A stretch of 64,000 nt of DNA from Rhodoferax sp. (GCA_030645355.1 JAUSNJ010000111.1:1-64000), one strand, 5' to 3'. Counted from the first letter of the stretch, positions 1 to 64,000 are shown. Program-made: numbers and translations. Notes: a model not told the origin generated them from the sequence alone.

Positions 1-1400
1 TCGTGGTCCACACCAAAGGCCACGCACTCACCCACCATGCGGGTTGCATACAGCACTTCCTCTACTTCCGTCGGGCTGACGCGGTAACCCGATGTCTTCA
101 TCATTTCATCGCGCCTGCCTATAAAGTAGAGAAATCCCTCCTCATCCTGGCGCACGTTGTCGCCTGAAAATACTGCGTATTCCGGTAACTGCAGTCCAGG
201 CTGGCGCCCGGGCGCATCCGATGCCAGCAGCTTGTACCGCTCCGCGGTCTTTTCGGCGTCGTTCCAATAGCCCATGCCCACCAGGGCGCCCCGGTGGACC
301 AACTCGCCGGGCTCATGTGGCGCGCACGGCGAACCGTCTTCGCGCAATACCAGAATCTCGGCATTCGGAATGGCTTTGCCAATCGAGTCTGGCCGACGGT
401 CTACCTCTTCCGGCGGCAAATACGTCGATCGGAACGCTTCCGTCAGGCCATACATCAAATATGGCCGTGCGTTGGGAACCTGCTGGCGCAACAGCGTCAG
501 CGTCTCACGCGGCATGCGTCCACCGGTATTGGCAAAATAGCGCAGCTTCTCTCCAATGGCTGGCGGCCATTCAAGTTGCGCCAACTGGATGTAGAGGGGG
601 GGCACGGCCGTCAAGCCGGTAACGCCTTCGCGCTCCATGGACTTGAGCACATCACGTGGCATCAGATAGTTCAGCAGAACCACTCTGGCCCCCGCATGAA
701 ACGCCGTCGTCAGTTGGCTGAACCCCGCATCAAATGACAGGGGCAGGGCTGCGAGCAGCGTGTCTTGTCCATTGTTCTCCAGATACGATGCCACGCTCTT
801 GGCCCCCGCCACCATATTGCGGTGCGACAAGACTACCCCCTTGGGCCGGCCCGTGCTCCCCGAGGTGTACAAAATGGCCACCATGTCGGTGTCGATCACG
901 CGGTGCCCCGTGCGCAGGGGGCTGTTTAGCAGGCCACTCCAATTGATCAATGCCAGTGGGCTTGAAACGGCTGCGCCAGCGGGGGCTTGTCCGATCGCCG
1001 AGTCCGTGACAACAACATGACGAAGATCGTGGCATTCGGCAAGCACGTCTTTCATCAAGGCCAGGCGTTCCGGTGAGATCACCAACACCCGGACGTTGCA
1101 GTCACGCAGAATGAAGGCGACTTGCTCTGGCTTCAGCAGCGGATTGATCGGTACAAAAACAGCGCCAGCTGCTGGTGCACCAAAACTGGCTATTACCGCC
1201 TCGAAACGCTTTTCCAGGTAAATGGCAACCCGATCACTGCGTGATATTCCCAGGTCCATCAGCCCCGATGCAAATTGGGCGACACCGAGGTTCAAATCCT
1301 CGTAACTCAAATGCGCGCCACCGTTGGTCAAGGCAATAGCACCTGGAGTGCGATGGGCCGCTACAGCGATCAGTTCATGCAATAGCGTAGATTCGGTCAT
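1..1400 (-). CDS. AMP-dependent acyl-CoA ligase, exosortase A-associated type (partial, runs off left edge)
   Basis: Reverse translation starting at 1400 gives MTESTLLHELIAVAAHRTPGAIALTNGG...; AMP-binding motif VAILYTSGSTGRPKGVVLSH near 840-895 in the same frame; C-terminal GFLYFIGRRDEMMKTSGYRVSPTEVEEVL still open at position 1. Confidence 0.9.
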   Translation of the reverse strand, partial: MTESTLLHELIAVAAHRTPGAIALTNGGAHLSYEDLNLGVAQFASGLMDLGISRSDRVAIYLEKRFEAVIASFGAPAAGAVFVPINPLLKPEQVAFILRDCNVRVLVISPERLALMKDVLAECHDLRHVVVTDSAIGQAPAGAAVSSPLALINWSGLLNSPLRTGHRVIDTDMVAILYTSGSTGRPKGVVLSHRNMVAGAKSVASYLENNGQDTLLAALPLSFDAGFSQLTTAFHAGARVVLLNYLMPRDVLKSMEREGVTGLTAVPPLYIQLAQLEWPPAIGEKLRYFANTGGRMPRETLTLLRQQVPNARPYLMYGLTEAFRSTYLPPEEVDRRPDSIGKAIPNAEILVLREDGSPCAPHEPGELVHRGALVGMGYWNDAEKTAERYKLLASDAPGRQPGLQLPEYAVFSGDNVRQDEEGFLYFIGRRDEMMKTSGYRVSPTEVEEVLYATRMVGECVAFGVDH

Positions 1401-1507
1401 AGGAAATTGCCTTGAAATGGACGAAAAACTCTGCCCTGGTTCGGAGTGGGAAAGTATCGCACCTAAAATGATCCGACTTTATCGATGACTCAAAAGGAAA
1501 CTCTTCC

Positions 1508-1759
1508 ATGGACGTAAGAAAAGAACTGCTGTCGCTTCTGGATGAGGTGTTGCATCTCGAAGGTCGAACATCGTCCTTTGATGAACACACACCGTTGCTC
1601 GGCGCGTTACCAGAAATGGATTCCATGGGCGTGGTCTCGCTGCTGACGGCATTTGAAGATCGTTTGGGATTTTCGGTCGATGACGATGAAATAGACGGTT
1701 CCGTATTTCAGACTTTTGGCACCCTCTTGGTGTTTGTCCAGAACAAGCTCGAACGTTGA
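1508..1759 (+). CDS. Acyl carrier protein
   Basis: 83 aa, acidic, phosphopantetheine-site motif PEMDSMGVVSLL. Confidence 0.85.
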   Translation: MDVRKELLSLLDEVLHLEGRTSSFDEHTPLLGALPEMDSMGVVSLLTAFEDRLGFSVDDDEIDGSVFQTFGTLLVFVQNKLER

Positions 1760-1791
1760 CCTTGACGACCAATTTCCCGGGCTGAAATCCC

Positions 1792-2664
1792 CTACCAGCT
1801 GCGAAGCCACTCCAGTCCCCAGCCAACGACCTGGTCACGTTCTTCGGCGGAAGAAAAAGTGTGATCTGCGCTTGGGTGATCGTAACGGGTGACTGGCTTG
1901 GCACGAAACTGCTCTTGCCAGGCCACATCGGCATTTACCACTTCTTCAAATTCCCGAGCGATAAGATCCCGTCCACTGAGCACCAGCATGACAGGCCCTG
2001 CAAATCGCGTCAGTCCCTGCAACAAGCGCTCGGGCAACGAGCCTTCGCGGGAAATCGGTGCCCCCAGGGTCCCTCCGGCGGTCTGCTCAGCACTGGGCTT
2101 CGGAGTGCGGGTCATACGCATCAAATTCCAGGCCGACCACAGCGATGCGAACGGATTGAAGCGCAGGCCAAACACTTTCTTCCAGAAACTCGGCTGCATG
2201 ATGCGCTGCAGATAGTAAAACCGCAATATGGTCTTGGCCTCGCCGGCCTGCGTGCGTACCCAAGGATTGAGAAGTACAAGGCCCTTGACCCGTACATCGC
2301 GATGGGCGTAAAAGAGAATCGCTGAAGAAGCGTCGCATTCGCCCCAAAGCACGACCTCCGTCATTTCCGGAACAGCCTCAAAAAATCGATCAATGGCGGC
2401 TCTGATATCGTTGTCTATTCTTTCAAAGCCCACGAACTCGCCCTGGGCGTCACCCATTCCGCGATAGTCAAACCGAAAGGCCGGGAAGCCGGCTGCACAC
2501 AGCCTGCGTGACCACAGCGTCAACTGCCTGGCACCACCAGCGCGATACTGAGGTCCGCCGCCCACGACGAACAGTACACCACGTTGTCGTGGCGCATCTG
2601 GCTTGTGCACGATGCCGACCAGAGAGTCCCCGTCGCATTCAAAAGTCAGCGCAATTTCAGTCAT
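1792..2664 (-). CDS. Exosortase A system-associated alpha/beta hydrolase (type 1)
   Basis: 290 aa; alpha/beta hydrolase features (LFVVGGGPQYRAG, FDYRGMGDAQG); neighbour of second hydrolase and AMP-ligase as in XrtA loci. Confidence 0.85.
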   Translation of the reverse strand: MTEIALTFECDGDSLVGIVHKPDAPRQRGVLFVVGGGPQYRAGGARQLTLWSRRLCAAGFPAFRFDYRGMGDAQGEFVGFERIDNDIRAAIDRFFEAVPEMTEVVLWGECDASSAILFYAHRDVRVKGLVLLNPWVRTQAGEAKTILRFYYLQRIMQPSFWKKVFGLRFNPFASLWSAWNLMRMTRTPKPSAEQTAGGTLGAPISREGSLPERLLQGLTRFAGPVMLVLSGRDLIAREFEEVVNADVAWQEQFRAKPVTRYDHPSADHTFSSAEERDQVVGWGLEWLRSW

Positions 2665-3524
2665 TTTGCGGCCACCTTCTCGTTAAGCCAGGAACTGGTT
2701 TTTTCGATGATGGTGACACCAATAACCCGTTCATGAACCTGCCAAAAGGCCGGTCCAGGATATGCGATGACATCTACTGCTGCGCCAGCTACGTTCCAGG
2801 TTTGCAATGCATTGCGGCTTGCAAGTGGTATTTCCAGCTTTTCCGGATTTGCGTTCTCAAGCCACAAGGCTGAAGATCCCGCGAGCAGTGGATGTCCGAT
2901 CAAACTTGCACCTTCAATGGCTTCGGCAAGCGCGGGATGAATCTCATACCCCGCTACCTCCAGGGTAAGTCCAGACGCCAACTGTTGCCGCATGGACGCC
3001 GTCGTTTCCTTTGGCAGATCGGGGCGGTCCAACCTGGCCGCCATGCGAACACGAAAGAACTGGGTCAGATGAACCTTGCCATCCAGAACGGGTTGCCAAA
3101 GAACGAGCGCGACGTCCGGCTTACCCAATCCGGCATGCACAGCGCCCGCAAGAATGGCGCCTAGGCGGACTCCCAGGATTGCTTTCAAACCACCCGGCTG
3201 TGCCATCAGCCATTGCTGGGCCGCGACAATGTCGCTGAGCCAGATTTCCCATCTGGCGTCGCGGTACTCGCCGTCACTATCACCTGTCCCGTGCAAATCG
3301 ACGATCAGAGTGCCAAAGCCGAAAGCCGCCAGAGCCTGCGCCTGCAGCGTCATCATGCTTCGGCACCGGTTCATCTCTTCATTGAACGGCGGAACACACA
3401 GAACATGGCCACGGATCTTCGACACATCGCGTGGACGATGGTGAACCATGAACAGTCGCCCATTTGGCGTGTCCAGGAAGAAAGGTTCGACTGCTACATC
3501 GACTGACCCGTTTGATCCGGCCAT
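2661..3524 (-). CDS. Exosortase A system-associated hydrolase (type 2)
   Basis: 287 aa; VLCVPPFNEEMNRCRSMMTLQAQALAAFGFGTLIVDLHGTGDSDGEY; overlaps hydrolase 1 by 4 nt. Confidence 0.85.
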   Translation of the reverse strand: MAGSNGSVDVAVEPFFLDTPNGRLFMVHHRPRDVSKIRGHVLCVPPFNEEMNRCRSMMTLQAQALAAFGFGTLIVDLHGTGDSDGEYRDARWEIWLSDIVAAQQWLMAQPGGLKAILGVRLGAILAGAVHAGLGKPDVALVLWQPVLDGKVHLTQFFRVRMAARLDRPDLPKETTASMRQQLASGLTLEVAGYEIHPALAEAIEGASLIGHPLLAGSSALWLENANPEKLEIPLASRNALQTWNVAGAAVDVIAYPGPAFWQVHERVIGVTIIEKTSSWLNEKVAAK

Positions 3525-3527
3525 TGA

Positions 3528-3797
3528 CTACAGCAGTCCTTTGCGCTTCAAGAGAAAGTTGGCCATCATCTCCATGCTGCCCAAGTTGTCGATGGTGAAT
3601 TCCTCTGTGGCGATGCGCAGGCCATACTTTGCTTCAAACCAGGCAATGAGATCCAGAAGACCGGCCGAATCAATCGCGCCAGTTGCCGGCAGGATTTCTT
3701 CGGCGGTTATATCGCTGGCATCGCAGTCAAGCGTTGCAGCAATTTCCACAACCTTAGCTTTTATCGCCGCAATAATTGATTCTTTGTCGAGTGTCAT
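3528..3797 (-). CDS. Acyl carrier protein
   Basis: 89 aa; ATGAIDSAGLLDLIAWFEAKYG carries the DS(L-like) phosphopantetheine attachment motif. Confidence 0.85.
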   Translation of the reverse strand: MTLDKESIIAAIKAKVVEIAATLDCDASDITAEEILPATGAIDSAGLLDLIAWFEAKYGLRIATEEFTIDNLGSMEMMANFLLKRKGLL

Positions 3798-3825
3798 GTT
3801 GTACCGGTCTTAAAAATGTGCGCAG

Positions 3826-4929
3826 TCAATCGCGCTTGGCGGGTTTGGATAATTTCCGAAGCGTGCTTGCCACGTCAGATCCATTCATGACGCGGTGATC
3901 GTAGGTCGCCCCCAATACCGCCACGCCATCAGCCCCCACGGTGTGAGCGACCATCAGCGACGTATTGGGCGAAAGGATTGGGATGTGCCGGGCCACTTTC
4001 CAGCGAGCCATACTGGAAAATCCCACCGTGGTTCCCTGTGTTTCTTTCGGACCCAGATTGTGGCTCGCGGCGCGGCGCTGCAAATCAACCATTGCATTCA
4101 CAAAACCCAATTCGCCCAGATGGTTGGCGTCACGCACCACAGCCAGGTACAACACGTCACCGGCTTGCACCGTAGATCCCAAATTGACGTCCTTGTACTC
4201 ATACCGCTTCGTTCCCACAATTGTTGCGTTCAGCCGGGCGTTTTCGCGCGCCAGCTCCACCAGACGCCACGCCATCAACGGCAGCAACGGCCCCAGCATC
4301 AAATTGTGACGCGTCCCGAACTCCTGGGCATAGGCGTCCCACAACGCAGGATCGTAGGTGATCTCAATGTAGCCTGGTACCGCCACGTCACGATGCCACG
4401 TGACCGTGGACAACATGCCGCGATCCTCGCTTTTCAAGGAAATCAATTCACCCGCCACGTCAGGCAGTGATTCACTTCGTAAAGTGGGTTGATCCGCCGG
4501 TTTCGACAGATTGCCCTTGGCAGCCATATACCGTTCGATGTCAGCCACACTCAACCGGTCCCCACTGGCCGGCACCATCGCGGCATCCAATCCATGGGCA
4601 TTCAGCAAGGCACGCGCCTTGGCAGTTGGGGTTGATCCACCGGCTGCAACACTGTTCTTCGCAACTTTCAACTCGGGGATCGCGTCGTCTTTGGTCTTGC
4701 CCAACCAGATCAGAACTGCACCAACGGTTACCACATCGTCAACGTCGCCAAGTATTGCCAGGACAAAACCGTCCGCACTTGCTTCTACGTCGACAACGGC
4801 TTTGTCGGTTTCCACCTGGGCAACAACCTGGCCTTTGCTCACCAAGTCGCCGACGGCTACCTGCAGACTGACAAGTTTTACCTCATCGTCATTGTTGTTG
4901 ATTCTTGGTACATAGAGCGCTTCAGCCAT
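3826..4929 (-). CDS. 2-oxoacid dehydrogenase complex E2 (dihydrolipoamide acyltransferase)
   Basis: 367 aa; N-terminal lipoyl domain with ETDKAVVDVEA, E3-binding-like segment, catalytic ATYDHRVMNGSDVA. Confidence 0.9.
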   Translation of the reverse strand: MAEALYVPRINNNDDEVKLVSLQVAVGDLVSKGQVVAQVETDKAVVDVEASADGFVLAILGDVDDVVTVGAVLIWLGKTKDDAIPELKVAKNSVAAGGSTPTAKARALLNAHGLDAAMVPASGDRLSVADIERYMAAKGNLSKPADQPTLRSESLPDVAGELISLKSEDRGMLSTVTWHRDVAVPGYIEITYDPALWDAYAQEFGTRHNLMLGPLLPLMAWRLVELARENARLNATIVGTKRYEYKDVNLGSTVQAGDVLYLAVVRDANHLGELGFVNAMVDLQRRAASHNLGPKETQGTTVGFSSMARWKVARHIPILSPNTSLMVAHTVGADGVAVLGATYDHRVMNGSDVASTLRKLSKPAKRD

Positions 4930-4958
4930 CGCAATTGATCTCTCTTACAAAGAAGTAT

Positions 4959-6947
4959 TTAAAACAGGCCAAGGACTTTATCAACAATGGCTTGCTCGTC
5001 AGGCAATTGGGATCGCTCCAAACTGCGTGCAGAAGCAATTGGAACCGGGGGCATCCCGATGCGAACAACATTGCCGCGATAACCCGCTTCAGCCAGGCTT
5101 GCCACCAGTTCGGCACTGACACCAAACTCATGATGTGACTCTTCAATCACTGCGATGCGCTGGCGCGTCAACAGCAGTCCAACCAATGTATTTTTGGGCA
5201 TCGGTGCCAGAAGAGAGGGCGACACAATCTCTACGGACAATTCCTCTTCCTGCTCAAGTCGCGTTGCAGCACGCTCGATAACCGGAAGCATTCCCCCAAA
5301 ACCAACCAACGTTACATCCGGTTGCGAATCTCCGCGGCGCACGGTTGGGAACAGCTCAGCACCCAAATCCGCATCCGCCGGCGGCACCGTCTGGTAGTCC
5401 TTCGGGTCCTGCGCTTCAGTGTAAAGCAGCTTGTGTTCCAGAAAGACCACGGGATTGGGCCATCGTGTTACGGCGTTGACCAGCAACTGCCCGACGTTGT
5501 GACGATGGCTTCCATAGACCACCGTCAGGCCAGGCACAGACACCAGGATATTCTCAGGACTCTGGCTATGGGTCGGGCCATAGCCGCGCCGCCCGCCGCA
5601 GGGCGCCCGTATGACCACGGGCACTTCGCAGTCCGCAAACATACCCGGGAACTTGACGGCGTGGTTGTAGATTTGGTCCATGCACAGCGTCAGAAAATCA
5701 GCGAACATGATCTCGACAATCGGGCGACGCCCGGCCATGGCTAGCCCTATCCCGGCTCCGGTAATACCAGCCTCGCTGATGGGCGTCGAAATCACCCTTC
5801 CTGGGAACTCGGTGGACAAGCCGGCAGTTACCTTGAAAGCTCCGCCGTAGGGTTCATGCAAATCTTCGCCCAACAACAGGACGTCATTGCAACTGTCGAG
5901 CAAATTGCGCAAACCGCCATTGATGGCAAGACGCACACTCCCGACAACTGGAGGCTGCTGCGCGATCAAAGGAGCGCGCGCTGACCGCATGGAGTGCTCC
6001 GGCACCTCATCGAAGCTTGATTCAGGCGAAGCCATTGCCGTCGCTTCAATGTCCCGGATAAAGGCCGCGTTGCGCGCCTCGATCCCTTCTCTGACTCCGG
6101 GATCCAGACGGCTACCAAGCGCCATAAGAGGGTCGCGTTCGGTGATGGCTTCGCGCTCCCCGGCGTCGCGCAAGTCATCTCCTTTGCTGTGGGGCCCCAG
6201 TCGACCGGTCTTGATGACCAGCATGCCGGGACCCTTATTGCCACGCATCTCCGTGACGACTGCGTCAACCGCCACCATGAATCCCGGCTCGGCATCGTCC
6301 AGCTGCCAGGTCCGCATGCCAAATGCCGCACCCCGGCCTTCAATGGTCCCGGCAACAACATCCCTGGTGTACGTGGTCTGAGCAATCCCGTTGTTCTCAA
6401 CCACAAACAGCACCGGAGCGCCCCAAACGGCAGCAAGATTCATGCTTTCGTAGAGCAAACCCTCGCCCAGCGTTCCATCTCCAATCATGATGGCCACCAC
6501 GCCCCGGCTGGCACGGCGTTTGATATCCAGCGCGAAGCCGCTGCCAATAGCGGTCATGCCAGCCTGGATGCCATTGCTGTGAAAATTCCGATATGCGATG
6601 TGCTGGCTGCCACCGTACCCACCGCAGACGCCGTCCTGACGCCCCATGATTTCTGCGACCAAACCGACCGCATGACCCGAATAGGTCAAAAAATGACCGT
6701 GGTTGCGATGATTTGAAAGCACCATGTCATCAGGGTCGTTCAGTGCCCGGACGACCGACATCTGACACAACTCCTGACCCAGACAGGTGTGGGTGGTGCC
6801 GGACAGCAAGCCTCGACCGAAAAGGTCAAGAATGAGTTGTTCGGTCGATCGAATGAAATGGCCGAATCCGTAGAGACTGGCATCGTCCAGACCAATCTGG
6901 GGTTTTCCAGCCTGATCAAACATGTAACCGGGAACGGGTCTAATCAT
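4959..6947 (-). CDS. 2-oxoacid dehydrogenase E1, fused alpha and beta subunits (TPP-dependent)
   Basis: ORF 4959..7052; likely start at 6947 (MIRPVPGYMFDQ). TPP motif GDGTLGEGLLYESMNLAAVWGAPVLFVVENN and beta-subunit segment GEDLHEPYGGAFKVTAGLSTEFPGRVISTPISEAGITGAGIG. Confidence 0.9.
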   Translation of the reverse strand: MIRPVPGYMFDQAGKPQIGLDDASLYGFGHFIRSTEQLILDLFGRGLLSGTTHTCLGQELCQMSVVRALNDPDDMVLSNHRNHGHFLTYSGHAVGLVAEIMGRQDGVCGGYGGSQHIAYRNFHSNGIQAGMTAIGSGFALDIKRRASRGVVAIMIGDGTLGEGLLYESMNLAAVWGAPVLFVVENNGIAQTTYTRDVVAGTIEGRGAAFGMRTWQLDDAEPGFMVAVDAVVTEMRGNKGPGMLVIKTGRLGPHSKGDDLRDAGEREAITERDPLMALGSRLDPGVREGIEARNAAFIRDIEATAMASPESSFDEVPEHSMRSARAPLIAQQPPVVGSVRLAINGGLRNLLDSCNDVLLLGEDLHEPYGGAFKVTAGLSTEFPGRVISTPISEAGITGAGIGLAMAGRRPIVEIMFADFLTLCMDQIYNHAVKFPGMFADCEVPVVIRAPCGGRRGYGPTHSQSPENILVSVPGLTVVYGSHRHNVGQLLVNAVTRWPNPVVFLEHKLLYTEAQDPKDYQTVPPADADLGAELFPTVRRGDSQPDVTLVGFGGMLPVIERAATRLEQEEELSVEIVSPSLLAPMPKNTLVGLLLTRQRIAVIEESHHEFGVSAELVASLAEAGYRGNVVRIGMPPVPIASARSLERSQLPDEQAIVDKVLGLF

Positions 6948-7113
6948 GTGCTCCACATCCTGTGGGTGGGAATCACCCTTTCTATTCGCGGAAGTGTACC
7001 AACTCGTCGCGGCCCGAGTAGCGAGGCAGTGCGCTTCCCAGCGCCAGATCAATGTGCTATTGTGAGAATGTAAGCATTACGCTTGAGTCGCAGTCGGGAT
7101 AAAGGGAAGCAGG

Positions 7114-7845
7114 ATGATCGAAGAACAACCGATAGGGAGGGCCATTGCGCAGAGCAATGCGCCCCGATCAAGGCATGCGCTGGCTCTGGCGACAGGCTGG
7201 TGCATCATATTATTTTCCATGTGTTCGGCGGCCTCTGCGCAACGCAGCCCTTCCAGCTGCGGACCTCTCAAGAATCATTACGGTCCGTTCGATTACCGAA
7301 CTGAACGGGATGGGCGACTGAAAATCGTTGAGGAGTACCACTTCACCTCTAATGTGGAGGCCTTGGTGAAGGGGAATACTTCGAACGTGGGTGGTGATTT
7401 GAGCTACACATTGTTAACCTCACCAAACCATCATCGGGCGCTGATGGCCATGATTCGACTGGGCGAAAAATTCAAATCGCCGCAGCCACCGGGGTCCGTA
7501 TACCCGGTGGAGTGCTGGTTTGAACGCGCGCTGCGTTTCCGTCCCGATGACAGCACCGTCCGACTGATTTACGCGACATTTCTGGTGAAAGACGGGCGTG
7601 TGCCGGATGCAACCAAACAGTTGGAGATCGCAACGGTGAGGGCGGCCGACAATGCCTTTACGCAATACAACGCCGGTATGATTTATTTTGATATGAAGAA
7701 TTACGACGCGGCTCTGGTTCAGGCGCACAAGGCATATGGCTTGGGTTTTCCGCAGCTGGACTTGCGCGATAAACTGCAGAGCGTTGGCAAGTGGAACGAG
7801 CCGGCCGAGTTGCCCACAGAGTCTCCGGAGAAACCAGCCAAATAG
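7114..7845 (+). CDS. Secreted TPR-like protein of unknown function
   Basis: 243 aa; hydrophobic signal-like segment ending ASAQ; TPR-like helices in C-terminal half. Confidence 0.6.
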   Translation: MIEEQPIGRAIAQSNAPRSRHALALATGWCIILFSMCSAASAQRSPSSCGPLKNHYGPFDYRTERDGRLKIVEEYHFTSNVEALVKGNTSNVGGDLSYTLLTSPNHHRALMAMIRLGEKFKSPQPPGSVYPVECWFERALRFRPDDSTVRLIYATFLVKDGRVPDATKQLEIATVRAADNAFTQYNAGMIYFDMKNYDAALVQAHKAYGLGFPQLDLRDKLQSVGKWNEPAELPTESPEKPAK

Positions 7846-7887
7846 CGCCTTCCGCCAGTGCTTCAACTCATTTTGCTTTAACAATCG

Positions 7888-8742
7888 ATGGCACAACCCA
7901 CCGTAGTACCGGTCACAGACGCCGCATTGCCCGCGTTTTCAAGTTTTTTGCAGCAGCACATGCAGGGCAATCGCTCCGCCGCTGATTGGGAGCGCGGTTT
8001 GCGCAACCAATGGACGGCAGAGCTGCCAAATTTCGGTTTCATGTTGAAGAACGACCAGGGCGAAATCGTCGGTGGAATTGGTGCCTACTATGCTGACCGC
8101 GTCATCCGCGGGAAGCCCGAGAAGTTCTGCAATATCACAAGCTGGTGTGTGCTTGACACCTATCGGCAGCAAAGTATGAAACTGGCCATGACGGTGATCA
8201 AGCAGCCTGGCTACCATTTCACCGACTTTTCCCCCACCAAAGTCGTGGGTGGAACCCTGAAGTTCTTCAAGTTTCAGGAAATGGATGACGCACAAGCCGT
8301 CGTATTGAACTTGCCGGGCGTGCCGTTGAACGGCGGGCGTCTGCTTGACAGGGCGACTGACATTGAAGCGGCCTTGTCCGGTAGTGCACTGAAAATCTAC
8401 CAGGACCACGCAGAGTTTCCTTGGCTGAAACATGTGCTCATTGGCAGTCCGGGGGAATGGTGTCACGTGATCTACAAGCGAGCAACATTCAAGCACATGC
8501 CGGCCGCGATCATCTTGCATTTGTCGGACCGACGCTTGTTTTTGCGCCACTTCCGGCGCCTGTCAACCCACTTGCTGCTGCGCGGCATGGTCAGTACGCA
8601 TGTGGAATGCCGCATGTTGGACGCAGTACCGTGGCCGGCGGTCATTCGCTCCGGTTTCAACCGCAAAGTTTTTCTCAGCGAAAGTCTGGATTCGCGCGAT
8701 ATCGACTATTTGTACTCAGAAAGGGTGGCTCTCGACCTATGA
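7888..8742 (+). CDS. GNAT-like N-acyltransferase
   Basis: 284 aa; GEIVGGIGAYYADR...NITSWCVLDTYRQQSMKLAMTVIKQ resembles the acetyl-CoA binding core of GNAT proteins. Confidence 0.55.
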   Translation: MAQPTVVPVTDAALPAFSSFLQQHMQGNRSAADWERGLRNQWTAELPNFGFMLKNDQGEIVGGIGAYYADRVIRGKPEKFCNITSWCVLDTYRQQSMKLAMTVIKQPGYHFTDFSPTKVVGGTLKFFKFQEMDDAQAVVLNLPGVPLNGGRLLDRATDIEAALSGSALKIYQDHAEFPWLKHVLIGSPGEWCHVIYKRATFKHMPAAIILHLSDRRLFLRHFRRLSTHLLLRGMVSTHVECRMLDAVPWPAVIRSGFNRKVFLSESLDSRDIDYLYSERVALDL

Positions 8743-8770
8743 GCGAAAACACCGACCACGCCGCATCACC

Positions 8771-9823
8771 ATGAAGAGCGACGGACTTGCCTCCCAGATT
8801 GCCGCGTACTGGTCTGCACCCTCGGACATTCCCCAGCTGCCCAGATGGCGCCAACTGGTTGAAATGGCCTTGCTGTACTTCTTGCGTCGCAATGGTCCGG
8901 GGTATTACGTGCAGGCCCGCTGGGGCCGCGCTTCCATTCCTTTTCGGGACAAGTGGCAGCATATCAATCGGACCGAGTACCGGCAGCTGGTTCGCCGGTT
9001 GAACCCGGGTGCATACCAGAAGTCTTCGCAGCACAAGTTGATCGAGAAGTCGGTGTTGACCCTTCAGCGCCTGCCCACGCCGGCATTCATTGGATTCGTG
9101 CATCCGCTTCGCGGCAAGTGCGCTCAGGGTGATCCTATGCGTAGCCCGGATCAACTGCGCCAACTGCTCGCACGGCACGCTGGCCAACGCGTTTGCTTCA
9201 AACATGTAGAAGGTTGGGGCGGGTTTGGGTTTGCCAGCTATCGGATCGCTGTGGTTGACAGCGCCGTCCAGCTTGTCCGAAAGGAAGGCGAGGCCCCATT
9301 GACGGTCGACGCCTGGTGGCAGAAAAATGGCCAAAACCAGGATGGGTTCTTGCTCGAATCGCATCTGGAACAGCATCCAGATATGGCAGCTTTGAACGAG
9401 AGCTCCGTCAACACCATTCGCATCTGGGTCATATTGGAGGGAGATCGCTGGAGCGTGTTGGGTGGGTATTTGCGAGTAGGCCGCAGGGGAAGCCAGGTTG
9501 ATAACAATTCCAGCGGAGGCATTGCCTGTCCGGTCGACGTCGAGTCAGGAAAAGTGCGGGAGGCCTTCGATCCGGCGTGCGCCGGTCACGCCCTGACCCT
9601 GCACCCGGACTCACGCATTGCCCTCGTCGGCTTCCAGATTCCGTTCTGGCGCGAGGCGACGAAATTGGCTGGTGAGGCGGTGGCCGCATTTCCGCAAACC
9701 CGGCTGGCCGGGCTGGACATGGCAATCACGCCGAATGGCCCCAGTCTGATTGAACTCAATGTAATGGCTGATTACATTGGTTGCGCCTGGATGGACTTGC
9801 CTTTGAAAGCACGCCTGAAATAG
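8771..9823 (+). CDS. Sugar-transfer-associated ATP-grasp protein
   Basis: Likely start at 8771 (MKSDGLASQIAAYW); VCFKHVEGWGGFGFASYRIAVV...LNESSVNTIRIWVI...ITPNGPSLIELNVMADY. Confidence 0.75.
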   Translation: MKSDGLASQIAAYWSAPSDIPQLPRWRQLVEMALLYFLRRNGPGYYVQARWGRASIPFRDKWQHINRTEYRQLVRRLNPGAYQKSSQHKLIEKSVLTLQRLPTPAFIGFVHPLRGKCAQGDPMRSPDQLRQLLARHAGQRVCFKHVEGWGGFGFASYRIAVVDSAVQLVRKEGEAPLTVDAWWQKNGQNQDGFLLESHLEQHPDMAALNESSVNTIRIWVILEGDRWSVLGGYLRVGRRGSQVDNNSSGGIACPVDVESGKVREAFDPACAGHALTLHPDSRIALVGFQIPFWREATKLAGEAVAAFPQTRLAGLDMAITPNGPSLIELNVMADYIGCAWMDLPLKARLK

Positions 9824-9896
9824 GTGGGCAAAGTCTTGTTGGCGGATGAGCGCTGCTCAAGTTAAGTTCGAAATTTGCCGCTGTTAGACTGCGCCC

Positions 9897-10916
9897 ATGA
9901 ACGCACGATCGGAAAATAGACACTCAGATAAACATCTCCCTTACCTCGATGGCTGGCGGGGAATCGCCATCATCTGCGTGCTATGCGGACACTTTACAAG
10001 CATAGGGGCGCTGGGCGGCATTGGTGTGAGTGTGTTCTTCGTGCTTTCTGGCCTATTGATGAGCCGCATTCTGTTTGTCGAGAGGACTCCACTGCACTTG
10101 TTCTATCGCAGGCGCTTCGCCAGAATCGTGCCTGTGTTCTGGCTTTACCTCTCCGTGGTTTTCTTCGGTGGCTGGTTGTTTCTGGATCAGTTTTCTCTCA
10201 CGGAATTTCTATCCACGGCCCTATTTCTGCGGAGCTACTTCCCAGATACAAGTATTGACAAATCCAGTGTGCCAATAGGACATATTTGGTCGCTCAATGT
10301 CGAAGAGCATTGCTACATTTTGTTGTCGTTGCTCAGTCTGTTGGCGATTCGGTTTGGTGAGGCCAGCGCCAGAATTGTTCTGTCAATTTGTGCTGCCATG
10401 TGTGTAGTTTTCTTTGTCTTCTACAAGTACTATCCCCCGGTTGCTCAAACACCGTTCAATATGAGGACCGAGGTGGCGGCATTTCCATTGTTGTTCTCAT
10501 GCTCCTTGTTTCTCTGGGCTCGCAAATACCAATTCAAAGTGCCGAGCGCAGTGCCACTGATTTCCTTCCTGGGTGCATTTGGCATTGCGTTTTTTGCCAC
10601 ATCGTTTTTCGCAAAAATTGTGGGCACCGCGGTATTGCTCGCTGTATCGGTTAACACTTTGGCTGTCGCTCCGCCATGGGCTTTGGCGCTGCTGTCCAAT
10701 TCGCTTCTACGGTGGTTTGGGGTGTGCTCATACTCAATTTACCTTTGGCATGAGATATTTTATTTTTTTCAACCGCACACCACCGCTTGGCCATACTACG
10801 GAATATTTGCAGTGGGATCAACTTTGTTGATTGCAAGTGGTTCGTTCTACTTTTTCGAGAATCCACTGCGCAAACGACTCTCCGGCAGACCGGATTCAGT
10901 CAGAAACGTTTCCTAG
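9897..10916 (+). CDS. Acyltransferase 3 family (integral membrane O-acyltransferase)
   Basis: 339 aa; LPYLDGWRGIAIICVLCGHF, GVSVFFVLSGLLMSRI, YSIYLWHE; multiple TM segments. Confidence 0.9.
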   Translation: MNARSENRHSDKHLPYLDGWRGIAIICVLCGHFTSIGALGGIGVSVFFVLSGLLMSRILFVERTPLHLFYRRRFARIVPVFWLYLSVVFFGGWLFLDQFSLTEFLSTALFLRSYFPDTSIDKSSVPIGHIWSLNVEEHCYILLSLLSLLAIRFGEASARIVLSICAAMCVVFFVFYKYYPPVAQTPFNMRTEVAAFPLLFSCSLFLWARKYQFKVPSAVPLISFLGAFGIAFFATSFFAKIVGTAVLLAVSVNTLAVAPPWALALLSNSLLRWFGVCSYSIYLWHEIFYFFQPHTTAWPYYGIFAVGSTLLIASGSFYFFENPLRKRLSGRPDSVRNVS

Positions 10917-10973
10917 CCGGGTTATGCCAGCGCCCGCATGAACTTTCACTGAGGCCAGCATAAGGACAACGAC

Positions 10974-12143
10974 ATGATCAAGATTGAGGACGTCAAACTT
11001 GAAGAAACGTCTGAGCACAAGGAACTGTCCGCTATGGTGGATGGATCACCTGTCTGGTTTCGCTTTCCGAAGTGGCTTCTGATTGAGCCGCGCGCCGAGA
11101 TATTCTTGCCACTGGCGTTAGCTGAAGCAATGGTTCGTGCAGAGGACGTACTGGTCGCGAACAATCTGACTCTATCGGCGAAGCTGGCCGGTTCGCTGCC
11201 AGAAATTGTCAACCTATTCTGCTCGTGGAACCGGGACGACAACCACCCGATTCGGGTGCATGCCGTAACCGATATCACCGCGCATCCAGCACCGTCGGTC
11301 ATCTGCTGCTTCTCGGGCGGCATCGACAGCAGCTTCAGTTTCTCGCAGCACCAGGCCGAGATCACTGATTTGCTGGTAGTGATGGGGTTCGACTTAGCCG
11401 ACGCTGGTGCGCAGTGGGAGCAATTGACAGGGCGCATCCAGAAATTTGCCAATAAGCACGGCAAGCGGCTGATTGCGGTAGAGACGAATGTGCGGCAGGT
11501 CATTGAGTCACGCAAGCTGTCGTGGGAGGCCAGTCATGGCAGCGTCCTCGCCGCAATAGGCATTGCCCTGTCACCAGGCACCTTCATTATTCCGTCGAGC
11601 TACGGATACGCCGACCTGTTCCCTTGGGGCTCGCATCCATTGCTTGATCCACTTTGGAGCACGGAGTCCACCACCGTGCTGCATGATGGCCTGGGATTTA
11701 ACAGGACACAGAAGACGGAGCGGCTGGCTGGTCAACCGACGCTGCTCGATGACTTGCAGGTGTGCTGGAATCACATTGACAAGAATTGCGGGCGTTGCTC
11801 CAAATGTGTACGCACCTCGCTCGCGTTGCACATGCTTGGTGTTAGTTCGTCGAGCCTGCCGGAGTACCAGGGCACGACGTTGCTTCGGATTCTGAAGCCA
11901 GGTAGCTTGGCTGGTGTCCCTTTTGTTGAGGATCTGATTCGATTGGCGAAGCGCACCGGGCATCTTGAAGTGGCCCGCATTCTGGTCCGGTATAGAGACC
12001 GTTTTCTGTTCAAGTATCACCTGATCGAGAGCGTTCGCGCCTTCCTTGGCAACCGCGGCCGCGGGTTGTCGCGCCGTTTCGCAAAGAAGGGTTGGCATGC
12101 ATTGCGCACGAAGATCAAGAGCGGAAACGTGACGCTGGATTGA
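10974..12143 (+). CDS. PP-loop (adenine nucleotide alpha hydrolase/QueC-like) protein of unknown function
   Basis: 389 aa; CCFSGGIDSSFSFS PP-loop, Cys cluster NCGRCSKCVRT. Confidence 0.7.
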   Translation: MIKIEDVKLEETSEHKELSAMVDGSPVWFRFPKWLLIEPRAEIFLPLALAEAMVRAEDVLVANNLTLSAKLAGSLPEIVNLFCSWNRDDNHPIRVHAVTDITAHPAPSVICCFSGGIDSSFSFSQHQAEITDLLVVMGFDLADAGAQWEQLTGRIQKFANKHGKRLIAVETNVRQVIESRKLSWEASHGSVLAAIGIALSPGTFIIPSSYGYADLFPWGSHPLLDPLWSTESTTVLHDGLGFNRTQKTERLAGQPTLLDDLQVCWNHIDKNCGRCSKCVRTSLALHMLGVSSSSLPEYQGTTLLRILKPGSLAGVPFVEDLIRLAKRTGHLEVARILVRYRDRFLFKYHLIESVRAFLGNRGRGLSRRFAKKGWHALRTKIKSGNVTLD

Positions 12144-12196
12144 AATGGGAGCGCGAGCAGCCAGACAGTAGCAATTGGATGCTAGATGGAGGAGCC

Positions 12197-13380
12197 GTGA
12201 ACAACAATCACCTTGGCAAGCTGAAACTGGCAATTACGAAAGCGAAAGGCGTGAAGATGTAGAGTGGCAAGGGCTATTGCCTCCAACTCTGGGACATTGT
12301 GCGGCTGCCAGGCTGCAGCCCAAGCTGCAACGTCTGGGACTATTACGACTTCCGGCTCTATGACGAGGACTTTGTCGCCCCGGATACGCTGGTTGAGTAC
12401 GCTGGGTCTAGTATTCAAGAAGACATCAGCCAAGCGTTGAATCCCAGGAGTATCGCCGCACCTGGATGGGACAAGCTGGTTTGCATGGCGATACTGCGCG
12501 GTGAGCCCTTTGCGTTCTCCAAGCTCAAAGCGGTGTATCGGCCGCGCGGTGGAATTCCTTCCTATGTGCCATGCGCTCTCACTTCGAGTGATGAAACGAT
12601 ACGCTTTCTGCGCAACCGTTCCAACTCCCCGATGTTTACCAAGCCCTCCTATGGGCAGGGGTGGGTGGGTCGTTCCTGCTGTCCGACTACGATGCCCAGT
12701 CGGATCGAATCAAACATTCCAATGGAACCTCAGAATTGGTGCAGGACTTTGTCGGCAGAGTCCTTTCTCAAATGGCGTCTCCATTCCATCAAGTTGAGTC
12801 GGGCTATCTGTTCCGGGATGTGGTTGACCAGCACCACGCTATCAATGAGTTTCAGGGCAGGGACGCGGTCTCCGGATTGAGGGTTGTTGTGTTGAATGAC
12901 CCGGCTGGACCCAAGGTTCTATTGGTCACCTGGAAGCTGGCCATGGGCAGCAATGTGACCGACAACTTCACCCTGGGCGCTTACGGCAATCTGGTGGCCC
13001 GTGTGAATCAGGAAACCGGGGCCGCCGATTTTGCGGCGAACGCCATGTGGCCAACTGCGGAAAGGCTGTACAAACACCCGGTCACCGGAAAGTCGTTCGC
13101 GTCGTTCAAGATCCCGTTTTGGCGCGAAGCGCTGGAAACAGCGACCGCGGCTGCGAGGTACTTCCCGCTGATGCGCATTCAGCACTGGGACGTCGCCGTG
13201 ACCAACGCAGGCCCCGAACTCCTTGAACTCAACGAGTTGGGTGGAACGCAGATCCATCAAATGGGCGGGCAGGGAATTCTGACCCACGAACTTCGCGAGT
13301 TCATACTGGCCTACGGCAACCTGGATAAACGCCCCTTGTTGCGGGAGGCCTGCCTTGCCGGCAGGGCCGCTAAGGGCTAG
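12197..13380 (+). pseudogene. Disrupted sugar-transfer-associated ATP-grasp gene
   Basis: GTG at 12197 frame reads VNNNHLGKLKLAITKAKGVKM-TAG(12260-12262)-SGKGYCLQLWDIVRLPGC...MFTKPSYGQG, then continuity requires a frame change near 12658-12661 into GGSFLLSDYDAQ...ELLELNELGGTQIHQMG. Confidence 0.75.
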
Positions 13381-13397
13381 GCATTCCCGAGGCCAGA

Positions 13398-14243
13398 TCA
13401 GTTCCCGCTGACCGCTGGTGCAAGCGTAACGGCCCAGAGTTGCGCCGCGCGGTCCAGTCCTTGCCCCGAAAAATGGCAGCCATCACGGCGTAAGTCATCA
13501 CCGACCAGCGTATCCGTGTCAGGCCCGATTCGAAACCGACCGTTGCCCAGGGCCTTGGCTTCGATGGCAGCTCGGACCGGGGCGTTCGGTTCTGATCGAC
13601 AGACCGTCGAGCGGGCCAGGAAGACCGGAGCCTGTGATCCCGCTTGCTCCAGGATCAGCGCCAGCTTGTCGAGACCGACGCTGTAAACCTGCTCGGTTGT
13701 GGCCGCGCGGGCGTCGGCCTCTCCCTGTTGCCACAGGATCAACTCCGGCGCGAGGCCCGCAGCCTGCATGGACTTGAGCTGCCGCACCAGACGCTCGCGC
13801 AGCGGGCTTTGGGTCGCCGTCCAGTCGTCTATGGATGTGGCGTCGACGCCCATTGCTGAGATCACGATCGGGCGCTGCAGCCCAAGTGCTGAGAGCCGAT
13901 GCGCCAGGCGATACCAGATGCTGCCGCCATCGCCAGAGCTGCCTGGCAGTGGATCGACCGCCATGAAGCATTTTCCATCGGCAGTCAGAGTGATTGGCGG
14001 GTCGCCACTGGGCGCCGGCGCACCAAGATTTGCGGCATTGGATTGCCCCAGCGCCAGAATCACTATCGGCCGTTGGGCAGCAATCCTGTCACATTCCATC
14101 ACCGGTCGATTGCCGATCTGGACAAGCTGGTCAATTCTTGTGTGCAGCGCGCTGCGACCCCCAGCGCTCAACAGGTTGAGCAGCCAAAGACCCGGTATCG
14201 CCAGGATGGCGAGTACCAGCCAGAGAGTCTGCCGCGTAGACAT
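13398..14243 (-). CDS. SGNH/sialate O-acetylesterase-like hydrolase
   Basis: 281 aa; N-terminal TM/signal; IVILALGQSNAANLG and ELILWQQGEADA. Confidence 0.7.
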   Translation of the reverse strand: MSTRQTLWLVLAILAIPGLWLLNLLSAGGRSALHTRIDQLVQIGNRPVMECDRIAAQRPIVILALGQSNAANLGAPAPSGDPPITLTADGKCFMAVDPLPGSSGDGGSIWYRLAHRLSALGLQRPIVISAMGVDATSIDDWTATQSPLRERLVRQLKSMQAAGLAPELILWQQGEADARAATTEQVYSVGLDKLALILEQAGSQAPVFLARSTVCRSEPNAPVRAAIEAKALGNGRFRIGPDTDTLVGDDLRRDGCHFSGQGLDRAAQLWAVTLAPAVSGN

Positions 14244-15277
14244 TACCGGTTCACATGGGCTCGGTTTTTATAACGCGTCCGAATCCAGCGCATTGCCGGT
14301 TGTTCCACCCACCGAGTCAGTGCGCCAGCCAGGACCAGGCTGGCACAAAGCGCAGCCGCGATGACCAGATCCATTGACAGGCCCGTGGCTCGCAACCGCA
14401 ACTGAATTGCCCAGCCGATGTTCTCATGCAGCAGGTAGAGGGGGTACGAGACCGTACCCAGCCAGACAAATGGCGCGAACCCCAGCACTGGGAGCCGTCC
14501 TTTGGCTGCGAACAACACCGCTGTTGCCAGTGCCACTGCCAGCGCCGCGACAAACGCCGACTCGCACACCAGCAGCGTCAGGATCGCCATGGCAGCTGTT
14601 TGTGCGGGCCGATGCCAGGCCTTTGGCCCTGTGCGATGGCTCGCCAGATAGACCGATATTCCCAGGGCGAACCAAGGGATGTATTGCAGGATCATCAATC
14701 GGAAGAGGATCCAGGGAAGACTGATGCCAAATTGCCGTTTAAGCACGTAGTACGTCAACCTCAACACCAGCAATCCAAACAGAACGAGGTGTATCCGGTC
14801 CAGGCGTTGCAACCTGTACAGAATAAACATGCCGAGGTAGAACAACAATTCGACTTCGAGCGTCCAGTAAACGCCGTCCACATGGGGCACGCGGAGCAGC
14901 CCGTGCAGCATGAGCATATTGGCGAATGCTGTCTCCAGACCGACCAGTTTGCCCGGTAGACCCAGCTGGTGTGTCACGAAGAGAGTCAGGAAGATCGCGA
15001 CCCAGTACGCGGGAAACAGGCGGCTGAACCGTGACACCACAAAATCCATCGGCTGGCGCGTTCGCTCCAGTGTCATGAAGATCACGAAGCCGCTCACAAT
15101 GAAGAACAGATTGACGCCATAGTGGCCATCGGGGAAAGAGACTGAAGGACCGGATCCAGTCCCGGAGGGATAGAGCAGCGTGAACTGCGTCGTGTAGTGA
15201 AACAGCACGACTGCCATGGCGGCCAGGCCACGCAAGGCGTCGACTTGAACAAGGCGCTGAACGCTTGGGCTGGACAT
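14243..15277 (-). CDS. Acyltransferase 3 family
   Basis: 344 aa; VDALRGLAAMAVVLFHY, YGVNLFFIVSGFVIFMTLERT, YPLYLLHENIG. Confidence 0.9.
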   Translation of the reverse strand: MSSPSVQRLVQVDALRGLAAMAVVLFHYTTQFTLLYPSGTGSGPSVSFPDGHYGVNLFFIVSGFVIFMTLERTRQPMDFVVSRFSRLFPAYWVAIFLTLFVTHQLGLPGKLVGLETAFANMLMLHGLLRVPHVDGVYWTLEVELLFYLGMFILYRLQRLDRIHLVLFGLLVLRLTYYVLKRQFGISLPWILFRLMILQYIPWFALGISVYLASHRTGPKAWHRPAQTAAMAILTLLVCESAFVAALAVALATAVLFAAKGRLPVLGFAPFVWLGTVSYPLYLLHENIGWAIQLRLRATGLSMDLVIAAALCASLVLAGALTRWVEQPAMRWIRTRYKNRAHVNR

Positions 15278-15333
15278 TACTTAATTCTCATAAGGGAGAT
15301 CGGCGTTTAGCCCCCGTGCAATGGATATCTATC

Positions 15334-15350
15334 GCTATCAAAATCATAGT
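15334..15350. repeat. Near-palindrome GCTATCAAAATCATAGT
   Basis: GCTAT-CAAAATC-ATAGT, one mismatch, intergenic between 15277 and 15360. Confidence 0.5.
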
Positions 15351-15359
15351 AAACGGCTT

Positions 15360-16286
15360 TTACCCGCGACGGCGTATGCGCCGGACCAGTGACGAGAATC
15401 CGCTGAGTTCCGCGTCCAACTCGACCGGATGCAGGTTCTCGCCGTCCAGCAGTCGCGGCAACTCCAGAGAATCGCACCGGTGATTGACCAGCTCAAGATG
15501 CGTTGTGGTGGCACTCTGAACACCCAGTTTTTTCAGAAGGGGAAACTGTGACCGACGATATTCCCCGCTGGGATAGCACAGGTGATTGGCTGGTCGGCCA
15601 CTCAATCCCTCGATGATTCTTCTGTTGGTGTCGATCTCATCGGTGAGCAATGCATCTTCCGCAGGCAGGCGATGCCGGTGCGTATGCAACTGTAGATCGA
15701 GCCCGTTGGCGCATAGCTTTGCGACCGCATCTGGCGATGACAGTTCAAAGAGCCCACCATCCGAACACTTCAGGTCAACACCCGCAGCGCTGGCAGCATG
15801 CAAAAGGCCGTCATGTTCCTGTTGGTCGTCTTTGGCCGGAACCGGCAATGACACCCCTTTCCAGCTCAGGTACCGCCGCAACACATTGAGCACCGGGCGA
15901 CCTTTGGTGGCGTAGTAGGTGGTCAAGTACAGCGTGACGGGCCAGTTTCGCTTTTGAAGCTCGGGCAGCGCAAAACGGGCGAAGCCGGTCCAGCCGTCAT
16001 CCACGGTGAACGCCAGCACATTGGTCAAGGGTTCCTTGGCCTGCAGGCGGCGGGTCAGTTCCTGCAATGGGACGACGTTGAAGCCGTACGCGGCAATCTG
16101 ATCCAGTCTCTGCTGGAACGTCGAGGGCAGCATGAAAAGTTGTGGTGCGAATGCGTGTTCGTCTTGGTACGAAAAGCCGTGGTAGCACAACACGCGCGCT
16201 TCGTTTCGCGTCAGCAGACGTGCTGCGGCAAAGACGCCCAATGCCCTCAAAGTACGCAAGGCAGCGATCCTGAGTTCTCTTTTCAT
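15360..16286 (-). CDS. Polysaccharide deacetylase
   Basis: 308 aa; VLCYHGFS, LAFTVDDGWTGF, LQLHTHRH (NodB-type motifs). Confidence 0.85.
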   Translation of the reverse strand: MKRELRIAALRTLRALGVFAAARLLTRNEARVLCYHGFSYQDEHAFAPQLFMLPSTFQQRLDQIAAYGFNVVPLQELTRRLQAKEPLTNVLAFTVDDGWTGFARFALPELQKRNWPVTLYLTTYYATKGRPVLNVLRRYLSWKGVSLPVPAKDDQQEHDGLLHAASAAGVDLKCSDGGLFELSSPDAVAKLCANGLDLQLHTHRHRLPAEDALLTDEIDTNRRIIEGLSGRPANHLCYPSGEYRRSQFPLLKKLGVQSATTTHLELVNHRCDSLELPRLLDGENLHPVELDAELSGFSSLVRRIRRRG

Positions 16287-16307
16287 TGAAGTCTCGCGGA
16301 ACCGCTT

Positions 16308-17465
16308 CTATGCCGCTGCGGAAGCCCACCGGCGTTGGGACGCACGGTCCCAGACCAGCGCGTAACTACACGGCTGGTAAAGCCCCTTGTTAAAAAGATC
16401 TTTCCGGGTCGGGGAGGTCGACAGCGCGTCATTCGTGCAATCCTCCGACGGACCTGCCCGAAACAACCTGGCGCCGCCCGCAACGGGAATGTCCTGCAAA
16501 TACTTTAACCGGCGTGAAATCTCTTTCACCTTCGGGTCGTAAAACCAACTGCCGCCGTACATTCCGAGTACCTCCGGGTGAACCGAATACAGCTCAGCGC
16601 AGCATTGGTAGCACTCATTCCAGCCGGCCTCGTTGAAGTGATCCAGTCGGTGCACGTGGGTGTGAATCTGGAAAAACGGCTTGAACCCGCCGACTCGAAC
16701 AAAATACGCGATGCGAGACAAGACCTGTGCGCTGCCACCCGTCAGGACGATTGATCGTGGGACGCCGCATTGATAGTCGACCAGTTGCGCACCGCAGGCA
16801 TAGAGGCGAAGCGTGGCCAGGCCAAATTCCTTTTGGAATGTGTCGTGGTCGAGCTCAAGCCAATCCTCGGTGCCGGTCAATCTGGTCGACATCCATTCGA
16901 AGTGTTTGATTTGCCCTTCCCGGACGCGGTCGGGTAACGCAGCCAGGCGAGGGTCACGCAGGGTTCGTTGCATCCCCATCAAAATGAGCGTTGCCAGATA
17001 CGCTCGCGCAACGTCAGCCCCCTGTTCCACAACGATGCTTTTCCAGATGGCATGGCAGGCGGGCGGAAAGTGTTTGTAGTCCGCAAGCCCTTTGGCTGAA
17101 GCTACGGCATCAAGGAAGCTATTCAATGCAGGATATGTCGACCCGGTGAGAGGCTGCAACGCCGTAGTTCTCTCTTCCACAATTTCGGTGAGATTACTGG
17201 GCGTTAGCACGAGCAGGCCTTTCCGTGGGCAATCAGCCTGGTGCTTGCCGAGACAGTTGTTCGTGAAGAACTGCTCAAAACGTTGAACTGCAGCATTTGA
17301 ATTGCCCCTGGTTTTTACGACGAATCTTGGCCGGTAGATCGCAGTGTAACGGCACCGACATAGGCGGGCATTGCGCGCCGAACGATCCGTGGAACACCAG
17401 TTAAACTCCGCCAGATGTGCTGATTTTTCTTGCACCAATCGCATTGATCGCAGAAAGGAGTCCAT
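16308..17465 (-). CDS. Conserved-looking protein of unknown function
   Basis: 385-aa ORF with long uninterrupted coding; the start overlaps the divergent ATP-grasp gene so the true start may be downstream; notable FQIHTHVHRLDHFNEAGWNECYQCC segment. Confidence 0.6.
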   Translation of the reverse strand: MDSFLRSMRLVQEKSAHLAEFNWCSTDRSARNARLCRCRYTAIYRPRFVVKTRGNSNAAVQRFEQFFTNNCLGKHQADCPRKGLLVLTPSNLTEIVEERTTALQPLTGSTYPALNSFLDAVASAKGLADYKHFPPACHAIWKSIVVEQGADVARAYLATLILMGMQRTLRDPRLAALPDRVREGQIKHFEWMSTRLTGTEDWLELDHDTFQKEFGLATLRLYACGAQLVDYQCGVPRSIVLTGGSAQVLSRIAYFVRVGGFKPFFQIHTHVHRLDHFNEAGWNECYQCCAELYSVHPEVLGMYGGSWFYDPKVKEISRRLKYLQDIPVAGGARLFRAGPSEDCTNDALSTSPTRKDLFNKGLYQPCSYALVWDRASQRRWASAAA

Positions 17466-18702
17466 GGGGCGCGTAGTTTCCGATTTGGCTGGTAAAGCTG
17501 CACCATTGCTGGGGCGTGACCACGCGGTATTGGTGGTCGATTGCCAGGCGCTGGGAATGATTGCGGTGGTTCGGTCATTGGGCCGGGCCGGGTACAGGGT
17601 TCATGCTGTATCAAGTGATCGCGATGCCCTCGGATTCCGTTCGTCCTTTCGTTCGGTTGACGTTTGTCATCCGCCCTATGCCGACGCGTCGTTCCTGCCG
17701 TGGTTGCAGGACTATGTCCAACGCAACCGGATCGAAGCGATCATTCCCAGTGAAGCTTTTTTGCACGCGATTCGAAGCGAGTTCGAAAAATATCGCTCGC
17801 TGATCCCGGATGCGGCGTCGGTTTCCATTTGGGAAGTCTGCCTCAGCAAGGTCGCGACACAACGCCTGTTGTTGGAGTCCGGTGCGCACAATCAGCACCT
17901 TCCTCCCGGGGGCATCATCACCAGCGCCATTGATAGCCCGGATCAGACTGAACTTGGCCGACACAACGGCCCGTTCTACCTCAAGGCCGATTCAGGCCAC
18001 GGAATTGGCCATACACAGGCCACCGTTATCCGGTGTGAGGATGCGTCCAGTCTGATCAGTCAGATTGAGTTGTTGCGACCCCGCTACCACGCGTTGTTGT
18101 GGCAGAGCTTCGCGCCTGGCATGAAGGTCGGCGTCAGCCTGTGGCGACACCATGGCGCCGTGATGGCTGAGAGCATGGTCCTGGGGCTGCATATGCATCC
18201 ACATGGCGGCGGCATGATGTCGCTTCGCAAGACCTTTTGGCATGAGGCCATTTTGGCGGATGCGAAGCAAAAAATGGAAAGCCTCGGATGGCAGGGCGTT
18301 GCCATGATGGAATACAAATGGAACCCCGCAACCGATGAGTTCTGGTTTATCGAGATCAATGCGCGCTTTTGGGGGTATCTTCACCTGGACCTGTTCGCTG
18401 GCAAGGACTTTCCCCGCCTGCAGCTTGACGCGCATTTCGGCCAGGTAACCACCGACATGGGGCCACCGCGCGGCGAACTCTATTGCCGTGACACGGTTCC
18501 AGGGGAAGTCTTGTACCTGGTGTCTGTGCTGAAGGATGCAAAGGTTTCCTGGCGGTCCAAGGTTTGGAGAATGGTCGTCTTTGGCGCGTTGTTCTTCCAT
18601 CCAACGATGAAGGCTGACCTCCTGTTCCCTGCCGACAGAAGCCTCTACTGGCGAGCATGGTTACGGTTTTTTTCGGACCTGGTGGTAACCCGATGGCGAT
18701 GA
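17464..18702 (+). CDS. ATP-grasp domain protein (carbamoyl-phosphate synthase-like fold)
   Basis: Likely start at 17464; VLVVDCQALGMIAVVRSLGRAGYRVHAVSSD, FYLKADSGHGIGHTQ, WFIEINARFWGYLHLDLFAG. Confidence 0.8.
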   Translation: MGRVVSDLAGKAAPLLGRDHAVLVVDCQALGMIAVVRSLGRAGYRVHAVSSDRDALGFRSSFRSVDVCHPPYADASFLPWLQDYVQRNRIEAIIPSEAFLHAIRSEFEKYRSLIPDAASVSIWEVCLSKVATQRLLLESGAHNQHLPPGGIITSAIDSPDQTELGRHNGPFYLKADSGHGIGHTQATVIRCEDASSLISQIELLRPRYHALLWQSFAPGMKVGVSLWRHHGAVMAESMVLGLHMHPHGGGMMSLRKTFWHEAILADAKQKMESLGWQGVAMMEYKWNPATDEFWFIEINARFWGYLHLDLFAGKDFPRLQLDAHFGQVTTDMGPPRGELYCRDTVPGEVLYLVSVLKDAKVSWRSKVWRMVVFGALFFHPTMKADLLFPADRSLYWRAWLRFFSDLVVTRWR

Positions 18703-20177
18703 GGGGCATCATTCAGGGCACTTTGCTTACCGTCGCCATGCGGTGGACAGACCGGCTCATTGGTCTGGTCAGTACGCTGGTGTTGGCCAGGCTGCTGGTG
18801 CCAGCCGATTTTGGCGTCATTGCGATGGCCTCATTGGTCATTGCCCTGGCCGATGTTTTTTTTGATCTTGGCGTTTATGTCACGTTGATCCAGAGGCAGA
18901 ACCCGAGCCAGGACCATTTCAATACCGCGTGGACCATGGGATTGATCCAGTCTGCGGTCGCGGCCACCGTGCTGTTTATTGCCGCGCCCTATGCCGCCAT
19001 TTATTTTCGCGAGCCTCGGGTCGAGGATGTCATCAAGGTGTTGGGCTTGAGCCTTTTGGCCACCGGCTGTGAGAACGTGGGAGTTGTCAATTTTCAGAAG
19101 GAAATGCGATTCGGGCGTGATTTTTTATTCTTGTTTTCGAAGCGGTTTTCGGGGTTTGTTGTGACCCTGGTGGCCGCCTGGATTCTGCGTTCGTACTGGG
19201 CGTTGATCATCGGCACCGTGGCCGGCCGCCTGGTTGGTGTGGCTTGCAGCTACTGGATGCACCCCATGCGCCCGTGGCTAAGCCTTTCAAAGTTTGGCGA
19301 CATATTTGGTATGTCGCAGTGGCTGCTGGTCAGGACCGCTGGCGGTTATTTGGAGGGGCAACTGCACCACTTTGTCGTAGGCAGGCGGGAGAATGCGACC
19401 GTCATGGGGGCCTTCGCGATAGCCGGCGACATCGCGGTGATGCCCTCATCCGAGTTACTCATGCCGATCAATCGGGTGCTGTTCCCCGCGTTTGTCAAGG
19501 TGAAAGAAGATCTGGAGGAATTGAAGAGAGTTTTCCTGGTGGCGCAAAACGTGCAGATTCTCGTTGCCCTGCCGGCTGGTGCGGGGCTGGCCCTTGTGGC
19601 ACAGGAGGCCATCTCGCTGATGCTCGGCGACAAATGGTTGATGGCGGTGCCCTTCGTACAGATTCTCGCATTGTCCAGTTTGGCCAGTGCCATGCTGTCA
19701 GGTGCGAGTTATTTGATGATCACGCTGGGCAACGTCAGGGCCCTGGCGATCTATTCCTGGATCCAGGTCGGCATATTCTCGATTTTGGCCTTTGTGGTCT
19801 TTCCTACCGGGGGGGCTTTGCAGGTGGCGTGGTTGAGACTGGCGGTCTCCGTCGTGTCGGGAGTCATATTCTTTTCGATGTTGCTGCGCGTTTTTGCACC
19901 GCTCAAATTGAGCGATCTGGCTCGCGGACTGATGCGTCCAGCCGTCGCCGTCGGTGCCATGGCGGGGGCAATCCAGTGGCTTGGCGCGGTTTGGGTGCCG
20001 TCTTCGTTCCTGCCTTCGCTGATTGCGAAAGTGATCTTGGGCGCCGTTGTCTATGCAAGCGTGATCGTCGCGCTATGGTGGGTGACCGGACGGCCTAAGG
20101 GCGCAGAGTCATTCTTGCTCGACAACTTCATGAAGATATGGAATCGGCGCAAAGGCCTTCAAAGGGATATCGCTTAA
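18693..20177 (+). CDS. Polysaccharide flippase (Wzx/MATE-like oligosaccharide transporter)
   Basis: ORF 18657..20177, likely start 18693; TM-rich; LVSTLVLARLLVPADFGVIAMASLVIALADVFFDLGVYVTLIQR. Confidence 0.9.
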   Translation: MAMRGIIQGTLLTVAMRWTDRLIGLVSTLVLARLLVPADFGVIAMASLVIALADVFFDLGVYVTLIQRQNPSQDHFNTAWTMGLIQSAVAATVLFIAAPYAAIYFREPRVEDVIKVLGLSLLATGCENVGVVNFQKEMRFGRDFLFLFSKRFSGFVVTLVAAWILRSYWALIIGTVAGRLVGVACSYWMHPMRPWLSLSKFGDIFGMSQWLLVRTAGGYLEGQLHHFVVGRRENATVMGAFAIAGDIAVMPSSELLMPINRVLFPAFVKVKEDLEELKRVFLVAQNVQILVALPAGAGLALVAQEAISLMLGDKWLMAVPFVQILALSSLASAMLSGASYLMITLGNVRALAIYSWIQVGIFSILAFVVFPTGGALQVAWLRLAVSVVSGVIFFSMLLRVFAPLKLSDLARGLMRPAVAVGAMAGAIQWLGAVWVPSSFLPSLIAKVILGAVVYASVIVALWWVTGRPKGAESFLLDNFMKIWNRRKGLQRDIA

Positions 20178-20184
20178 CAACCTG

Positions 20185-22242
20185 TCAAGCAGGTGTATGA
20201 CCGTTGACCTGCAGGTAATAGTCCATCTCGCTTGTTTCACCCCATGGGAGCGCATAGCCGTAGTAGCCGTTGCCACAGTTTCCATGGAGAAAATGGTAGC
20301 CACGGTCCAGGTACTGGGTACGCCCGGTCCTGTATTTGGCGGTGTCAATTACCGGGTCAGAGGCTAACGCCTGGGAGATGGTGACCAAACCTTCACCGGC
20401 GGAGCCACAGTGCATGCGGCCCATCCCGATTCCCATTGCAGAGGTATAACTCAGCGTTTGCCAGTTGCCCCCGCGCCCCGAGTCGGTTGGCTGCGCGGTG
20501 AACTTGTAGTAACTCCACTTTGCGCCGCCAGGCAAGAACGCTTCCGGATACCCGAAATCGTTGTTGCTCCAGGTGGCCGTAAATACCGTGCCGCGCGGCC
20601 CGAAGCTGCCGTCGCTGATTGCAATCTTGACGAACTTGCTGTTGCCATCGATGTAGGGCACACAAACGGTTTCAACGGCCAAGGTCGTGACGTTGACGCG
20701 CTTGACCTGTTGCATGACCTTCGACCCGAAATAGAGCCAGCCGTCCTGCAAGGCAAGGCCTTCTGGCAGCACGCATGGCTCCGCGCGGACTTGCTCCAGT
20801 GTGACTCCGGGGTTGCGATCGGGCCGCCGGTCAAAGCTTACGAAGGCAAGCGCCTGACCGGACACCAACGTGCGCAAATAGGCGCCCGTGTCGGCATTGA
20901 AAGCTGCAATGCGATTTGCCTTGCGCTCCGAGACATACAGCACGCCATTGTCGAAAATGACATCCCATGGGTCAGCCAGCCCGACAATGAATTCGGTCAC
21001 AACCGGGTCGAGGCGATCAGCCGGGTTGAATTGCAGCTTGACGACGCGGTTGTTTTGGGAGTCTGTAATGAAACAGGCCGGTCCCGTGATGTGAGGCTTC
21101 TCTCCTTCAATCGGTGCAGCTGACTCATTGGTAGCCAGAGTGCGGACGTCCCAGGCCATTCCCCACAACTCGTGAAAACCGCGTCGGGCGACCGGTATGG
21201 ATGACCAGTCGCCTACCAATTCAACGTCTTGCGGGCCGTCGTAATAGCTGCCCATGCCCTTATGGCGATAGCCGGCCAATGTCTTGATGGTTCCGTCGGG
21301 CGTAACTTTGGTCAGTCGCCACGGATCGCAGACGTAAGCCCCGCCCGTGCGATTGACCTGAATGTGGGTTGGCATCGTAATGCAACCCATGCCGCGTGGC
21401 CCATCCAACAAGGGCTGCCGGGGAAACTTCGGAATCAAACTGCTATAAAAATAGGCTTGCTCATTGCAGGTTGAAACAATTCCCGCTTGGTTGCGATTGG
21501 GACGCAAGATGTTTTGTGACCTAACCGGCGCCAAGTCTTGGCGGAACAATTGACTCGGCGCAAGCGCCGCGCTGAACACCGGGTAGTCACGAACCTTGAT
21601 CGCGGGGACAATGGGGCTGAGTGTGGGCGGGAGTTGTTCGACATAGCTGTACTTCGTGCGACCGTGCGTCAACTCAAAAGAACCAGACCAGGCGGGCGCA
21701 GTGGTGGCGGCTTTGCCGGTGCGGTTGACGTACACGAAATGCGGTACGGGTGATTCAGAGGAGTGGGCCAGGATATGGAGTTTGTGCCAACCCTCTGTCA
21801 GGGGATTCAGGTCGAGGGTGAAGCTACCTCGCTTGGCCCCCGTGAGCACAGTTGCAGTGGCGCGTGACACACCATCCACAAGCAGTTGGTACTGGCTCGC
21901 GGCCAACGCGCTGAATGTGTTGGCTACCCAGTCTTTGGCGTAAAAGCCAAGCGTTGCGGTGCTGCCAGTGAGTATTGTGAGCCGCTGAAACCGCTCATAC
22001 GCCTCGCCACCGTGATCCCATGCGTCAAGACACACTGTTTTTGCAATGTTGACGTCGAACACCGTCAGACCCAGAAACCCGGGTGTGGGTGTCGGTATCG
22101 GTGTCGGTATGAGGGTGGGTGTCGGTGTCCCGGGCGCAGACGCGGATGCAGACGACAAGTCCGCCCCGCTACCCCCGCCACAGCCCACTGTGAGCGCGCC
22201 TGCGCCCAGGGCAGTTCGGGTCAGGAAGTGACGGCGATCCAA
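20185..22242 (-). CDS. Exported protein with NHL/beta-propeller-like repeats
   Basis: 685 aa; MDRRHFLTRTALGAGALTVGCGGG (RR-containing, lipobox-like) leader, PTPTLIPTPIPTPTP linker, propeller-like strands (DPWDVIFDNGVLYVSERKANRIAAFNADTG). Confidence 0.7.
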   Translation of the reverse strand: MDRRHFLTRTALGAGALTVGCGGGSGADLSSASASAPGTPTPTLIPTPIPTPTPGFLGLTVFDVNIAKTVCLDAWDHGGEAYERFQRLTILTGSTATLGFYAKDWVANTFSALAASQYQLLVDGVSRATATVLTGAKRGSFTLDLNPLTEGWHKLHILAHSSESPVPHFVYVNRTGKAATTAPAWSGSFELTHGRTKYSYVEQLPPTLSPIVPAIKVRDYPVFSAALAPSQLFRQDLAPVRSQNILRPNRNQAGIVSTCNEQAYFYSSLIPKFPRQPLLDGPRGMGCITMPTHIQVNRTGGAYVCDPWRLTKVTPDGTIKTLAGYRHKGMGSYYDGPQDVELVGDWSSIPVARRGFHELWGMAWDVRTLATNESAAPIEGEKPHITGPACFITDSQNNRVVKLQFNPADRLDPVVTEFIVGLADPWDVIFDNGVLYVSERKANRIAAFNADTGAYLRTLVSGQALAFVSFDRRPDRNPGVTLEQVRAEPCVLPEGLALQDGWLYFGSKVMQQVKRVNVTTLAVETVCVPYIDGNSKFVKIAISDGSFGPRGTVFTATWSNNDFGYPEAFLPGGAKWSYYKFTAQPTDSGRGGNWQTLSYTSAMGIGMGRMHCGSAGEGLVTISQALASDPVIDTAKYRTGRTQYLDRGYHFLHGNCGNGYYGYALPWGETSEMDYYLQVNGHTPA
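22083..22128. repeat. Short tandem hexamer-like repeat (GGTGTC/GGTATC) encoding a Pro-Thr linker
   Basis: gtgtgggtgtcggtatcggtgtcggtatgagggtgggtgtcggtgtccc; encodes TPTPTLIPTPIPTPTPG on the minus strand. Confidence 0.7.
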
Positions 22243-22374
22243 TTTGGCTCCTAGATGAAAAATAATATTGTGGCTCCTGAAGTATCAGCAAACCTGATTC
22301 TTGCTCCTTCTAGGGAAAAGAGCCAGCGATGTTTCATACGCTTACACCATCGCGGCCGGACCGTCAACCTGACT

Positions 22375-25300
22375 TTAGTTGGTGGTGTAGCTGATCGTCA
22401 GCTTGGGGCGCAGGCTCGCATTGGTCATGAAATTGCGCGTGTTGAAGCGTTTCTGGTTGACGTTGTCGCCAGCGGTGCGAAGAATGCGCCAACCGTAGTT
22501 GGGTGCTGCTGCGGTCTGCATGGCGGTCAAACCGTTCTTGACGTCGATTTCCAGCCACACCCCCGGATCCCAACCAACGCTGCCCACGCCATCCGGCACG
22601 GACAGGTAGTCGGTGCCGACGCCGGCGGCTCCGCCTAACACCCAATTGGTTCCGTTACGGCACAGGTTCCAGTTGATTTCGGTCTCCCGCCAGTCGCACA
22701 ACAAGCGGCTGGCGGAGAACGTGGCGTTGTAGTAGGTCGTCTTGTACAGGGCCAACTTGGCCGATGTAACCGTCGCGTTGTCAGGTACCGGCCCACCTTC
22801 GCGATTGAAGATCGCGAAGCGAACCAGCGGAAATGAGTACCCGCCCTGCTCGACCATGGTCGTTAGCGCGCCCAGGTTGTACGTGGACCAGAAGCTGTAG
22901 AGATAGGTGTCGCGCGTGCCGCTGTAGCCATTCAGGCCATCTTGCAGGACAACGGTGGTCGCCCCGGTGTTATCCGGATTGACCTGAACGGTAACGCCTG
23001 CCGAAGTGCCAGTGTTGCCAGCCTCGTCAGTGACGCGCGCGCTGTAAGTGTGGCTACCAAGCGCCGCGTTGGGAATGACAAACTGCCATGGCGGAGCATT
23101 CAATGTCGCCAGTGCCGTCGTCCCGTCAAGGAAGTGGACCGAATTGACCCGCCCTTCCGGGTCACTCGGGTTTGCCACCAGCGTGATCGCTTGGCTCTGG
23201 GCGAAGATTTGTCCCGCAGCTGGCGAGGTTAATGTGACCGTTGGAGACTGATTGATCGCGGAAATATTGATGGTCACGATTGCCGAGGTGGTGCTGGCAC
23301 CCCGGTTATCTGTCGCCACCGCTTTCAGGGCATGTGAGCCGACAGACGCTCCGCTCCAACTGAATTGCCAGGGGGACTGCGCGATGCTTCCAATCAAGGT
23401 AGCGCCGGCAAAGACATCGACTTTGACAATCTGGCCGTCACTGTCGGCTGCATTGACAATGATCGGAACCGCTGTGCCGACCCCAAAGGTCTGGCCAGCG
23501 GTCGGCGACGTGATCGTCGCGCTGGGCGCCACATTGGCTGCGCCCACGCTGATCGAAACCGCGGCTGAAGTAGTCGTTCCGCCCAGATTGTCGGTAGCCC
23601 TGGCGGTCAATGGGTGGGCGCCGACTGACGCGCCACTCCAGGACATCTGCCACGGCGCTTGCACAACGGTGCCGATCTTTGTTGCGCCATCAAAGAACTC
23701 GACCTTGGCGACGGTGCCATCGCTGTCATTCGCGGTTGCCTGGATGCCGATGGGCGAATTCTGGACAAAAGTTTGACCGCCGGTTGGTGCAGTGAGGGCG
23801 ACGCTGGGTGGCACGTTCACCGGCCCACCGTTAGGCGGTTGCCAACCAAACGGCTTGTAGATCCAGATGTTGCCGGCGTTGCTGTCCTGCAAACCCATGA
23901 AGGCATCGATGTTGGGAATGTATTTCCATTTGCCCAAGATCCCGGTGCCCACTGCGGTGGTGGGTACGCTGCCACCCGGAATGGCCTGCTTGAGAAGCAC
24001 CCAGCCGGTACCGCTGACTGTCGCCGGAGGTTTGAGCGTCCAGATATCCGTGCCACCGCACCACAGTGAGTAATGGCGGCGCACCGGGTCAAATTCAAAA
24101 CCGCAATTGCGAATTTCCAGAGTCCCTGCGTTCAGGCGCGACATCAGTTCCCCCGACGCCTCGGTGAACGTCAGTTTCACCTCTATGTTGTCAGTAGCGC
24201 TGGGCGTGTTGACATTCCAGTACAGGAATGGCCTTGTCTTGTCGCCAACGTGTACGAAGAGCTTTTGAACCGGGTCGAATGCGCATGCCGTCTGGGACTG
24301 GGGGCCGTCGTAATAGCCGCCGATTTTTGTCCAGGAGTCGGTCGATGGACTATTGACGTCATTGATGACATACCGAAAGAGATGATTCGCAACGCCATTA
24401 CCGATGTGGGCACCGACATAGACCACATCCTTTCCGCCTTCCAGTGCGTAGCCCGTACAGCCGACCACATGCGCCGACGGGAGATTGGGCGTGCTCGCCA
24501 AATTGAGTTTGATATCGCGGTTTTGCCACATCTGGCCGCCCAAAACGTCGGGATATGGTGCGACCCGCTTGACGTGCGAGCCCGTGGTGCCGCCAACCTT
24601 GTTGGGGTCGGCCTTGCTCGGGTCCCACAGATACGGGCCGGTGTAACGGGACGCGCCAGCCCCGTTGTCGCGCAGGTATGCGTCGCCATTGTTATAGGCC
24701 GCGCCACCGAATGTGAGAAACCGGTCCAGCGTGGGTAGAAAAATGTTGTTGTCGTAGGTGTGCGCCGACACCGGGGCGTTATCGGGGCCATCGATAGCCC
24801 GGTAATTCCCGAGAGCATCCTGTGAGATCTGGCTGGGCAAAGAGGCTCTTTCCCACATGCGGGTGCTGCCTCGCCAGCGATACACCTCGTTGCCTCCGTA
24901 GTTGGCGTGGCCGCCACCGTAGAGGATCAGGTCACCACGATTGGAGTCCCAGGCAAAGCTGCTCCAGGCTGCAATCAGGGCGCGCGGTGAAGCTACGTCA
25001 CCGCTGTTCTTCTCGATTACGCGTTGCGACTCCGGAGTCCAGACATCAAGAAACTGGTTGAGATTGGCCATCACCCAACTGCCTTGTGGAATGGGACTCA
25101 GCAGCCCCATCAGATTGGTCAGGGACGCCGGGGCATTCGGTGAGGCAGCCGGAGCAGAGCCGACTAAACCATCGGTCTTGCTGATGCCCAGGGTGCGCCC
25201 GACTGCCCGTGAATTGGTTCTGTCCGCGTTAGCCGCGACGGGTGCATCGGATTCGATCACCGTGAGCGTGAACGGTCCGATTGTGCTCGCCCCGCGGGCA

Positions 25301-25695
25301 TCGGTCACTTTGATGGTCAACTCGAATCGACCCATGGTGGACGGGCGCCCCTGCAAACGGCCGGTAGCATTGTCAAGGACGAGGCCCGCCGGCATTGTGC
25401 CAGCGATGACCTCAAACTTGTAGGGCGCGGTGCCACCGTTCACGCCAACCAGCGTTTGATAGTTCTCGCCGAGGTTGGCGATCGGCGCGGCGCTCAGCGC
25501 AATGCCAAACCCGCCGGACTGCGGGGGCAGGTCGCCCCGTGTCGTTTCGGCCACCATTGCCTTTGCGTCCAGTGGCCGCTTGACCGCTTCTTTGGAGGCC
25601 GGTGCCTTGTCGGCGCCACCGTCACCGCCACCGCAGGCCCAAAGAAATGCTAAAGACGTGCTGGCAAGCACCATTCTGAGGTTACGCGTCTTCAT
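22375..25695 (-). CDS. Large surface lipoprotein: putative-Ig N-terminal domain, propeller-like middle, three Ig-like repeats, C-terminal DNRLRE-like domain
   Basis: ORF 22375..25710 (likely start 25695, MKTRNLRMVLASTSLAFLWACGGG lipobox). Three repeats of SPTAGQTF...PWQxSWSGASVGSHxLxAxATDN; C-term DTYLYSFWSTYNLGALTTMVEQGG. Confidence 0.8.
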   Translation of the reverse strand: MKTRNLRMVLASTSLAFLWACGGGDGGADKAPASKEAVKRPLDAKAMVAETTRGDLPPQSGGFGIALSAAPIANLGENYQTLVGVNGGTAPYKFEVIAGTMPAGLVLDNATGRLQGRPSTMGRFELTIKVTDARGASTIGPFTLTVIESDAPVAANADRTNSRAVGRTLGISKTDGLVGSAPAASPNAPASLTNLMGLLSPIPQGSWVMANLNQFLDVWTPESQRVIEKNSGDVASPRALIAAWSSFAWDSNRGDLILYGGGHANYGGNEVYRWRGSTRMWERASLPSQISQDALGNYRAIDGPDNAPVSAHTYDNNIFLPTLDRFLTFGGAAYNNGDAYLRDNGAGASRYTGPYLWDPSKADPNKVGGTTGSHVKRVAPYPDVLGGQMWQNRDIKLNLASTPNLPSAHVVGCTGYALEGGKDVVYVGAHIGNGVANHLFRYVINDVNSPSTDSWTKIGGYYDGPQSQTACAFDPVQKLFVHVGDKTRPFLYWNVNTPSATDNIEVKLTFTEASGELMSRLNAGTLEIRNCGFEFDPVRRHYSLWCGGTDIWTLKPPATVSGTGWVLLKQAIPGGSVPTTAVGTGILGKWKYIPNIDAFMGLQDSNAGNIWIYKPFGWQPPNGGPVNVPPSVALTAPTGGQTFVQNSPIGIQATANDSDGTVAKVEFFDGATKIGTVVQAPWQMSWSGASVGAHPLTARATDNLGGTTTSAAVSISVGAANVAPSATITSPTAGQTFGVGTAVPIIVNAADSDGQIVKVDVFAGATLIGSIAQSPWQFSWSGASVGSHALKAVATDNRGASTTSAIVTINISAINQSPTVTLTSPAAGQIFAQSQAITLVANPSDPEGRVNSVHFLDGTTALATLNAPPWQFVIPNAALGSHTYSARVTDEAGNTGTSAGVTVQVNPDNTGATTVVLQDGLNGYSGTRDTYLYSFWSTYNLGALTTMVEQGGYSFPLVRFAIFNREGGPVPDNATVTSAKLALYKTTYYNATFSASRLLCDWRETEINWNLCRNGTNWVLGGAAGVGTDYLSVPDGVGSVGWDPGVWLEIDVKNGLTAMQTAAAPNYGWRILRTAGDNVNQKRFNTRNFMTNASLRPKLTISYTTN
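22960..23825 (-). repeat. Three tandem roughly 95-aa Ig-like (bacterial Ig) repeats inside the large lipoprotein
   Basis: Aligned by eye: APTGGQTF.../SPTAGQTF.../SPAAGQIF... each followed by PWQ(M/F)xx and ATDN/VTDE; boundaries approximate. Confidence 0.75.
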
Positions 25696-26183
25696 ATTTG
25701 TCATTCTCATCCCTGTTGGCGTTCCAATTTTGCTTCAAGTTCGCCACCCAGCGATCGACAGGCGCCAGCCTATTGGCAACACTATGTAACGTCTTTGGCA
25801 AATTGTTGATTCGAGGACCGCGTACAACAATCGCACAACTGGAAGTGACTGGCTCTGTGCGCTCCCACACCCCCTGGGTCGCTGTGGCATAGAAGAGTGG
25901 CATGGCCGCGCTCATACTGGTGTCCATTGGGTTCGGAAAAAAATGGTTTCGAGTCGAACTGCTGCGAATATCTGATTCGCGTGCTCACCGCGCAGCCAAG
26001 CACTGTAGGGTAAGGCAGCCCCTCACTTCAATCTGTGTGTTAGTCAACACATTGGCACTATTGGCATGAGTGCATACCCGCACTTTGCGCCTGCCTGCTC
26101 GCAGTCGCCTTAGCAATCATGGTCCATCAGGTCCGTAAATTCAAGATCGAAATACGGCGCAGTTGCCGCCCATCGGGCAGTGT

Positions 26184-29100
26184 TCAGGCTGCCTTGCCTT
26201 CTGGTTTTGCCAATGGGAGGCAACAAGCCCCGGCCAGTAGCAAAAAGAGCAACAGAAACCTGGGTGTGTCAATCAGGGTGTCAAACAGTCCCACGACCAG
26301 GAAACTGCTGAGGGCCGCGAAGCCGGCACCGGAAATGGTATCGCCGTTGAACATGTTTCGCGTCGCCCGCACCAGTGCCAGCAGTACAAACAATGTCAGA
26401 GCCACCAGGCCGAACACGCCCTGGTCAAAGAGCACCCCGTAGAACAGGCTCTTGATGTGCCATTGCAGGTGCCCATCGGTTGAGAAAAACCAGTGATCCA
26501 TTCGGTCAGAAAAGTCGCCGTTGCTTAGCAGATTGGTTCCGGCAGCCGTCTCCAGGCGGATATTGTCAATATCCATGGTCGAGTTGGGCACGTCGTAGAA
26601 AAGGGAGAACTTGATGGGCCTGTGGCTATACCAGGGGCTGATGGCAAGCCCCTTGGCGGTGAACTGCGTCTCGACCTTGCGCCATGCACCGCTGTCTTTT
26701 CCCAGTTCAATGGTCTGCCAGATGCAGTTGTAGGAGGTCAGCATCCACTTCTCACAGATCGGTATCGTGATCTTGGAATCCGGGCGGCTGGGGCGCACGT
26801 CCATTCGCAACACGTAGTGCTGCCCTGGCTCAACGGCCACCAGTTGTTCCACGTAGAGGGAGTCTCCAGCGCTCAGGCGCAGGAAGGTATTGCCGGCCGT
26901 ACTCTCGAGCCGATAGGTCGCGGACCGATGCCCCTCGGTACTGCGCCAGTAGTTCGTTTCAGGGTAGCGTCCAAGACCCATGCCAAGCAGCGTGGTTGCC
27001 CAATCGGCATCCCGAATGCTCAGTGCGTCTTTCCAGTGTGCCTGCCGAATGTCCAGATCGGCGCTCACCCTGGCCAGGCGCATCTGTGCAAACTCGCCCT
27101 TGAAGATGGGAACGGCTACCAGCAGCAAGCCGCCTGCCAGCGCAGCGAATATCGCAGCGCTCCGCATGAGTCGTTTGGATTGCAGCGTCACGGTTGCAAG
27201 AACCAGAAAGACGGCCACGGCAAAGGCCGAGTATCCGTTTCGCGAGTAGGTGACCATCAATGCATAGGTCGTGGACAGCAGCAGCAGCAGACCTGGGATG
27301 CGTACCAGCCAGCGACGCTCCTGATGCATGAGGACAATCAAGAAAGGTGTTGCGGCCGCAAGAAAGCATTCGATATAGGCGCCTCCCACGTGCAGGGCTG
27401 AAAAAGGACCTGTGACGCGATAGCCTCCCGAAAAGTCCCACAAGCCGCTGAAAGCGACCCGTTCCCAGAGAATGACCGCCACCGTCAGCGCGAGCCCCAG
27501 ACTCATTCCCCAGACAAACGGTCGACGCGGGTCAAGTTGATTGGCAATGAAACGCTTGGCGAGTCCGTAAGCCAATACGGCCCAGAAACCGCCTTTGATA
27601 ATTCTCAGGGCGTTGTAGGGGCTGTAGTAGTTGTTGAAGGAATTTGCGTCGGGCCACTGAAAAGGCAAAAGGCCCCGCACAGCGCTGATCGCGAAGCTCA
27701 GCCCCAGGAGGGTGGCGGTAACGGCAAACACGGCGTCGCTGCGCGTGCGCTTTTTGGAGGGCGATGGCGAACGGGCGTAGGCGATTGCCATGCTCACGAT
27801 CAGGATGGCATCAAATTCCTCCAGGAAAAAGCGTCCGCTCCACGGTGCCAGATCAAACACTGGCAACGCCGCAGCCATCACCGCAAACACCCAGACCGGC
27901 CTGTGCCACACGATGGCAGCACATGCAACGAGCACCAGGCAAAGCAGCAAGGGGAATGCCGGAAACGCGGCCGCCCAGATGCCCGTTGCGGCAAGGCAAA
28001 GAATCAGCCAGATCGGAAGTGCCGAAGGGAATGGGGGTCTTTGCAAGCTTGTTGTGTTCATTGGGTCGGGCTGTGTTGGTTTTGCTGTGTCAGATGACAT
28101 TTGCTGCATCAGACGCACCGCCAGCCAGGCGGTAGCACCTGCCAGTGCAATGGCCGTCGTGTCGGGATGGGCGCCCGTCTGGAACAGCTTGCCGCCTTCC
28201 ACGATGGTCGCCAGCAACAGGGCCGCCGCCATCGCAAATGGAGGTGAACGGCGATACGCCCAGGCAAACAGCGCAAGTGGCACATAGGAAAGGCAAACCG
28301 CTGTCAGGCTGACCAAGGCCCTGGCTTCGCTGGAGAAGTAATGGTAGTAGAACGGCATGAACCGGATCTGCTCCAACTGCACGGCAGCGGCGCCAAAACC
28401 GTGCCAATGGGACGAGAACCATCCGTTGATCGTGAGCAACGCGCTTACATAGATCGCACCGATCGGGATCGCGTAGCGTCTGGCGATCAGCGCGAGTCCC
28501 CCGGCGGTCCAGTTGCCATCTTGCTTGCATAGCACCAGGCCACAACTGACGCCGACCGCTCTGGACAGTATCGACAGGCCTTGCGAGATGCCTGAAGCCA
28601 GGAAGAACTGTGCGCCCTCGATAAAGGTGCCTAGCAGTAGCCCAATGATTGCCCCTTGCGGGATGCCGGAGCCCCTGACGCCTGCCAGACGAACCAGCAA
28701 GACTCCAAATGGCATGGCGAGCAACACCTCGGCTGCCAGTTGAAAGGCCAACAAGACGGTCTTCTTGGTATGCCCTGCCACCAGCCAGCCCCAATGGTCG
28801 GATTGGATTTTGCTTTGCAGTTCTGGCCAGGACATCAGGATGTCAAATGGGAAGAAGGCGAACGCAACATATGCGATTGCATAGCCTTCCAGCATGCGCA
28901 TGCGCAAACGGTGGGGATCGCCCGAAAGCGAACCCAGCAGTCGCAGGAACCAATGGACATACTTCGCGGAAATCGCGAGCCCGATCAAGGTGCCGATGCT
29001 CTCGGCCACAATGTCGTTGAGTGACACGGTTCGCTGGGGAAAGTAGAGCTGTGCGAATTCGACGGCGATTGCGAGCGCTACGCAGCCCGTGCCGGCTATT

Positions 29101-29387
29101 GCGAGTAACAGCCAGCGCGGAACTTTCGGGAGAGTCTGCAACAACTGACAGGCCGTCAAAAACGCCAGCGGAATGTAGAGCACGCCATTGGCCACCCAGT
29201 CCGCCCTGGACTCAATACCCAGCGCCAGGAACGGAATGTTCTGAAACGCGAGAATGGCGTCATCCCAAGAGCGGTATACATACTTCAATGGAACCAGGCT
29301 ACCGTAGACGACAAACGACACGTAGAGCAGTACGAGCCACTTCACGCCCGGGAGTGGCTGCGGCAATGTCTCATGCTGGTTCTTCAT
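26184..29387 (-). CDS. Membrane fusion protein: VanZ-like N-terminal modules plus O-antigen ligase/polymerase-like domain
   Basis: 1067 aa; VanZ-like YGSLVPLKY...NGVLYIPLAFL...EFAQLYFPQRTVSLNDIVAESIGTLIG; C-terminal Wzy/WaaL-like TM region with TYSRNGYSAFAVAVF; extracytoplasmic NLLSNGDFSDRMDHWFFSTD. Confidence 0.8.
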   Translation of the reverse strand: MKNQHETLPQPLPGVKWLVLLYVSFVVYGSLVPLKYVYRSWDDAILAFQNIPFLALGIESRADWVANGVLYIPLAFLTACQLLQTLPKVPRWLLLAIAGTGCVALAIAVEFAQLYFPQRTVSLNDIVAESIGTLIGLAISAKYVHWFLRLLGSLSGDPHRLRMRMLEGYAIAYVAFAFFPFDILMSWPELQSKIQSDHWGWLVAGHTKKTVLLAFQLAAEVLLAMPFGVLLVRLAGVRGSGIPQGAIIGLLLGTFIEGAQFFLASGISQGLSILSRAVGVSCGLVLCKQDGNWTAGGLALIARRYAIPIGAIYVSALLTINGWFSSHWHGFGAAAVQLEQIRFMPFYYHYFSSEARALVSLTAVCLSYVPLALFAWAYRRSPPFAMAAALLLATIVEGGKLFQTGAHPDTTAIALAGATAWLAVRLMQQMSSDTAKPTQPDPMNTTSLQRPPFPSALPIWLILCLAATGIWAAAFPAFPLLLCLVLVACAAIVWHRPVWVFAVMAAALPVFDLAPWSGRFFLEEFDAILIVSMAIAYARSPSPSKKRTRSDAVFAVTATLLGLSFAISAVRGLLPFQWPDANSFNNYYSPYNALRIIKGGFWAVLAYGLAKRFIANQLDPRRPFVWGMSLGLALTVAVILWERVAFSGLWDFSGGYRVTGPFSALHVGGAYIECFLAAATPFLIVLMHQERRWLVRIPGLLLLLSTTYALMVTYSRNGYSAFAVAVFLVLATVTLQSKRLMRSAAIFAALAGGLLLVAVPIFKGEFAQMRLARVSADLDIRQAHWKDALSIRDADWATTLLGMGLGRYPETNYWRSTEGHRSATYRLESTAGNTFLRLSAGDSLYVEQLVAVEPGQHYVLRMDVRPSRPDSKITIPICEKWMLTSYNCIWQTIELGKDSGAWRKVETQFTAKGLAISPWYSHRPIKFSLFYDVPNSTMDIDNIRLETAAGTNLLSNGDFSDRMDHWFFSTDGHLQWHIKSLFYGVLFDQGVFGLVALTLFVLLALVRATRNMFNGDTISGAGFAALSSFLVVGLFDTLIDTPRFLLLFLLLAGACCLPLAKPEGKAA

Positions 29388-29460
29388 GGCGAGGGCTTGA
29401 TTGGTGTTTGCGCAATCCTAACCTCTGTGATGTGCATGCGGTCGGACCGCGAGGGCCATC

Positions 29461-30492
29461 ATGATCGGTAGACGCGAGCTCTCCAAATTTGGCGCTCTGC
29501 TGACCGGCGGTGTGATGCTCGGCGGTCGCCATTGGGCGGTCCTTGCCCAGCCCCAGGCGTCACTTTCCGGGCCGGCGTTGCTGCGTGTCGGTTTGACGAA
29601 AGCTATAAAAACGATAGCTGAAGCATCAATGTTAGCGGGGGCTGGAGCCGTTATTGAAGTGGACTCTGGTGTCTACACTGCCGACGTGGCAGTCTGGACA
29701 CGCGACGACCTGACCTTGCGCGCGGTGAGCGGTCGGGTACGCCTGTTGGCCCAAGGCGCTGCCGCTGAGGGAAAAGGCATCTGGGTGGTGCGCGCCAAAG
29801 GCATGTCGGTAGAGGGCTTTGACTTTGAAGGCGCAGCGGTACCGGATCGCAACGGTGCCGGCATTCGGTTGGAGCGCGGTTCACTGCTCGTGCGCGATTG
29901 TCGCTTCCTGCACAATGAAATGGGCCTACTGACCAACAACGACCCGTCAACCGTGCTGCGGGTAGAGAACTGCGAGTTCGCCCACAACCAGCGGCTCGAT
30001 GGGCACAACCACAATTTGTATGTGGGGCGCATCGCGGAGTTGTCGGTCAGGGCGAGCTTCTTTCATCACGCCCACATCGGCCACCTGCTGAAGAGTCGCG
30101 CAGGGGTGAACGACATTTACGACAACCGGCTCATAGATGGGGACGGTGGAAGCGCGAGCTACGAACTGGAGTTTCCCAATGGGGGCGTGGCCCATGTTGT
30201 AGGCAATCTGATTGCGCAGAGCGTCCTGACCGAGAACGCGACTCTGATATCGTTTGGTGCAGAAGGCTACAGCTGGCCACGCAACGAAATTCATCTGGTC
30301 AACAACACGCTGGTGAATCCTCTGCGCCGAGGAGGCGTGTTTTTGCGCGTGCGGCCGGGGGCAGACATCATCCGGGCTGTCGGCAATACCCTGGTGGGCA
30401 TGGGTACACTGGAATCAGCTGGGCCGGGTGAGTACCGCAACAACGTGCGGGACGATACACCGCATAATCCGAGGGCCTTACCCCTACCCTAA
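29461..30492 (+). CDS. Right-handed parallel beta-helix repeat protein
   Basis: 343 aa; repeating short strands (GMSVEGFDFEG, SLLVRDCRFLHNEMG, VLRVENCEFAHN, LSVRASFFHHAHIG). Confidence 0.75.
   Translation: MIGRRELSKFGALLTGGVMLGGRHWAVLAQPQASLSGPALLRVGLTKAIKTIAEASMLAGAGAVIEVDSGVYTADVAVWTRDDLTLRAVSGRVRLLAQGAAAEGKGIWVVRAKGMSVEGFDFEGAAVPDRNGAGIRLERGSLLVRDCRFLHNEMGLLTNNDPSTVLRVENCEFAHNQRLDGHNHNLYVGRIAELSVRASFFHHAHIGHLLKSRAGVNDIYDNRLIDGDGGSASYELEFPNGGVAHVVGNLIAQSVLTENATLISFGAEGYSWPRNEIHLVNNTLVNPLRRGGVFLRVRPGADIIRAVGNTLVGMGTLESAGPGEYRNNVRDDTPHNPRALPLP
29601..29619. repeat. Palindrome AGCTATAAAAACGATAGCT within a CDS
   Basis: AGCTAT/ATAGCT perfect arms, 7-nt loop, inside the beta-helix gene. Confidence 0.7.
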
Positions 30493-30510
30493 TGAACCCG
30501 TAACGACGCC

Positions 30511-32187
30511 ATGCCTGTGACCGATTCTTTTCTAGCCCTTGGTTCCCCCCGGTTTTCTGACCCGCGACTGGCCGAGCTGGCCAGTCGCCAAGGTGTTGAG
30601 GCTGCATGGCGCCAAGCCGTCAGCGCTGATCCGCGCAGCGCGATGGCAGGTGTCACCGGCGACTTTGCGGTGGGGATGCGCGAGGACAGTGGCCGCACGT
30701 TTCTGGCGGTCGACCGGTTTGCCATTCGCACCATGTGCTACTGCCTCCAGGACGGGCAACTGCGGTTTGCTGCCCGCGCCGATGAGTTGGCCGATGGCAA
30801 TGCCGATGTTGACCCGCAAGCCATTTTTGACTACCTGTATTTTCACGTCATCCCGTCACCACGCACCATCTACAAGGGTATCTTCCGCCTGCCTCCCGGG
30901 CACTTTGCGTTGTTCGAGAATGGCCATCTCACGGTAGCGCCATATTGGGCTCCGGTATTCGTGGAGCAACGTGATCCGTCGTTCGGCGCGTTGAAAGATG
31001 AATTCAGGGCGTTGTTGCGCGAGGCGGTGGCCAGTCAGCTGGATGGCGGCAAACCGGCCTGTTTCCTGAGTGGCGGCACCGACAGCTCCACGGTAGCCGG
31101 CATGGCCGGTCTTGCCAGCGGCAAAGCCGCAGCCAGCTATTCGATTGGATTTGATGCCCAGGGCTACGACGAAATGGAGTTTGCGCGCCTGGCGGCCAAG
31201 CATTTCAAGACCGAGCATCATGAGTATTACGTGACACCAGAGGACCTGGTGCGCAGCATTCCGTCCGTTGCGGCGCACTTCGACCAACCGTTTGGAAACT
31301 CGTCAGCCTTGCCTTCCTACTACTGCGCGAAGATGGCGCGCGAGGATGGCGTGAGCAAGATACTCGCCGGTGATGGTGGTGACGAACTTTTTGGCGGCAA
31401 TAGCCGCTATGCCAAGCAAAAGGTTTTTGGCTGGTACGACCATGTGCCCGGCCCGATCAGGCGCGGCCTGATGGAACCCCTGTTGGGGACAGGGGCGGCC
31501 GACGTTCTTGCCGTGACGCGCAAGGCGCGCAGTTACGTCGAGCAGGCCCGCGTGCCCATGCCAGATCGGTTGCAGATGTACAACCTGATCATGCGCCTTG
31601 GCGTCAACGAGGTACTGACGCCTCAAATGCTGGCTCAGATTGACATGGCTGGCCCGCTGCAATTGCAGCGCCAGGTCTGGCAAAGCCCGCAGGAGTGCAG
31701 CCCATTGAATCGTGAACTCGCGTTTGACTGGCGGTTTACTTTGGCTGAGAGCGACCTGCCCAAGGTGTTGGGTGCCACGGGATTCGCAGGGATTGGCGTC
31801 GGCTTTCCGATGTTGGACGACCGGCTATTGGCCTTTTCACTCAAGCTGCCGACCGATTACAAGCTCAAGGGGCAAAGACTGCGCTGGTTCTTCAAGGAGG
31901 CACTGCGCGGTTTCCTCCCCGACGAGATTCTGGTCAAGAAGAAGCAGGGCTTTGGACTGCCCTTTGGCGTCTGGGTCAATGCGGAACCCAAGCTCAAGGC
32001 CCTGGCCAGCGAATCGTTGAACAGCCTTGCCCGGCGCGGTGTCGTGCGCTCCGATTTTGTGCAGACCTTGTTGACGAAGCGACTGCCTGAACACCCTGGT
32101 TATTTCGGTGAAATGGTGTGGATTTTGATGATGTTGGAGCAATGGCTGGCAGTGAAGGCCCCCCGATTTAGCGTGTCCAATCCCTAG
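30511..32187 (+). CDS. Asparagine synthase-family protein lacking the N-terminal Cys nucleophile
   Basis: 558 aa; ATP-binding CFLSGGTDSSTVAGMAGLASG, LAGDGGDELFGGNSRYAKQK; N-terminus MPVTDSFLALG instead of MCGI. Confidence 0.85.
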   Translation: MPVTDSFLALGSPRFSDPRLAELASRQGVEAAWRQAVSADPRSAMAGVTGDFAVGMREDSGRTFLAVDRFAIRTMCYCLQDGQLRFAARADELADGNADVDPQAIFDYLYFHVIPSPRTIYKGIFRLPPGHFALFENGHLTVAPYWAPVFVEQRDPSFGALKDEFRALLREAVASQLDGGKPACFLSGGTDSSTVAGMAGLASGKAAASYSIGFDAQGYDEMEFARLAAKHFKTEHHEYYVTPEDLVRSIPSVAAHFDQPFGNSSALPSYYCAKMAREDGVSKILAGDGGDELFGGNSRYAKQKVFGWYDHVPGPIRRGLMEPLLGTGAADVLAVTRKARSYVEQARVPMPDRLQMYNLIMRLGVNEVLTPQMLAQIDMAGPLQLQRQVWQSPQECSPLNRELAFDWRFTLAESDLPKVLGATGFAGIGVGFPMLDDRLLAFSLKLPTDYKLKGQRLRWFFKEALRGFLPDEILVKKKQGFGLPFGVWVNAEPKLKALASESLNSLARRGVVRSDFVQTLLTKRLPEHPGYFGEMVWILMMLEQWLAVKAPRFSVSNP

Positions 32188-32209
32188 TTGCTATTTTTTA
32201 TATAGCAAC
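32187..32209. repeat. Perfect-arm AT-rich palindrome GTTGCTATTTTTTATATAGCAAC
   Basis: GTTGCTAT/ATAGCAAC arms flanking TTTTTAT, between convergent genes. Confidence 0.8.
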
Positions 32210-32252
32210 CTCCTCAGGTGGTATGAGGGCTATGGGCTAATTTCGCAAAGTG

Positions 32253-33194
32253 TCAGGTGCGAAAGTTGGCAAGCATGCGCAGACCGAAGCGCCAGTTGGT
32301 TTGGTCCCATGGCGTGAAGCGACGGATCTGGAACAGATCGTCTCCGGTGCGGGAGGCTCCCCACTGTGTGCTGAAGGCGGCATCAAAACCCAGACTGCGT
32401 ACGGCATCCACATTGTGCGCCGCGTAGTCTTCACCGGGCTTGCCATTGGGGTAGGCGAACAAGCCCACGCGCTCGTTGAGCAACTGCTCCAGGAAGTCCT
32501 TGCTGCCCCCAATTTCGTCTCGAGCCTGGGAGTCCGTGAGTTTGGCCAGAATTGGGTGGGACATGGTGTGGGCGCCAATCTGCATGCCCGCACGACGCAT
32601 TGCCCTGACATCATCGGACGTGACCATCAGGTTCCCCGGGAGTTGGACGTGCGCCAGCTGGGCCAAGCGCTCCGTGACGGCAACGCGCTGCTCGAATGGC
32701 TGGTACTTGATCTTGCCAATCAATGCGGCAATAGCTGCCCGTCTATCCTGGATCGAACCCATGGCGTGGCAGCCCAGTCCCAGCGAAGACAGGTCCAATT
32801 CCGGCAACGGGCAAGTGCGAACCGACTCGATGATGGTGTCGTTCCACATGCGACCGCCATCCATGAAGCCAGTGGCGATAAAGAATGTGGCTGACAGTCC
32901 ATGGCGGCGCAGGATCGGGACTGCGACGTGGCAATTGTCGGCATAACCATCGTCGAACGTAATGCACGCGGCTCTCGCCGGTAGCGAGCCGGTCTTCAGC
33001 CGTTGGACGGCCTCGTCGGCCGGCAACACATTGAACCAGACCCGGAGCCGCTCGCAGATCTCGTCAAACCGGCCGGCATGCATGTCGGCTGGAAAGAGAA
33101 GGTCAGGCTCAGGCAGCACCCGGTGGAAAATAAGGGCCGATAGGCGTGCACCAGCGCCTGCTGGCGACATCAAACCTGCAAGTGCGCCGATCAT
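32253..33194 (-). CDS. Polysaccharide deacetylase
   Basis: Start chosen at 33194 (MIGALAGLMSPAGAG) giving ATGA overlap with the upstream ligase gene; ALIFHRVLPEPDLL, ACITFDDGYADN, QIGAHTMSHPIL. Confidence 0.9.
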   Translation of the reverse strand: MIGALAGLMSPAGAGARLSALIFHRVLPEPDLLFPADMHAGRFDEICERLRVWFNVLPADEAVQRLKTGSLPARAACITFDDGYADNCHVAVPILRRHGLSATFFIATGFMDGGRMWNDTIIESVRTCPLPELDLSSLGLGCHAMGSIQDRRAAIAALIGKIKYQPFEQRVAVTERLAQLAHVQLPGNLMVTSDDVRAMRRAGMQIGAHTMSHPILAKLTDSQARDEIGGSKDFLEQLLNERVGLFAYPNGKPGEDYAAHNVDAVRSLGFDAAFSTQWGASRTGDDLFQIRRFTPWDQTNWRFGLRMLANFRT

Positions 33195-34501
33195 GCTTGG
33201 CTTGGCCCGGTAGAAGAGGCCAGGCCTGGAACGGTTCTCCAGCCGGGCGCAAATGTGGGTTCGGTCAGCCATGCCTTGTTTTTTACCCACTGACAAGTCA
33301 GCACCGTCATCGCCATCACGATGTAGGGCAAATCAAAATAGGCCAGGCTCAGAAAGGCGCCACCGACCGCATAGCCAACAAGGGACACCTGGCACATGGC
33401 GCCCAGATCGGCCGTCCATTTGGTCTTTGGTGAGAGATCTTTTTGGGTCCGCAACCACGATGCCATGCGCCAGGTGGAAATCCAAATGCCAAGGAACAGG
33501 AACAGTCCGATGAATCCATGGTTGCCCAACACCTGAAAGTAGATGCTGTGCGCTGCCAGCACGCTGCTGGGATCTGGCGCGAACCTGGCGAACAACTCCG
33601 GCGTGACTTGGTTGAAGCCAACACCACTGAAATAGTGTTTGGCAATGTTCCATGCGGCCCACCAGGAATTGATGCGCCCCATGGCGGAGCCGTCCTCTTT
33701 ATAGGTTTCGATGGTCGACATCCGCGCAGTCCACTCAGCAGGCATGAAAGCAACCAGGGGCACTGCAAATATGATGAAGAAGATGCCGATGCGCAGTTTG
33801 TCCTTGCCGCGCCACCAGAGTGTCATTGCCATGGCGCCGATGCCCAGCAAGGCTCCGCGCGAGTGCGAGCCCAGGGCAGAGACCGTGCACAGCAGCATGG
33901 CTGCGGTCAGGGCGTGTCGTCCAACCCGGTGCTGGATTTGCAGCTGGAGAAATCGCAGCAACGGAATCGTCATAACTAATGCCAGCGCGAACTCGTTGTT
34001 GTCTTCAATAAACGACCCTGGAGGTCCCCAGACCCGGTGGGCGGCGCCAGTCTGAATGGTAAAAATACCACCCTTGATGCCGAGCAGTGCCAATGACCCT
34101 GCGCTGACCCAGATGAGAGAGAAGATGTGCTGCTTGCTGTGCAGGAGCATCAGCGCCACCAACAGCATCCCATCAATCTTCATCACCTTCTTCCACTGGT
34201 CGTAGTCGCCCGAAAAATCCAGTCCGAGCAACCAGGACAGCGTGATCCAGCACATGAACAAAACGAACAATACGGTTGGATTGCCCTTGAAGGGTGACTC
34301 GCGATCGCGCGTCGCCAGCAAACCCACCATGACGCAAACTGCGGCCATGGCTGCCAGTGGTGCATGCAGCGCCATGCCGTAGGTGTAGCGGTGCGGATTC
34401 ATGATGCTCAGCCAGGTCCACAACATAATGCCGATCCACGGCCTGCGGAGCGCGGCAATGCAGCCCGCGATCACAATCGCGATGACGACGATGTCACGCA
34501 T
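33191..34501 (-). CDS. Putative O-glycosylation ligase/polymerase, exosortase A system-associated
   Basis: 436 aa, TM-rich; NPHRYTYGMALHAPLAAMAAVC, GSHSRGALLGIGAMAM, HSIYFQVLGNHGFIGLFLFL typical of WaaL/Wzy-like proteins. Confidence 0.8.
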   Translation of the reverse strand: MRDIVVIAIVIAGCIAALRRPWIGIMLWTWLSIMNPHRYTYGMALHAPLAAMAAVCVMVGLLATRDRESPFKGNPTVLFVLFMCWITLSWLLGLDFSGDYDQWKKVMKIDGMLLVALMLLHSKQHIFSLIWVSAGSLALLGIKGGIFTIQTGAAHRVWGPPGSFIEDNNEFALALVMTIPLLRFLQLQIQHRVGRHALTAAMLLCTVSALGSHSRGALLGIGAMAMTLWWRGKDKLRIGIFFIIFAVPLVAFMPAEWTARMSTIETYKEDGSAMGRINSWWAAWNIAKHYFSGVGFNQVTPELFARFAPDPSSVLAAHSIYFQVLGNHGFIGLFLFLGIWISTWRMASWLRTQKDLSPKTKWTADLGAMCQVSLVGYAVGGAFLSLAYFDLPYIVMAMTVLTCQWVKNKAWLTEPTFAPGWRTVPGLASSTGPSQA

Positions 34502-35837
34502 GGCTGATGATGTAGCGAAACTTGCCCGACTTCTCGGCCGGAATGGCTTCCACTTGCTCGACCACTACGGAAACGTCGGCGCCCAGTCGCCGCTTGAAAC
34601 CGCTGACGATCAGGTCGACGGCTTCAGGCGGAAAGCTGCCATCCGTAACCAGCAACACCCGGGTGAGGGTGCGGGTTTCCTGAATCACCTTGAAGGCCTG
34701 CACACCCACGAGATCTCGCAGGATGTAAATGAGTGAAAGGCCGTGCATCACGGTGCCGTCAGTGGCGACCACAAAATCGGTGCTCCGGCCCTGAATATCC
34801 TGCAACAGAGGAAGGCCACGTCCGCAACTGCAGGGTTTCGCACCCATCACGCCGATGTCTCCGGTCCGGTATCGGATGAACGGGAAATCGTTGGTCGACA
34901 GGTGGGTAACAACGATTTCTCCGGCCACCCCAGGCGGTTGCACCTGTCCCTGTTCATCAACAATCTCCACCACGATGTCGTCGGCCGTCAGGTGCATTCC
35001 TCCGGCCGGACATTCGTGCGCAATGAAGCCCGCATCCCGGCCACCGTAGCCATTGGCTACCCTGCAGCCAAAGGTGTCGGCAATGGTGCTGCGTTGATCG
35101 TCATACAGGCGCTCAGAGGTCACAAACGCCACCCGGATGCCCAGGTCGTCCATGGCGACGCCGCGTTTTCGCGCATGCTTGGCAATATGGGTGAGGGCAG
35201 AGGGGTAACCAAACAGCATGCGGGGCTTGATGGCGCGAATGGTCGCAATGAACTGGTCAAGCTTGGATTCGGACATTTCGAAGGCTGGCAGCAGTTGTGT
35301 TCGCAGCAACTTGTCGCGCCAGTGCTTGATGCGGTCCTGTTTGCCCAGCTCGATTGGTGAACCCCAGATGACGATCTCGGGATCGCCAATATCCACGTCC
35401 CACCAACGGGTCGCCCGCCACTTGGCCGCGACATCGTGGCTGACGCGTTTGGTGCCTATGAAAAAAATCAATGGCTCACCCGACGAGCCCCCGGTATTGA
35501 AGCGCGTCAAACCTTGCGCGTGGCTGTGTTTGAGCGACTCCGTGTTGGCGCGGATGACGGTCTTCGTCAGGAACGGCAGACGTTGCAGATCGGATGTGCT
35601 GCGTACCGTGTCCGGATCAAAGCCGATCCGGGCAAATAGTTCGCGGTAGTACGGCACGTTGACAGCGACGTCCTGCAAAAGATCACGAAGACGCTGCAGT
35701 TGAAAGGCCGCCAGATGATCGGCAGTCCACCACTGGGCATCCTCCATTTGCCGTCGTACGGCCACGGTGTCGTGACTCTTGATCCGCTCATGTACAGGGA
35801 ATACAAACGCTGAGACGAAAGACGTGTACAAACTCAT
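34494..35837 (-). CDS. Phenylacetate-CoA ligase/CapK-like AMP-forming protein
   Basis: 447 aa; HSHAQGLTRFNTGGSSGEPLIFF, GYGGRDAGFIAHEC, FIRYRTGDIGVM. Confidence 0.85.
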   Translation of the reverse strand: MSLYTSFVSAFVFPVHERIKSHDTVAVRRQMEDAQWWTADHLAAFQLQRLRDLLQDVAVNVPYYRELFARIGFDPDTVRSTSDLQRLPFLTKTVIRANTESLKHSHAQGLTRFNTGGSSGEPLIFFIGTKRVSHDVAAKWRATRWWDVDIGDPEIVIWGSPIELGKQDRIKHWRDKLLRTQLLPAFEMSESKLDQFIATIRAIKPRMLFGYPSALTHIAKHARKRGVAMDDLGIRVAFVTSERLYDDQRSTIADTFGCRVANGYGGRDAGFIAHECPAGGMHLTADDIVVEIVDEQGQVQPPGVAGEIVVTHLSTNDFPFIRYRTGDIGVMGAKPCSCGRGLPLLQDIQGRSTDFVVATDGTVMHGLSLIYILRDLVGVQAFKVIQETRTLTRVLLVTDGSFPPEAVDLIVSGFKRRLGADVSVVVEQVEAIPAEKSGKFRYIISHA

Positions 35838-35852
35838 GCAGTTTCCCGTTAA

Positions 35853-36950
35853 TCAGTGCAATGGCGGTGCCATGGCCCGTCGATAGACATCGAACAAGAC
35901 GGGCTGGACGCAGGCCCAAGTGTAGCGTTTTGCTTCCAGCAAACCGGCCTGTACCCGTGCTTCCCAGACCGATGCATCCGACAGCAATGCCAGGCAGGAT
36001 TGCCCCATGGCAACCGGGTCTGAAGGCGGTACCAGGGAGGCGTTGACGCCGTCACGCGCCATGTGGGGAATGCCGCCCACATTGGTGCTGACGACTGGCA
36101 CGCCGCTGGACCAGGCCTCGAGTATCGAATTGGGCATGTTGTCCGCCAAGCTGGGGTTGAGCACGAGGTCCGCGCTTCGGTACAGTGCCGCCATGGCGTC
36201 GCGCTCCAGCCGACCGGCAAACTGCACTATGTCTCCCATACCCTGGTCTGCAACCAGACGGCGCAACACCCGTTCCTCGGGACCGCTGCCTGCAATGGTC
36301 AGGCGCGCCTGCGGATAGTGCGTCAATACAACTTGAAATGCCCGGATGGCTGTTGCATTGTCATACAGCGGTTCAAGATTTCGGGCAACGACCAAGTGGG
36401 GCCGACCCGAGCGGACAGGATCACGGGGCGGGAACCTGCTGAGGTCAATGATGTTGGGCACGATTTCGGGGCGCATGCCAAAGCGTGAAAAAACCTCCTG
36501 CAAGAAGCCCGACGGCACAATCAGTGCGCCGGTTCGTCGCATCGTGAACCGCACAATATTTCCAGAGCGTAGAAGAAACCGCTCCGCCTCGCCACCGCGA
36601 TAGTTGACCACTACAGCAACACGTCGGATGCGTGCAATCCATACGGCTGGCGCGGCAAACAGATGCCACGACCAGCCGGAATTGGCCATGATGTGGAAGA
36701 CATCGGTACGACCAGCGACCAGCCAGAGTGTTGCCACGTAGGGTATGAGCCGGAAGACCGAACGCAGTCCCGGAACCTTGGCAATCCACTGCGGCCTGTA
36801 CGGCGCGTTCACCTGCACCGTTGTGACGGTAGCACCCGCAGCATTCAATAGTTCGGCCAGCTGCCGCGTCTGGTTGGCCATGCCACCGGATGGTGGGGGC
36901 AGCGGCCCGACCAGGCCGATGCGCAGGCCACGCAAGCCGCTTGCCGTCAT
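35853..36950 (-). CDS. Glycosyltransferase (GT4-like)
   Basis: 365 aa; IGLVGPLPPPSGGMANQTRQLAELL, LTIAGSGPEERVLRRLVADQG, NPSLADNMPNSILEAWSSGVPVVSTNVGGIP. Confidence 0.9.
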   Translation of the reverse strand: MTASGLRGLRIGLVGPLPPPSGGMANQTRQLAELLNAAGATVTTVQVNAPYRPQWIAKVPGLRSVFRLIPYVATLWLVAGRTDVFHIMANSGWSWHLFAAPAVWIARIRRVAVVVNYRGGEAERFLLRSGNIVRFTMRRTGALIVPSGFLQEVFSRFGMRPEIVPNIIDLSRFPPRDPVRSGRPHLVVARNLEPLYDNATAIRAFQVVLTHYPQARLTIAGSGPEERVLRRLVADQGMGDIVQFAGRLERDAMAALYRSADLVLNPSLADNMPNSILEAWSSGVPVVSTNVGGIPHMARDGVNASLVPPSDPVAMGQSCLALLSDASVWEARVQAGLLEAKRYTWACVQPVLFDVYRRAMAPPLH

Positions 36951-38155
36951 TTTCGAGCCGCCAGCGACGCGTAGACCTCACGGTAGTGGGCCACGCTGGC
37001 CGTCCAGTTGCGCTCGTTTTCAACAAAGCGCCTGCCTGCCTCGCGCAGGGCAGTCCAGCGATCCCGGGTAGCCAACAGACTGGTCACCGCTTGTGCCAGC
37101 GCATCCTTGCTGCCCGCCTTGAACAGCATGCCGGTCTCCCCGTGGCGAATCAACTCCTTGTGGCCCCCGACGTCAGATGCGACCAACACCCGGCCCTGGG
37201 CCATGGCTTCCAGCGGCTTGAGTGGTGTGACCAATTCCGTCAGGCGCATCGAGTGGCGAGGGTAGGCCAATATATCGATCAAATCGTAGTAGCGCTGTAC
37301 TTCACTATGGGGCACGCGGCCGGTAAAGACGACTTTGTCCGTCAGGCCCAATCGCTGTGCCTGGGCCTTGAGGGCAGCGTCCTGTGGACCTCCACCAACC
37401 AGCAGCACACGAACATCGGGTCGTTCGGCCAGAACGACTGGCAGGGCATCGAGCAGGAGGTCAAGCCCCTCGTAGGCATAGAACGAGCCAATGAAGCCGA
37501 CCACGCTGGTGCCTTGCAAGCCCAGGCGGGACTTCAACGCCGCATCCGGCAGGCCGCCGGGTTCAAATGATTCGATGTTCACAGCGTTGGGGATCACGGT
37601 GACTTTATCCGCAGGAATTCCCCTGCATACGATGTCACTGCGCAACCCTTCGCAAATGGTGAATACATGGTCGGCCTGCTGCAGTGCACGGGTCTCCAGC
37701 CAACGGGTCAACCGGTAGCGCGGGCTGCCCTCCGCGGTGGTTCCATGGTCGACCGCGGCATCTTCCCAGAAAGCGCGCACTTCATACACGACCGGAATGC
37801 CCAGCCGCTTGCCAACGCGCAGGGCCGGTATGGCGTTCAACACCGGGGAATGGGCATGGATGATATCGGGTCGAACGCGCTCAGCGACTTGCAGCAGGCG
37901 GTCTTCCAGTTTCTTCATCAGAGCCCATTGCGCCAGTACCGGCAGGCGGCTGAGTGGCCCGGTTGCAGCCTGTGTCCGGTAGAAGTGCCAGCCGTCGACA
38001 TCTTCCTCCGAAACCTCACAGTCAATTTGCTTGGGACTTGTCAGATGAAACGTTTCCCACCCGAGTTTGCGCTGCTCACGCAGGATGGACAGGGTACGAA
38101 AGGTGTAACCACTGTGCAGCGGAATGGAGTGGTCAAGGACGTGCAGTACTTTCAT
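36947..38155 (-). CDS. Glycosyltransferase, exosortase A system-associated (GT4-like)
   Basis: Likely start 38155 (MKVLHVLDHSIPLHSGYTFRTLSIL); VRVLLVGGGPQDAALKAQAQRLG, LKPLEAMAQGRVLVASDVGGHKELI. Confidence 0.9.
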   Translation of the reverse strand: MKVLHVLDHSIPLHSGYTFRTLSILREQRKLGWETFHLTSPKQIDCEVSEEDVDGWHFYRTQAATGPLSRLPVLAQWALMKKLEDRLLQVAERVRPDIIHAHSPVLNAIPALRVGKRLGIPVVYEVRAFWEDAAVDHGTTAEGSPRYRLTRWLETRALQQADHVFTICEGLRSDIVCRGIPADKVTVIPNAVNIESFEPGGLPDAALKSRLGLQGTSVVGFIGSFYAYEGLDLLLDALPVVLAERPDVRVLLVGGGPQDAALKAQAQRLGLTDKVVFTGRVPHSEVQRYYDLIDILAYPRHSMRLTELVTPLKPLEAMAQGRVLVASDVGGHKELIRHGETGMLFKAGSKDALAQAVTSLLATRDRWTALREAGRRFVENERNWTASVAHYREVYASLAARK

Positions 38156-38156
38156 G

Positions 38157-39194
38157 TCAGGCACCAATAACCATTCGACTGTTTTCTTTGAAAAGTCTTT
38201 TCGCCAGCCAAATCACTGCCACCGACAAGCCAAGTACGGTGAGTACGTAGATTGAAAAAACCAAAGGGTTGCCGGGTATGACTTCAGCGCCTTCACCGGT
38301 GTAGATTTGACCGGTCACAACATAGACCGTCAGGACTTTGATCGCCGAAATGAAGTAGGCGTGGATAAAGAAAATGCCGAAGCTCACCTCCGCTACATAG
38401 TCGAGACGAGTCCCAAATACGCGGTAGTGTCGCGAGAGAAGCCATGTGATCAGGAGTGCAAGGGATGCTTTCATGGGCACTTGCCAATAGGGCGGGGCAG
38501 GCCAGTCAAGGATCGTCGCGACCAGGCCTGCCAGCGCCACCAGGGCCAATAAGGGCCACCAGCGACTCACCAATTCCAGTGCCTCGGTCTTGTAGTGACA
38601 GAAGACCATGCCCAGCATGTAGAAGGGCAGAAGGTACAGCGCCATATTTAGTGGTCCCAACTGCCCCCCACGACCGATACTGGCAGATAGCACCATCAAA
38701 GGCAGGATCAATAGGTATCCCCAGTTGAATCGCCTGTCGATGAACAGAAATAGCGGAGCCACCAGATAGAAGAGTGTGATGGTCGGCACAAACCACAGCG
38801 GCGCCAAATGCTTCCCCGTAAGCAGGAATAGTCCGATTTGTCCCCAGATGGGCAAGTCATAAAACCACGGCCACATGCCAATGCGGTGTGTCAAGAAAGT
38901 GAAAACGATGATCGCCGGAATGGATAGTAATAAGTAGGGGGCAATAACGGTCTTGAGCTTCTGTTTCAGATAGCGCTTGAATGTGAAGCGAACACTCAAG
39001 TGCTGAAACAGATATCCGGCGATGAAGAAAAAGAAGATCGAACTCTCAACCGCCATCGCGTTGATGAATTTGCCCAGTGTGGGATAACCCGACCAGTCAA
39101 GGGAGGGCACGGTGTGGGCACACACGATCAATATGATGGCGATTCCGCGAAACACGTGAATGTGTTGCTGGAAGCGGTCCTCAGTCACTAACAT
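38157..39194 (-). CDS. Acyltransferase 3 family
   Basis: Likely start 39194 (MLVTEDRFQQHIHVFRGIAIILIVCAHTVP); TM-rich, SFGIFFIHAYFIS. Confidence 0.85.
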   Translation of the reverse strand: MLVTEDRFQQHIHVFRGIAIILIVCAHTVPSLDWSGYPTLGKFINAMAVESSIFFFFIAGYLFQHLSVRFTFKRYLKQKLKTVIAPYLLLSIPAIIVFTFLTHRIGMWPWFYDLPIWGQIGLFLLTGKHLAPLWFVPTITLFYLVAPLFLFIDRRFNWGYLLILPLMVLSASIGRGGQLGPLNMALYLLPFYMLGMVFCHYKTEALELVSRWWPLLALVALAGLVATILDWPAPPYWQVPMKASLALLITWLLSRHYRVFGTRLDYVAEVSFGIFFIHAYFISAIKVLTVYVVTGQIYTGEGAEVIPGNPLVFSIYVLTVLGLSVAVIWLAKRLFKENSRMVIGA

Positions 39195-39195
39195 C

Positions 39196-41136
39196 TTATT
39201 TTTCCTCAGCAAATGTGGCGGCCGCCGCGACCACCTGCGTGGCATCCGAATCCGAATTGCGCAAGAATGCCTCGAACATGAGCAGCGTCCACAGGGGCGC
39301 GCTGTAGTCTCGAGCGCCTGACTGGTGTGCCTCCACCAAATGCTGCAGGTAGGTTTGATCGAACCAACCGGTGGAGGCCAAGCGGTCACCCAGTATGGCG
39401 TCACGCACGCGTTGCTTCAAAGGGCCCCGGAACCAGCGTGCCAGGGGCACAGAAAACCCCATCTTTGGCCGGTACAACACGTCATGCGGCAAGTGGGGCT
39501 CCATCGCTTTCTTGAAGATGTATTTGCCCTCCTGCCCGTTGATCTTGTGGCGCGAAGGCAATGAAGCAAGCCACTCGACCAATTCGTGGTCCATCAAGGG
39601 TTCGCGCACTTCCAGCGAGTGCGCCATGCTGGCCCGGTCGACCTTGGTATTGATGTCCCCCACCAGGTAGGTCTTGAGATCCAGGTACTGAATCAGGGCC
39701 AGCGGGTCGTTGGTACCCGCCTGCGCCGCGTGTCGATTGAATACTTCCTGGGCGTTGTAGCTGGCCAGTTCAGATTTGAAGCGTGCGCTGAAAAGCGCAT
39801 CACGCATGGGGCCGCGCAGGATTGAGACTGAATGGAAGTACGCATCCACCGAGCTTCGCGCCAATCCTTCGAAGGTGGTTTTGGCGCGAAAAATCCGAGG
39901 CGCCCAGTCGGCTTTGGGATAGAGCTTGCCCAACGTGCCAAACAATGGACCACGCAGCCCTTGTGGCAACGCGGAACGCATGCTTTCTTCCATCAGGTGC
40001 ATGCGATAGCGCCGGTACCCGCCTAATGCCTCATCGCCGCCGTCGCCAGACAGAGCCACGGTGACATGCTTGCGTGCCAATTGACAGACCCGGTACGTTG
40101 GAATGGCTGAACTGTCTGCATAGGGCTCGTCATAGAGGCGGGCCAAGGTGTCGATGAGGTCAAAGTCGTCACTCTTGACCACTTCGAGGCGGTGGTTGGT
40201 GTGGTAGCGGTCTGCCACCATTTGCGCGAACGCAGACTCGTTGAATGCAGGGTCGTCAAAGCCAATGGAACAGGTGTTGACGGGATTGTCTGACAAGCCC
40301 GCCATCATGGCGACGACTGCACTGCTGTCCACGCCACCAGAGAGGAACGCCCCCAGCGGTACCTCGGCAATCATGCGAAGGCGGACCGACTCTTGTAGCC
40401 GCTCCACTAGTTCGGCCTGGGCGTCAGCTTCGGAAATGGGGTTGTCGAGTGTGAATTGGACGTCCCAGTAAGCGACTGGCTGGGGAATGGGCTGGCCACG
40501 GCGGATGGTGAGGGTGTGCGCGGGGGACAGTTTTTGGGCTTGCTTGAAGATAGTGCGTGGTTCGGCGACATATCCCAGGGCGAAATACTCTTCGACCGCC
40601 AAGGGATCGATGTCGTGACGCAGCCCGCCGTGGGCCATAATCGACTTCAGCTCGGAGCCAAACAGCAAGGTGCCGTCGTCCAGAACCGCGTAGTACATGG
40701 GCTTGACGCCCATGCGGTCACGCGCCATGAAGAACGTCTGCTGGTTGCGGTCCCACAGGGCAAAGGCAAACATGCCCCTGAATCGCTTGACGCAGTTGGC
40801 GCCCCAGGACTCCCACGCGTGGACGATGACTTCGGTGTCGCTCTTGGTGTGAAACACATGGCCCAGCGCCTGCAGCTCCGGGATGAGCTGCTGGTAGTTG
40901 TAGATTTCACCGTTGAAAATCACGACCACCGAGCCATCTTCGTTGAACAGGGGCTGTTGACCGGTCGCGATGTCGATGATGGACAGGCGCCGGTGCCCCA
41001 GCCCCACGCCGGGTTCGATATGCAGGCTGCCCTCGTCCGGGCCACGGTGCAGCTGCGAGTCGTTCATGCGCTGCAGCACAGCGCGGCTGATATCGCCGCC
41101 GCCGCGGGTGTCAAAGATGCCTGTAATGCCGCACAT
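39196..41136 (-). CDS. XrtA-associated asparagine synthetase-type amidotransferase
   Basis: 646 aa; MCGITGIFDTRGG with Cys2, SGGVDSSAVVAMMAG, ALSGDGGDEALGGYRRYRMH. Confidence 0.92.
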   Translation of the reverse strand: MCGITGIFDTRGGGDISRAVLQRMNDSQLHRGPDEGSLHIEPGVGLGHRRLSIIDIATGQQPLFNEDGSVVVIFNGEIYNYQQLIPELQALGHVFHTKSDTEVIVHAWESWGANCVKRFRGMFAFALWDRNQQTFFMARDRMGVKPMYYAVLDDGTLLFGSELKSIMAHGGLRHDIDPLAVEEYFALGYVAEPRTIFKQAQKLSPAHTLTIRRGQPIPQPVAYWDVQFTLDNPISEADAQAELVERLQESVRLRMIAEVPLGAFLSGGVDSSAVVAMMAGLSDNPVNTCSIGFDDPAFNESAFAQMVADRYHTNHRLEVVKSDDFDLIDTLARLYDEPYADSSAIPTYRVCQLARKHVTVALSGDGGDEALGGYRRYRMHLMEESMRSALPQGLRGPLFGTLGKLYPKADWAPRIFRAKTTFEGLARSSVDAYFHSVSILRGPMRDALFSARFKSELASYNAQEVFNRHAAQAGTNDPLALIQYLDLKTYLVGDINTKVDRASMAHSLEVREPLMDHELVEWLASLPSRHKINGQEGKYIFKKAMEPHLPHDVLYRPKMGFSVPLARWFRGPLKQRVRDAILGDRLASTGWFDQTYLQHLVEAHQSGARDYSAPLWTLLMFEAFLRNSDSDATQVVAAAATFAEEK

Positions 41137-41151
41137 GGTATGAAAAGTTGG

Positions 41152-42309
41152 TTAAGTGGATCGTGTAGGATGCAGTTGCTGATCGTACACACCCTGGTAG
41201 GTGGACACCATGGCCTGCATACTAAAGGTTGACAGTACCCGTTGGCGCCCAGCCCGACCCATGGTCCGCGACTGTTCAGGGTTGTTGGCGAATGCGACCA
41301 ACTGCTGCGCCATCGATTGCGCGTCGGCTGCTGGAACAATGACACCGGTATCCGGTTGGTGCACCAGGTCCGCATTGCCCCCTACGGCCGTGGCAATCAC
41401 CGGCAATCCGCTGGCCATGGCTTCAAGAATGGTGTTGGATATGCCCTCTGCCAGCGATGGCAATGCAAAGGCATGCAGGCCCCGCATGATGTCTGCCACG
41501 TCGCTGCGCTCACCGGGCAACCACGCCAGATCCGCCACGCCCGCAGCCTCCAAAATGCCTTGTGCCTTGGCGCGCAAGGGTCCCTCGCCCACCATGACCA
41601 GGCGTAGACGCTGCCGCAATGTCGGATCCAGTTGAAGGGCTTGTACAAAGGCTTGCGCCAGCAGTGTCTGGTCTTTGACCGTCTGCATGCGTCCGACGGT
41701 ACCGACCAGCCAATGGTACGCTGGATCGAACGGACTACCCGCTATCGTCTGTGTCCCGTCGGGTGCCGGGCAGAAGCGGTCGGTGTCTACGCCGTTGTAG
41801 GCTTGGGTAATCCGGCCCGGCGGCACATGGACCTTTTGGACCAGGTAGTCATTCAGGTCGCGCGACAAGGCGATGTAGCGGTGCACAAAGGGCTTGTAGA
41901 TTCGGCGTATGCGTTGGTAGGTGACGTTGTTGCCATCGAGATCGCCAACATCGCGGCCATGCTCACCGTGGATGCGCACCGGCACGCCCGCTGCCCACGC
42001 GGGAACTTGAACCTCCAGGGCAGCCAGGTTGCGGCTGTGCACGATGTGCGGGCGCAATTTGCGGAAAAGCCTGAAAAGCCTGGGGTACTGCCAGACGCCT
42101 TGCCCCGGTGGTTTGTGCAGCGCGAAGAACTCTACGTCCGTGCGCCCCACGCGATGTTTGAAATCCGTCACATCGGTGAGCGCCAGCACGGCATGCCGGT
42201 ACGCCTCTGCAGGCATGTGGTTGATCAGATTGACGATGCCGTTTTCAAGTCCGCCGGTGTCAAAGCGGTGCATGACGTGGAGCACGAGGGGGCGCTGGTC
42301 GTTGCTCAT
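41152..42309 (-). CDS. Sugar transferase, PEP-CTERM/EpsH1 system-associated (second type; GT4-like)
   Basis: 385 aa; LHVMHRFDTGGLENGIVNLINHMPAEAYRHAVLALTDVTDF, LPSLAEGISNTILEAMASGLPVIATAVGGNADLV. Confidence 0.9.
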   Translation of the reverse strand: MSNDQRPLVLHVMHRFDTGGLENGIVNLINHMPAEAYRHAVLALTDVTDFKHRVGRTDVEFFALHKPPGQGVWQYPRLFRLFRKLRPHIVHSRNLAALEVQVPAWAAGVPVRIHGEHGRDVGDLDGNNVTYQRIRRIYKPFVHRYIALSRDLNDYLVQKVHVPPGRITQAYNGVDTDRFCPAPDGTQTIAGSPFDPAYHWLVGTVGRMQTVKDQTLLAQAFVQALQLDPTLRQRLRLVMVGEGPLRAKAQGILEAAGVADLAWLPGERSDVADIMRGLHAFALPSLAEGISNTILEAMASGLPVIATAVGGNADLVHQPDTGVIVPAADAQSMAQQLVAFANNPEQSRTMGRAGRQRVLSTFSMQAMVSTYQGVYDQQLHPTRST

Positions 42310-42347
42310 GAAAACTGGCCCTAGCCCTCGTGAAATAAGCGTGAATA

Positions 42348-42364
42348 GCTATATAAATAATAGC
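42348..42364. repeat. AT-rich palindrome GCTATATAAATAATAGC
   Basis: GCTAT-ATAAATA-ATAGC in the intergenic gap between 42309 and 42372. Confidence 0.6.
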
Positions 42365-42371
42365 AAACTGG

Positions 42372-43652
42372 CTACAGGCGCCAAAGCTGATAGCCCGCTT
42401 CACGAAAGAGTTTGGCGTCAAAGGCCGCTTTGACGTCGATAAAGGCCCCACCCTTGACCAGCTTCTTGCTGAAGTCTTCCATCGACAAAGCAGCAAATTC
42501 CTTGTGTGCCACTGCCGCAACGATGGCATCGGCGCGTGGCAATTCGTCCCATGGGAGTAGCGGTACGCCATATTCGTGCACGGCCTCATCGGACTTGGCT
42601 TGAGGGTCGGTGACAAACACCTCGACACCATAGGTTTTAAGCTCGTTGATGATGTCGATCACTTTGGAATTGCGCAGGTCGCCGCAGTTTTCCTTGAAGG
42701 TAAGACCCAACACATTGACCTTGGCCCCCTTCACATAGCTGCCACCGGCAATCATGTGCTTGATGGTTTGCTCGGCAATGAACTTGCCCATGCCGTCGTT
42801 GATGCGGCGGCCGGCCAGGATGACCTGCGGGTTGTAGCCCAGCATTTCGGCCTTGTGCGTCAGGTAGTAAGGGTCCACACCGATGCAATGACCGCCAACC
42901 AGACCCGGCTTGAACTTCAAGAAGTTCCACTTGGTGCCTGCCGCTTCCAGCACCTCGGTGGTGTCGATTCCGAGCTTGTCAAAAATAATGGACAGCTCGT
43001 TCATGAGCGAGATATTCAGGTCGCGCTGGGTGTTCTCAATGACCTTGGCCGCTTCAGCGGTCTTGATGCTTGAGGCCCGGTGAACTCCGGGGATGATGAT
43101 GGTTTCGTACAGCTTGGCGACTTTCTCCAAGGTTTCGGGCGTATCACCGGAGACAATTTTGAGAATCTTCGTCAGCGTGTGCTCTTTGTCACCCGGGTTG
43201 ATGCGTTCGGGCGAATAGCCGACAAAGAAGTCCTGCTTCCACTTCATGCCCGATTCACGCTCCAACACGGGAATACACACTTCTTCCGTGGCGCCGGGGT
43301 ACACCGTGGACTCGTAGACCACAATGGCGCCCTTCTTCATGTGCCGTCCCACGCTGGTGCTGGAGCCCACGAGCGGTCGGAAATCCGGAATATGGGCATT
43401 GTCGACCGGCGTGGGCACCGCCACGATGATGATGTCGGCCTCGGCCAGCATCTTGGGATCGGCCGTGTAGACCGCATGGGGGGAAGCCGCCATTTCTTCG
43501 TCGGACAGTTCGCGTGACGGATCAACGCCCCGCAAACACGACTCCACCTTGCTCACCGCAATATCAAAGCCAATGGTGCGCAAATGCTTGCCAAACTCCA
43601 CGACCAATGGCAAGCCCACATACCCCAAGCCGATCACCGCAACTACGCTCAT
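42372..43652 (-). CDS. tviB: Nucleotide sugar dehydrogenase (UDP-GlcNAc/GalNAc dehydrogenase, TviB/WbpO type)
   Basis: 426 aa; VVAVIGLGYVGLPLVVEFGK, NEL...LVGGHCIGVDPYYLTHKAE, VLGLTFKENCGDLRNSKV. Confidence 0.9.
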   Translation of the reverse strand: MSVVAVIGLGYVGLPLVVEFGKHLRTIGFDIAVSKVESCLRGVDPSRELSDEEMAASPHAVYTADPKMLAEADIIIVAVPTPVDNAHIPDFRPLVGSSTSVGRHMKKGAIVVYESTVYPGATEEVCIPVLERESGMKWKQDFFVGYSPERINPGDKEHTLTKILKIVSGDTPETLEKVAKLYETIIIPGVHRASSIKTAEAAKVIENTQRDLNISLMNELSIIFDKLGIDTTEVLEAAGTKWNFLKFKPGLVGGHCIGVDPYYLTHKAEMLGYNPQVILAGRRINDGMGKFIAEQTIKHMIAGGSYVKGAKVNVLGLTFKENCGDLRNSKVIDIINELKTYGVEVFVTDPQAKSDEAVHEYGVPLLPWDELPRADAIVAAVAHKEFAALSMEDFSKKLVKGGAFIDVKAAFDAKLFREAGYQLWRL

Positions 43653-43693
43653 TTGGATTCCCCCAATTTAAATCATGTTCTTTTAATTGTGCC

Positions 43694-44734
43694 TCAGGCT
43701 CCACTGCCTGAAACGTACCAATCCATCGCCTCGACAACTCCCTGGAGAATCCTGTGGCTGGGCGCATAGCCTAGAAGCGTACGCGCCTTGCTGATGTCGG
43801 CCAGGGAGTGTCGCACGTCACCCGCCCGGAAATCTCGGTACATCGGGGCATAGCCCTTGAGGTGGGTAAACCGTGGCTCCAGACTGGCGCGCATGGATTC
43901 GAACAGCTCGTTGAGTGTGGTGCGGTCACCGACGGCTATGTTGTAGACCTGATTGGTCGCGTCCTCGGCGACAACGGTCGCTGCCAGCAGATTGGCCTGT
44001 ACTGCGTTCGCCACATAGCAGAAGTCGCGACTCGTTTCGCCATCGCCATTGATCCACACGGGTTCGTTCTTGATCATGGCCGCCGCCCATTTGGGAACGA
44101 CCGCCGCGTAGGCACCGTTGGGGTCCTGGCGCGGGCCAAAGATGTTGAAGTAGCGCAAGCCGATCGTTTTGAAACCGTAAGCCCTGGCGAACACATCGGC
44201 GTATTGCTCGTTGACCAGCTTGGTGACTGCGTACGGCGAAAGGGGTTTGCCAATGCGGTCTTCGACCTTGGGCAGGCCGGGATGGTCCCCATAGGTGGAA
44301 CTGGAAGCGGCGTACACAAAGCGATGGACTTTGGCGTCTCTGGCGGCTACCAGCATATTCAGGAAGCCGCCAATATTGGTGCCATTGGTGGTGATGGGGT
44401 CTTCCAGCGATCGCGGAACACTGCCTAGCGCAGCCTGGTGCAAGACGAATTCCACACCATCACATGCTTTGCGGCAATCTTCCAGGTTGCGGATGTCACC
44501 TTCTTCAAACCTGAAGCGTGCCCACTGTTCGGGAGACACGGCCGCCCGAACCAGTTCCAGATTGGCGCGATGCCCGGTGGCGAAATTGTCGAGACCGACA
44601 ACGTTTTGATTCAGCATGAGCAGGCGCTCAAGCAGGTTGCTGCCGATAAATCCGGCAACACCTGTAACCAGCCACGAATGGGGCTCGTGCGCCAATCGAT
44701 CCTGAAGTTGTTCAAAGGCAGTTTTTTCGTTCAT
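43694..44734 (-). CDS. tviC: UDP-N-acetylglucosamine 4-epimerase-like SDR (TviC/WbpP type)
   Basis: [65 protein letters not shown] (YxxxK). Confidence 0.88.
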
Positions 44735-45849
44735 TTGAGCCAGTTCCAAAGGTCAGCAGCAATGCGCTCAGCGGCGTGGCCATCCCAATACTCGGGGACA
44801 CGTCCTTTTTTTCCCTTGCCGGCAAGGATTTCGCCAGCTGCGTCGAGAATGGCTTGCCGGTCCCTTCCGACCAGTGTGTTGGTTCCCTGGTCGATCGTGA
44901 TGGGGCGTTCGGTGTTCTCCCGCAGTGTGAGACAAGGCACACCCAGGGCAGTGGTTTCTTCCTGCAGGCCGCCGGAGTCTGTCAGCATCAAAGTGGCACC
45001 CGCCATCAAACCGAGCATTTCGAGGTAGCCTTGCGGGGGAAGCAGGAACATGCACTCTGGCTTGATCAGGTTCAAAAGCCCGAAACGCTCAATATTTGCC
45101 TTGGTTCTCGGGTGCAAGGCAAAGATCAGGGGGATCTGTGCCGCGACTTCGCCCAGCACGTGCAGCAAATCGGATAGCGTGTGTTGGTCATCCACATTGG
45201 AGGGTCTGTGCAAGGTAACAACGCCATATCGGCGTGGTTCACCCAACACGGCAGCGTCAACGCCATGGGTCCTCAGCGTCATGGCAGGGTCCACCGCTTT
45301 GGGTTTCGCATTGAGCAGTGAATCGATCATGACGTTGCCCACAAAACAAATGCGGGCGGCTGGTATTCCTTCGTGGGCCAAATTGTCTGATGCGCTACGC
45401 TCGGTGATATACAGACGGTCAGAGAGCTGATCGGTGAGGATGCGGTTGATTTCTTCCGGCATGGCGCGGTCATTGCTGCGCAAGCCGGATTCGACGTGGG
45501 CTACTGGAATGCCCTTCTTGGCCGCGACCAGGGCGCACGCCAGGGTGGAATTGACATCCCCCACCACCAATACACAGGAAGGGCCATGTGCATCGACCAC
45601 AGGTTCAAACCGTCGCATAACTTCGGCGGTCTGCACGGCGTGGGAGGCCGAGCCGACTTCCAGATTGATGTCAGGGTGCGGCAAAGCGAGGTCTTCAAAC
45701 AACTTGTCGCTCATATCGCGGTCGTAATGCTGGCCCGTATGGACAAGGAGCATGGGAATAGGCGGATTGTGCGCAGCCAGGGCACGGAGAATGGGCGCCA
45801 TTTTCATAAAGTTGGGCCGTGCGCCGACGATACAAATGACGGGTTTCAT
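44731..45849 (-). CDS. wecB: UDP-N-acetylglucosamine 2-epimerase (non-hydrolysing)
   Basis: Likely start 45849 ([24 protein letters not shown]); [30 protein letters not shown]. Confidence 0.93.
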
Positions 45850-45893
45850 GGTGATGTCTTCTTCCGCTTCGGTCTGTAGCATTTGGGTTGTGA

Positions 45894-47450
45894 TCAGGGA
45901 TTTGCGGTTTCCAAGAGCCTTTGGATATCAGGCAAATTGGTGCGCACGAAGTCCTCGATTGCTCTTTCGCCTTGACCCGCCTCGCCCTTGAGCGCGTACA
46001 CGAGAATCACGGCAGAGTCATCGCCCCTGCCAATCAGGCTGTAGCCCGCAGCATAGGCTTTGGCCAGGGCATCGTTGGCGGTCAGCGTACCGTTCACCCA
46101 ATAGATCTGCCATACGACAAGCCGGCTCTCCTGCGCCTGACCTGCCAAAGGCGTGCCACTCAATTCGGCGGTGCGAAACAGGAGGGGTTTGTCGCCCAGT
46201 TCCAGCGTATGGTTTCCGCGGGATACCAGTGCCCATTGCGGATCTTTGCTCTTAACAAGTACATTTTCGGAACTCACAAGCTTGCTGTCGTCGCTCTGGC
46301 GGTTGTAGTAGCCAAGGTAAAGGCCTACAACTTGCTCTGCGTTGGCATAGGCTGCCTGGATCTGTACCGAAGGGTTTTGAAATGCGGGCTGCCAATTTGC
46401 AGGCTGCAGCGCTGTAGAAGTCCAGCCCGAACCCAAGTTTCCTGGCGCCGTGAGTTGCGGCCTTGCCAGTGCATGGTTTGAACCATGGATAGCGTCGCGC
46501 GCGATCACGGGCATGGCAAGCAAAACAGCAAAAGCTATCGCTGTTGCGAATGTGAATGCCAAAGACACACTGCGGCTGTCACGGTCTGGCGACGTGGCGG
46601 GCGTGGCAGGTTTAGGGGTCGGCTCAGACCAACGTGCTCCCAACATGAACATCAGCATGATCACCACGCCAAAGAACACCCACCCATAAACCAGATGATC
46701 CACGCCAGTTGCGAGTTTGTTCCCGGACAAATGCCCCAGAAGGACAATCAAATAGGCGCGCATCCAGTTCGCCACTACCGGCACCAGCAACGACAGCCCA
46801 ATGAACAAGACACGGCGCGAAGTAGACTGATAGTTCAAATAGGCAAACAGTGTGCCGACAGTGAGGGACGCAATAAGGTAACGCACGCCGCTACAGGCTT
46901 CGACCACCGACCAGTTACCGGAGGGAATGACGAACTGAAGTCCTTCCCGAAAGACCGGGATACCAGTCAGGCGCAATGCCAGCACCGTAAAGTCTGCGGT
47001 CCACTCCATAAGCTGGGGCATGGCGAATTCGCCGAACGGCACAGCAAAGAACAAAAAAGCCATTGGAAAAGCGAGAGACCGCGCAACCGTCCAACCCATC
47101 ACCGCTGGAACGAGCAGGATGATCAGGCTCACAAACGCCAGTTGTCGAAGCGCGTTGACTGCCGCCAGGTCGCCTAGCAGCCAGGCGAATGCAGCACCCG
47201 CGATGAGCGGGCAAGCCAGCAGGCTGGGCTGGGGCACTATCTGCGCGATCGTTTGGCGCTTGCGCCAAACCAGCCACACAACGATGGGCGGGACAAGAAA
47301 GCCGTGCGTGAAAGTATCGGATCGGATCCAGATGGTGACGATGGCATGGGCGGTGTCGAAGTACAAACCAAGCACGCATGCCAACAGCACGACATATACC
47401 GCCAACGCGGTGTGCCACGCATGTTTGGAATTTGTAGTGGCCTGCGTCAT
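45894..47450 (-). CDS. xrtA: Exosortase A fused to EpsI-like C-terminal domain
   Basis: 518 aa; TM-rich N-terminus with exosortase Cys/Arg/His positions (VVEACSGVRYLIASL, VANWMRAYLIVLLGHLSGN, DHLVYGWVFF); C-terminal soluble EpsI-like domain. Confidence 0.92.
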   Translation of the reverse strand: MTQATTNSKHAWHTALAVYVVLLACVLGLYFDTAHAIVTIWIRSDTFTHGFLVPPIVVWLVWRKRQTIAQIVPQPSLLACPLIAGAAFAWLLGDLAAVNALRQLAFVSLIILLVPAVMGWTVARSLAFPMAFLFFAVPFGEFAMPQLMEWTADFTVLALRLTGIPVFREGLQFVIPSGNWSVVEACSGVRYLIASLTVGTLFAYLNYQSTSRRVLFIGLSLLVPVVANWMRAYLIVLLGHLSGNKLATGVDHLVYGWVFFGVVIMLMFMLGARWSEPTPKPATPATSPDRDSRSVSLAFTFATAIAFAVLLAMPVIARDAIHGSNHALARPQLTAPGNLGSGWTSTALQPANWQPAFQNPSVQIQAAYANAEQVVGLYLGYYNRQSDDSKLVSSENVLVKSKDPQWALVSRGNHTLELGDKPLLFRTAELSGTPLAGQAQESRLVVWQIYWVNGTLTANDALAKAYAAGYSLIGRGDDSAVILVYALKGEAGQGERAIEDFVRTNLPDIQRLLETANP

Positions 47451-48673
47451 GCAGTGGCAACCCGTGTGAGGTATTTGTCGATGACCGCCATATGCGCGTC
47501 CCAGCTGTAGTTCTGAAGGACGCGGTCACGTCCCGCTGCGCCCACCGACGCCAGATGCTCCGGCGCTCGCAGCAAGGCACTGATCTGGGTGATGAAGTCT
47601 TCTGCTGACTCCGCCGAAAAAATTTCAGTGCCGCTCCGGACTTCCAGCGCCTCGACACAGGATTTTGACGCGATGATGGGACGCGCCATGGCCATGGCTT
47701 CGAGAATCTTGTTTTGCAGACCTCGGGCAACCCGTAGCGGTGCCACGACGAGCGTTGCATGCTGAAGGTAGGGTCGCACATCCGGAACAGTGCCGGTGAC
47801 CACTACGTGCTCGCTGGCCAGTGCGAGTACGTCCTCCGTGGGGCTGCGGCCCACGATGTAGAAGCGGATCATGGGGCGTTCAGACACCAGCCGCGGAAAA
47901 ATGTCTTTGACAAACCAGGTCACGGCATCAATGTTGGGCCAATAGTCCATGGCACCGGTGAACACCAGTGCTATTTCTCCACGGCGGGACGTGGCGTCCG
48001 CAAACGGCGAAACACGCGTCGCCAACGGGCTGAAAAAGTCAGCATCCACACCGTTGCCCATGGCATCCACTCTTCCAGTGCTCTCGGGGGCCATGGATTG
48101 AAACAGCGCAACCTCATTGGCAGTGACAAAGAACGAATGCTTGGCTTTGGCTGCAATTGAGCGTTCGTATGCCAGAAGGCACTGTCCCTCGCGGCGGTAG
48201 AGCCATGAGAGGGGCCATGAGTGGTTGGGCGCGTATTGCGTCCATTTGTGCGAATCCACATCCACAAAATCGACGAGCATGGGGGTATTCGGGGCGAGAC
48301 TTTGCTCCACATACTGGGCCATGACAGACGAGAAGATCACTGCCATGTCAATGGTGTTTTCGGCCAACACGCTGTTGACCCATGTCTGCAAGCCCGCATT
48401 GCGGTAGTACTTGAGACCAAGCGCTTCGTTGGACAGTAAGGCGGTCGTACTTCGCAACTTGGCCCATCGCGGCTGAAGCTGCGCGACGTGCAGGTCCGGG
48501 CACATCGCACGCAGTGTCTCGACATGCTGTGCATCATCCGGGTCGTCTACGAAGGTCCCCAGAAAGACCCGGTGGCGCGCCGTCAAATGCTTGAGCAAGT
48601 GGTAAGAGCGCACCTTATCCCCTTTGTTGGGGGGATAGGGCAGCCGGTGCACCAGATAAAGCAGGTTGCCCAT
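47447..48673 (-). CDS. Sugar transferase, PEP-CTERM/EpsH1 system-associated (first type)
   Basis: 408 aa; LLYLVHRLPYPPNKGDKVRSYHLLKHLTARHRVFLGTFVDDPDD. Confidence 0.9.
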   Translation of the reverse strand: MGNLLYLVHRLPYPPNKGDKVRSYHLLKHLTARHRVFLGTFVDDPDDAQHVETLRAMCPDLHVAQLQPRWAKLRSTTALLSNEALGLKYYRNAGLQTWVNSVLAENTIDMAVIFSSVMAQYVEQSLAPNTPMLVDFVDVDSHKWTQYAPNHSWPLSWLYRREGQCLLAYERSIAAKAKHSFFVTANEVALFQSMAPESTGRVDAMGNGVDADFFSPLATRVSPFADATSRRGEIALVFTGAMDYWPNIDAVTWFVKDIFPRLVSERPMIRFYIVGRSPTEDVLALASEHVVVTGTVPDVRPYLQHATLVVAPLRVARGLQNKILEAMAMARPIIASKSCVEALEVRSGTEIFSAESAEDFITQISALLRAPEHLASVGAAGRDRVLQNYSWDAHMAVIDKYLTRVATA

Positions 48674-48684
48674 GATGATTGCTG

Positions 48685-49746
48685 TCAGCCCAGGTTTCGG
48701 ACCACAAACGGTCCAAGCCAGTTGGCGAGAGTGAGTGGCATCCTCCGCCAGATGTTGATCATGAGCTTGTATTTGGCATTGTTGGGGTTGTTTTGCGGTA
48801 TGGAGTCACGCTTGTAGAGGCAAAACTCGTAGTGCAGTGGCTTGGGCTCGAATCCCCAGTTCTTCTTGAATGCGTAGGGACCGGTGCCCAGCTTGCTGCG
48901 GCCGTAATCAAACACCTTGAGGCCCCGGGAGCACGCGCGGCGCATCAGCTCCCAGTACTTGAAGTCGTTGGCGGCCAGGTCGCGCGCGGCTTCGTCGTCC
49001 CCCGCGTAGTACGGCAGCACTTCGTCGCGGAAGTAAAAGCTGAGTACGCTACTGAGGGGCTTGCCGTCGTGCGTGGTAACCGTCAGGATTTCACAATCCT
49101 GTCCAAACTCTTTTTGCAGGGCCTGGAAATATTTCTTGGGCATGGCGGGTGTGCCATGGCGATGCACGTTGTCGGCGAACAGTGCAAAAAAACGGTCTAC
49201 CGTGGGGTCAATTTGGCTGACCAGCGCGTTCTTGATGCCCTTTCGGACCATGGCCCGCTGCTTGCGGGGAATGGCCTGCATGTTGGCCTCGTCTGTTGGC
49301 AGTATTTCTTTGCGAAACGTCACATAGATGTCTTGCATGGGCCACTCGGTGTGGCGTGCCTCGATATTGCGCAGCTCCAGATGGGCCACTCCCAGTTCAC
49401 GGGCAATGCGTTGCGCTTCCCGTTCCAACGCGTCGGCGGCGTGTTGAGTGCTTGCGGCGACGCCGCCGTACACCGCAAAAGGCAAGCCAGTCAATGCATT
49501 GCCAAACAGCCAACTGTTCACGTGGCCCAGCGGCAGCACGCCGACAATGGCACCATCCACCTCTGCATACAAAAAATAGGTATCGTGCCGGAAGACATTG
49601 GCAATGATGTTCTGCCAGCCGGCACGGTGAAAGAACGTGGCGTCAGGGCAAGCCATGACAAATGCATCCCATCGCGCAACGTTCGCGGTGTCGACTGTCT
49701 GCAGGCGGTGAATTGTAGGCAGAACTGCCTCAAGCTGAGTGGGCAT
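48685..49746 (-). CDS. FemAB family protein, XrtA/PEP-CTERM system-associated
   Basis: 353 aa; WDAFVMACPDATFFHRAGWQNIIANVF, RACSRGLKVFDYGRSKLGTGPYAFKKNWGFEP. Confidence 0.9.
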   Translation of the reverse strand: MPTQLEAVLPTIHRLQTVDTANVARWDAFVMACPDATFFHRAGWQNIIANVFRHDTYFLYAEVDGAIVGVLPLGHVNSWLFGNALTGLPFAVYGGVAASTQHAADALEREAQRIARELGVAHLELRNIEARHTEWPMQDIYVTFRKEILPTDEANMQAIPRKQRAMVRKGIKNALVSQIDPTVDRFFALFADNVHRHGTPAMPKKYFQALQKEFGQDCEILTVTTHDGKPLSSVLSFYFRDEVLPYYAGDDEAARDLAANDFKYWELMRRACSRGLKVFDYGRSKLGTGPYAFKKNWGFEPKPLHYEFCLYKRDSIPQNNPNNAKYKLMINIWRRMPLTLANWLGPFVVRNLG

Positions 49747-50581
49747 GTTTTACCGGTTGATCCAGAAAGATGTGATCCATGCGGCCCCACCGAAAATCGG
49801 TCAGCAACTGGTTCAGCCGCGCCTCTACGCGGTCAATATTGACGTAATGACGGAACCGTGTTTTGGCTCCGATGCCAGCGATACGGGGCTGTTCTGTATC
49901 GATTTCCCATGGGTGAAAGTAAAAGATGCCTGACTGCTGGTCGGTTGAATTGACACGCTGAAGCATCCAGCGTGACAGCGCGTACGGTAGCAGGCGAAAG
50001 TATCCGCCTCCGCTGGACGGAAAGTTACGCCCGAAGGCGCGCAACGTGGTGATCGGCACTTCAAGCAGGCCGGGGCGAACCTCGTAGACAAACCGCGGCG
50101 AATCGGGCATGCCGTAGTGATCATGTGCGATAGGGTAAATGCTGGAGCTGTAGCGGTGGCCTGTGTGTGCCAGGCAATCAAAAGCCCAAAGATTGCTCTT
50201 GTCTATGGAAAAGCTGGGCGCGCGATATCCGCGAACCTCCTGCCCAGACAGATCCTCCAGAATTGCTTTCGCTAAACGAACGTCTTCCAGGAACGCTGCT
50301 TCAGTCAAGTCACTGGCGCGCTCGTGACCATAGCCGTGGCTGGCCAACTCGTGACCACGGTCCACAATCTGTCTTATCAGCTGCGGGTAGCGCTGCGCAA
50401 TCCAGCCCAGGGTAAAAAAAGTTGCCTGCGTGCTGTGTTGATCCAGCATGTCGAGGATACGGTGCACATTGCGCTCTACACGGCACTCGCGATTGTCCCA
50501 GTCGGCGCGGTCAATGTGTGGGGCAAAGGCGGAGACCTGGAAATAATCTTCCACGTCGATCGTGAGGGCGTTGGTAATCAT
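49730..50581 (-). CDS. XrtA system-associated polysaccharide deacetylase
   Basis: 283 aa; NALTIDVEDYFQVSAFAPHI, ATFFTLGWIAQRYPQLIRQIVDRGHELASHGYGHERAS, GYRAPSFSI. Confidence 0.92.
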   Translation of the reverse strand: MITNALTIDVEDYFQVSAFAPHIDRADWDNRECRVERNVHRILDMLDQHSTQATFFTLGWIAQRYPQLIRQIVDRGHELASHGYGHERASDLTEAAFLEDVRLAKAILEDLSGQEVRGYRAPSFSIDKSNLWAFDCLAHTGHRYSSSIYPIAHDHYGMPDSPRFVYEVRPGLLEVPITTLRAFGRNFPSSGGGYFRLLPYALSRWMLQRVNSTDQQSGIFYFHPWEIDTEQPRIAGIGAKTRFRHYVNIDRVEARLNQLLTDFRWGRMDHIFLDQPVKHAHSA

Positions 50582-51684
50582 GGCAGCGTGGACTCTTTGG
50601 GCTTGCCGACGGCCGCCACCAACTTCTGCAACATGCCCAGTACTTCCAGATTGATGCGCTCCATGCGCAAAATACTTCGCTCCATGCGGCGCATGCGGGC
50701 ATCGAATTGTTCGCTCGCCAGCCCACTAATCTGACCGGATAGCGCGTCCGCCACCGCGGGTTCCAGGTGAAGCTTGCTGATGTCGACATCCAGAGGGGTG
50801 AGATCACTGTCGCGGCGCAGGCCAGAGTCATCCCAGTCGGGATTTTCATTGTTGAGCGTAGCAAAAGGCGCCACGTATTCTTCGGCCAGCTCATTGACGA
50901 CTTCATTGACCTCCGCAATGCCAAAAGCATCTTTGCCGCCCAAGTAGCCTAAAAGCAGGAGCCGATCACATATCTGATTGATGCGCCGGGGAATGCCGCC
51001 TGACCCGTCGTAAATGCCTTTAAAAGCTGCGGCATCGAAGCTGGGTCGCCCCTTTGAGCCGACACACAGCAGTCGGTGCTCAATGTACCCTTGGGTCTCT
51101 TCTTGGTCCATGGGGCCGAGGTGGCACGTGGCAGTAACGCGTTGGCGCAGTTGCTGCATGGAGGGGCTGCGCAGTATGGCGCGAAACTCGGGTTGACCCA
51201 CCAGGAAGGTCTGCAGCAGGGCTTGTTCTCCATACTGGAAGTTGGACAGCATGCGCAACTCTTCCACTGCGCGAGGGGTAAGATTTTGCGCCTCGTCGAC
51301 GATCAGCAGACAACGGCGGCCTTCGATGGCCTGGCTGACCAAAAAAGCCTCCAGCGCCATGAGTAAATCGGCCTTGGACACGCCGTTTATGCGCACACCG
51401 AAGGCTGCACCGACGAGACGTAGCGTGTCGTCGGCATCCAGTTGAGTGGTCACCAGATTGGCTGCAAGGACCTTTTCGGAATCGAGCATTGCCAGCAAAC
51501 CGCGAACGATGGTGGTCTTGCCCGCTCCCACGTCGCCTGTGATGACGATAAAGCCTTCGCTGCGCTGCACGCCGTAATCCAGGTAGGCCCGGGCACGGCG
51601 ATGCTGCTTGCTGGCAAAGTAAAAGGCTGGGTCTGGATTAAGCTGGAACGGCTTGCCGGTTAATCCGTAAAACTCTTCATACAT
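50578..51684 (-). CDS. XrtA/PEP-CTERM-associated ExeA-like ATPase
   Basis: 368 aa; MYEEFYGLTGKPFQLNPDPAFYFASKQHRRARAYLDYG, ITGDVGAGKTTIVRGLL Walker A, LLIVDEAQNLTP. Confidence 0.92.
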   Translation of the reverse strand: MYEEFYGLTGKPFQLNPDPAFYFASKQHRRARAYLDYGVQRSEGFIVITGDVGAGKTTIVRGLLAMLDSEKVLAANLVTTQLDADDTLRLVGAAFGVRINGVSKADLLMALEAFLVSQAIEGRRCLLIVDEAQNLTPRAVEELRMLSNFQYGEQALLQTFLVGQPEFRAILRSPSMQQLRQRVTATCHLGPMDQEETQGYIEHRLLCVGSKGRPSFDAAAFKGIYDGSGGIPRRINQICDRLLLLGYLGGKDAFGIAEVNEVVNELAEEYVAPFATLNNENPDWDDSGLRRDSDLTPLDVDISKLHLEPAVADALSGQISGLASEQFDARMRRMERSILRMERINLEVLGMLQKLVAAVGKPKESTLP

Positions 51685-51687
51685 GGG

Positions 51688-53226
51688 CTACAACTGCAGG
51701 TTAAGGCTGGCCGTCACAGCGGATTCTGAGTAAGGGTTGACGCTATTTTCCGAGTCCACCCTCCGCAGGCCAAACGTCGCAGTCGCTTTCTTGCCGATCT
51801 TGCCTGTCAAACTCAACTTCGCTGCGCGCAATGTCGTTGACTGTGTACTTGTTGTACCGGTGGTAGTGATCTGCGAAATCAATAGGCCCAAGGAGTAATC
51901 AGGGGTGAGACGGTGCGAGAAATTGCCACTCAATGCTTGCTGGCGTATGGTGGGGGATGCTGTGAAATCATCAATCGCTGTGGTCAGCGTGTCTAAGCGG
52001 TTGCTTTCTGACTGTTCAGCGAAAAGCGTGATGGTATCGCGTACGCCCAGGAGCGCAAGCGAAAGCTGCTGCCGGTGCTCGAGTCCCATGGACGAAGCAG
52101 CGAAACCAGTATTCACGATGGCACCAGGGGAGATGCCATAAGTCTGCAAATAGGCGTTGACCAGCTGGGCGCGGGCGATTGGGTCGGGCTCAGTCGTTGC
52201 GAACTGGGAAAAATAGAGATCATAGGCTGTGCCGCGGCTACCTGCTCCTGGGGTCGGGGTAACTTGCTTGGTGTCCGAGTAATGCCATACGGTGCGCGCT
52301 GTGCGGTGGTCAAAGTCCAGCTTGTATGTGTCTCCATAAGAATGATGGAGCAGGACTGCCAGCAACTTGGTCGACTCCATGGGTTTCCACGCGAGACCAG
52401 CCCCATTCACAGCGCTCGATTCTCTGTTTGGAGTGGTGAAGTTGTTGGACTCAATGCCTGTCTGTGCGGACACATTGAATCGTTGCGTGATAGCAAAAGC
52501 CAGCCCCAGAAGTGCTGTTCCATATTCAACGGTACGGCCTGTGTTGTAGTGCACATCCTGGTTCTTGATATCTGCACGCCAGCTCAGTCGTTTGGCACCT
52601 ATGTCACCTTTGAAGTCCAAAGATAGCTCATTGGCTGCGTTATCAGACGCGGCAGCCGTTCCACTGGAAGTGGTGGAATGGCTGTAGCGTGCCGAATAAG
52701 TCGCAACATCACTCAAATGCCCCTGCAAAGAAGGGGAAACGCGGTACGTGGAAACCTCAGTACGGTTAGCGTTGATGGAAGTGTTGTCAACCGACTGGCT
52801 GCCAAAAGCTGAAATCGCCTGTTGGGCAATCGACCCCGCTACATCGAGGAAAAGCGTGTCATCAATCGCCTCAAACTGCAAAGTCGACGAAAGGGCGTTG
52901 GCATGGCGATTTGCCGCCGTGGAGTTTGCATACGCTATTCCGCTTATGGCGTAATCCAGAGAGCCCTTTGCACGAGCTTTGTTGAGATCCACATGAATAC
53001 CGGGACTGACTTCAGTTATCAACTCAGACTGGCCGGTGCGGTTGAGGCGTACATTGTCCGTCCATGTCTCGGTAATGGTGATCCGCGGAACTACAGCAAT
53101 AGATTGCTTGGGTTCGACGCTCTTTTCGGTACTTTGCGCTGCCACAAGCGGAGCCGCAAGAGCTACGCCCAACATCATCACCGCTGTACGCACTGGTCTA
53201 TGCTTAGTTGGAGGCTTCTTGTCCAT
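51688..53226 (-). CDS. PEP-CTERM system-associated outer-membrane beta-barrel-like protein
   Basis: ORF 51688..53256; start ambiguous among several in-frame ATGs (53256, 53244, 53238, 53226); signal peptide VRTAVMMLGVALAAPLVAAQ; beta-rich; ends in SLNLQL. Confidence 0.85.
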   Translation of the reverse strand: MDKKPPTKHRPVRTAVMMLGVALAAPLVAAQSTEKSVEPKQSIAVVPRITITETWTDNVRLNRTGQSELITEVSPGIHVDLNKARAKGSLDYAISGIAYANSTAANRHANALSSTLQFEAIDDTLFLDVAGSIAQQAISAFGSQSVDNTSINANRTEVSTYRVSPSLQGHLSDVATYSARYSHSTTSSGTAAASDNAANELSLDFKGDIGAKRLSWRADIKNQDVHYNTGRTVEYGTALLGLAFAITQRFNVSAQTGIESNNFTTPNRESSAVNGAGLAWKPMESTKLLAVLLHHSYGDTYKLDFDHRTARTVWHYSDTKQVTPTPGAGSRGTAYDLYFSQFATTEPDPIARAQLVNAYLQTYGISPGAIVNTGFAASSMGLEHRQQLSLALLGVRDTITLFAEQSESNRLDTLTTAIDDFTASPTIRQQALSGNFSHRLTPDYSLGLLISQITTTGTTSTQSTTLRAAKLSLTGKIGKKATATFGLRRVDSENSVNPYSESAVTASLNLQL

Positions 53227-54124
53227 ACCCGTATCCATACCCATATCCGTATCCATAGCCCGCTTTAAAGGATGTTGTCGCCTGATTGAGCATCATGAGC
53301 TTGATCGGGCAGGCTTCGATGGTGGATAGTGCATTGCGAACGGCTGACTGAAGCGTTGTTTCCGCTTTGACGACAATAACAATCTGCCCCATGTGAGTGG
53401 CCAGCACGCGAGACTCAGTGGTCAATAGCAGGGGCGGCGAATCAAAAATAATGATTCGATCAGAATAACGATTACCTATGTCTTCTATCAGACGCGTCAT
53501 GGCATCGCTGGCCAGCAATTCCGTCGCACGAGGGTGCGCGGTGCCACTGGGCAAAATGGTGAGTTTTTCGATATTGGTTTTGAGCAGTACGCTCGATAGA
53601 TCGCAGGACTCATCCACCACCAGATCCAGAAGCCCTGGACTAGGGGGTAGACCCAGACGGTTGAGGATCGAGGGGCGCGCTACATCTGCATCCACCAGCA
53701 TGACGGTGTAATCCAGCTCGGTTGCAATGCTCAATGCAAGGTTGATCGCAGTAAAGCTCTTACCTTCGCCCGGCAACGCACTTGTCACCATGATGAGATT
53801 GCCATTGTGGATCACGCTTGCGCCCTTGCCTGTAGCGTTCGCTATGAGGGGGCGTTTGATAACGCGAAACTGGTCAGCGATCTGGGAGCGAGGGGAATTG
53901 GGACTCACAATTCCGGCGGCGGCAAGTGCATTCAAATCTATCTCGACGCTGCGAGACGTAGTGATGGGCTGCACTGGTTGTTCAGCCGCAGAAACAGTTG
54001 CTGGCGAGGCGACGTTTTGTTTTATCGCGGGCAACACCCCTGCTGCTGAGACCGCCGGGATTTCAGCCCCTGCGCGCTTGAGCTGTTCCAGGCGCCGGGC
54101 TGCTTGTTCGATCAGGCTACTCAT
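53204..54124 (-). CDS. XrtA-associated tyrosine autokinase (BY-kinase)
   Basis: 306 aa; LIMVTSALPGEGKSFTAINLALSIA Walker A, VMLVDADVARPS Walker A', IIIFDSPPLL Walker B, C-terminal GYGYGYGYGYGYGYGQEASN. Confidence 0.93.
   Translation of the reverse strand: MSSLIEQAARRLEQLKRAGAEIPAVSAAGVLPAIKQNVASPATVSAAEQPVQPITTSRSVEIDLNALAAAGIVSPNSPRSQIADQFRVIKRPLIANATGKGASVIHNGNLIMVTSALPGEGKSFTAINLALSIATELDYTVMLVDADVARPSILNRLGLPPSPGLLDLVVDESCDLSSVLLKTNIEKLTILPSGTAHPRATELLASDAMTRLIEDIGNRYSDRIIIFDSPPLLLTTESRVLATHMGQIVIVVKAETTLQSAVRNALSTIEACPIKLMMLNQATTSFKAGYGYGYGYGYGYGQEASN
53222..53260. repeat. Hexameric tandem repeat (TATCCA/TACCCA/TATCCG)
   Basis: ccatacccgtatccatacccatatccgtatccatagcc; encodes the YG tail of the kinase and the alternative start region of the next gene. 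Confidence 0.85.
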
Positions 54125-54130
54125 AAATAT

Positions 54131-55708
54131 TCATCCTGCGCGCCCAGACAACAAAGAAAATGCGACCATTCCGACGGCGAACATGAGCACCAAAGCCCCG
54201 GAAGCACCGGCAAATTTCTTGACATCAGTTTTTCTGGAGGCCAGCTCTGCATCACTGAGTATGAGCGACACGGTTCCAAGCAACGGCAGCCCCACCGCAT
54301 CAGTGAGCGATCGGGGGTCATAGAAAACGGACCGCAGCTGACTAATAGCAAACGATATGGCCATTCCCGCTGCAATAGCGGCCAGCAAAGCCAGAGGCAG
54401 CAACAGCAATCGATTGGGTGCCACGGGTTTGGGTGACGCGCGGGGGGGGTCGATCAGGCGGAAATCGGCAACACCTGCCGCACTGTCCAGGTCACCTGAG
54501 AGTGCTGCGGATTCACGCCGTGCGACCAAGTCGTTGTAATTCTTCTTGTTGATATCGTAGTCGCGGTTGAGTTGTGCAAATTCGGCTTCTATTTGAGGTG
54601 CTGTCTTCATCAACTCAAGTGCTCTGCGATATCTTGCCTCATACTCGCCGACCCGTGCTCGCAAGGACGCAACTTGCACCTCAGCTGTGGCCAATAGACG
54701 GCCCAATTCTTGCGCAGCCAGATTCGAGCCCCCGGAAGACGGCATGGGGTTTGAAAGTGCCGCTTTGCGCAGTTGTTGAACTTCTCTTCGCTTCAAGTCT
54801 TCCAATTCCCTAATCATTCGGCGCGTTCCAGCTACATCGGGGTGCTGCTCCGTATAGCGCTGAAGCAAGTTATCCAGATTTCTTTTTTGGGCATCAATAC
54901 GCGCGTCAATCTCCGGCGTCGATACGCTCACATTTGACTCTTGTAGCAGACTCCTCGACGTCAAATTGTTGCTTTGATTCTTTTCCTCGTCCAATTGACT
55001 CTTGGCCGAATTGCGGGCGTTTTCAGCCTCGCGGAGCTCCAGTCTCGCCTGATTGAGTTGCGTGTTGATGGACCCTAACTGTTCGGCCATCCCCTTGCCT
55101 TCACCAGCCTGCAATTCGAGATTGCGCAACTTGAACTCCTTGAGGCGCGTCTCGGCTTCCTGGAGCTTGGTCTCGTAAGACTTGATCTGTTCGTCGATAA
55201 ACCTCTTGGCAACTTCGGAGTCCTTGCGGCTGTCGCCTAAACTGGACTCCACAAAAATAGATACCAGCGCCTGCACGACACGTTTGGCTTTGTCCGGGCT
55301 GACATCTCGATACGAAAGTGTGTAAAGGTTGTCGCGGCCAACGGTCTTGATTTCCAGTGTCTTGGTCAGACCCTCTATTAGGTTTTCCTGTTCAGCCTTG
55401 GACTGGGCACTTAGGTCCAAGTCCGCCATACGGACAAGCTTTTCAATGTTGGGTCGGCTGATGAGTGTGCGACTGAGCATGCTGACTTGCTGATCGACAT
55501 TGGGCTGTACAGCCAAACCAGACATCAAGGGCTTGAGGATGGATTGCGTGTCGACATAAATTCGAGCTGAAGCCTCGTACTTGTCCGGAACTACCAGCAC
55601 AATAACCACACCGATCGCTGCCACGATCCAAGCCGTCAATAGCCCCATCCAACGGTGCTTCCACATGCCCCGGAGTATGGTCAGACCCTGACTGATTAAC
55701 TCATCCAT
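54131..55708 (-). CDS. XrtA-type polysaccharide chain length determinant protein
   Basis: 525 aa; two flanking TMs, long coiled coil, VVLVVPDKYEASARIYVDTQSILKPLMSGLAVQPN, PPRASPKPVAPNRLLLLPLALL. Confidence 0.92.
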   Translation of the reverse strand: MDELISQGLTILRGMWKHRWMGLLTAWIVAAIGVVIVLVVPDKYEASARIYVDTQSILKPLMSGLAVQPNVDQQVSMLSRTLISRPNIEKLVRMADLDLSAQSKAEQENLIEGLTKTLEIKTVGRDNLYTLSYRDVSPDKAKRVVQALVSIFVESSLGDSRKDSEVAKRFIDEQIKSYETKLQEAETRLKEFKLRNLELQAGEGKGMAEQLGSINTQLNQARLELREAENARNSAKSQLDEEKNQSNNLTSRSLLQESNVSVSTPEIDARIDAQKRNLDNLLQRYTEQHPDVAGTRRMIRELEDLKRREVQQLRKAALSNPMPSSGGSNLAAQELGRLLATAEVQVASLRARVGEYEARYRRALELMKTAPQIEAEFAQLNRDYDINKKNYNDLVARRESAALSGDLDSAAGVADFRLIDPPRASPKPVAPNRLLLLPLALLAAIAAGMAISFAISQLRSVFYDPRSLTDAVGLPLLGTVSLILSDAELASRKTDVKKFAGASGALVLMFAVGMVAFSLLSGRAG

Positions 55709-55786
55709 CGGGGAATTACTCTTAAATTGGAAAAAAGCATCGCAACGCTATCGCATGTACAGCGTGCGGAGAATATTGGGCTGAAA

Positions 55787-56491
55787 TCAGAACCAGCCTT
55801 GGGGAATGATAAGGATGTCCCCCGGGCGCATCTCGACATTGGCAGAAATATCCCCGCGCTTGATCAAGTCGTTGATGCGCACAGCATAGCGCTTGGCCCC
55901 CTCGGAGGCCCGCGTGATAGATGCTGAATTGCCATCCGCAAAATCGGTCAGACCACCAACCGCGATCATCACATCCAGCAGAGTCATCTTTTGCTTATAG
56001 GGCAAGGCCTGCGGTTTGGATGCTTCGCCAACTACTCGGATTTGTTCACTGTACGGACCTACAAAACTCGTCACGATAACGGTTACGACGGGATCGCGTA
56101 CAAATTTACCCAGCGCTTTTTCGATCTCTCTGGCTATTTCGACGGATGTTTTGCCTTGAGCGACGAGCTCATCTACCAACGGAGTAGAGATTTTGCCGTC
56201 CGGGCGCACGGGCGCCGATAGAGAGAGCTCAGGGTTGCGCCACACAATGATGCTCAATGTGTCTCCCGCACCGACGAGATAGTTGTAATCAGGTGCAGCT
56301 GCAAGGGCGGGTGCCTGATTCACGGGCTTGCCAGCGCAAGCTGCTACCAAACCAACAAGTAGACTTATGGCAAACCAGCGAATGGATGCAGTAAGAAAAG
56401 CGTGAATGACTTTCAAGGAATACCCCCGTGACGTATAGACGGCAATTGTTTTGCTTATCGCAAGAATATAGCGCATTTGCGTGACTGGCAA
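55787..56491 (-). CDS. XrtA system polysaccharide export protein (Wza-like)
   Basis: 234 aa ORF, start uncertain; VGLVAACAGKP lipobox, YLVGAGDTLSIIVWRNPELS, ISTPLVDELVAQGKT, MRPGDILIIPQGWF. Confidence 0.9.
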   Translation of the reverse strand: MPVTQMRYILAISKTIAVYTSRGYSLKVIHAFLTASIRWFAISLLVGLVAACAGKPVNQAPALAAAPDYNYLVGAGDTLSIIVWRNPELSLSAPVRPDGKISTPLVDELVAQGKTSVEIAREIEKALGKFVRDPVVTVIVTSFVGPYSEQIRVVGEASKPQALPYKQKMTLLDVMIAVGGLTDFADGNSASITRASEGAKRYAVRINDLIKRGDISANVEMRPGDILIIPQGWF

Positions 56492-56535
56492 GAACCGTCG
56501 AGGTCGGTCGCTGCGCAGATTGCTTCCTAGAATGC

Positions 56536-57009
56536 ATGCAAATGATTAAGCTCCTGCTGGTGTGTACTGCCAATATTTGCCGCTCTCCCATGGCGCTGAC
56601 AGTGACACGCGAACTAGTGGCGCAGTGCGGTTTGTCGCGGGCTATACAAGTCGAATCGGCCGGTACCCATGCGCCAGCGCCCGCCCAGCCGCCCGACCCG
56701 CGGGCCATTGATGCATTGCTGCGTCGTGGTTACAAACCAAAAAAAACTCGATCAGTCCGAATCACAGTGGGCCACTTCGCGGAGTTTGATCTGGTCTTGG
56801 CCATGGATGCAAGTAACTTGGCTGAATTGCGCAGGATATGTCCCGCTGAGTTCGCGCACAAACTGCGATTGTTTCTGAGCTTTGCGCCAGATTCCGGGCG
56901 TACCGAGGTGCCAGATCCGTATTACGGTAGTGTTGCAGGGTTTGAGGTCGTACTGGACTTGTGTGAGGCTGGGGCGGGCGGCTTAGTGGGCAGCTACACT
57001 GGGCAATAG
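56536..57009 (+). CDS. Low molecular weight protein-tyrosine phosphatase
   Basis: 157 aa; LLVCTANICRSPMAL (CX5R P-loop), VPDPYYGSVAGFEVVLDLCE (DPYY). Confidence 0.93.
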   Translation: MQMIKLLLVCTANICRSPMALTVTRELVAQCGLSRAIQVESAGTHAPAPAQPPDPRAIDALLRRGYKPKKTRSVRITVGHFAEFDLVLAMDASNLAELRRICPAEFAHKLRLFLSFAPDSGRTEVPDPYYGSVAGFEVVLDLCEAGAGGLVGSYTGQ

Positions 57010-57048
57010 CGGCAATGTCGTCCCCACAACTGGTTATCAAGGGCATTG

Positions 57049-57948
57049 TCAGGCGCCCCTTGCAGGCATTTCTCCGCGCAGCATGGGACGTATAAACCTC
57101 AGCAGAAGCCGCTGCATAGGATTTGCATTGCCAAAAGGGCGCCAGGTAAATTTGAGTCTTTGGTGGTAGGCATCAAAGTGCATTCCCCAAGGGGCTGCCT
57201 TTACACCACCTCGACCCAGTAAAATTTTGAGTACTGCGGCACCCATCACTCCGGCGCACAGGTCACAGGCCATTATGGTTGACGGCCCGCGCTTTTCTTG
57301 AAAGTTCACGGCCTCCGGGGCTACCAGATAGTCTCGCTGCATCATGGCAGGCGACAGGCCGGCGATGAATCGTGCGTATTGCTCCTGAACGTCGTGCCCC
57401 TCCCATTTGAAGTAGTCTTCAGCGCTCATGCCTGTCGGAGAAAAATACAGAAACGCGGTGCCGATGCCGAGTGGGGCGGCGGTTAGGACCGGAATGCCTT
57501 TCTCGCGGCACTTGGCGAACACCATGCGCCGGGCCGGTAACGCAAAAAAGTCCAATCCGTCGACATAGATGTCCACATCGCGCAAAAACTCATCTACGTT
57601 TTCCGGTTGCACCCCTTGAGGAAACAGGCGAAGTTCAGTTTCAGGATTGATGTCCAGGGCAATTCGGGCCACGGTATCAATTTTCGGCTGCCCCAGAGAT
57701 GATACAAATGCCCCCGCTTGCCGGTTGAGGTTGTGCACATCAAAGTCATCAAAGTCGGAAATATGGAATCGGCTGATGCCCAAACGGGACAGGGTACGCA
57801 AATGCGCGCCACCCACACCGCCCAGGCCGGCGATTGCAATGCGCGCTGTGCGCAGACGTTCTTGCTCCGCAGTGGTAACCCAGCCGATATTGCGGGAAAA
57901 AGCTTTGGCGTAGTCAAAGACTGGCGCCGCTCCGGAGGAGGTGCTCAT
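57049..57948 (-). CDS. ThiF/E1-like adenylyltransferase family protein
   Basis: 299 aa; ARIAIAGLGGVGGAHLRTLSRLGISRFHISDFDDFDVHNLNRQAGA. Confidence 0.88.
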   Translation of the reverse strand: MSTSSGAAPVFDYAKAFSRNIGWVTTAEQERLRTARIAIAGLGGVGGAHLRTLSRLGISRFHISDFDDFDVHNLNRQAGAFVSSLGQPKIDTVARIALDINPETELRLFPQGVQPENVDEFLRDVDIYVDGLDFFALPARRMVFAKCREKGIPVLTAAPLGIGTAFLYFSPTGMSAEDYFKWEGHDVQEQYARFIAGLSPAMMQRDYLVAPEAVNFQEKRGPSTIMACDLCAGVMGAAVLKILLGRGGVKAAPWGMHFDAYHQRLKFTWRPFGNANPMQRLLLRFIRPMLRGEMPARGA

Positions 57949-57980
57949 ACTTCAGGTCTCCCGTAGATGCTCTACTCTAC

Positions 57981-58007
57981 CTGAATTCACTGAATTCACT
58001 GAATGCA
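57981..58007. repeat. Three 9-bp tandem repeats CTGAATTCA/CTGAATTCA/CTGAATGCA
   Basis: Read directly from sequence. Confidence 0.9.
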
Positions 58008-58027
58008 CGCGCACAGGGCGCTTGCCT

Positions 58028-58037
58028 CCCCCCCCCC
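58028..58037. repeat. C10 homopolymer tract in divergent intergenic region
   Basis: cttgcctccccccccccagacg. Confidence 0.85.
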
Positions 58038-58162
58038 AGACGCCACAGATCACTGCTAGTCGAGATGAATATGTCGAAATTCTTGACAACGCTGAATACC
58101 CGCCCAGCGCTCAGAAAAAATTATATGTTTGAAATCAATGGGTTACGCTAATTTCAGAAGGG

Positions 58163-58177
58163 TGGCACGGTTGGTGC
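58163..58177 (+). promoter_or_regulatory. Sigma-54 (RpoN) -24/-12 promoter for PEP-CTERM gene
   Basis: TGGCACGGTTGGTGC: GG at 58164-58165 and GC at 58176-58177, correct 12-nt separation, 50 nt upstream of ATG 58227. Confidence 0.8.
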
Positions 58178-58226
58178 TTTAACCCATTCGTGGTTGAGTA
58201 ATCAATATGTTTCAAAGGGGTACAAA

Positions 58227-59066
58227 ATGAAAGCAGCAACGTTTACCAAACGTGCAATCCAAAGCCTGGTAGGCACTTTGGCCGTGGCGGCGTCGTTTGG
58301 CGCGCTGGCCAGCCCAGTGGTGACACTGTGGGGTTTTGAGGTCAACAGTGGATTCTCGTCTTACTTGGATAGCAATGGTTCTACGGCAGGTATTACTGCC
58401 AGCAATCCGAATCCCAATCTAGGTATGCCATCCCTTCTGTCTTGGGGTGTGCCAGCTGGCGCCGACCAATCTTCACTTGGTGTCGGTTCAGCTACCAACG
58501 GTGTGTTCGGTGGCCTGATCACGACCAACGCTGCGGCCATTGATACGGTTCAGGTGATTCACAACAACTTTCCAATCTTGGCAACGTCACCTTCACTTAA
58601 GTCTGCAACTTTGTTCGATGTGATTACTTTGCAAGCATTGAATCCCGGACCTGACGCTCCCTTCAATGCGGCAGCCTTGTCATTCAATATCAATTTCTTG
58701 GAGACTTCCAACAGTGCTTTCTGTGTTGTTGCGAGCCCCACTCCATGTAACGATATTTTCGTAATTGATGTAACCAACGCCGGTTTTAATCCCATCAATA
58801 ACACGCTGGTTCAGAACTTTGACTATAACTTCAACTCGTATACAGCCGTACTGAGTATTGATGGTTTGGGTGTTCTGTCGAACGCCGCTTGCTCTGCTGC
58901 AGGTGCAGCCAATGGTTGCATTGGCTTCACTACTGTCGAAAATCAAAGCAACGTCATGCAAGTGAAGCTTGCGATCAACGCTGTGCCAGAACCTGGTTCA
59001 TTGGCTCTGTTGGGTCTTGGCTTGGTTGGTTTGGGAATGGCTCGTCGCCGCAAGAACGCTGCCTGA
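58227..59066 (+). CDS. PEP-CTERM sorting domain-containing exported protein
   Basis: Start at 58227 (MKAATFTKRAIQSLVGTLAVAASFGALA signal peptide); C-terminus VPEPGSLALLGLGLVGLGMARRRKNAA. Confidence 0.95.
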   Translation: MKAATFTKRAIQSLVGTLAVAASFGALASPVVTLWGFEVNSGFSSYLDSNGSTAGITASNPNPNLGMPSLLSWGVPAGADQSSLGVGSATNGVFGGLITTNAAAIDTVQVIHNNFPILATSPSLKSATLFDVITLQALNPGPDAPFNAAALSFNINFLETSNSAFCVVASPTPCNDIFVIDVTNAGFNPINNTLVQNFDYNFNSYTAVLSIDGLGVLSNAACSAAGAANGCIGFTTVENQSNVMQVKLAINAVPEPGSLALLGLGLVGLGMARRRKNAA

Positions 59067-59086
59067 TCCATCGCACCTTCGGGGCA

Positions 59087-59117
59087 TAAAAAAACCCTCT
59101 CACGAGGGTTTTTTTTC
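59087..59117 (+). terminator. Rho-independent terminator
   Basis: aaaaaaaccctctcacgagggtttttttt: CCCTC/GAGGG stem with A-tract upstream and T-tract downstream, about 20 nt after the PEP-CTERM stop. Confidence 0.9.
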
Positions 59118-59208
59118 GCCTGCGCGCAATTGAACGTCTGCGAAACAACGGCAAGAGTCCTGCGGAAACCATCAAGAATGCGAGGCTGTTTAAACAGAGG
59201 GGGTTTAG

Positions 59209-60261
59209 ATGAAGAGTCCACTTTTGGAAATCGTCGGGGCTGGCGCGTTGGCGCCCTCTGCGGACAACGAGCACGTGTTTCGTGCCGAGATACTCGAGGC
59301 GGGCATCCGCCTGTGGCCAACGGCGGAGTTTGCAGCCCTAACCACTGAGGACCGCTTGCGCCGCGTGCTCGGTATGCTGTCAATGGGGGCGGTTCTCGAA
59401 AATATGCGACTGCGCGCTGTCGAGCTGGGCTTCGCCGTGCAAGTCAAGTGGTTGTCCGGTTCCGGCAGCGAGCCAATAGCACAGATCAACGTGCAGAGAG
59501 CGGAGTCACAAACTTCTGATGACTTGGCGGCGGCTATTCCAGCACGCCATAGCAACCGGCGCATGTACCACGGACCGGTCTTAACCCCGCATGAGACCGC
59601 ACAGCTGAACGCGGCCGTGGCTCCCGTGGCGGGCACACAGCTGATCTGGTTGCAAGGCGCGGCCCGCCGTCAGGCGCTGGGGCTGATCTGGCAAGCTGAG
59701 AGTGAGCGCTTTTTGCGCCAGGACTTGCACCACGAAATTTTCTCCTCCATACGTTTTGACTTGTCTTGGACAGCCAATGCGCAATGGTCATTACCTCCTG
59801 GGGCATTGGAGATCGAACCCCCAATGCGCCCAATGTTTAAGTTGTTGCGCCACTGGGGTTTGATGCGTCCGCTCACTTGGCTGGGTGTGCACCGATTGCT
59901 GGGTCTGCGCGCAGGTTGGATGCCCGCCTGGCAAGCACCCGCGTTAGGTCTGCTGGTTTCGCCGCTTCCAGTTGAAGAGGGGGCAGTCGCCGTAGGCACC
60001 GCTCTGGAGCGGCTGTGGCTGCAGGCGAGCCTGCTCGAATTGGCGCTTCAGCCCCTGGCTGCCTCGGCCGTACTGATGCAACCTTCAACCTATGCTCATG
60101 GGGCGTCTGATGCACTGCGGGCGACCTTGGCAGCGGGATGGCAATCCATCGCGCCAGGCACTACGCCCTTGATGGTGGTCCGCATGGGCCGGGCAGCAAT
60201 GCCATCATTGCGCAGTGGGCGCCGGCCGGTGGAAGAATACCTGCTACCTGCTCAAAAATAG
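59209..60261 (+). CDS. Nitroreductase-like flavoprotein family protein
   Basis: 350 aa; LEIVGAGALAPSADNEHVFRAEI, RHSNRRMYHG, LGLIWQAESERFLRQ, APALGLLVSPLPVEEGAVAVGTALERLWLQA. Confidence 0.7.
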   Translation: MKSPLLEIVGAGALAPSADNEHVFRAEILEAGIRLWPTAEFAALTTEDRLRRVLGMLSMGAVLENMRLRAVELGFAVQVKWLSGSGSEPIAQINVQRAESQTSDDLAAAIPARHSNRRMYHGPVLTPHETAQLNAAVAPVAGTQLIWLQGAARRQALGLIWQAESERFLRQDLHHEIFSSIRFDLSWTANAQWSLPPGALEIEPPMRPMFKLLRHWGLMRPLTWLGVHRLLGLRAGWMPAWQAPALGLLVSPLPVEEGAVAVGTALERLWLQASLLELALQPLAASAVLMQPSTYAHGASDALRATLAAGWQSIAPGTTPLMVVRMGRAAMPSLRSGRRPVEEYLLPAQK

Positions 60262-61508
60262 TAAGTTCCCAGCGCCTGCACCACGCGCCGGTCGGGCAAG
60301 ATGCCAAATTCGCTGCCCGCAGAGCCGGTGTTGTGCTGTAGCTGCAGCGTGAGATCAAAGTTGCGCCAGTGGTGGCGCAGCTCCAGCCACGTCAGACGGC
60401 TGTCGTCGTCCCCATTGAATCGCACGTAGCCCGTCAGGTCGAGGTCCTTCAGCCAGAGGCCTTTTTGCATCACATACAGCAGGTAGGCTTGTCGGGGTGC
60501 CAGTTCCTGCAAGCGCAAGGATTCGCGCAAGTAGCCCAGTTGTTGTGCTGTGCCTAAAGCACCCCAACCCGCAGAATCCAGTGCGAAGCCGTTGTACTGG
60601 TACTCCAACGTGAAGGACGTTTTGCTCAGGGTGGTGTAAGTCACGCCTCCGACAAACCGGTTGCGCGTGACTTCGGACGGCGTGCCACCAAACACCCGGT
60701 TCACCAGCGCCGGCTCAGAACCCGTGGTCCACTCCAGGTGTGCCACTGCGGCGTCCGACAGGAGGGCTGTCATATTGGCACCCAGTGTGGGCTTGAGTCC
60801 GCTTTCCTGGTAGAGCAGCACCTGGCTGTTGACGCTTTGCGAAAACTGCGTTCCCACCGTGATGACTGCACGGTCACGGTTGTTGGTAGAGCCCAGGTCC
60901 AGGTCCCAGGTGTCGATGCTGGGCTTGTCCGCCAGCTTGGGGGAATACGCCACGGACAGCGATCCCCCATTCCAAAGCTGTTGGGCCCGCAGCATCACCG
61001 AGCCCATACGGTTCTGGCGTAGCGCAAAGGGGTCGGCACTGGTGATGACCCGCAAGCTGCCATCGCGAAAAAAGTCAGTAGGGTTGTAGCCAAAGCCCGG
61101 TCCGTTGCGCTGGTTGATGCGCCCCAGGTCGATCACCGTGTCACCGCCACCGGGCTGCCAGCTCAAATATGCTTCGCGCAAGCTGTTTCTTTGTGTGTCC
61201 GCTTCTGTCCCTGTTGCGCGAATCACGTCCAACCGGTTCGAAAGCACCGCACGCAGTCCGGTCCCAATGCGGCCAGAATACAGCACGTCCAAAGACACAC
61301 GACTACTGTCTATGCTATCGGGCGCATAGCGCTGACTGGCATTGGCAACGGCACCCTCAATGGACCACTTGGTGTTGCTGGGCGACTCAGCAGCGGTTAC
61401 TGGCGCACTTTCCAGGTTGAGCGCATCTTCCTGGGCTTGGGCTGGTAACGCCAGAAGGGCAGATGCAGCGAGGCAGGCATAGATGTTGGAGTTTTTCAGG
61501 AGCTGCAT
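60252..61508 (-). CDS. Outer-membrane beta-barrel-like protein
   Basis: 418 aa; signal peptide ACLAASALLALPAQAQ; beta-rich; C-terminal ...RRVVQALGTYYF (terminal aromatic). Confidence 0.75.
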   Translation of the reverse strand: MQLLKNSNIYACLAASALLALPAQAQEDALNLESAPVTAAESPSNTKWSIEGAVANASQRYAPDSIDSSRVSLDVLYSGRIGTGLRAVLSNRLDVIRATGTEADTQRNSLREAYLSWQPGGGDTVIDLGRINQRNGPGFGYNPTDFFRDGSLRVITSADPFALRQNRMGSVMLRAQQLWNGGSLSVAYSPKLADKPSIDTWDLDLGSTNNRDRAVITVGTQFSQSVNSQVLLYQESGLKPTLGANMTALLSDAAVAHLEWTTGSEPALVNRVFGGTPSEVTRNRFVGGVTYTTLSKTSFTLEYQYNGFALDSAGWGALGTAQQLGYLRESLRLQELAPRQAYLLYVMQKGLWLKDLDLTGYVRFNGDDDSRLTWLELRHHWRNFDLTLQLQHNTGSAGSEFGILPDRRVVQALGTYYF

Positions 61509-61511
61509 GGT

Positions 61512-62294
61512 TTAGTCTGGTTGAAAGCGCGGAAGAAAATCGCGCTGCATCCATGTGTCGGGGATGTTGCGCGCGGCATAGTCGGTGAACCGCATCAGGG
61601 TCACCGATTGGGGGTTGAGTCCATCAATAATTACCGATTCGGTAGGGCGGTCCACGCCCAACTGTGGCTGGTATTTGCGGTAGTACACGGTCTTGAGCAA
61701 GCGCGAAGACTCGGCGTAGAAGCGACCCTTGATCGGGCGGTTGTTCTCAGCGTCCACCCACAGGTCGATGGTGGCATAGGTGACGTCGGGCGACACTGCC
61801 GTCAGCGCCAGTTTATAGGCCTTGCGCATGCGACGCTCACCGTCTTGCACTTCTTCTTCGCCTGCGAGCGTGGGCTTGTAGTCGCGGGCCAGGTTGACCG
61901 TGGCGACATCGCCATTGGAGGCTTGCCCCAGCAAGCGTTGTTGCGGTGACAAGCGCACACTGGCCTTGTTCGTGGGGTCGTAAAACCACATGTCATTGCC
62001 GTTCTTGAGCATAAGCTTGCCAGCATCGCGCGTGGGAAGTACAAATCGAATCAGGCTGGAAAACTGCCCCCCCTGCTGTTGCGTGCGGGAGTAGCTGGTC
62101 AGAGTGCTGGTGTCGATCTGTTTACCCGCCTGAAACTCCGTGAGCGTCACCGTCATGCTAAACGGCTGCCCCGGATTGCGGATGGCGTCACTGGCGGCCA
62201 GAATCTCGCTGGCTGACGGTGGCGCGGCGATGGCCAGACCCAGACCAAATGCCCAACACAGTGGGAACAGCAAAAGGGACTTCAAGGGTTTCAT
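61512..62294 (-). CDS. Outer-membrane lipoprotein-sorting (LolA-like) protein
   Basis: 260 aa; signal peptide; NGNDMWFYDPTNKASVRLSPQQRLLGQASNGDVATVNLARDYKPTLAGEE. Confidence 0.85.
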   Translation of the reverse strand: MKPLKSLLLFPLCWAFGLGLAIAAPPSASEILAASDAIRNPGQPFSMTVTLTEFQAGKQIDTSTLTSYSRTQQQGGQFSSLIRFVLPTRDAGKLMLKNGNDMWFYDPTNKASVRLSPQQRLLGQASNGDVATVNLARDYKPTLAGEEEVQDGERRMRKAYKLALTAVSPDVTYATIDLWVDAENNRPIKGRFYAESSRLLKTVYYRKYQPQLGVDRPTESVIIDGLNPQSVTLMRFTDYAARNIPDTWMQRDFLPRFQPD

Positions 62295-62390
62295 GTCATG
62301 CCTCCCGACGAGCCGCCTCTAGGGTGGCATGCGCCCCCTTGGGGGGCAGTGAACGAATGTGAGCTTGGGGGTTCATTGCAACTCCATTTA

Positions 62391-63788
62391 TCAAACGTGG
62401 CGAAGCGCTTCGACAACCTTCAACTCGGCCGCACGGTAGGCGGGCCACCAGGCTGAAATGATGGCAATGCAGATCAGGCCAAGCGTTGTGCCGACAATCA
62501 TGCGGGTCTCGCCAGCAACCAAAATCGTCAACGGCACCGGTTCGACCGTACTCGGCGGAATCCAGGGGATATCCAAGCTATTGACCAGCGCCGAGACGGC
62601 AAACGACAGCACTACGCCCAGCACCGCCCCGCACACACCCAGCAGAGCCCCTTCTGTCACAAAGAGCCGGCGAATGCCGGCGCGTCTCAGCCCGATTGCA
62701 CGCAAGGTGCCAATCTCCACCGTGCGTTCGACGACGGCTGTATTCATCGTATTGCTGACCGTGAACAACACGATCGCGCCGATCAGCACAAACACGAATC
62801 CAAAAATGGTGTCAAACATTTGTATGCTTTGCACATAGAACGGGTTGAGGGTGCGCAAATCCTGCACTGCCAGCGGTTGGGTGCTCGAGAAGGCAGCCAG
62901 AATCGGGGTCAAACGGGCCGTGGCGGCAGGGACCTGGTCAGTGTGGCGCAGCTGAATCATGATCGACGTCACCTTGGGCGGTGATTTGCCGTAAACCAAC
63001 TGCTGAATCTTCGACAGATGCATGATGACGGCGATTTCGTCGAGCTCCTTTACACCCTGGTCTTCGGCACGGATAACTTCGAGGGAGGTCACATTGGGCG
63101 CCCCCTTGGAGTTGACTACCAGTACTTCCACCATGCGCGAGCTGGTTGCCGGATTTTGGGCTGCACCTGTTGACTCCAATACGCTGAGCTGGGCGATATC
63201 GTCGGGCAGTGCCGCCCCTTCCGTAGTCTTTCCGATTTCGGGCTTCGGGCATCGCTCGATTTTTAGTGCTTCGCAAAGCTGCAATACCCGTGCTACGCCT
63301 ATACCCACGACCGCGGAATCTGGAGAAGTTCCTTCCAGCGGCGACACCGGTGCCTTGGAGCGCAGTCCAAAGTCATTCCATTGGCGCATTTTGTTGATAT
63401 CCGCTGCAACGAAGCCGTTGCCGATCACGGTCCGGGATACGCTGGCCGCATAGTTTCCGGCAATGCCGCCGAATTGCAGCGTGGGCGTCACCACCACGAC
63501 CATCTTTTGCAGAACCTCATCCTTTTGGATGGCTTCGAGTATCTTTGTGTAGTCGCTGATGCCATAGGCTGTTGGGTTGCCACTGCCGTACAGGTAAAAG
63601 TCGCGGTGCTGGATCTGCAGATGACCGCCACGCTGCACGATGCGCGTGAGCATTTCGTAGTTGATGTTGCCACTGAAACCGCCAAACAGCAAAATGGCTG
63701 CGCAGCCGATGGACATTGCCACCAGGGTGCCGAGTGAGCGACGGCGGTTGCGCAGCAAATTGCGCACCGCCAGGTTGAGCGTCATCAT
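62391..63788 (-). CDS. ABC transporter permease, FtsX/LolC/E-like
   Basis: 465 aa; NLLRNRRRSLGTLVAMSIGCAAILLFGG, VERTVEIGTLRAIGLRRAGIRRLFVTEGALLG. Confidence 0.9.
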   Translation of the reverse strand: MMTLNLAVRNLLRNRRRSLGTLVAMSIGCAAILLFGGFSGNINYEMLTRIVQRGGHLQIQHRDFYLYGSGNPTAYGISDYTKILEAIQKDEVLQKMVVVVTPTLQFGGIAGNYAASVSRTVIGNGFVAADINKMRQWNDFGLRSKAPVSPLEGTSPDSAVVGIGVARVLQLCEALKIERCPKPEIGKTTEGAALPDDIAQLSVLESTGAAQNPATSSRMVEVLVVNSKGAPNVTSLEVIRAEDQGVKELDEIAVIMHLSKIQQLVYGKSPPKVTSIMIQLRHTDQVPAATARLTPILAAFSSTQPLAVQDLRTLNPFYVQSIQMFDTIFGFVFVLIGAIVLFTVSNTMNTAVVERTVEIGTLRAIGLRRAGIRRLFVTEGALLGVCGAVLGVVLSFAVSALVNSLDIPWIPPSTVEPVPLTILVAGETRMIVGTTLGLICIAIISAWWPAYRAAELKVVEALRHV

Positions 63789-64000
63789 GGTGCGTCCCCC
63801 TGTCCCTTGCGTCGGATGGCTTGAATCAATCCGTCTTTCAGGAAGATGGTGTCATCCGCTGACTTGATGACTTCCGGGTCGTGTGACGAAAATATGAACG
63901 ATATCTGGTAGCGGTCCACCATGTGCCGCATCAGCGACAAAATGGCCTGGCCCGTCTGGCTGTCCAGGTTGGCGGTCGGTTCATCGGCGATGACCAGTTT
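63785..64000 (-). CDS. ABC transporter ATP-binding protein, LolD-like (partial, runs off right edge)
   Basis: Reverse translation KLVIADEPTANLDSQTGQAILSLMRHMVDRYQISFIFSSHDPEVIKSADDTIFLKDG...GDAP*; ATGA overlap with permease start. Confidence 0.9.
   Translation of the reverse strand, partial: KLVIADEPTANLDSQTGQAILSLMRHMVDRYQISFIFSSHDPEVIKSADDTIFLKDGLIQAIRRKGQGDAP

Follow-up and report, generated by a model that had tools for sequence, protein, structure and literature searches.

This locus raises the question of why genes for a ThDP-dependent E1 and a lipoyl E2 lie beside the ligase and hydrolase genes of an exosortase A (XrtA) set, and what they make there. The window, by which we mean the whole 64-kb stretch of DNA that was analysed, is the first part of contig C73 (101.8 kb) of a 4.45 Mb draft genome that is 88% complete. 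Gene calls and curated HMMs bear out the inventory given by an earlier note on this DNA: an AMP-forming ligase, two carrier proteins (ACPs), two XrtA-associated proteins, an E2 with an ETDKA lipoyl domain and a fused E1. The genes that matter for the argument are the following.

3-1400, minus strand: TIGR03098 AMP-forming ligase (curated HMM, 704 bits against a cutoff of 592); the 3' end lies off the contig start
1508-1759, plus strand: ACPb, carrier protein of the XrtA ligase/hydrolase set (Pfam PP-binding)
1792-2664, minus strand: TIGR03100 'hydrolase 1' of the usual XrtA set (curated HMM, 307 against 168)
2661-3524, minus strand: TIGR03101 'hydrolase 2' of the usual XrtA set (curated HMM, 238 against 203)
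3528-3797, minus strand: ACPa, carrier-protein partner of E1/E2 (PP-binding)
3826-4929, minus strand: E2, with a lipoyl domain (ETDKA, NNNDD motif) and a 2-oxoacid_dh acyltransferase domain (Pfam)
4959-6947, minus strand: fused alpha-beta ThDP E1 of the RenH/ACP-linked type (Pfam E1_dh, Transket_pyr and Transketolase_C)
7888-8742, plus strand: predicted GNAT-fold acyltransferase (fold comparison; no Pfam match over cutoff)
45894-47450, minus strand: exosortase A (XrtA), some 40 kb from the cassette within the same polysaccharide region (TIGR03109, 352 against 208)

The gaps between E1 and E2, E2 and ACPa, and ACPa and TIGR03101 are 29, 28 and 3 bp, and the TIGR03101 and TIGR03100 genes overlap by 4 bp; thus, these five genes look like one operon. 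The ACPb gene is convergent to the run, in agreement with the earlier description of tight packing on one strand save for one ACP. Contig C79 opens with 334 bp that match window positions 334-1 at 93.7%, and it also encodes the TIGR03099 decarboxylase of the same genome. Therefore, the ligase probably continues on C79, perhaps as a strain variant. No E3 gene was found within the 64-kb window, as the earlier note had also reported; E3 is encoded elsewhere in the genome, on contig C28. Further genes of the window encode the XrtA amidotransferase, the XrtA polysaccharide deacetylase and a nucleotide-sugar dehydrogenase that closely resembles TviB.

E1, E2 and ACPa form an independent conserved cassette that is separate from the XrtA ligase/hydrolase set. 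Its distribution was surveyed by a profile scan for E1 across 85,462 species genomes, using two peptide patterns; the scan is a sample, and counts are from the matches listed. These include 37 loci with E1 relatives at 53-79% identity and three at 39-41%, the remaining matches listed being at 35% or less, short or partial matches aside. E2 follows E1 in 35 of the 37 listed loci (the other two end at a contig edge), and ACPa comes next after E2 in 31 of these 35. Of the other four, two are cut by contig ends, and at L018 and L046 ACPa lies about 7 kb away. The Asp-Ser of ACPa is invariant in 33 homologues. Hosts among the matches listed are Beta-, Gamma- and Alphaproteobacteria, Acidobacteriota and Magnetococcales. 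E1 is rare within the order, with three occurrences in 200 sampled genomes. L048 and L051, both of the 39-41% group, have a hexapeptide-repeat domain joined to the lipoyl domain in place of the E2 catalytic domain.

XrtA is over cutoff in 28 of the 38 cassette genomes (the 37 listed and the genome studied here); among the 27 genomes that belong to, or are placed with, the Beta- or Gammaproteobacteria, 26 have it. The background in the order sample is 51 of 200 genomes. All three E1-bearing genomes of that sample have XrtA (hypergeometric p ~0.016, kinship ignored), and E1 is found in three of the 51 XrtA-bearing ones. Six of the 38 cassette genomes gave no match whatever to the XrtA model. E1 and XrtA share a contig, 5-42 kb apart, in 12 of the 28 genomes. 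The remaining genomes have them on separate contigs or far from each other; in the complete genome of Methylomonas LW13, 2.6 Mb separate E1/E2 from XrtA. The gene-neighbourhood survey that had been suggested for E1/E2 at XrtA loci thus finds linkage or co-occurrence to be common but not universal.

TIGR03100 is over cutoff in only 11 of the 38 cassette genomes, including the one studied here, and in 31 of the 200 order genomes, every one of which bears XrtA. The usual order in 20 E1-less TIGR03100 loci is ACPb-TIGR03101-TIGR03100, often with the ligase and decarboxylase, and neither ACPa nor a GNAT-like gene was found in any of the 20 within the stretch examined. Because the TIGR03100 set occurs without ACPa and GNAT, and the cassette often without TIGR03100, we regard E1-E2-ACPa as an addition to the usual XrtA set. 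On these counts we reject a single XrtA-specific module as a general rule; nor do they support the joint module of E1/E2 with the XrtA ligase and hydrolases that the earlier note had put forward. The window does resemble the XrtA/PEP-CTERM set TIGR03098-TIGR03101, in that its ligase and its two alpha/beta proteins score above their curated cutoffs and the TIGR03099 decarboxylase is in the genome, but its E1, E2, ACPa and GNAT are not members of that set. A literature search on exosortase together with ACP and ligase found nothing.

By sequence, the window E1 belongs with RenH and ACP/NRPS-linked E1s, and not with the sampled PDH-, BCKDH- or acetoin-type E1s. Its best matches in the plasmid collection are RenH of the renieramycin pathway (38% over 95%, 5e-128) and actinobacterial E1s beside ACP, E2 and NRPS genes. 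At L130 the order is ACP-E1a-E1b-E2, adjoining an NRPS, which gives the same parts as in SclQ1-4. In the ML tree, a 100/100 branch puts the cassette E1s, the 39-41% group and the RenH/actinobacterial E1s apart from 19 PDH-like E1s; within the RenH side it is weak (an 84/48 fork), and RenH and the actinobacterial E1s sit on long branches. The motifs HSKGDD, G[IV]Q and PYGGAF occur in 43 of 43 E1s on the RenH/cassette side and GYGPTHS in 42, and all four are absent from the 19 PDH-like E1s. The tree and motif comparison reach QncN/QncL and NapB/NapD indirectly, via RenH and L130-L132; this detour, the long branches and the weak inner fork are the chief weaknesses of the ketose reading.

The E2 motifs point the same way. 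An NNNDD-like motif is common to cassette E2s and RenI-type/ACP-linked E2s, and the Asp of DHRxxDG is absent from most E2s of the cassette and RenI side and present in the outgroup E2s with a visible motif. The window E2 reads DHRVMNG, with the catalytic-type His kept (it is invariant in the family) and Asn at the Asp position, which is variable family-wide. We considered this Asn as an E2 defect and rejected it, since the residue there differs across the family and RenI-type E2s are without the Asp too. Given the E1 clade, the motifs of both proteins and the organisation with an ACP, a putative ketose-phosphate donor and glycolyl product are our leading guess. The sister-group position of E1 does not fix the donor.

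Scl/Qnc-type systems are reported to take a C2 unit off a ketose phosphate and load it on an ACP, giving glycolyl-ACP, and SclQ1-4 of the scleric acid pathway are homologous to QncM/QncN/QncL (PMC6335953). The same transfer is reported for the type to which DinS/DinT/DinU of the dnacin pathway belong (PMC7570522). Shared by the window with QncN/QncL/QncM (quinocarcin), NapB/NapD/NapC (naphthyridinomycin), SclQ1-4 and DinS/DinT/DinU is a ThDP E1 encoded together with a lipoyl/acyltransferase protein and an ACP, and its E1/E2 signatures are common to RenH/RenI and NRPS-linked ACP-E1-E1-E2 operons. The listed scl cluster, like the window, has no E3. Unlike these systems, the window has a fused alpha-beta E1, a separate E2 and no NRPS, and the apparent consumer is a GNAT-fold acyltransferase in polysaccharide loci. 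Lacking an NRPS consumer beside it, the cassette is thus classed as a variant, rather than a member, of the ketose-to-glycolyl-ACP synthases of the Nap/Qnc/Scl type.

The earlier note had assumed a 2-oxoacid donor, and the homology of the E1 and E2 domains to 2-oxoacid dehydrogenases, with the ACP conserved in the cassette, would suit a route in which E1 decarboxylates pyruvate, a branched-chain or an unusual 2-oxoacid and E2 charges ACP with the acyl group for use in glycan decoration. We consider this unlikely: E1 groups with ketose-to-glycolyl-ACP-type E1s, outside the sampled PDH, BCKDH and acetoin types, its motifs differ, both E1 and E2 fall below every curated PDH/2-oxoacid dehydrogenase cutoff in HMM searches, and plain acetyl would presumably require no special ACP route. 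Very improbable is an ordinary pyruvate, acetoin or branched-chain dehydrogenase that makes acyl-CoA and lies near XrtA genes by chance. Such complexes share with the window the E1/E2 architecture, the lipoyl lysine and the catalytic-type His, and the E3 encoded elsewhere could serve one here, but the window set is a separate clade with other motifs, a dedicated ACP and no E3, its E2 is without the Asp kept by visible outgroup E2s, and ACPa so regularly follows E2. The genome already encodes aceE and a separate E1/E2/E3 set; these sets and the E1 clade led us to reject an ordinary PDH/acetoin complex. E1/E2 as the organism's only such dehydrogenase, with no XrtA linkage, was the finding that the earlier note had named as contrary to its proposal; other sets are present, and co-occurrence with XrtA is common.

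A candidate consumer of the acyl group lies just outside the span 1-6947 covered by the earlier note. For this gene, at 7888-8742 on the plus strand, ACYLTRANSFERASE, a relative is present in 25 of the 37 listed cassette loci. No Pfam family is over cutoff for its protein, and the homologue at L020 scores 16.5 bits with Pfam GNAT against a cutoff of 20.7. The AlphaFold2 model (pLDDT 93.5, pTM 0.88) matches the GNAT proteins 2ozg and Eis in Foldseek (E 6e-11, prob 1.00), and we predict that the protein is a GNAT-fold acyltransferase. A profile of the family found no match among PDB sequences. Fold comparison was needed for this family and for the deacetylase-fold proteins described below because profile searches were uninformative.

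In the 200-genome order sample, the GNAT-fold family occurs in five genomes, the three that have E1 and two that do not. Of these two, one has the gene behind ACP-FkbH-MaoC/SDR (L123) and the other behind an NRPS (L124), and on Aureimonas and Sinorhizobium plasmids the relative precedes a TIGR03098 ligase, with an ACP and decarboxylase nearby. What these settings (E1/E2/ACP, FkbH, NRPS or TIGR03098) have in common is a loaded carrier protein, from which we infer that carrier proteins are the acyl donors of the family. Since the rhizobial relatives sit with a TIGR03098 ligase and an ACP, the window GNAT could draw on ACPb rather than ACPa. GNAT proteins usually have the diphosphate-loop motif R/Q-x-x-G-x-G/A. 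In the family alignment this position reads R-x-x-S-M-x-L in most rows, a loop that would be compatible with a non-CoA acyl donor, though it does not prove one.

In Methylomonas, Hydrogenophilales and others, the GNAT gene has a second gene next to it. The model of the protein of this second gene (pLDDT 80) matches polysaccharide deacetylases by fold comparison, and profile searches with the family against sequences gave chance-level matches only. At L042 and L044 the deacetylase-fold and GNAT-fold proteins are fused. Near E1-E2-ACPa in three loci without the GNAT-like gene are other acyltransferases, an Antibiotic_NAT (L040) and a hexapeptide-repeat protein (L041), and a protein with a sub-cutoff GNAT match (L037). 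Many cassette loci have glycosyltransferases, AsnB-like amidotransferases and deacetylase-fold proteins as neighbours. In the Caulobacter holdfast system, the deacetylase HfsH and the GNAT N-acyltransferase HfsK are thought to act on exopolysaccharide (PMC5362036). As in the cassette loci, a polysaccharide deacetylase is there paired with a GNAT-family N-acyltransferase, a likeness by description only; in the part of that source that we draw on, a dedicated acyl-ACP synthase like that of the window is not described. A literature search combining 2-oxoacid dehydrogenase, ACP and polysaccharide found nothing.

We put at about even the chance that E1/E2 load a small acyl group on ACPa and that the GNAT protein then N-acylates an exopolysaccharide amino sugar. 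E1, E2 and ACPa would act as a dedicated acyl-ACP synthase. E1, with its ThDP, would pick up a small acyl unit, for which xylulose-5-phosphate or another ketose phosphate, giving its C2 unit, is the likeliest source, and hand it, probably as glycolyl, to the lipoyl lysine of E2 as a thioester; the E2 acyltransferase domain would move it to the phosphopantetheine of ACPa, and the dihydrolipoyl group may be re-oxidised in trans by a housekeeping E3. The predicted GNAT would then use acyl-ACPa to acylate an amine; the likeliest acceptor is an amino sugar in the XrtA-linked exopolysaccharide, freed by a deacetylase. The ligase, ACPb, TIGR03100 and TIGR03101 constitute the usual XrtA module, to which the cassette was added. 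The earlier idea of a dedicated acyl-ACP route, probably for glycan decoration, is supported by the conservation of E1-E2-ACPa and by the acyltransferase and deacetylase partners. More tentatively, and with some doubt, we suggest that a ketose-derived glycolyl-ACP pathway was recruited across several phyla for exopolysaccharide amino-sugar N-glycolylation by a carrier-dependent GNAT, often after a fused or neighbouring deacetylase.

Two alternatives concern the destination of the acyl group. It is improbable, in our view, that E1/E2/ACPa form one pathway with the XrtA ligase, ACPb, decarboxylase and alpha/beta proteins, for example for PEP-CTERM anchor modification. ACPa does lie directly before TIGR03101-TIGR03100 in the window and in 10 of 10 related loci that carry them, the place of ACPb in E1-less loci, and the 12 genomes with E1 within 42 kb of XrtA also speak for it; however, 27 of the 38 cassette genomes are without TIGR03100 over cutoff, and some are without any match to the XrtA model. 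We see little prospect that the product is a secreted small molecule bearing the acyl group, with polysaccharide not the target. The closest relatives work in NRPS pathways, and one E1-less GNAT relative follows an NRPS, but neither in the window nor in the family loci was an NRPS recognised next to the cassette, and the glycosyltransferases, AsnB-like amidotransferases and deacetylase-fold neighbours of many loci argue for a glycan.

If N-acylation of exopolysaccharide is correct, lipoyl-mediated transfer of a sugar C2 unit to ACP, described for antibiotic assembly lines, would be tied to bacterial matrix polysaccharides; related enzyme cassettes are so far known from antitumour-antibiotic pathways, and here one lies beside secreted-polysaccharide genes. 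An acyl, perhaps N-glycolyl, modification would then be predicted in the exopolysaccharides of floc- and biofilm-forming Accumulibacter, Azonexus, Dechloromonas, Rhodocyclus and Methylomonas. An unannotated GNAT family would also gain a function that can be tested. The survey separates the generic XrtA ligase/hydrolase set from the added cassette, a split that annotation alone does not reveal.

The two proteins of that generic set that the earlier note called hydrolases are TIGR03100 and TIGR03101 family members by their scores; the activity itself is doubtful for TIGR03101, because the nucleophile-elbow position is Arg in 28 of 28 aligned sequences. In TIGR03100 the nucleophile position is Cys in all 31 aligned sequences.

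The nucleophile positions of the two XrtA-associated proteins annotated as hydrolases (window pair 1792-3524) are occupied, in the aligned sequences, by Cys in all TIGR03100 proteins (31/31) and by Arg in all TIGR03101 proteins (28/28). With these residues, TIGR03101 ("hydrolase 2") is possibly not a hydrolase, and TIGR03100 ("hydrolase 1") could be an acyltransferase or thioesterase of the Cys type.

The gene for the GNAT-fold acyltransferase (GNAT-like gene) also occurs with other carrier-loading systems. In another genome of the same order, an operon (locus L123, 9085-13603) has the order ACP-FkbH-MaoC/SDR-GNAT-like gene, and may represent a glyceryl-type acyl-ACP version of the carrier-loading/GNAT-like system of the window. 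The TIGR03098 ligase, TIGR03099 decarboxylase and an ACP accompany the GNAT-like gene in polysaccharide regions on plasmids of Sinorhizobium meliloti and Aureimonas (L133, 9953-13985; L134, 6750-11671). In the sequence of S. meliloti RCAM1750, the decarboxylase appears as two ORFs.

In two Myxococcota loci (L048, 5374-6444; L051, 2489-3514), the protein adjacent to E1 is a fusion of a lipoyl domain and a hexapeptide-repeat domain, an arrangement in which CoA and ACP may both be bypassed.

Other genes in the window are:
within 8780-12143, downstream of the GNAT-like gene: PF14397, a sugar-transfer associated ATP-grasp protein
within 8780-12143, downstream of the GNAT-like gene: PP-loop-like protein (SGGIDSS)
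30511-32187: second, shorter AsnB-like amidotransferase, scoring below the cutoff of TIGR03108, the XrtA-associated amidotransferase model

The shorter amidotransferase recurs close to the ligase set in several genomes. Window positions 1-334 overlap positions 1-334 of another contig end from the same genome (C79) at 93.7% identity, which suggests a strain mixture at the assembly break within the TIGR03098 ligase gene.
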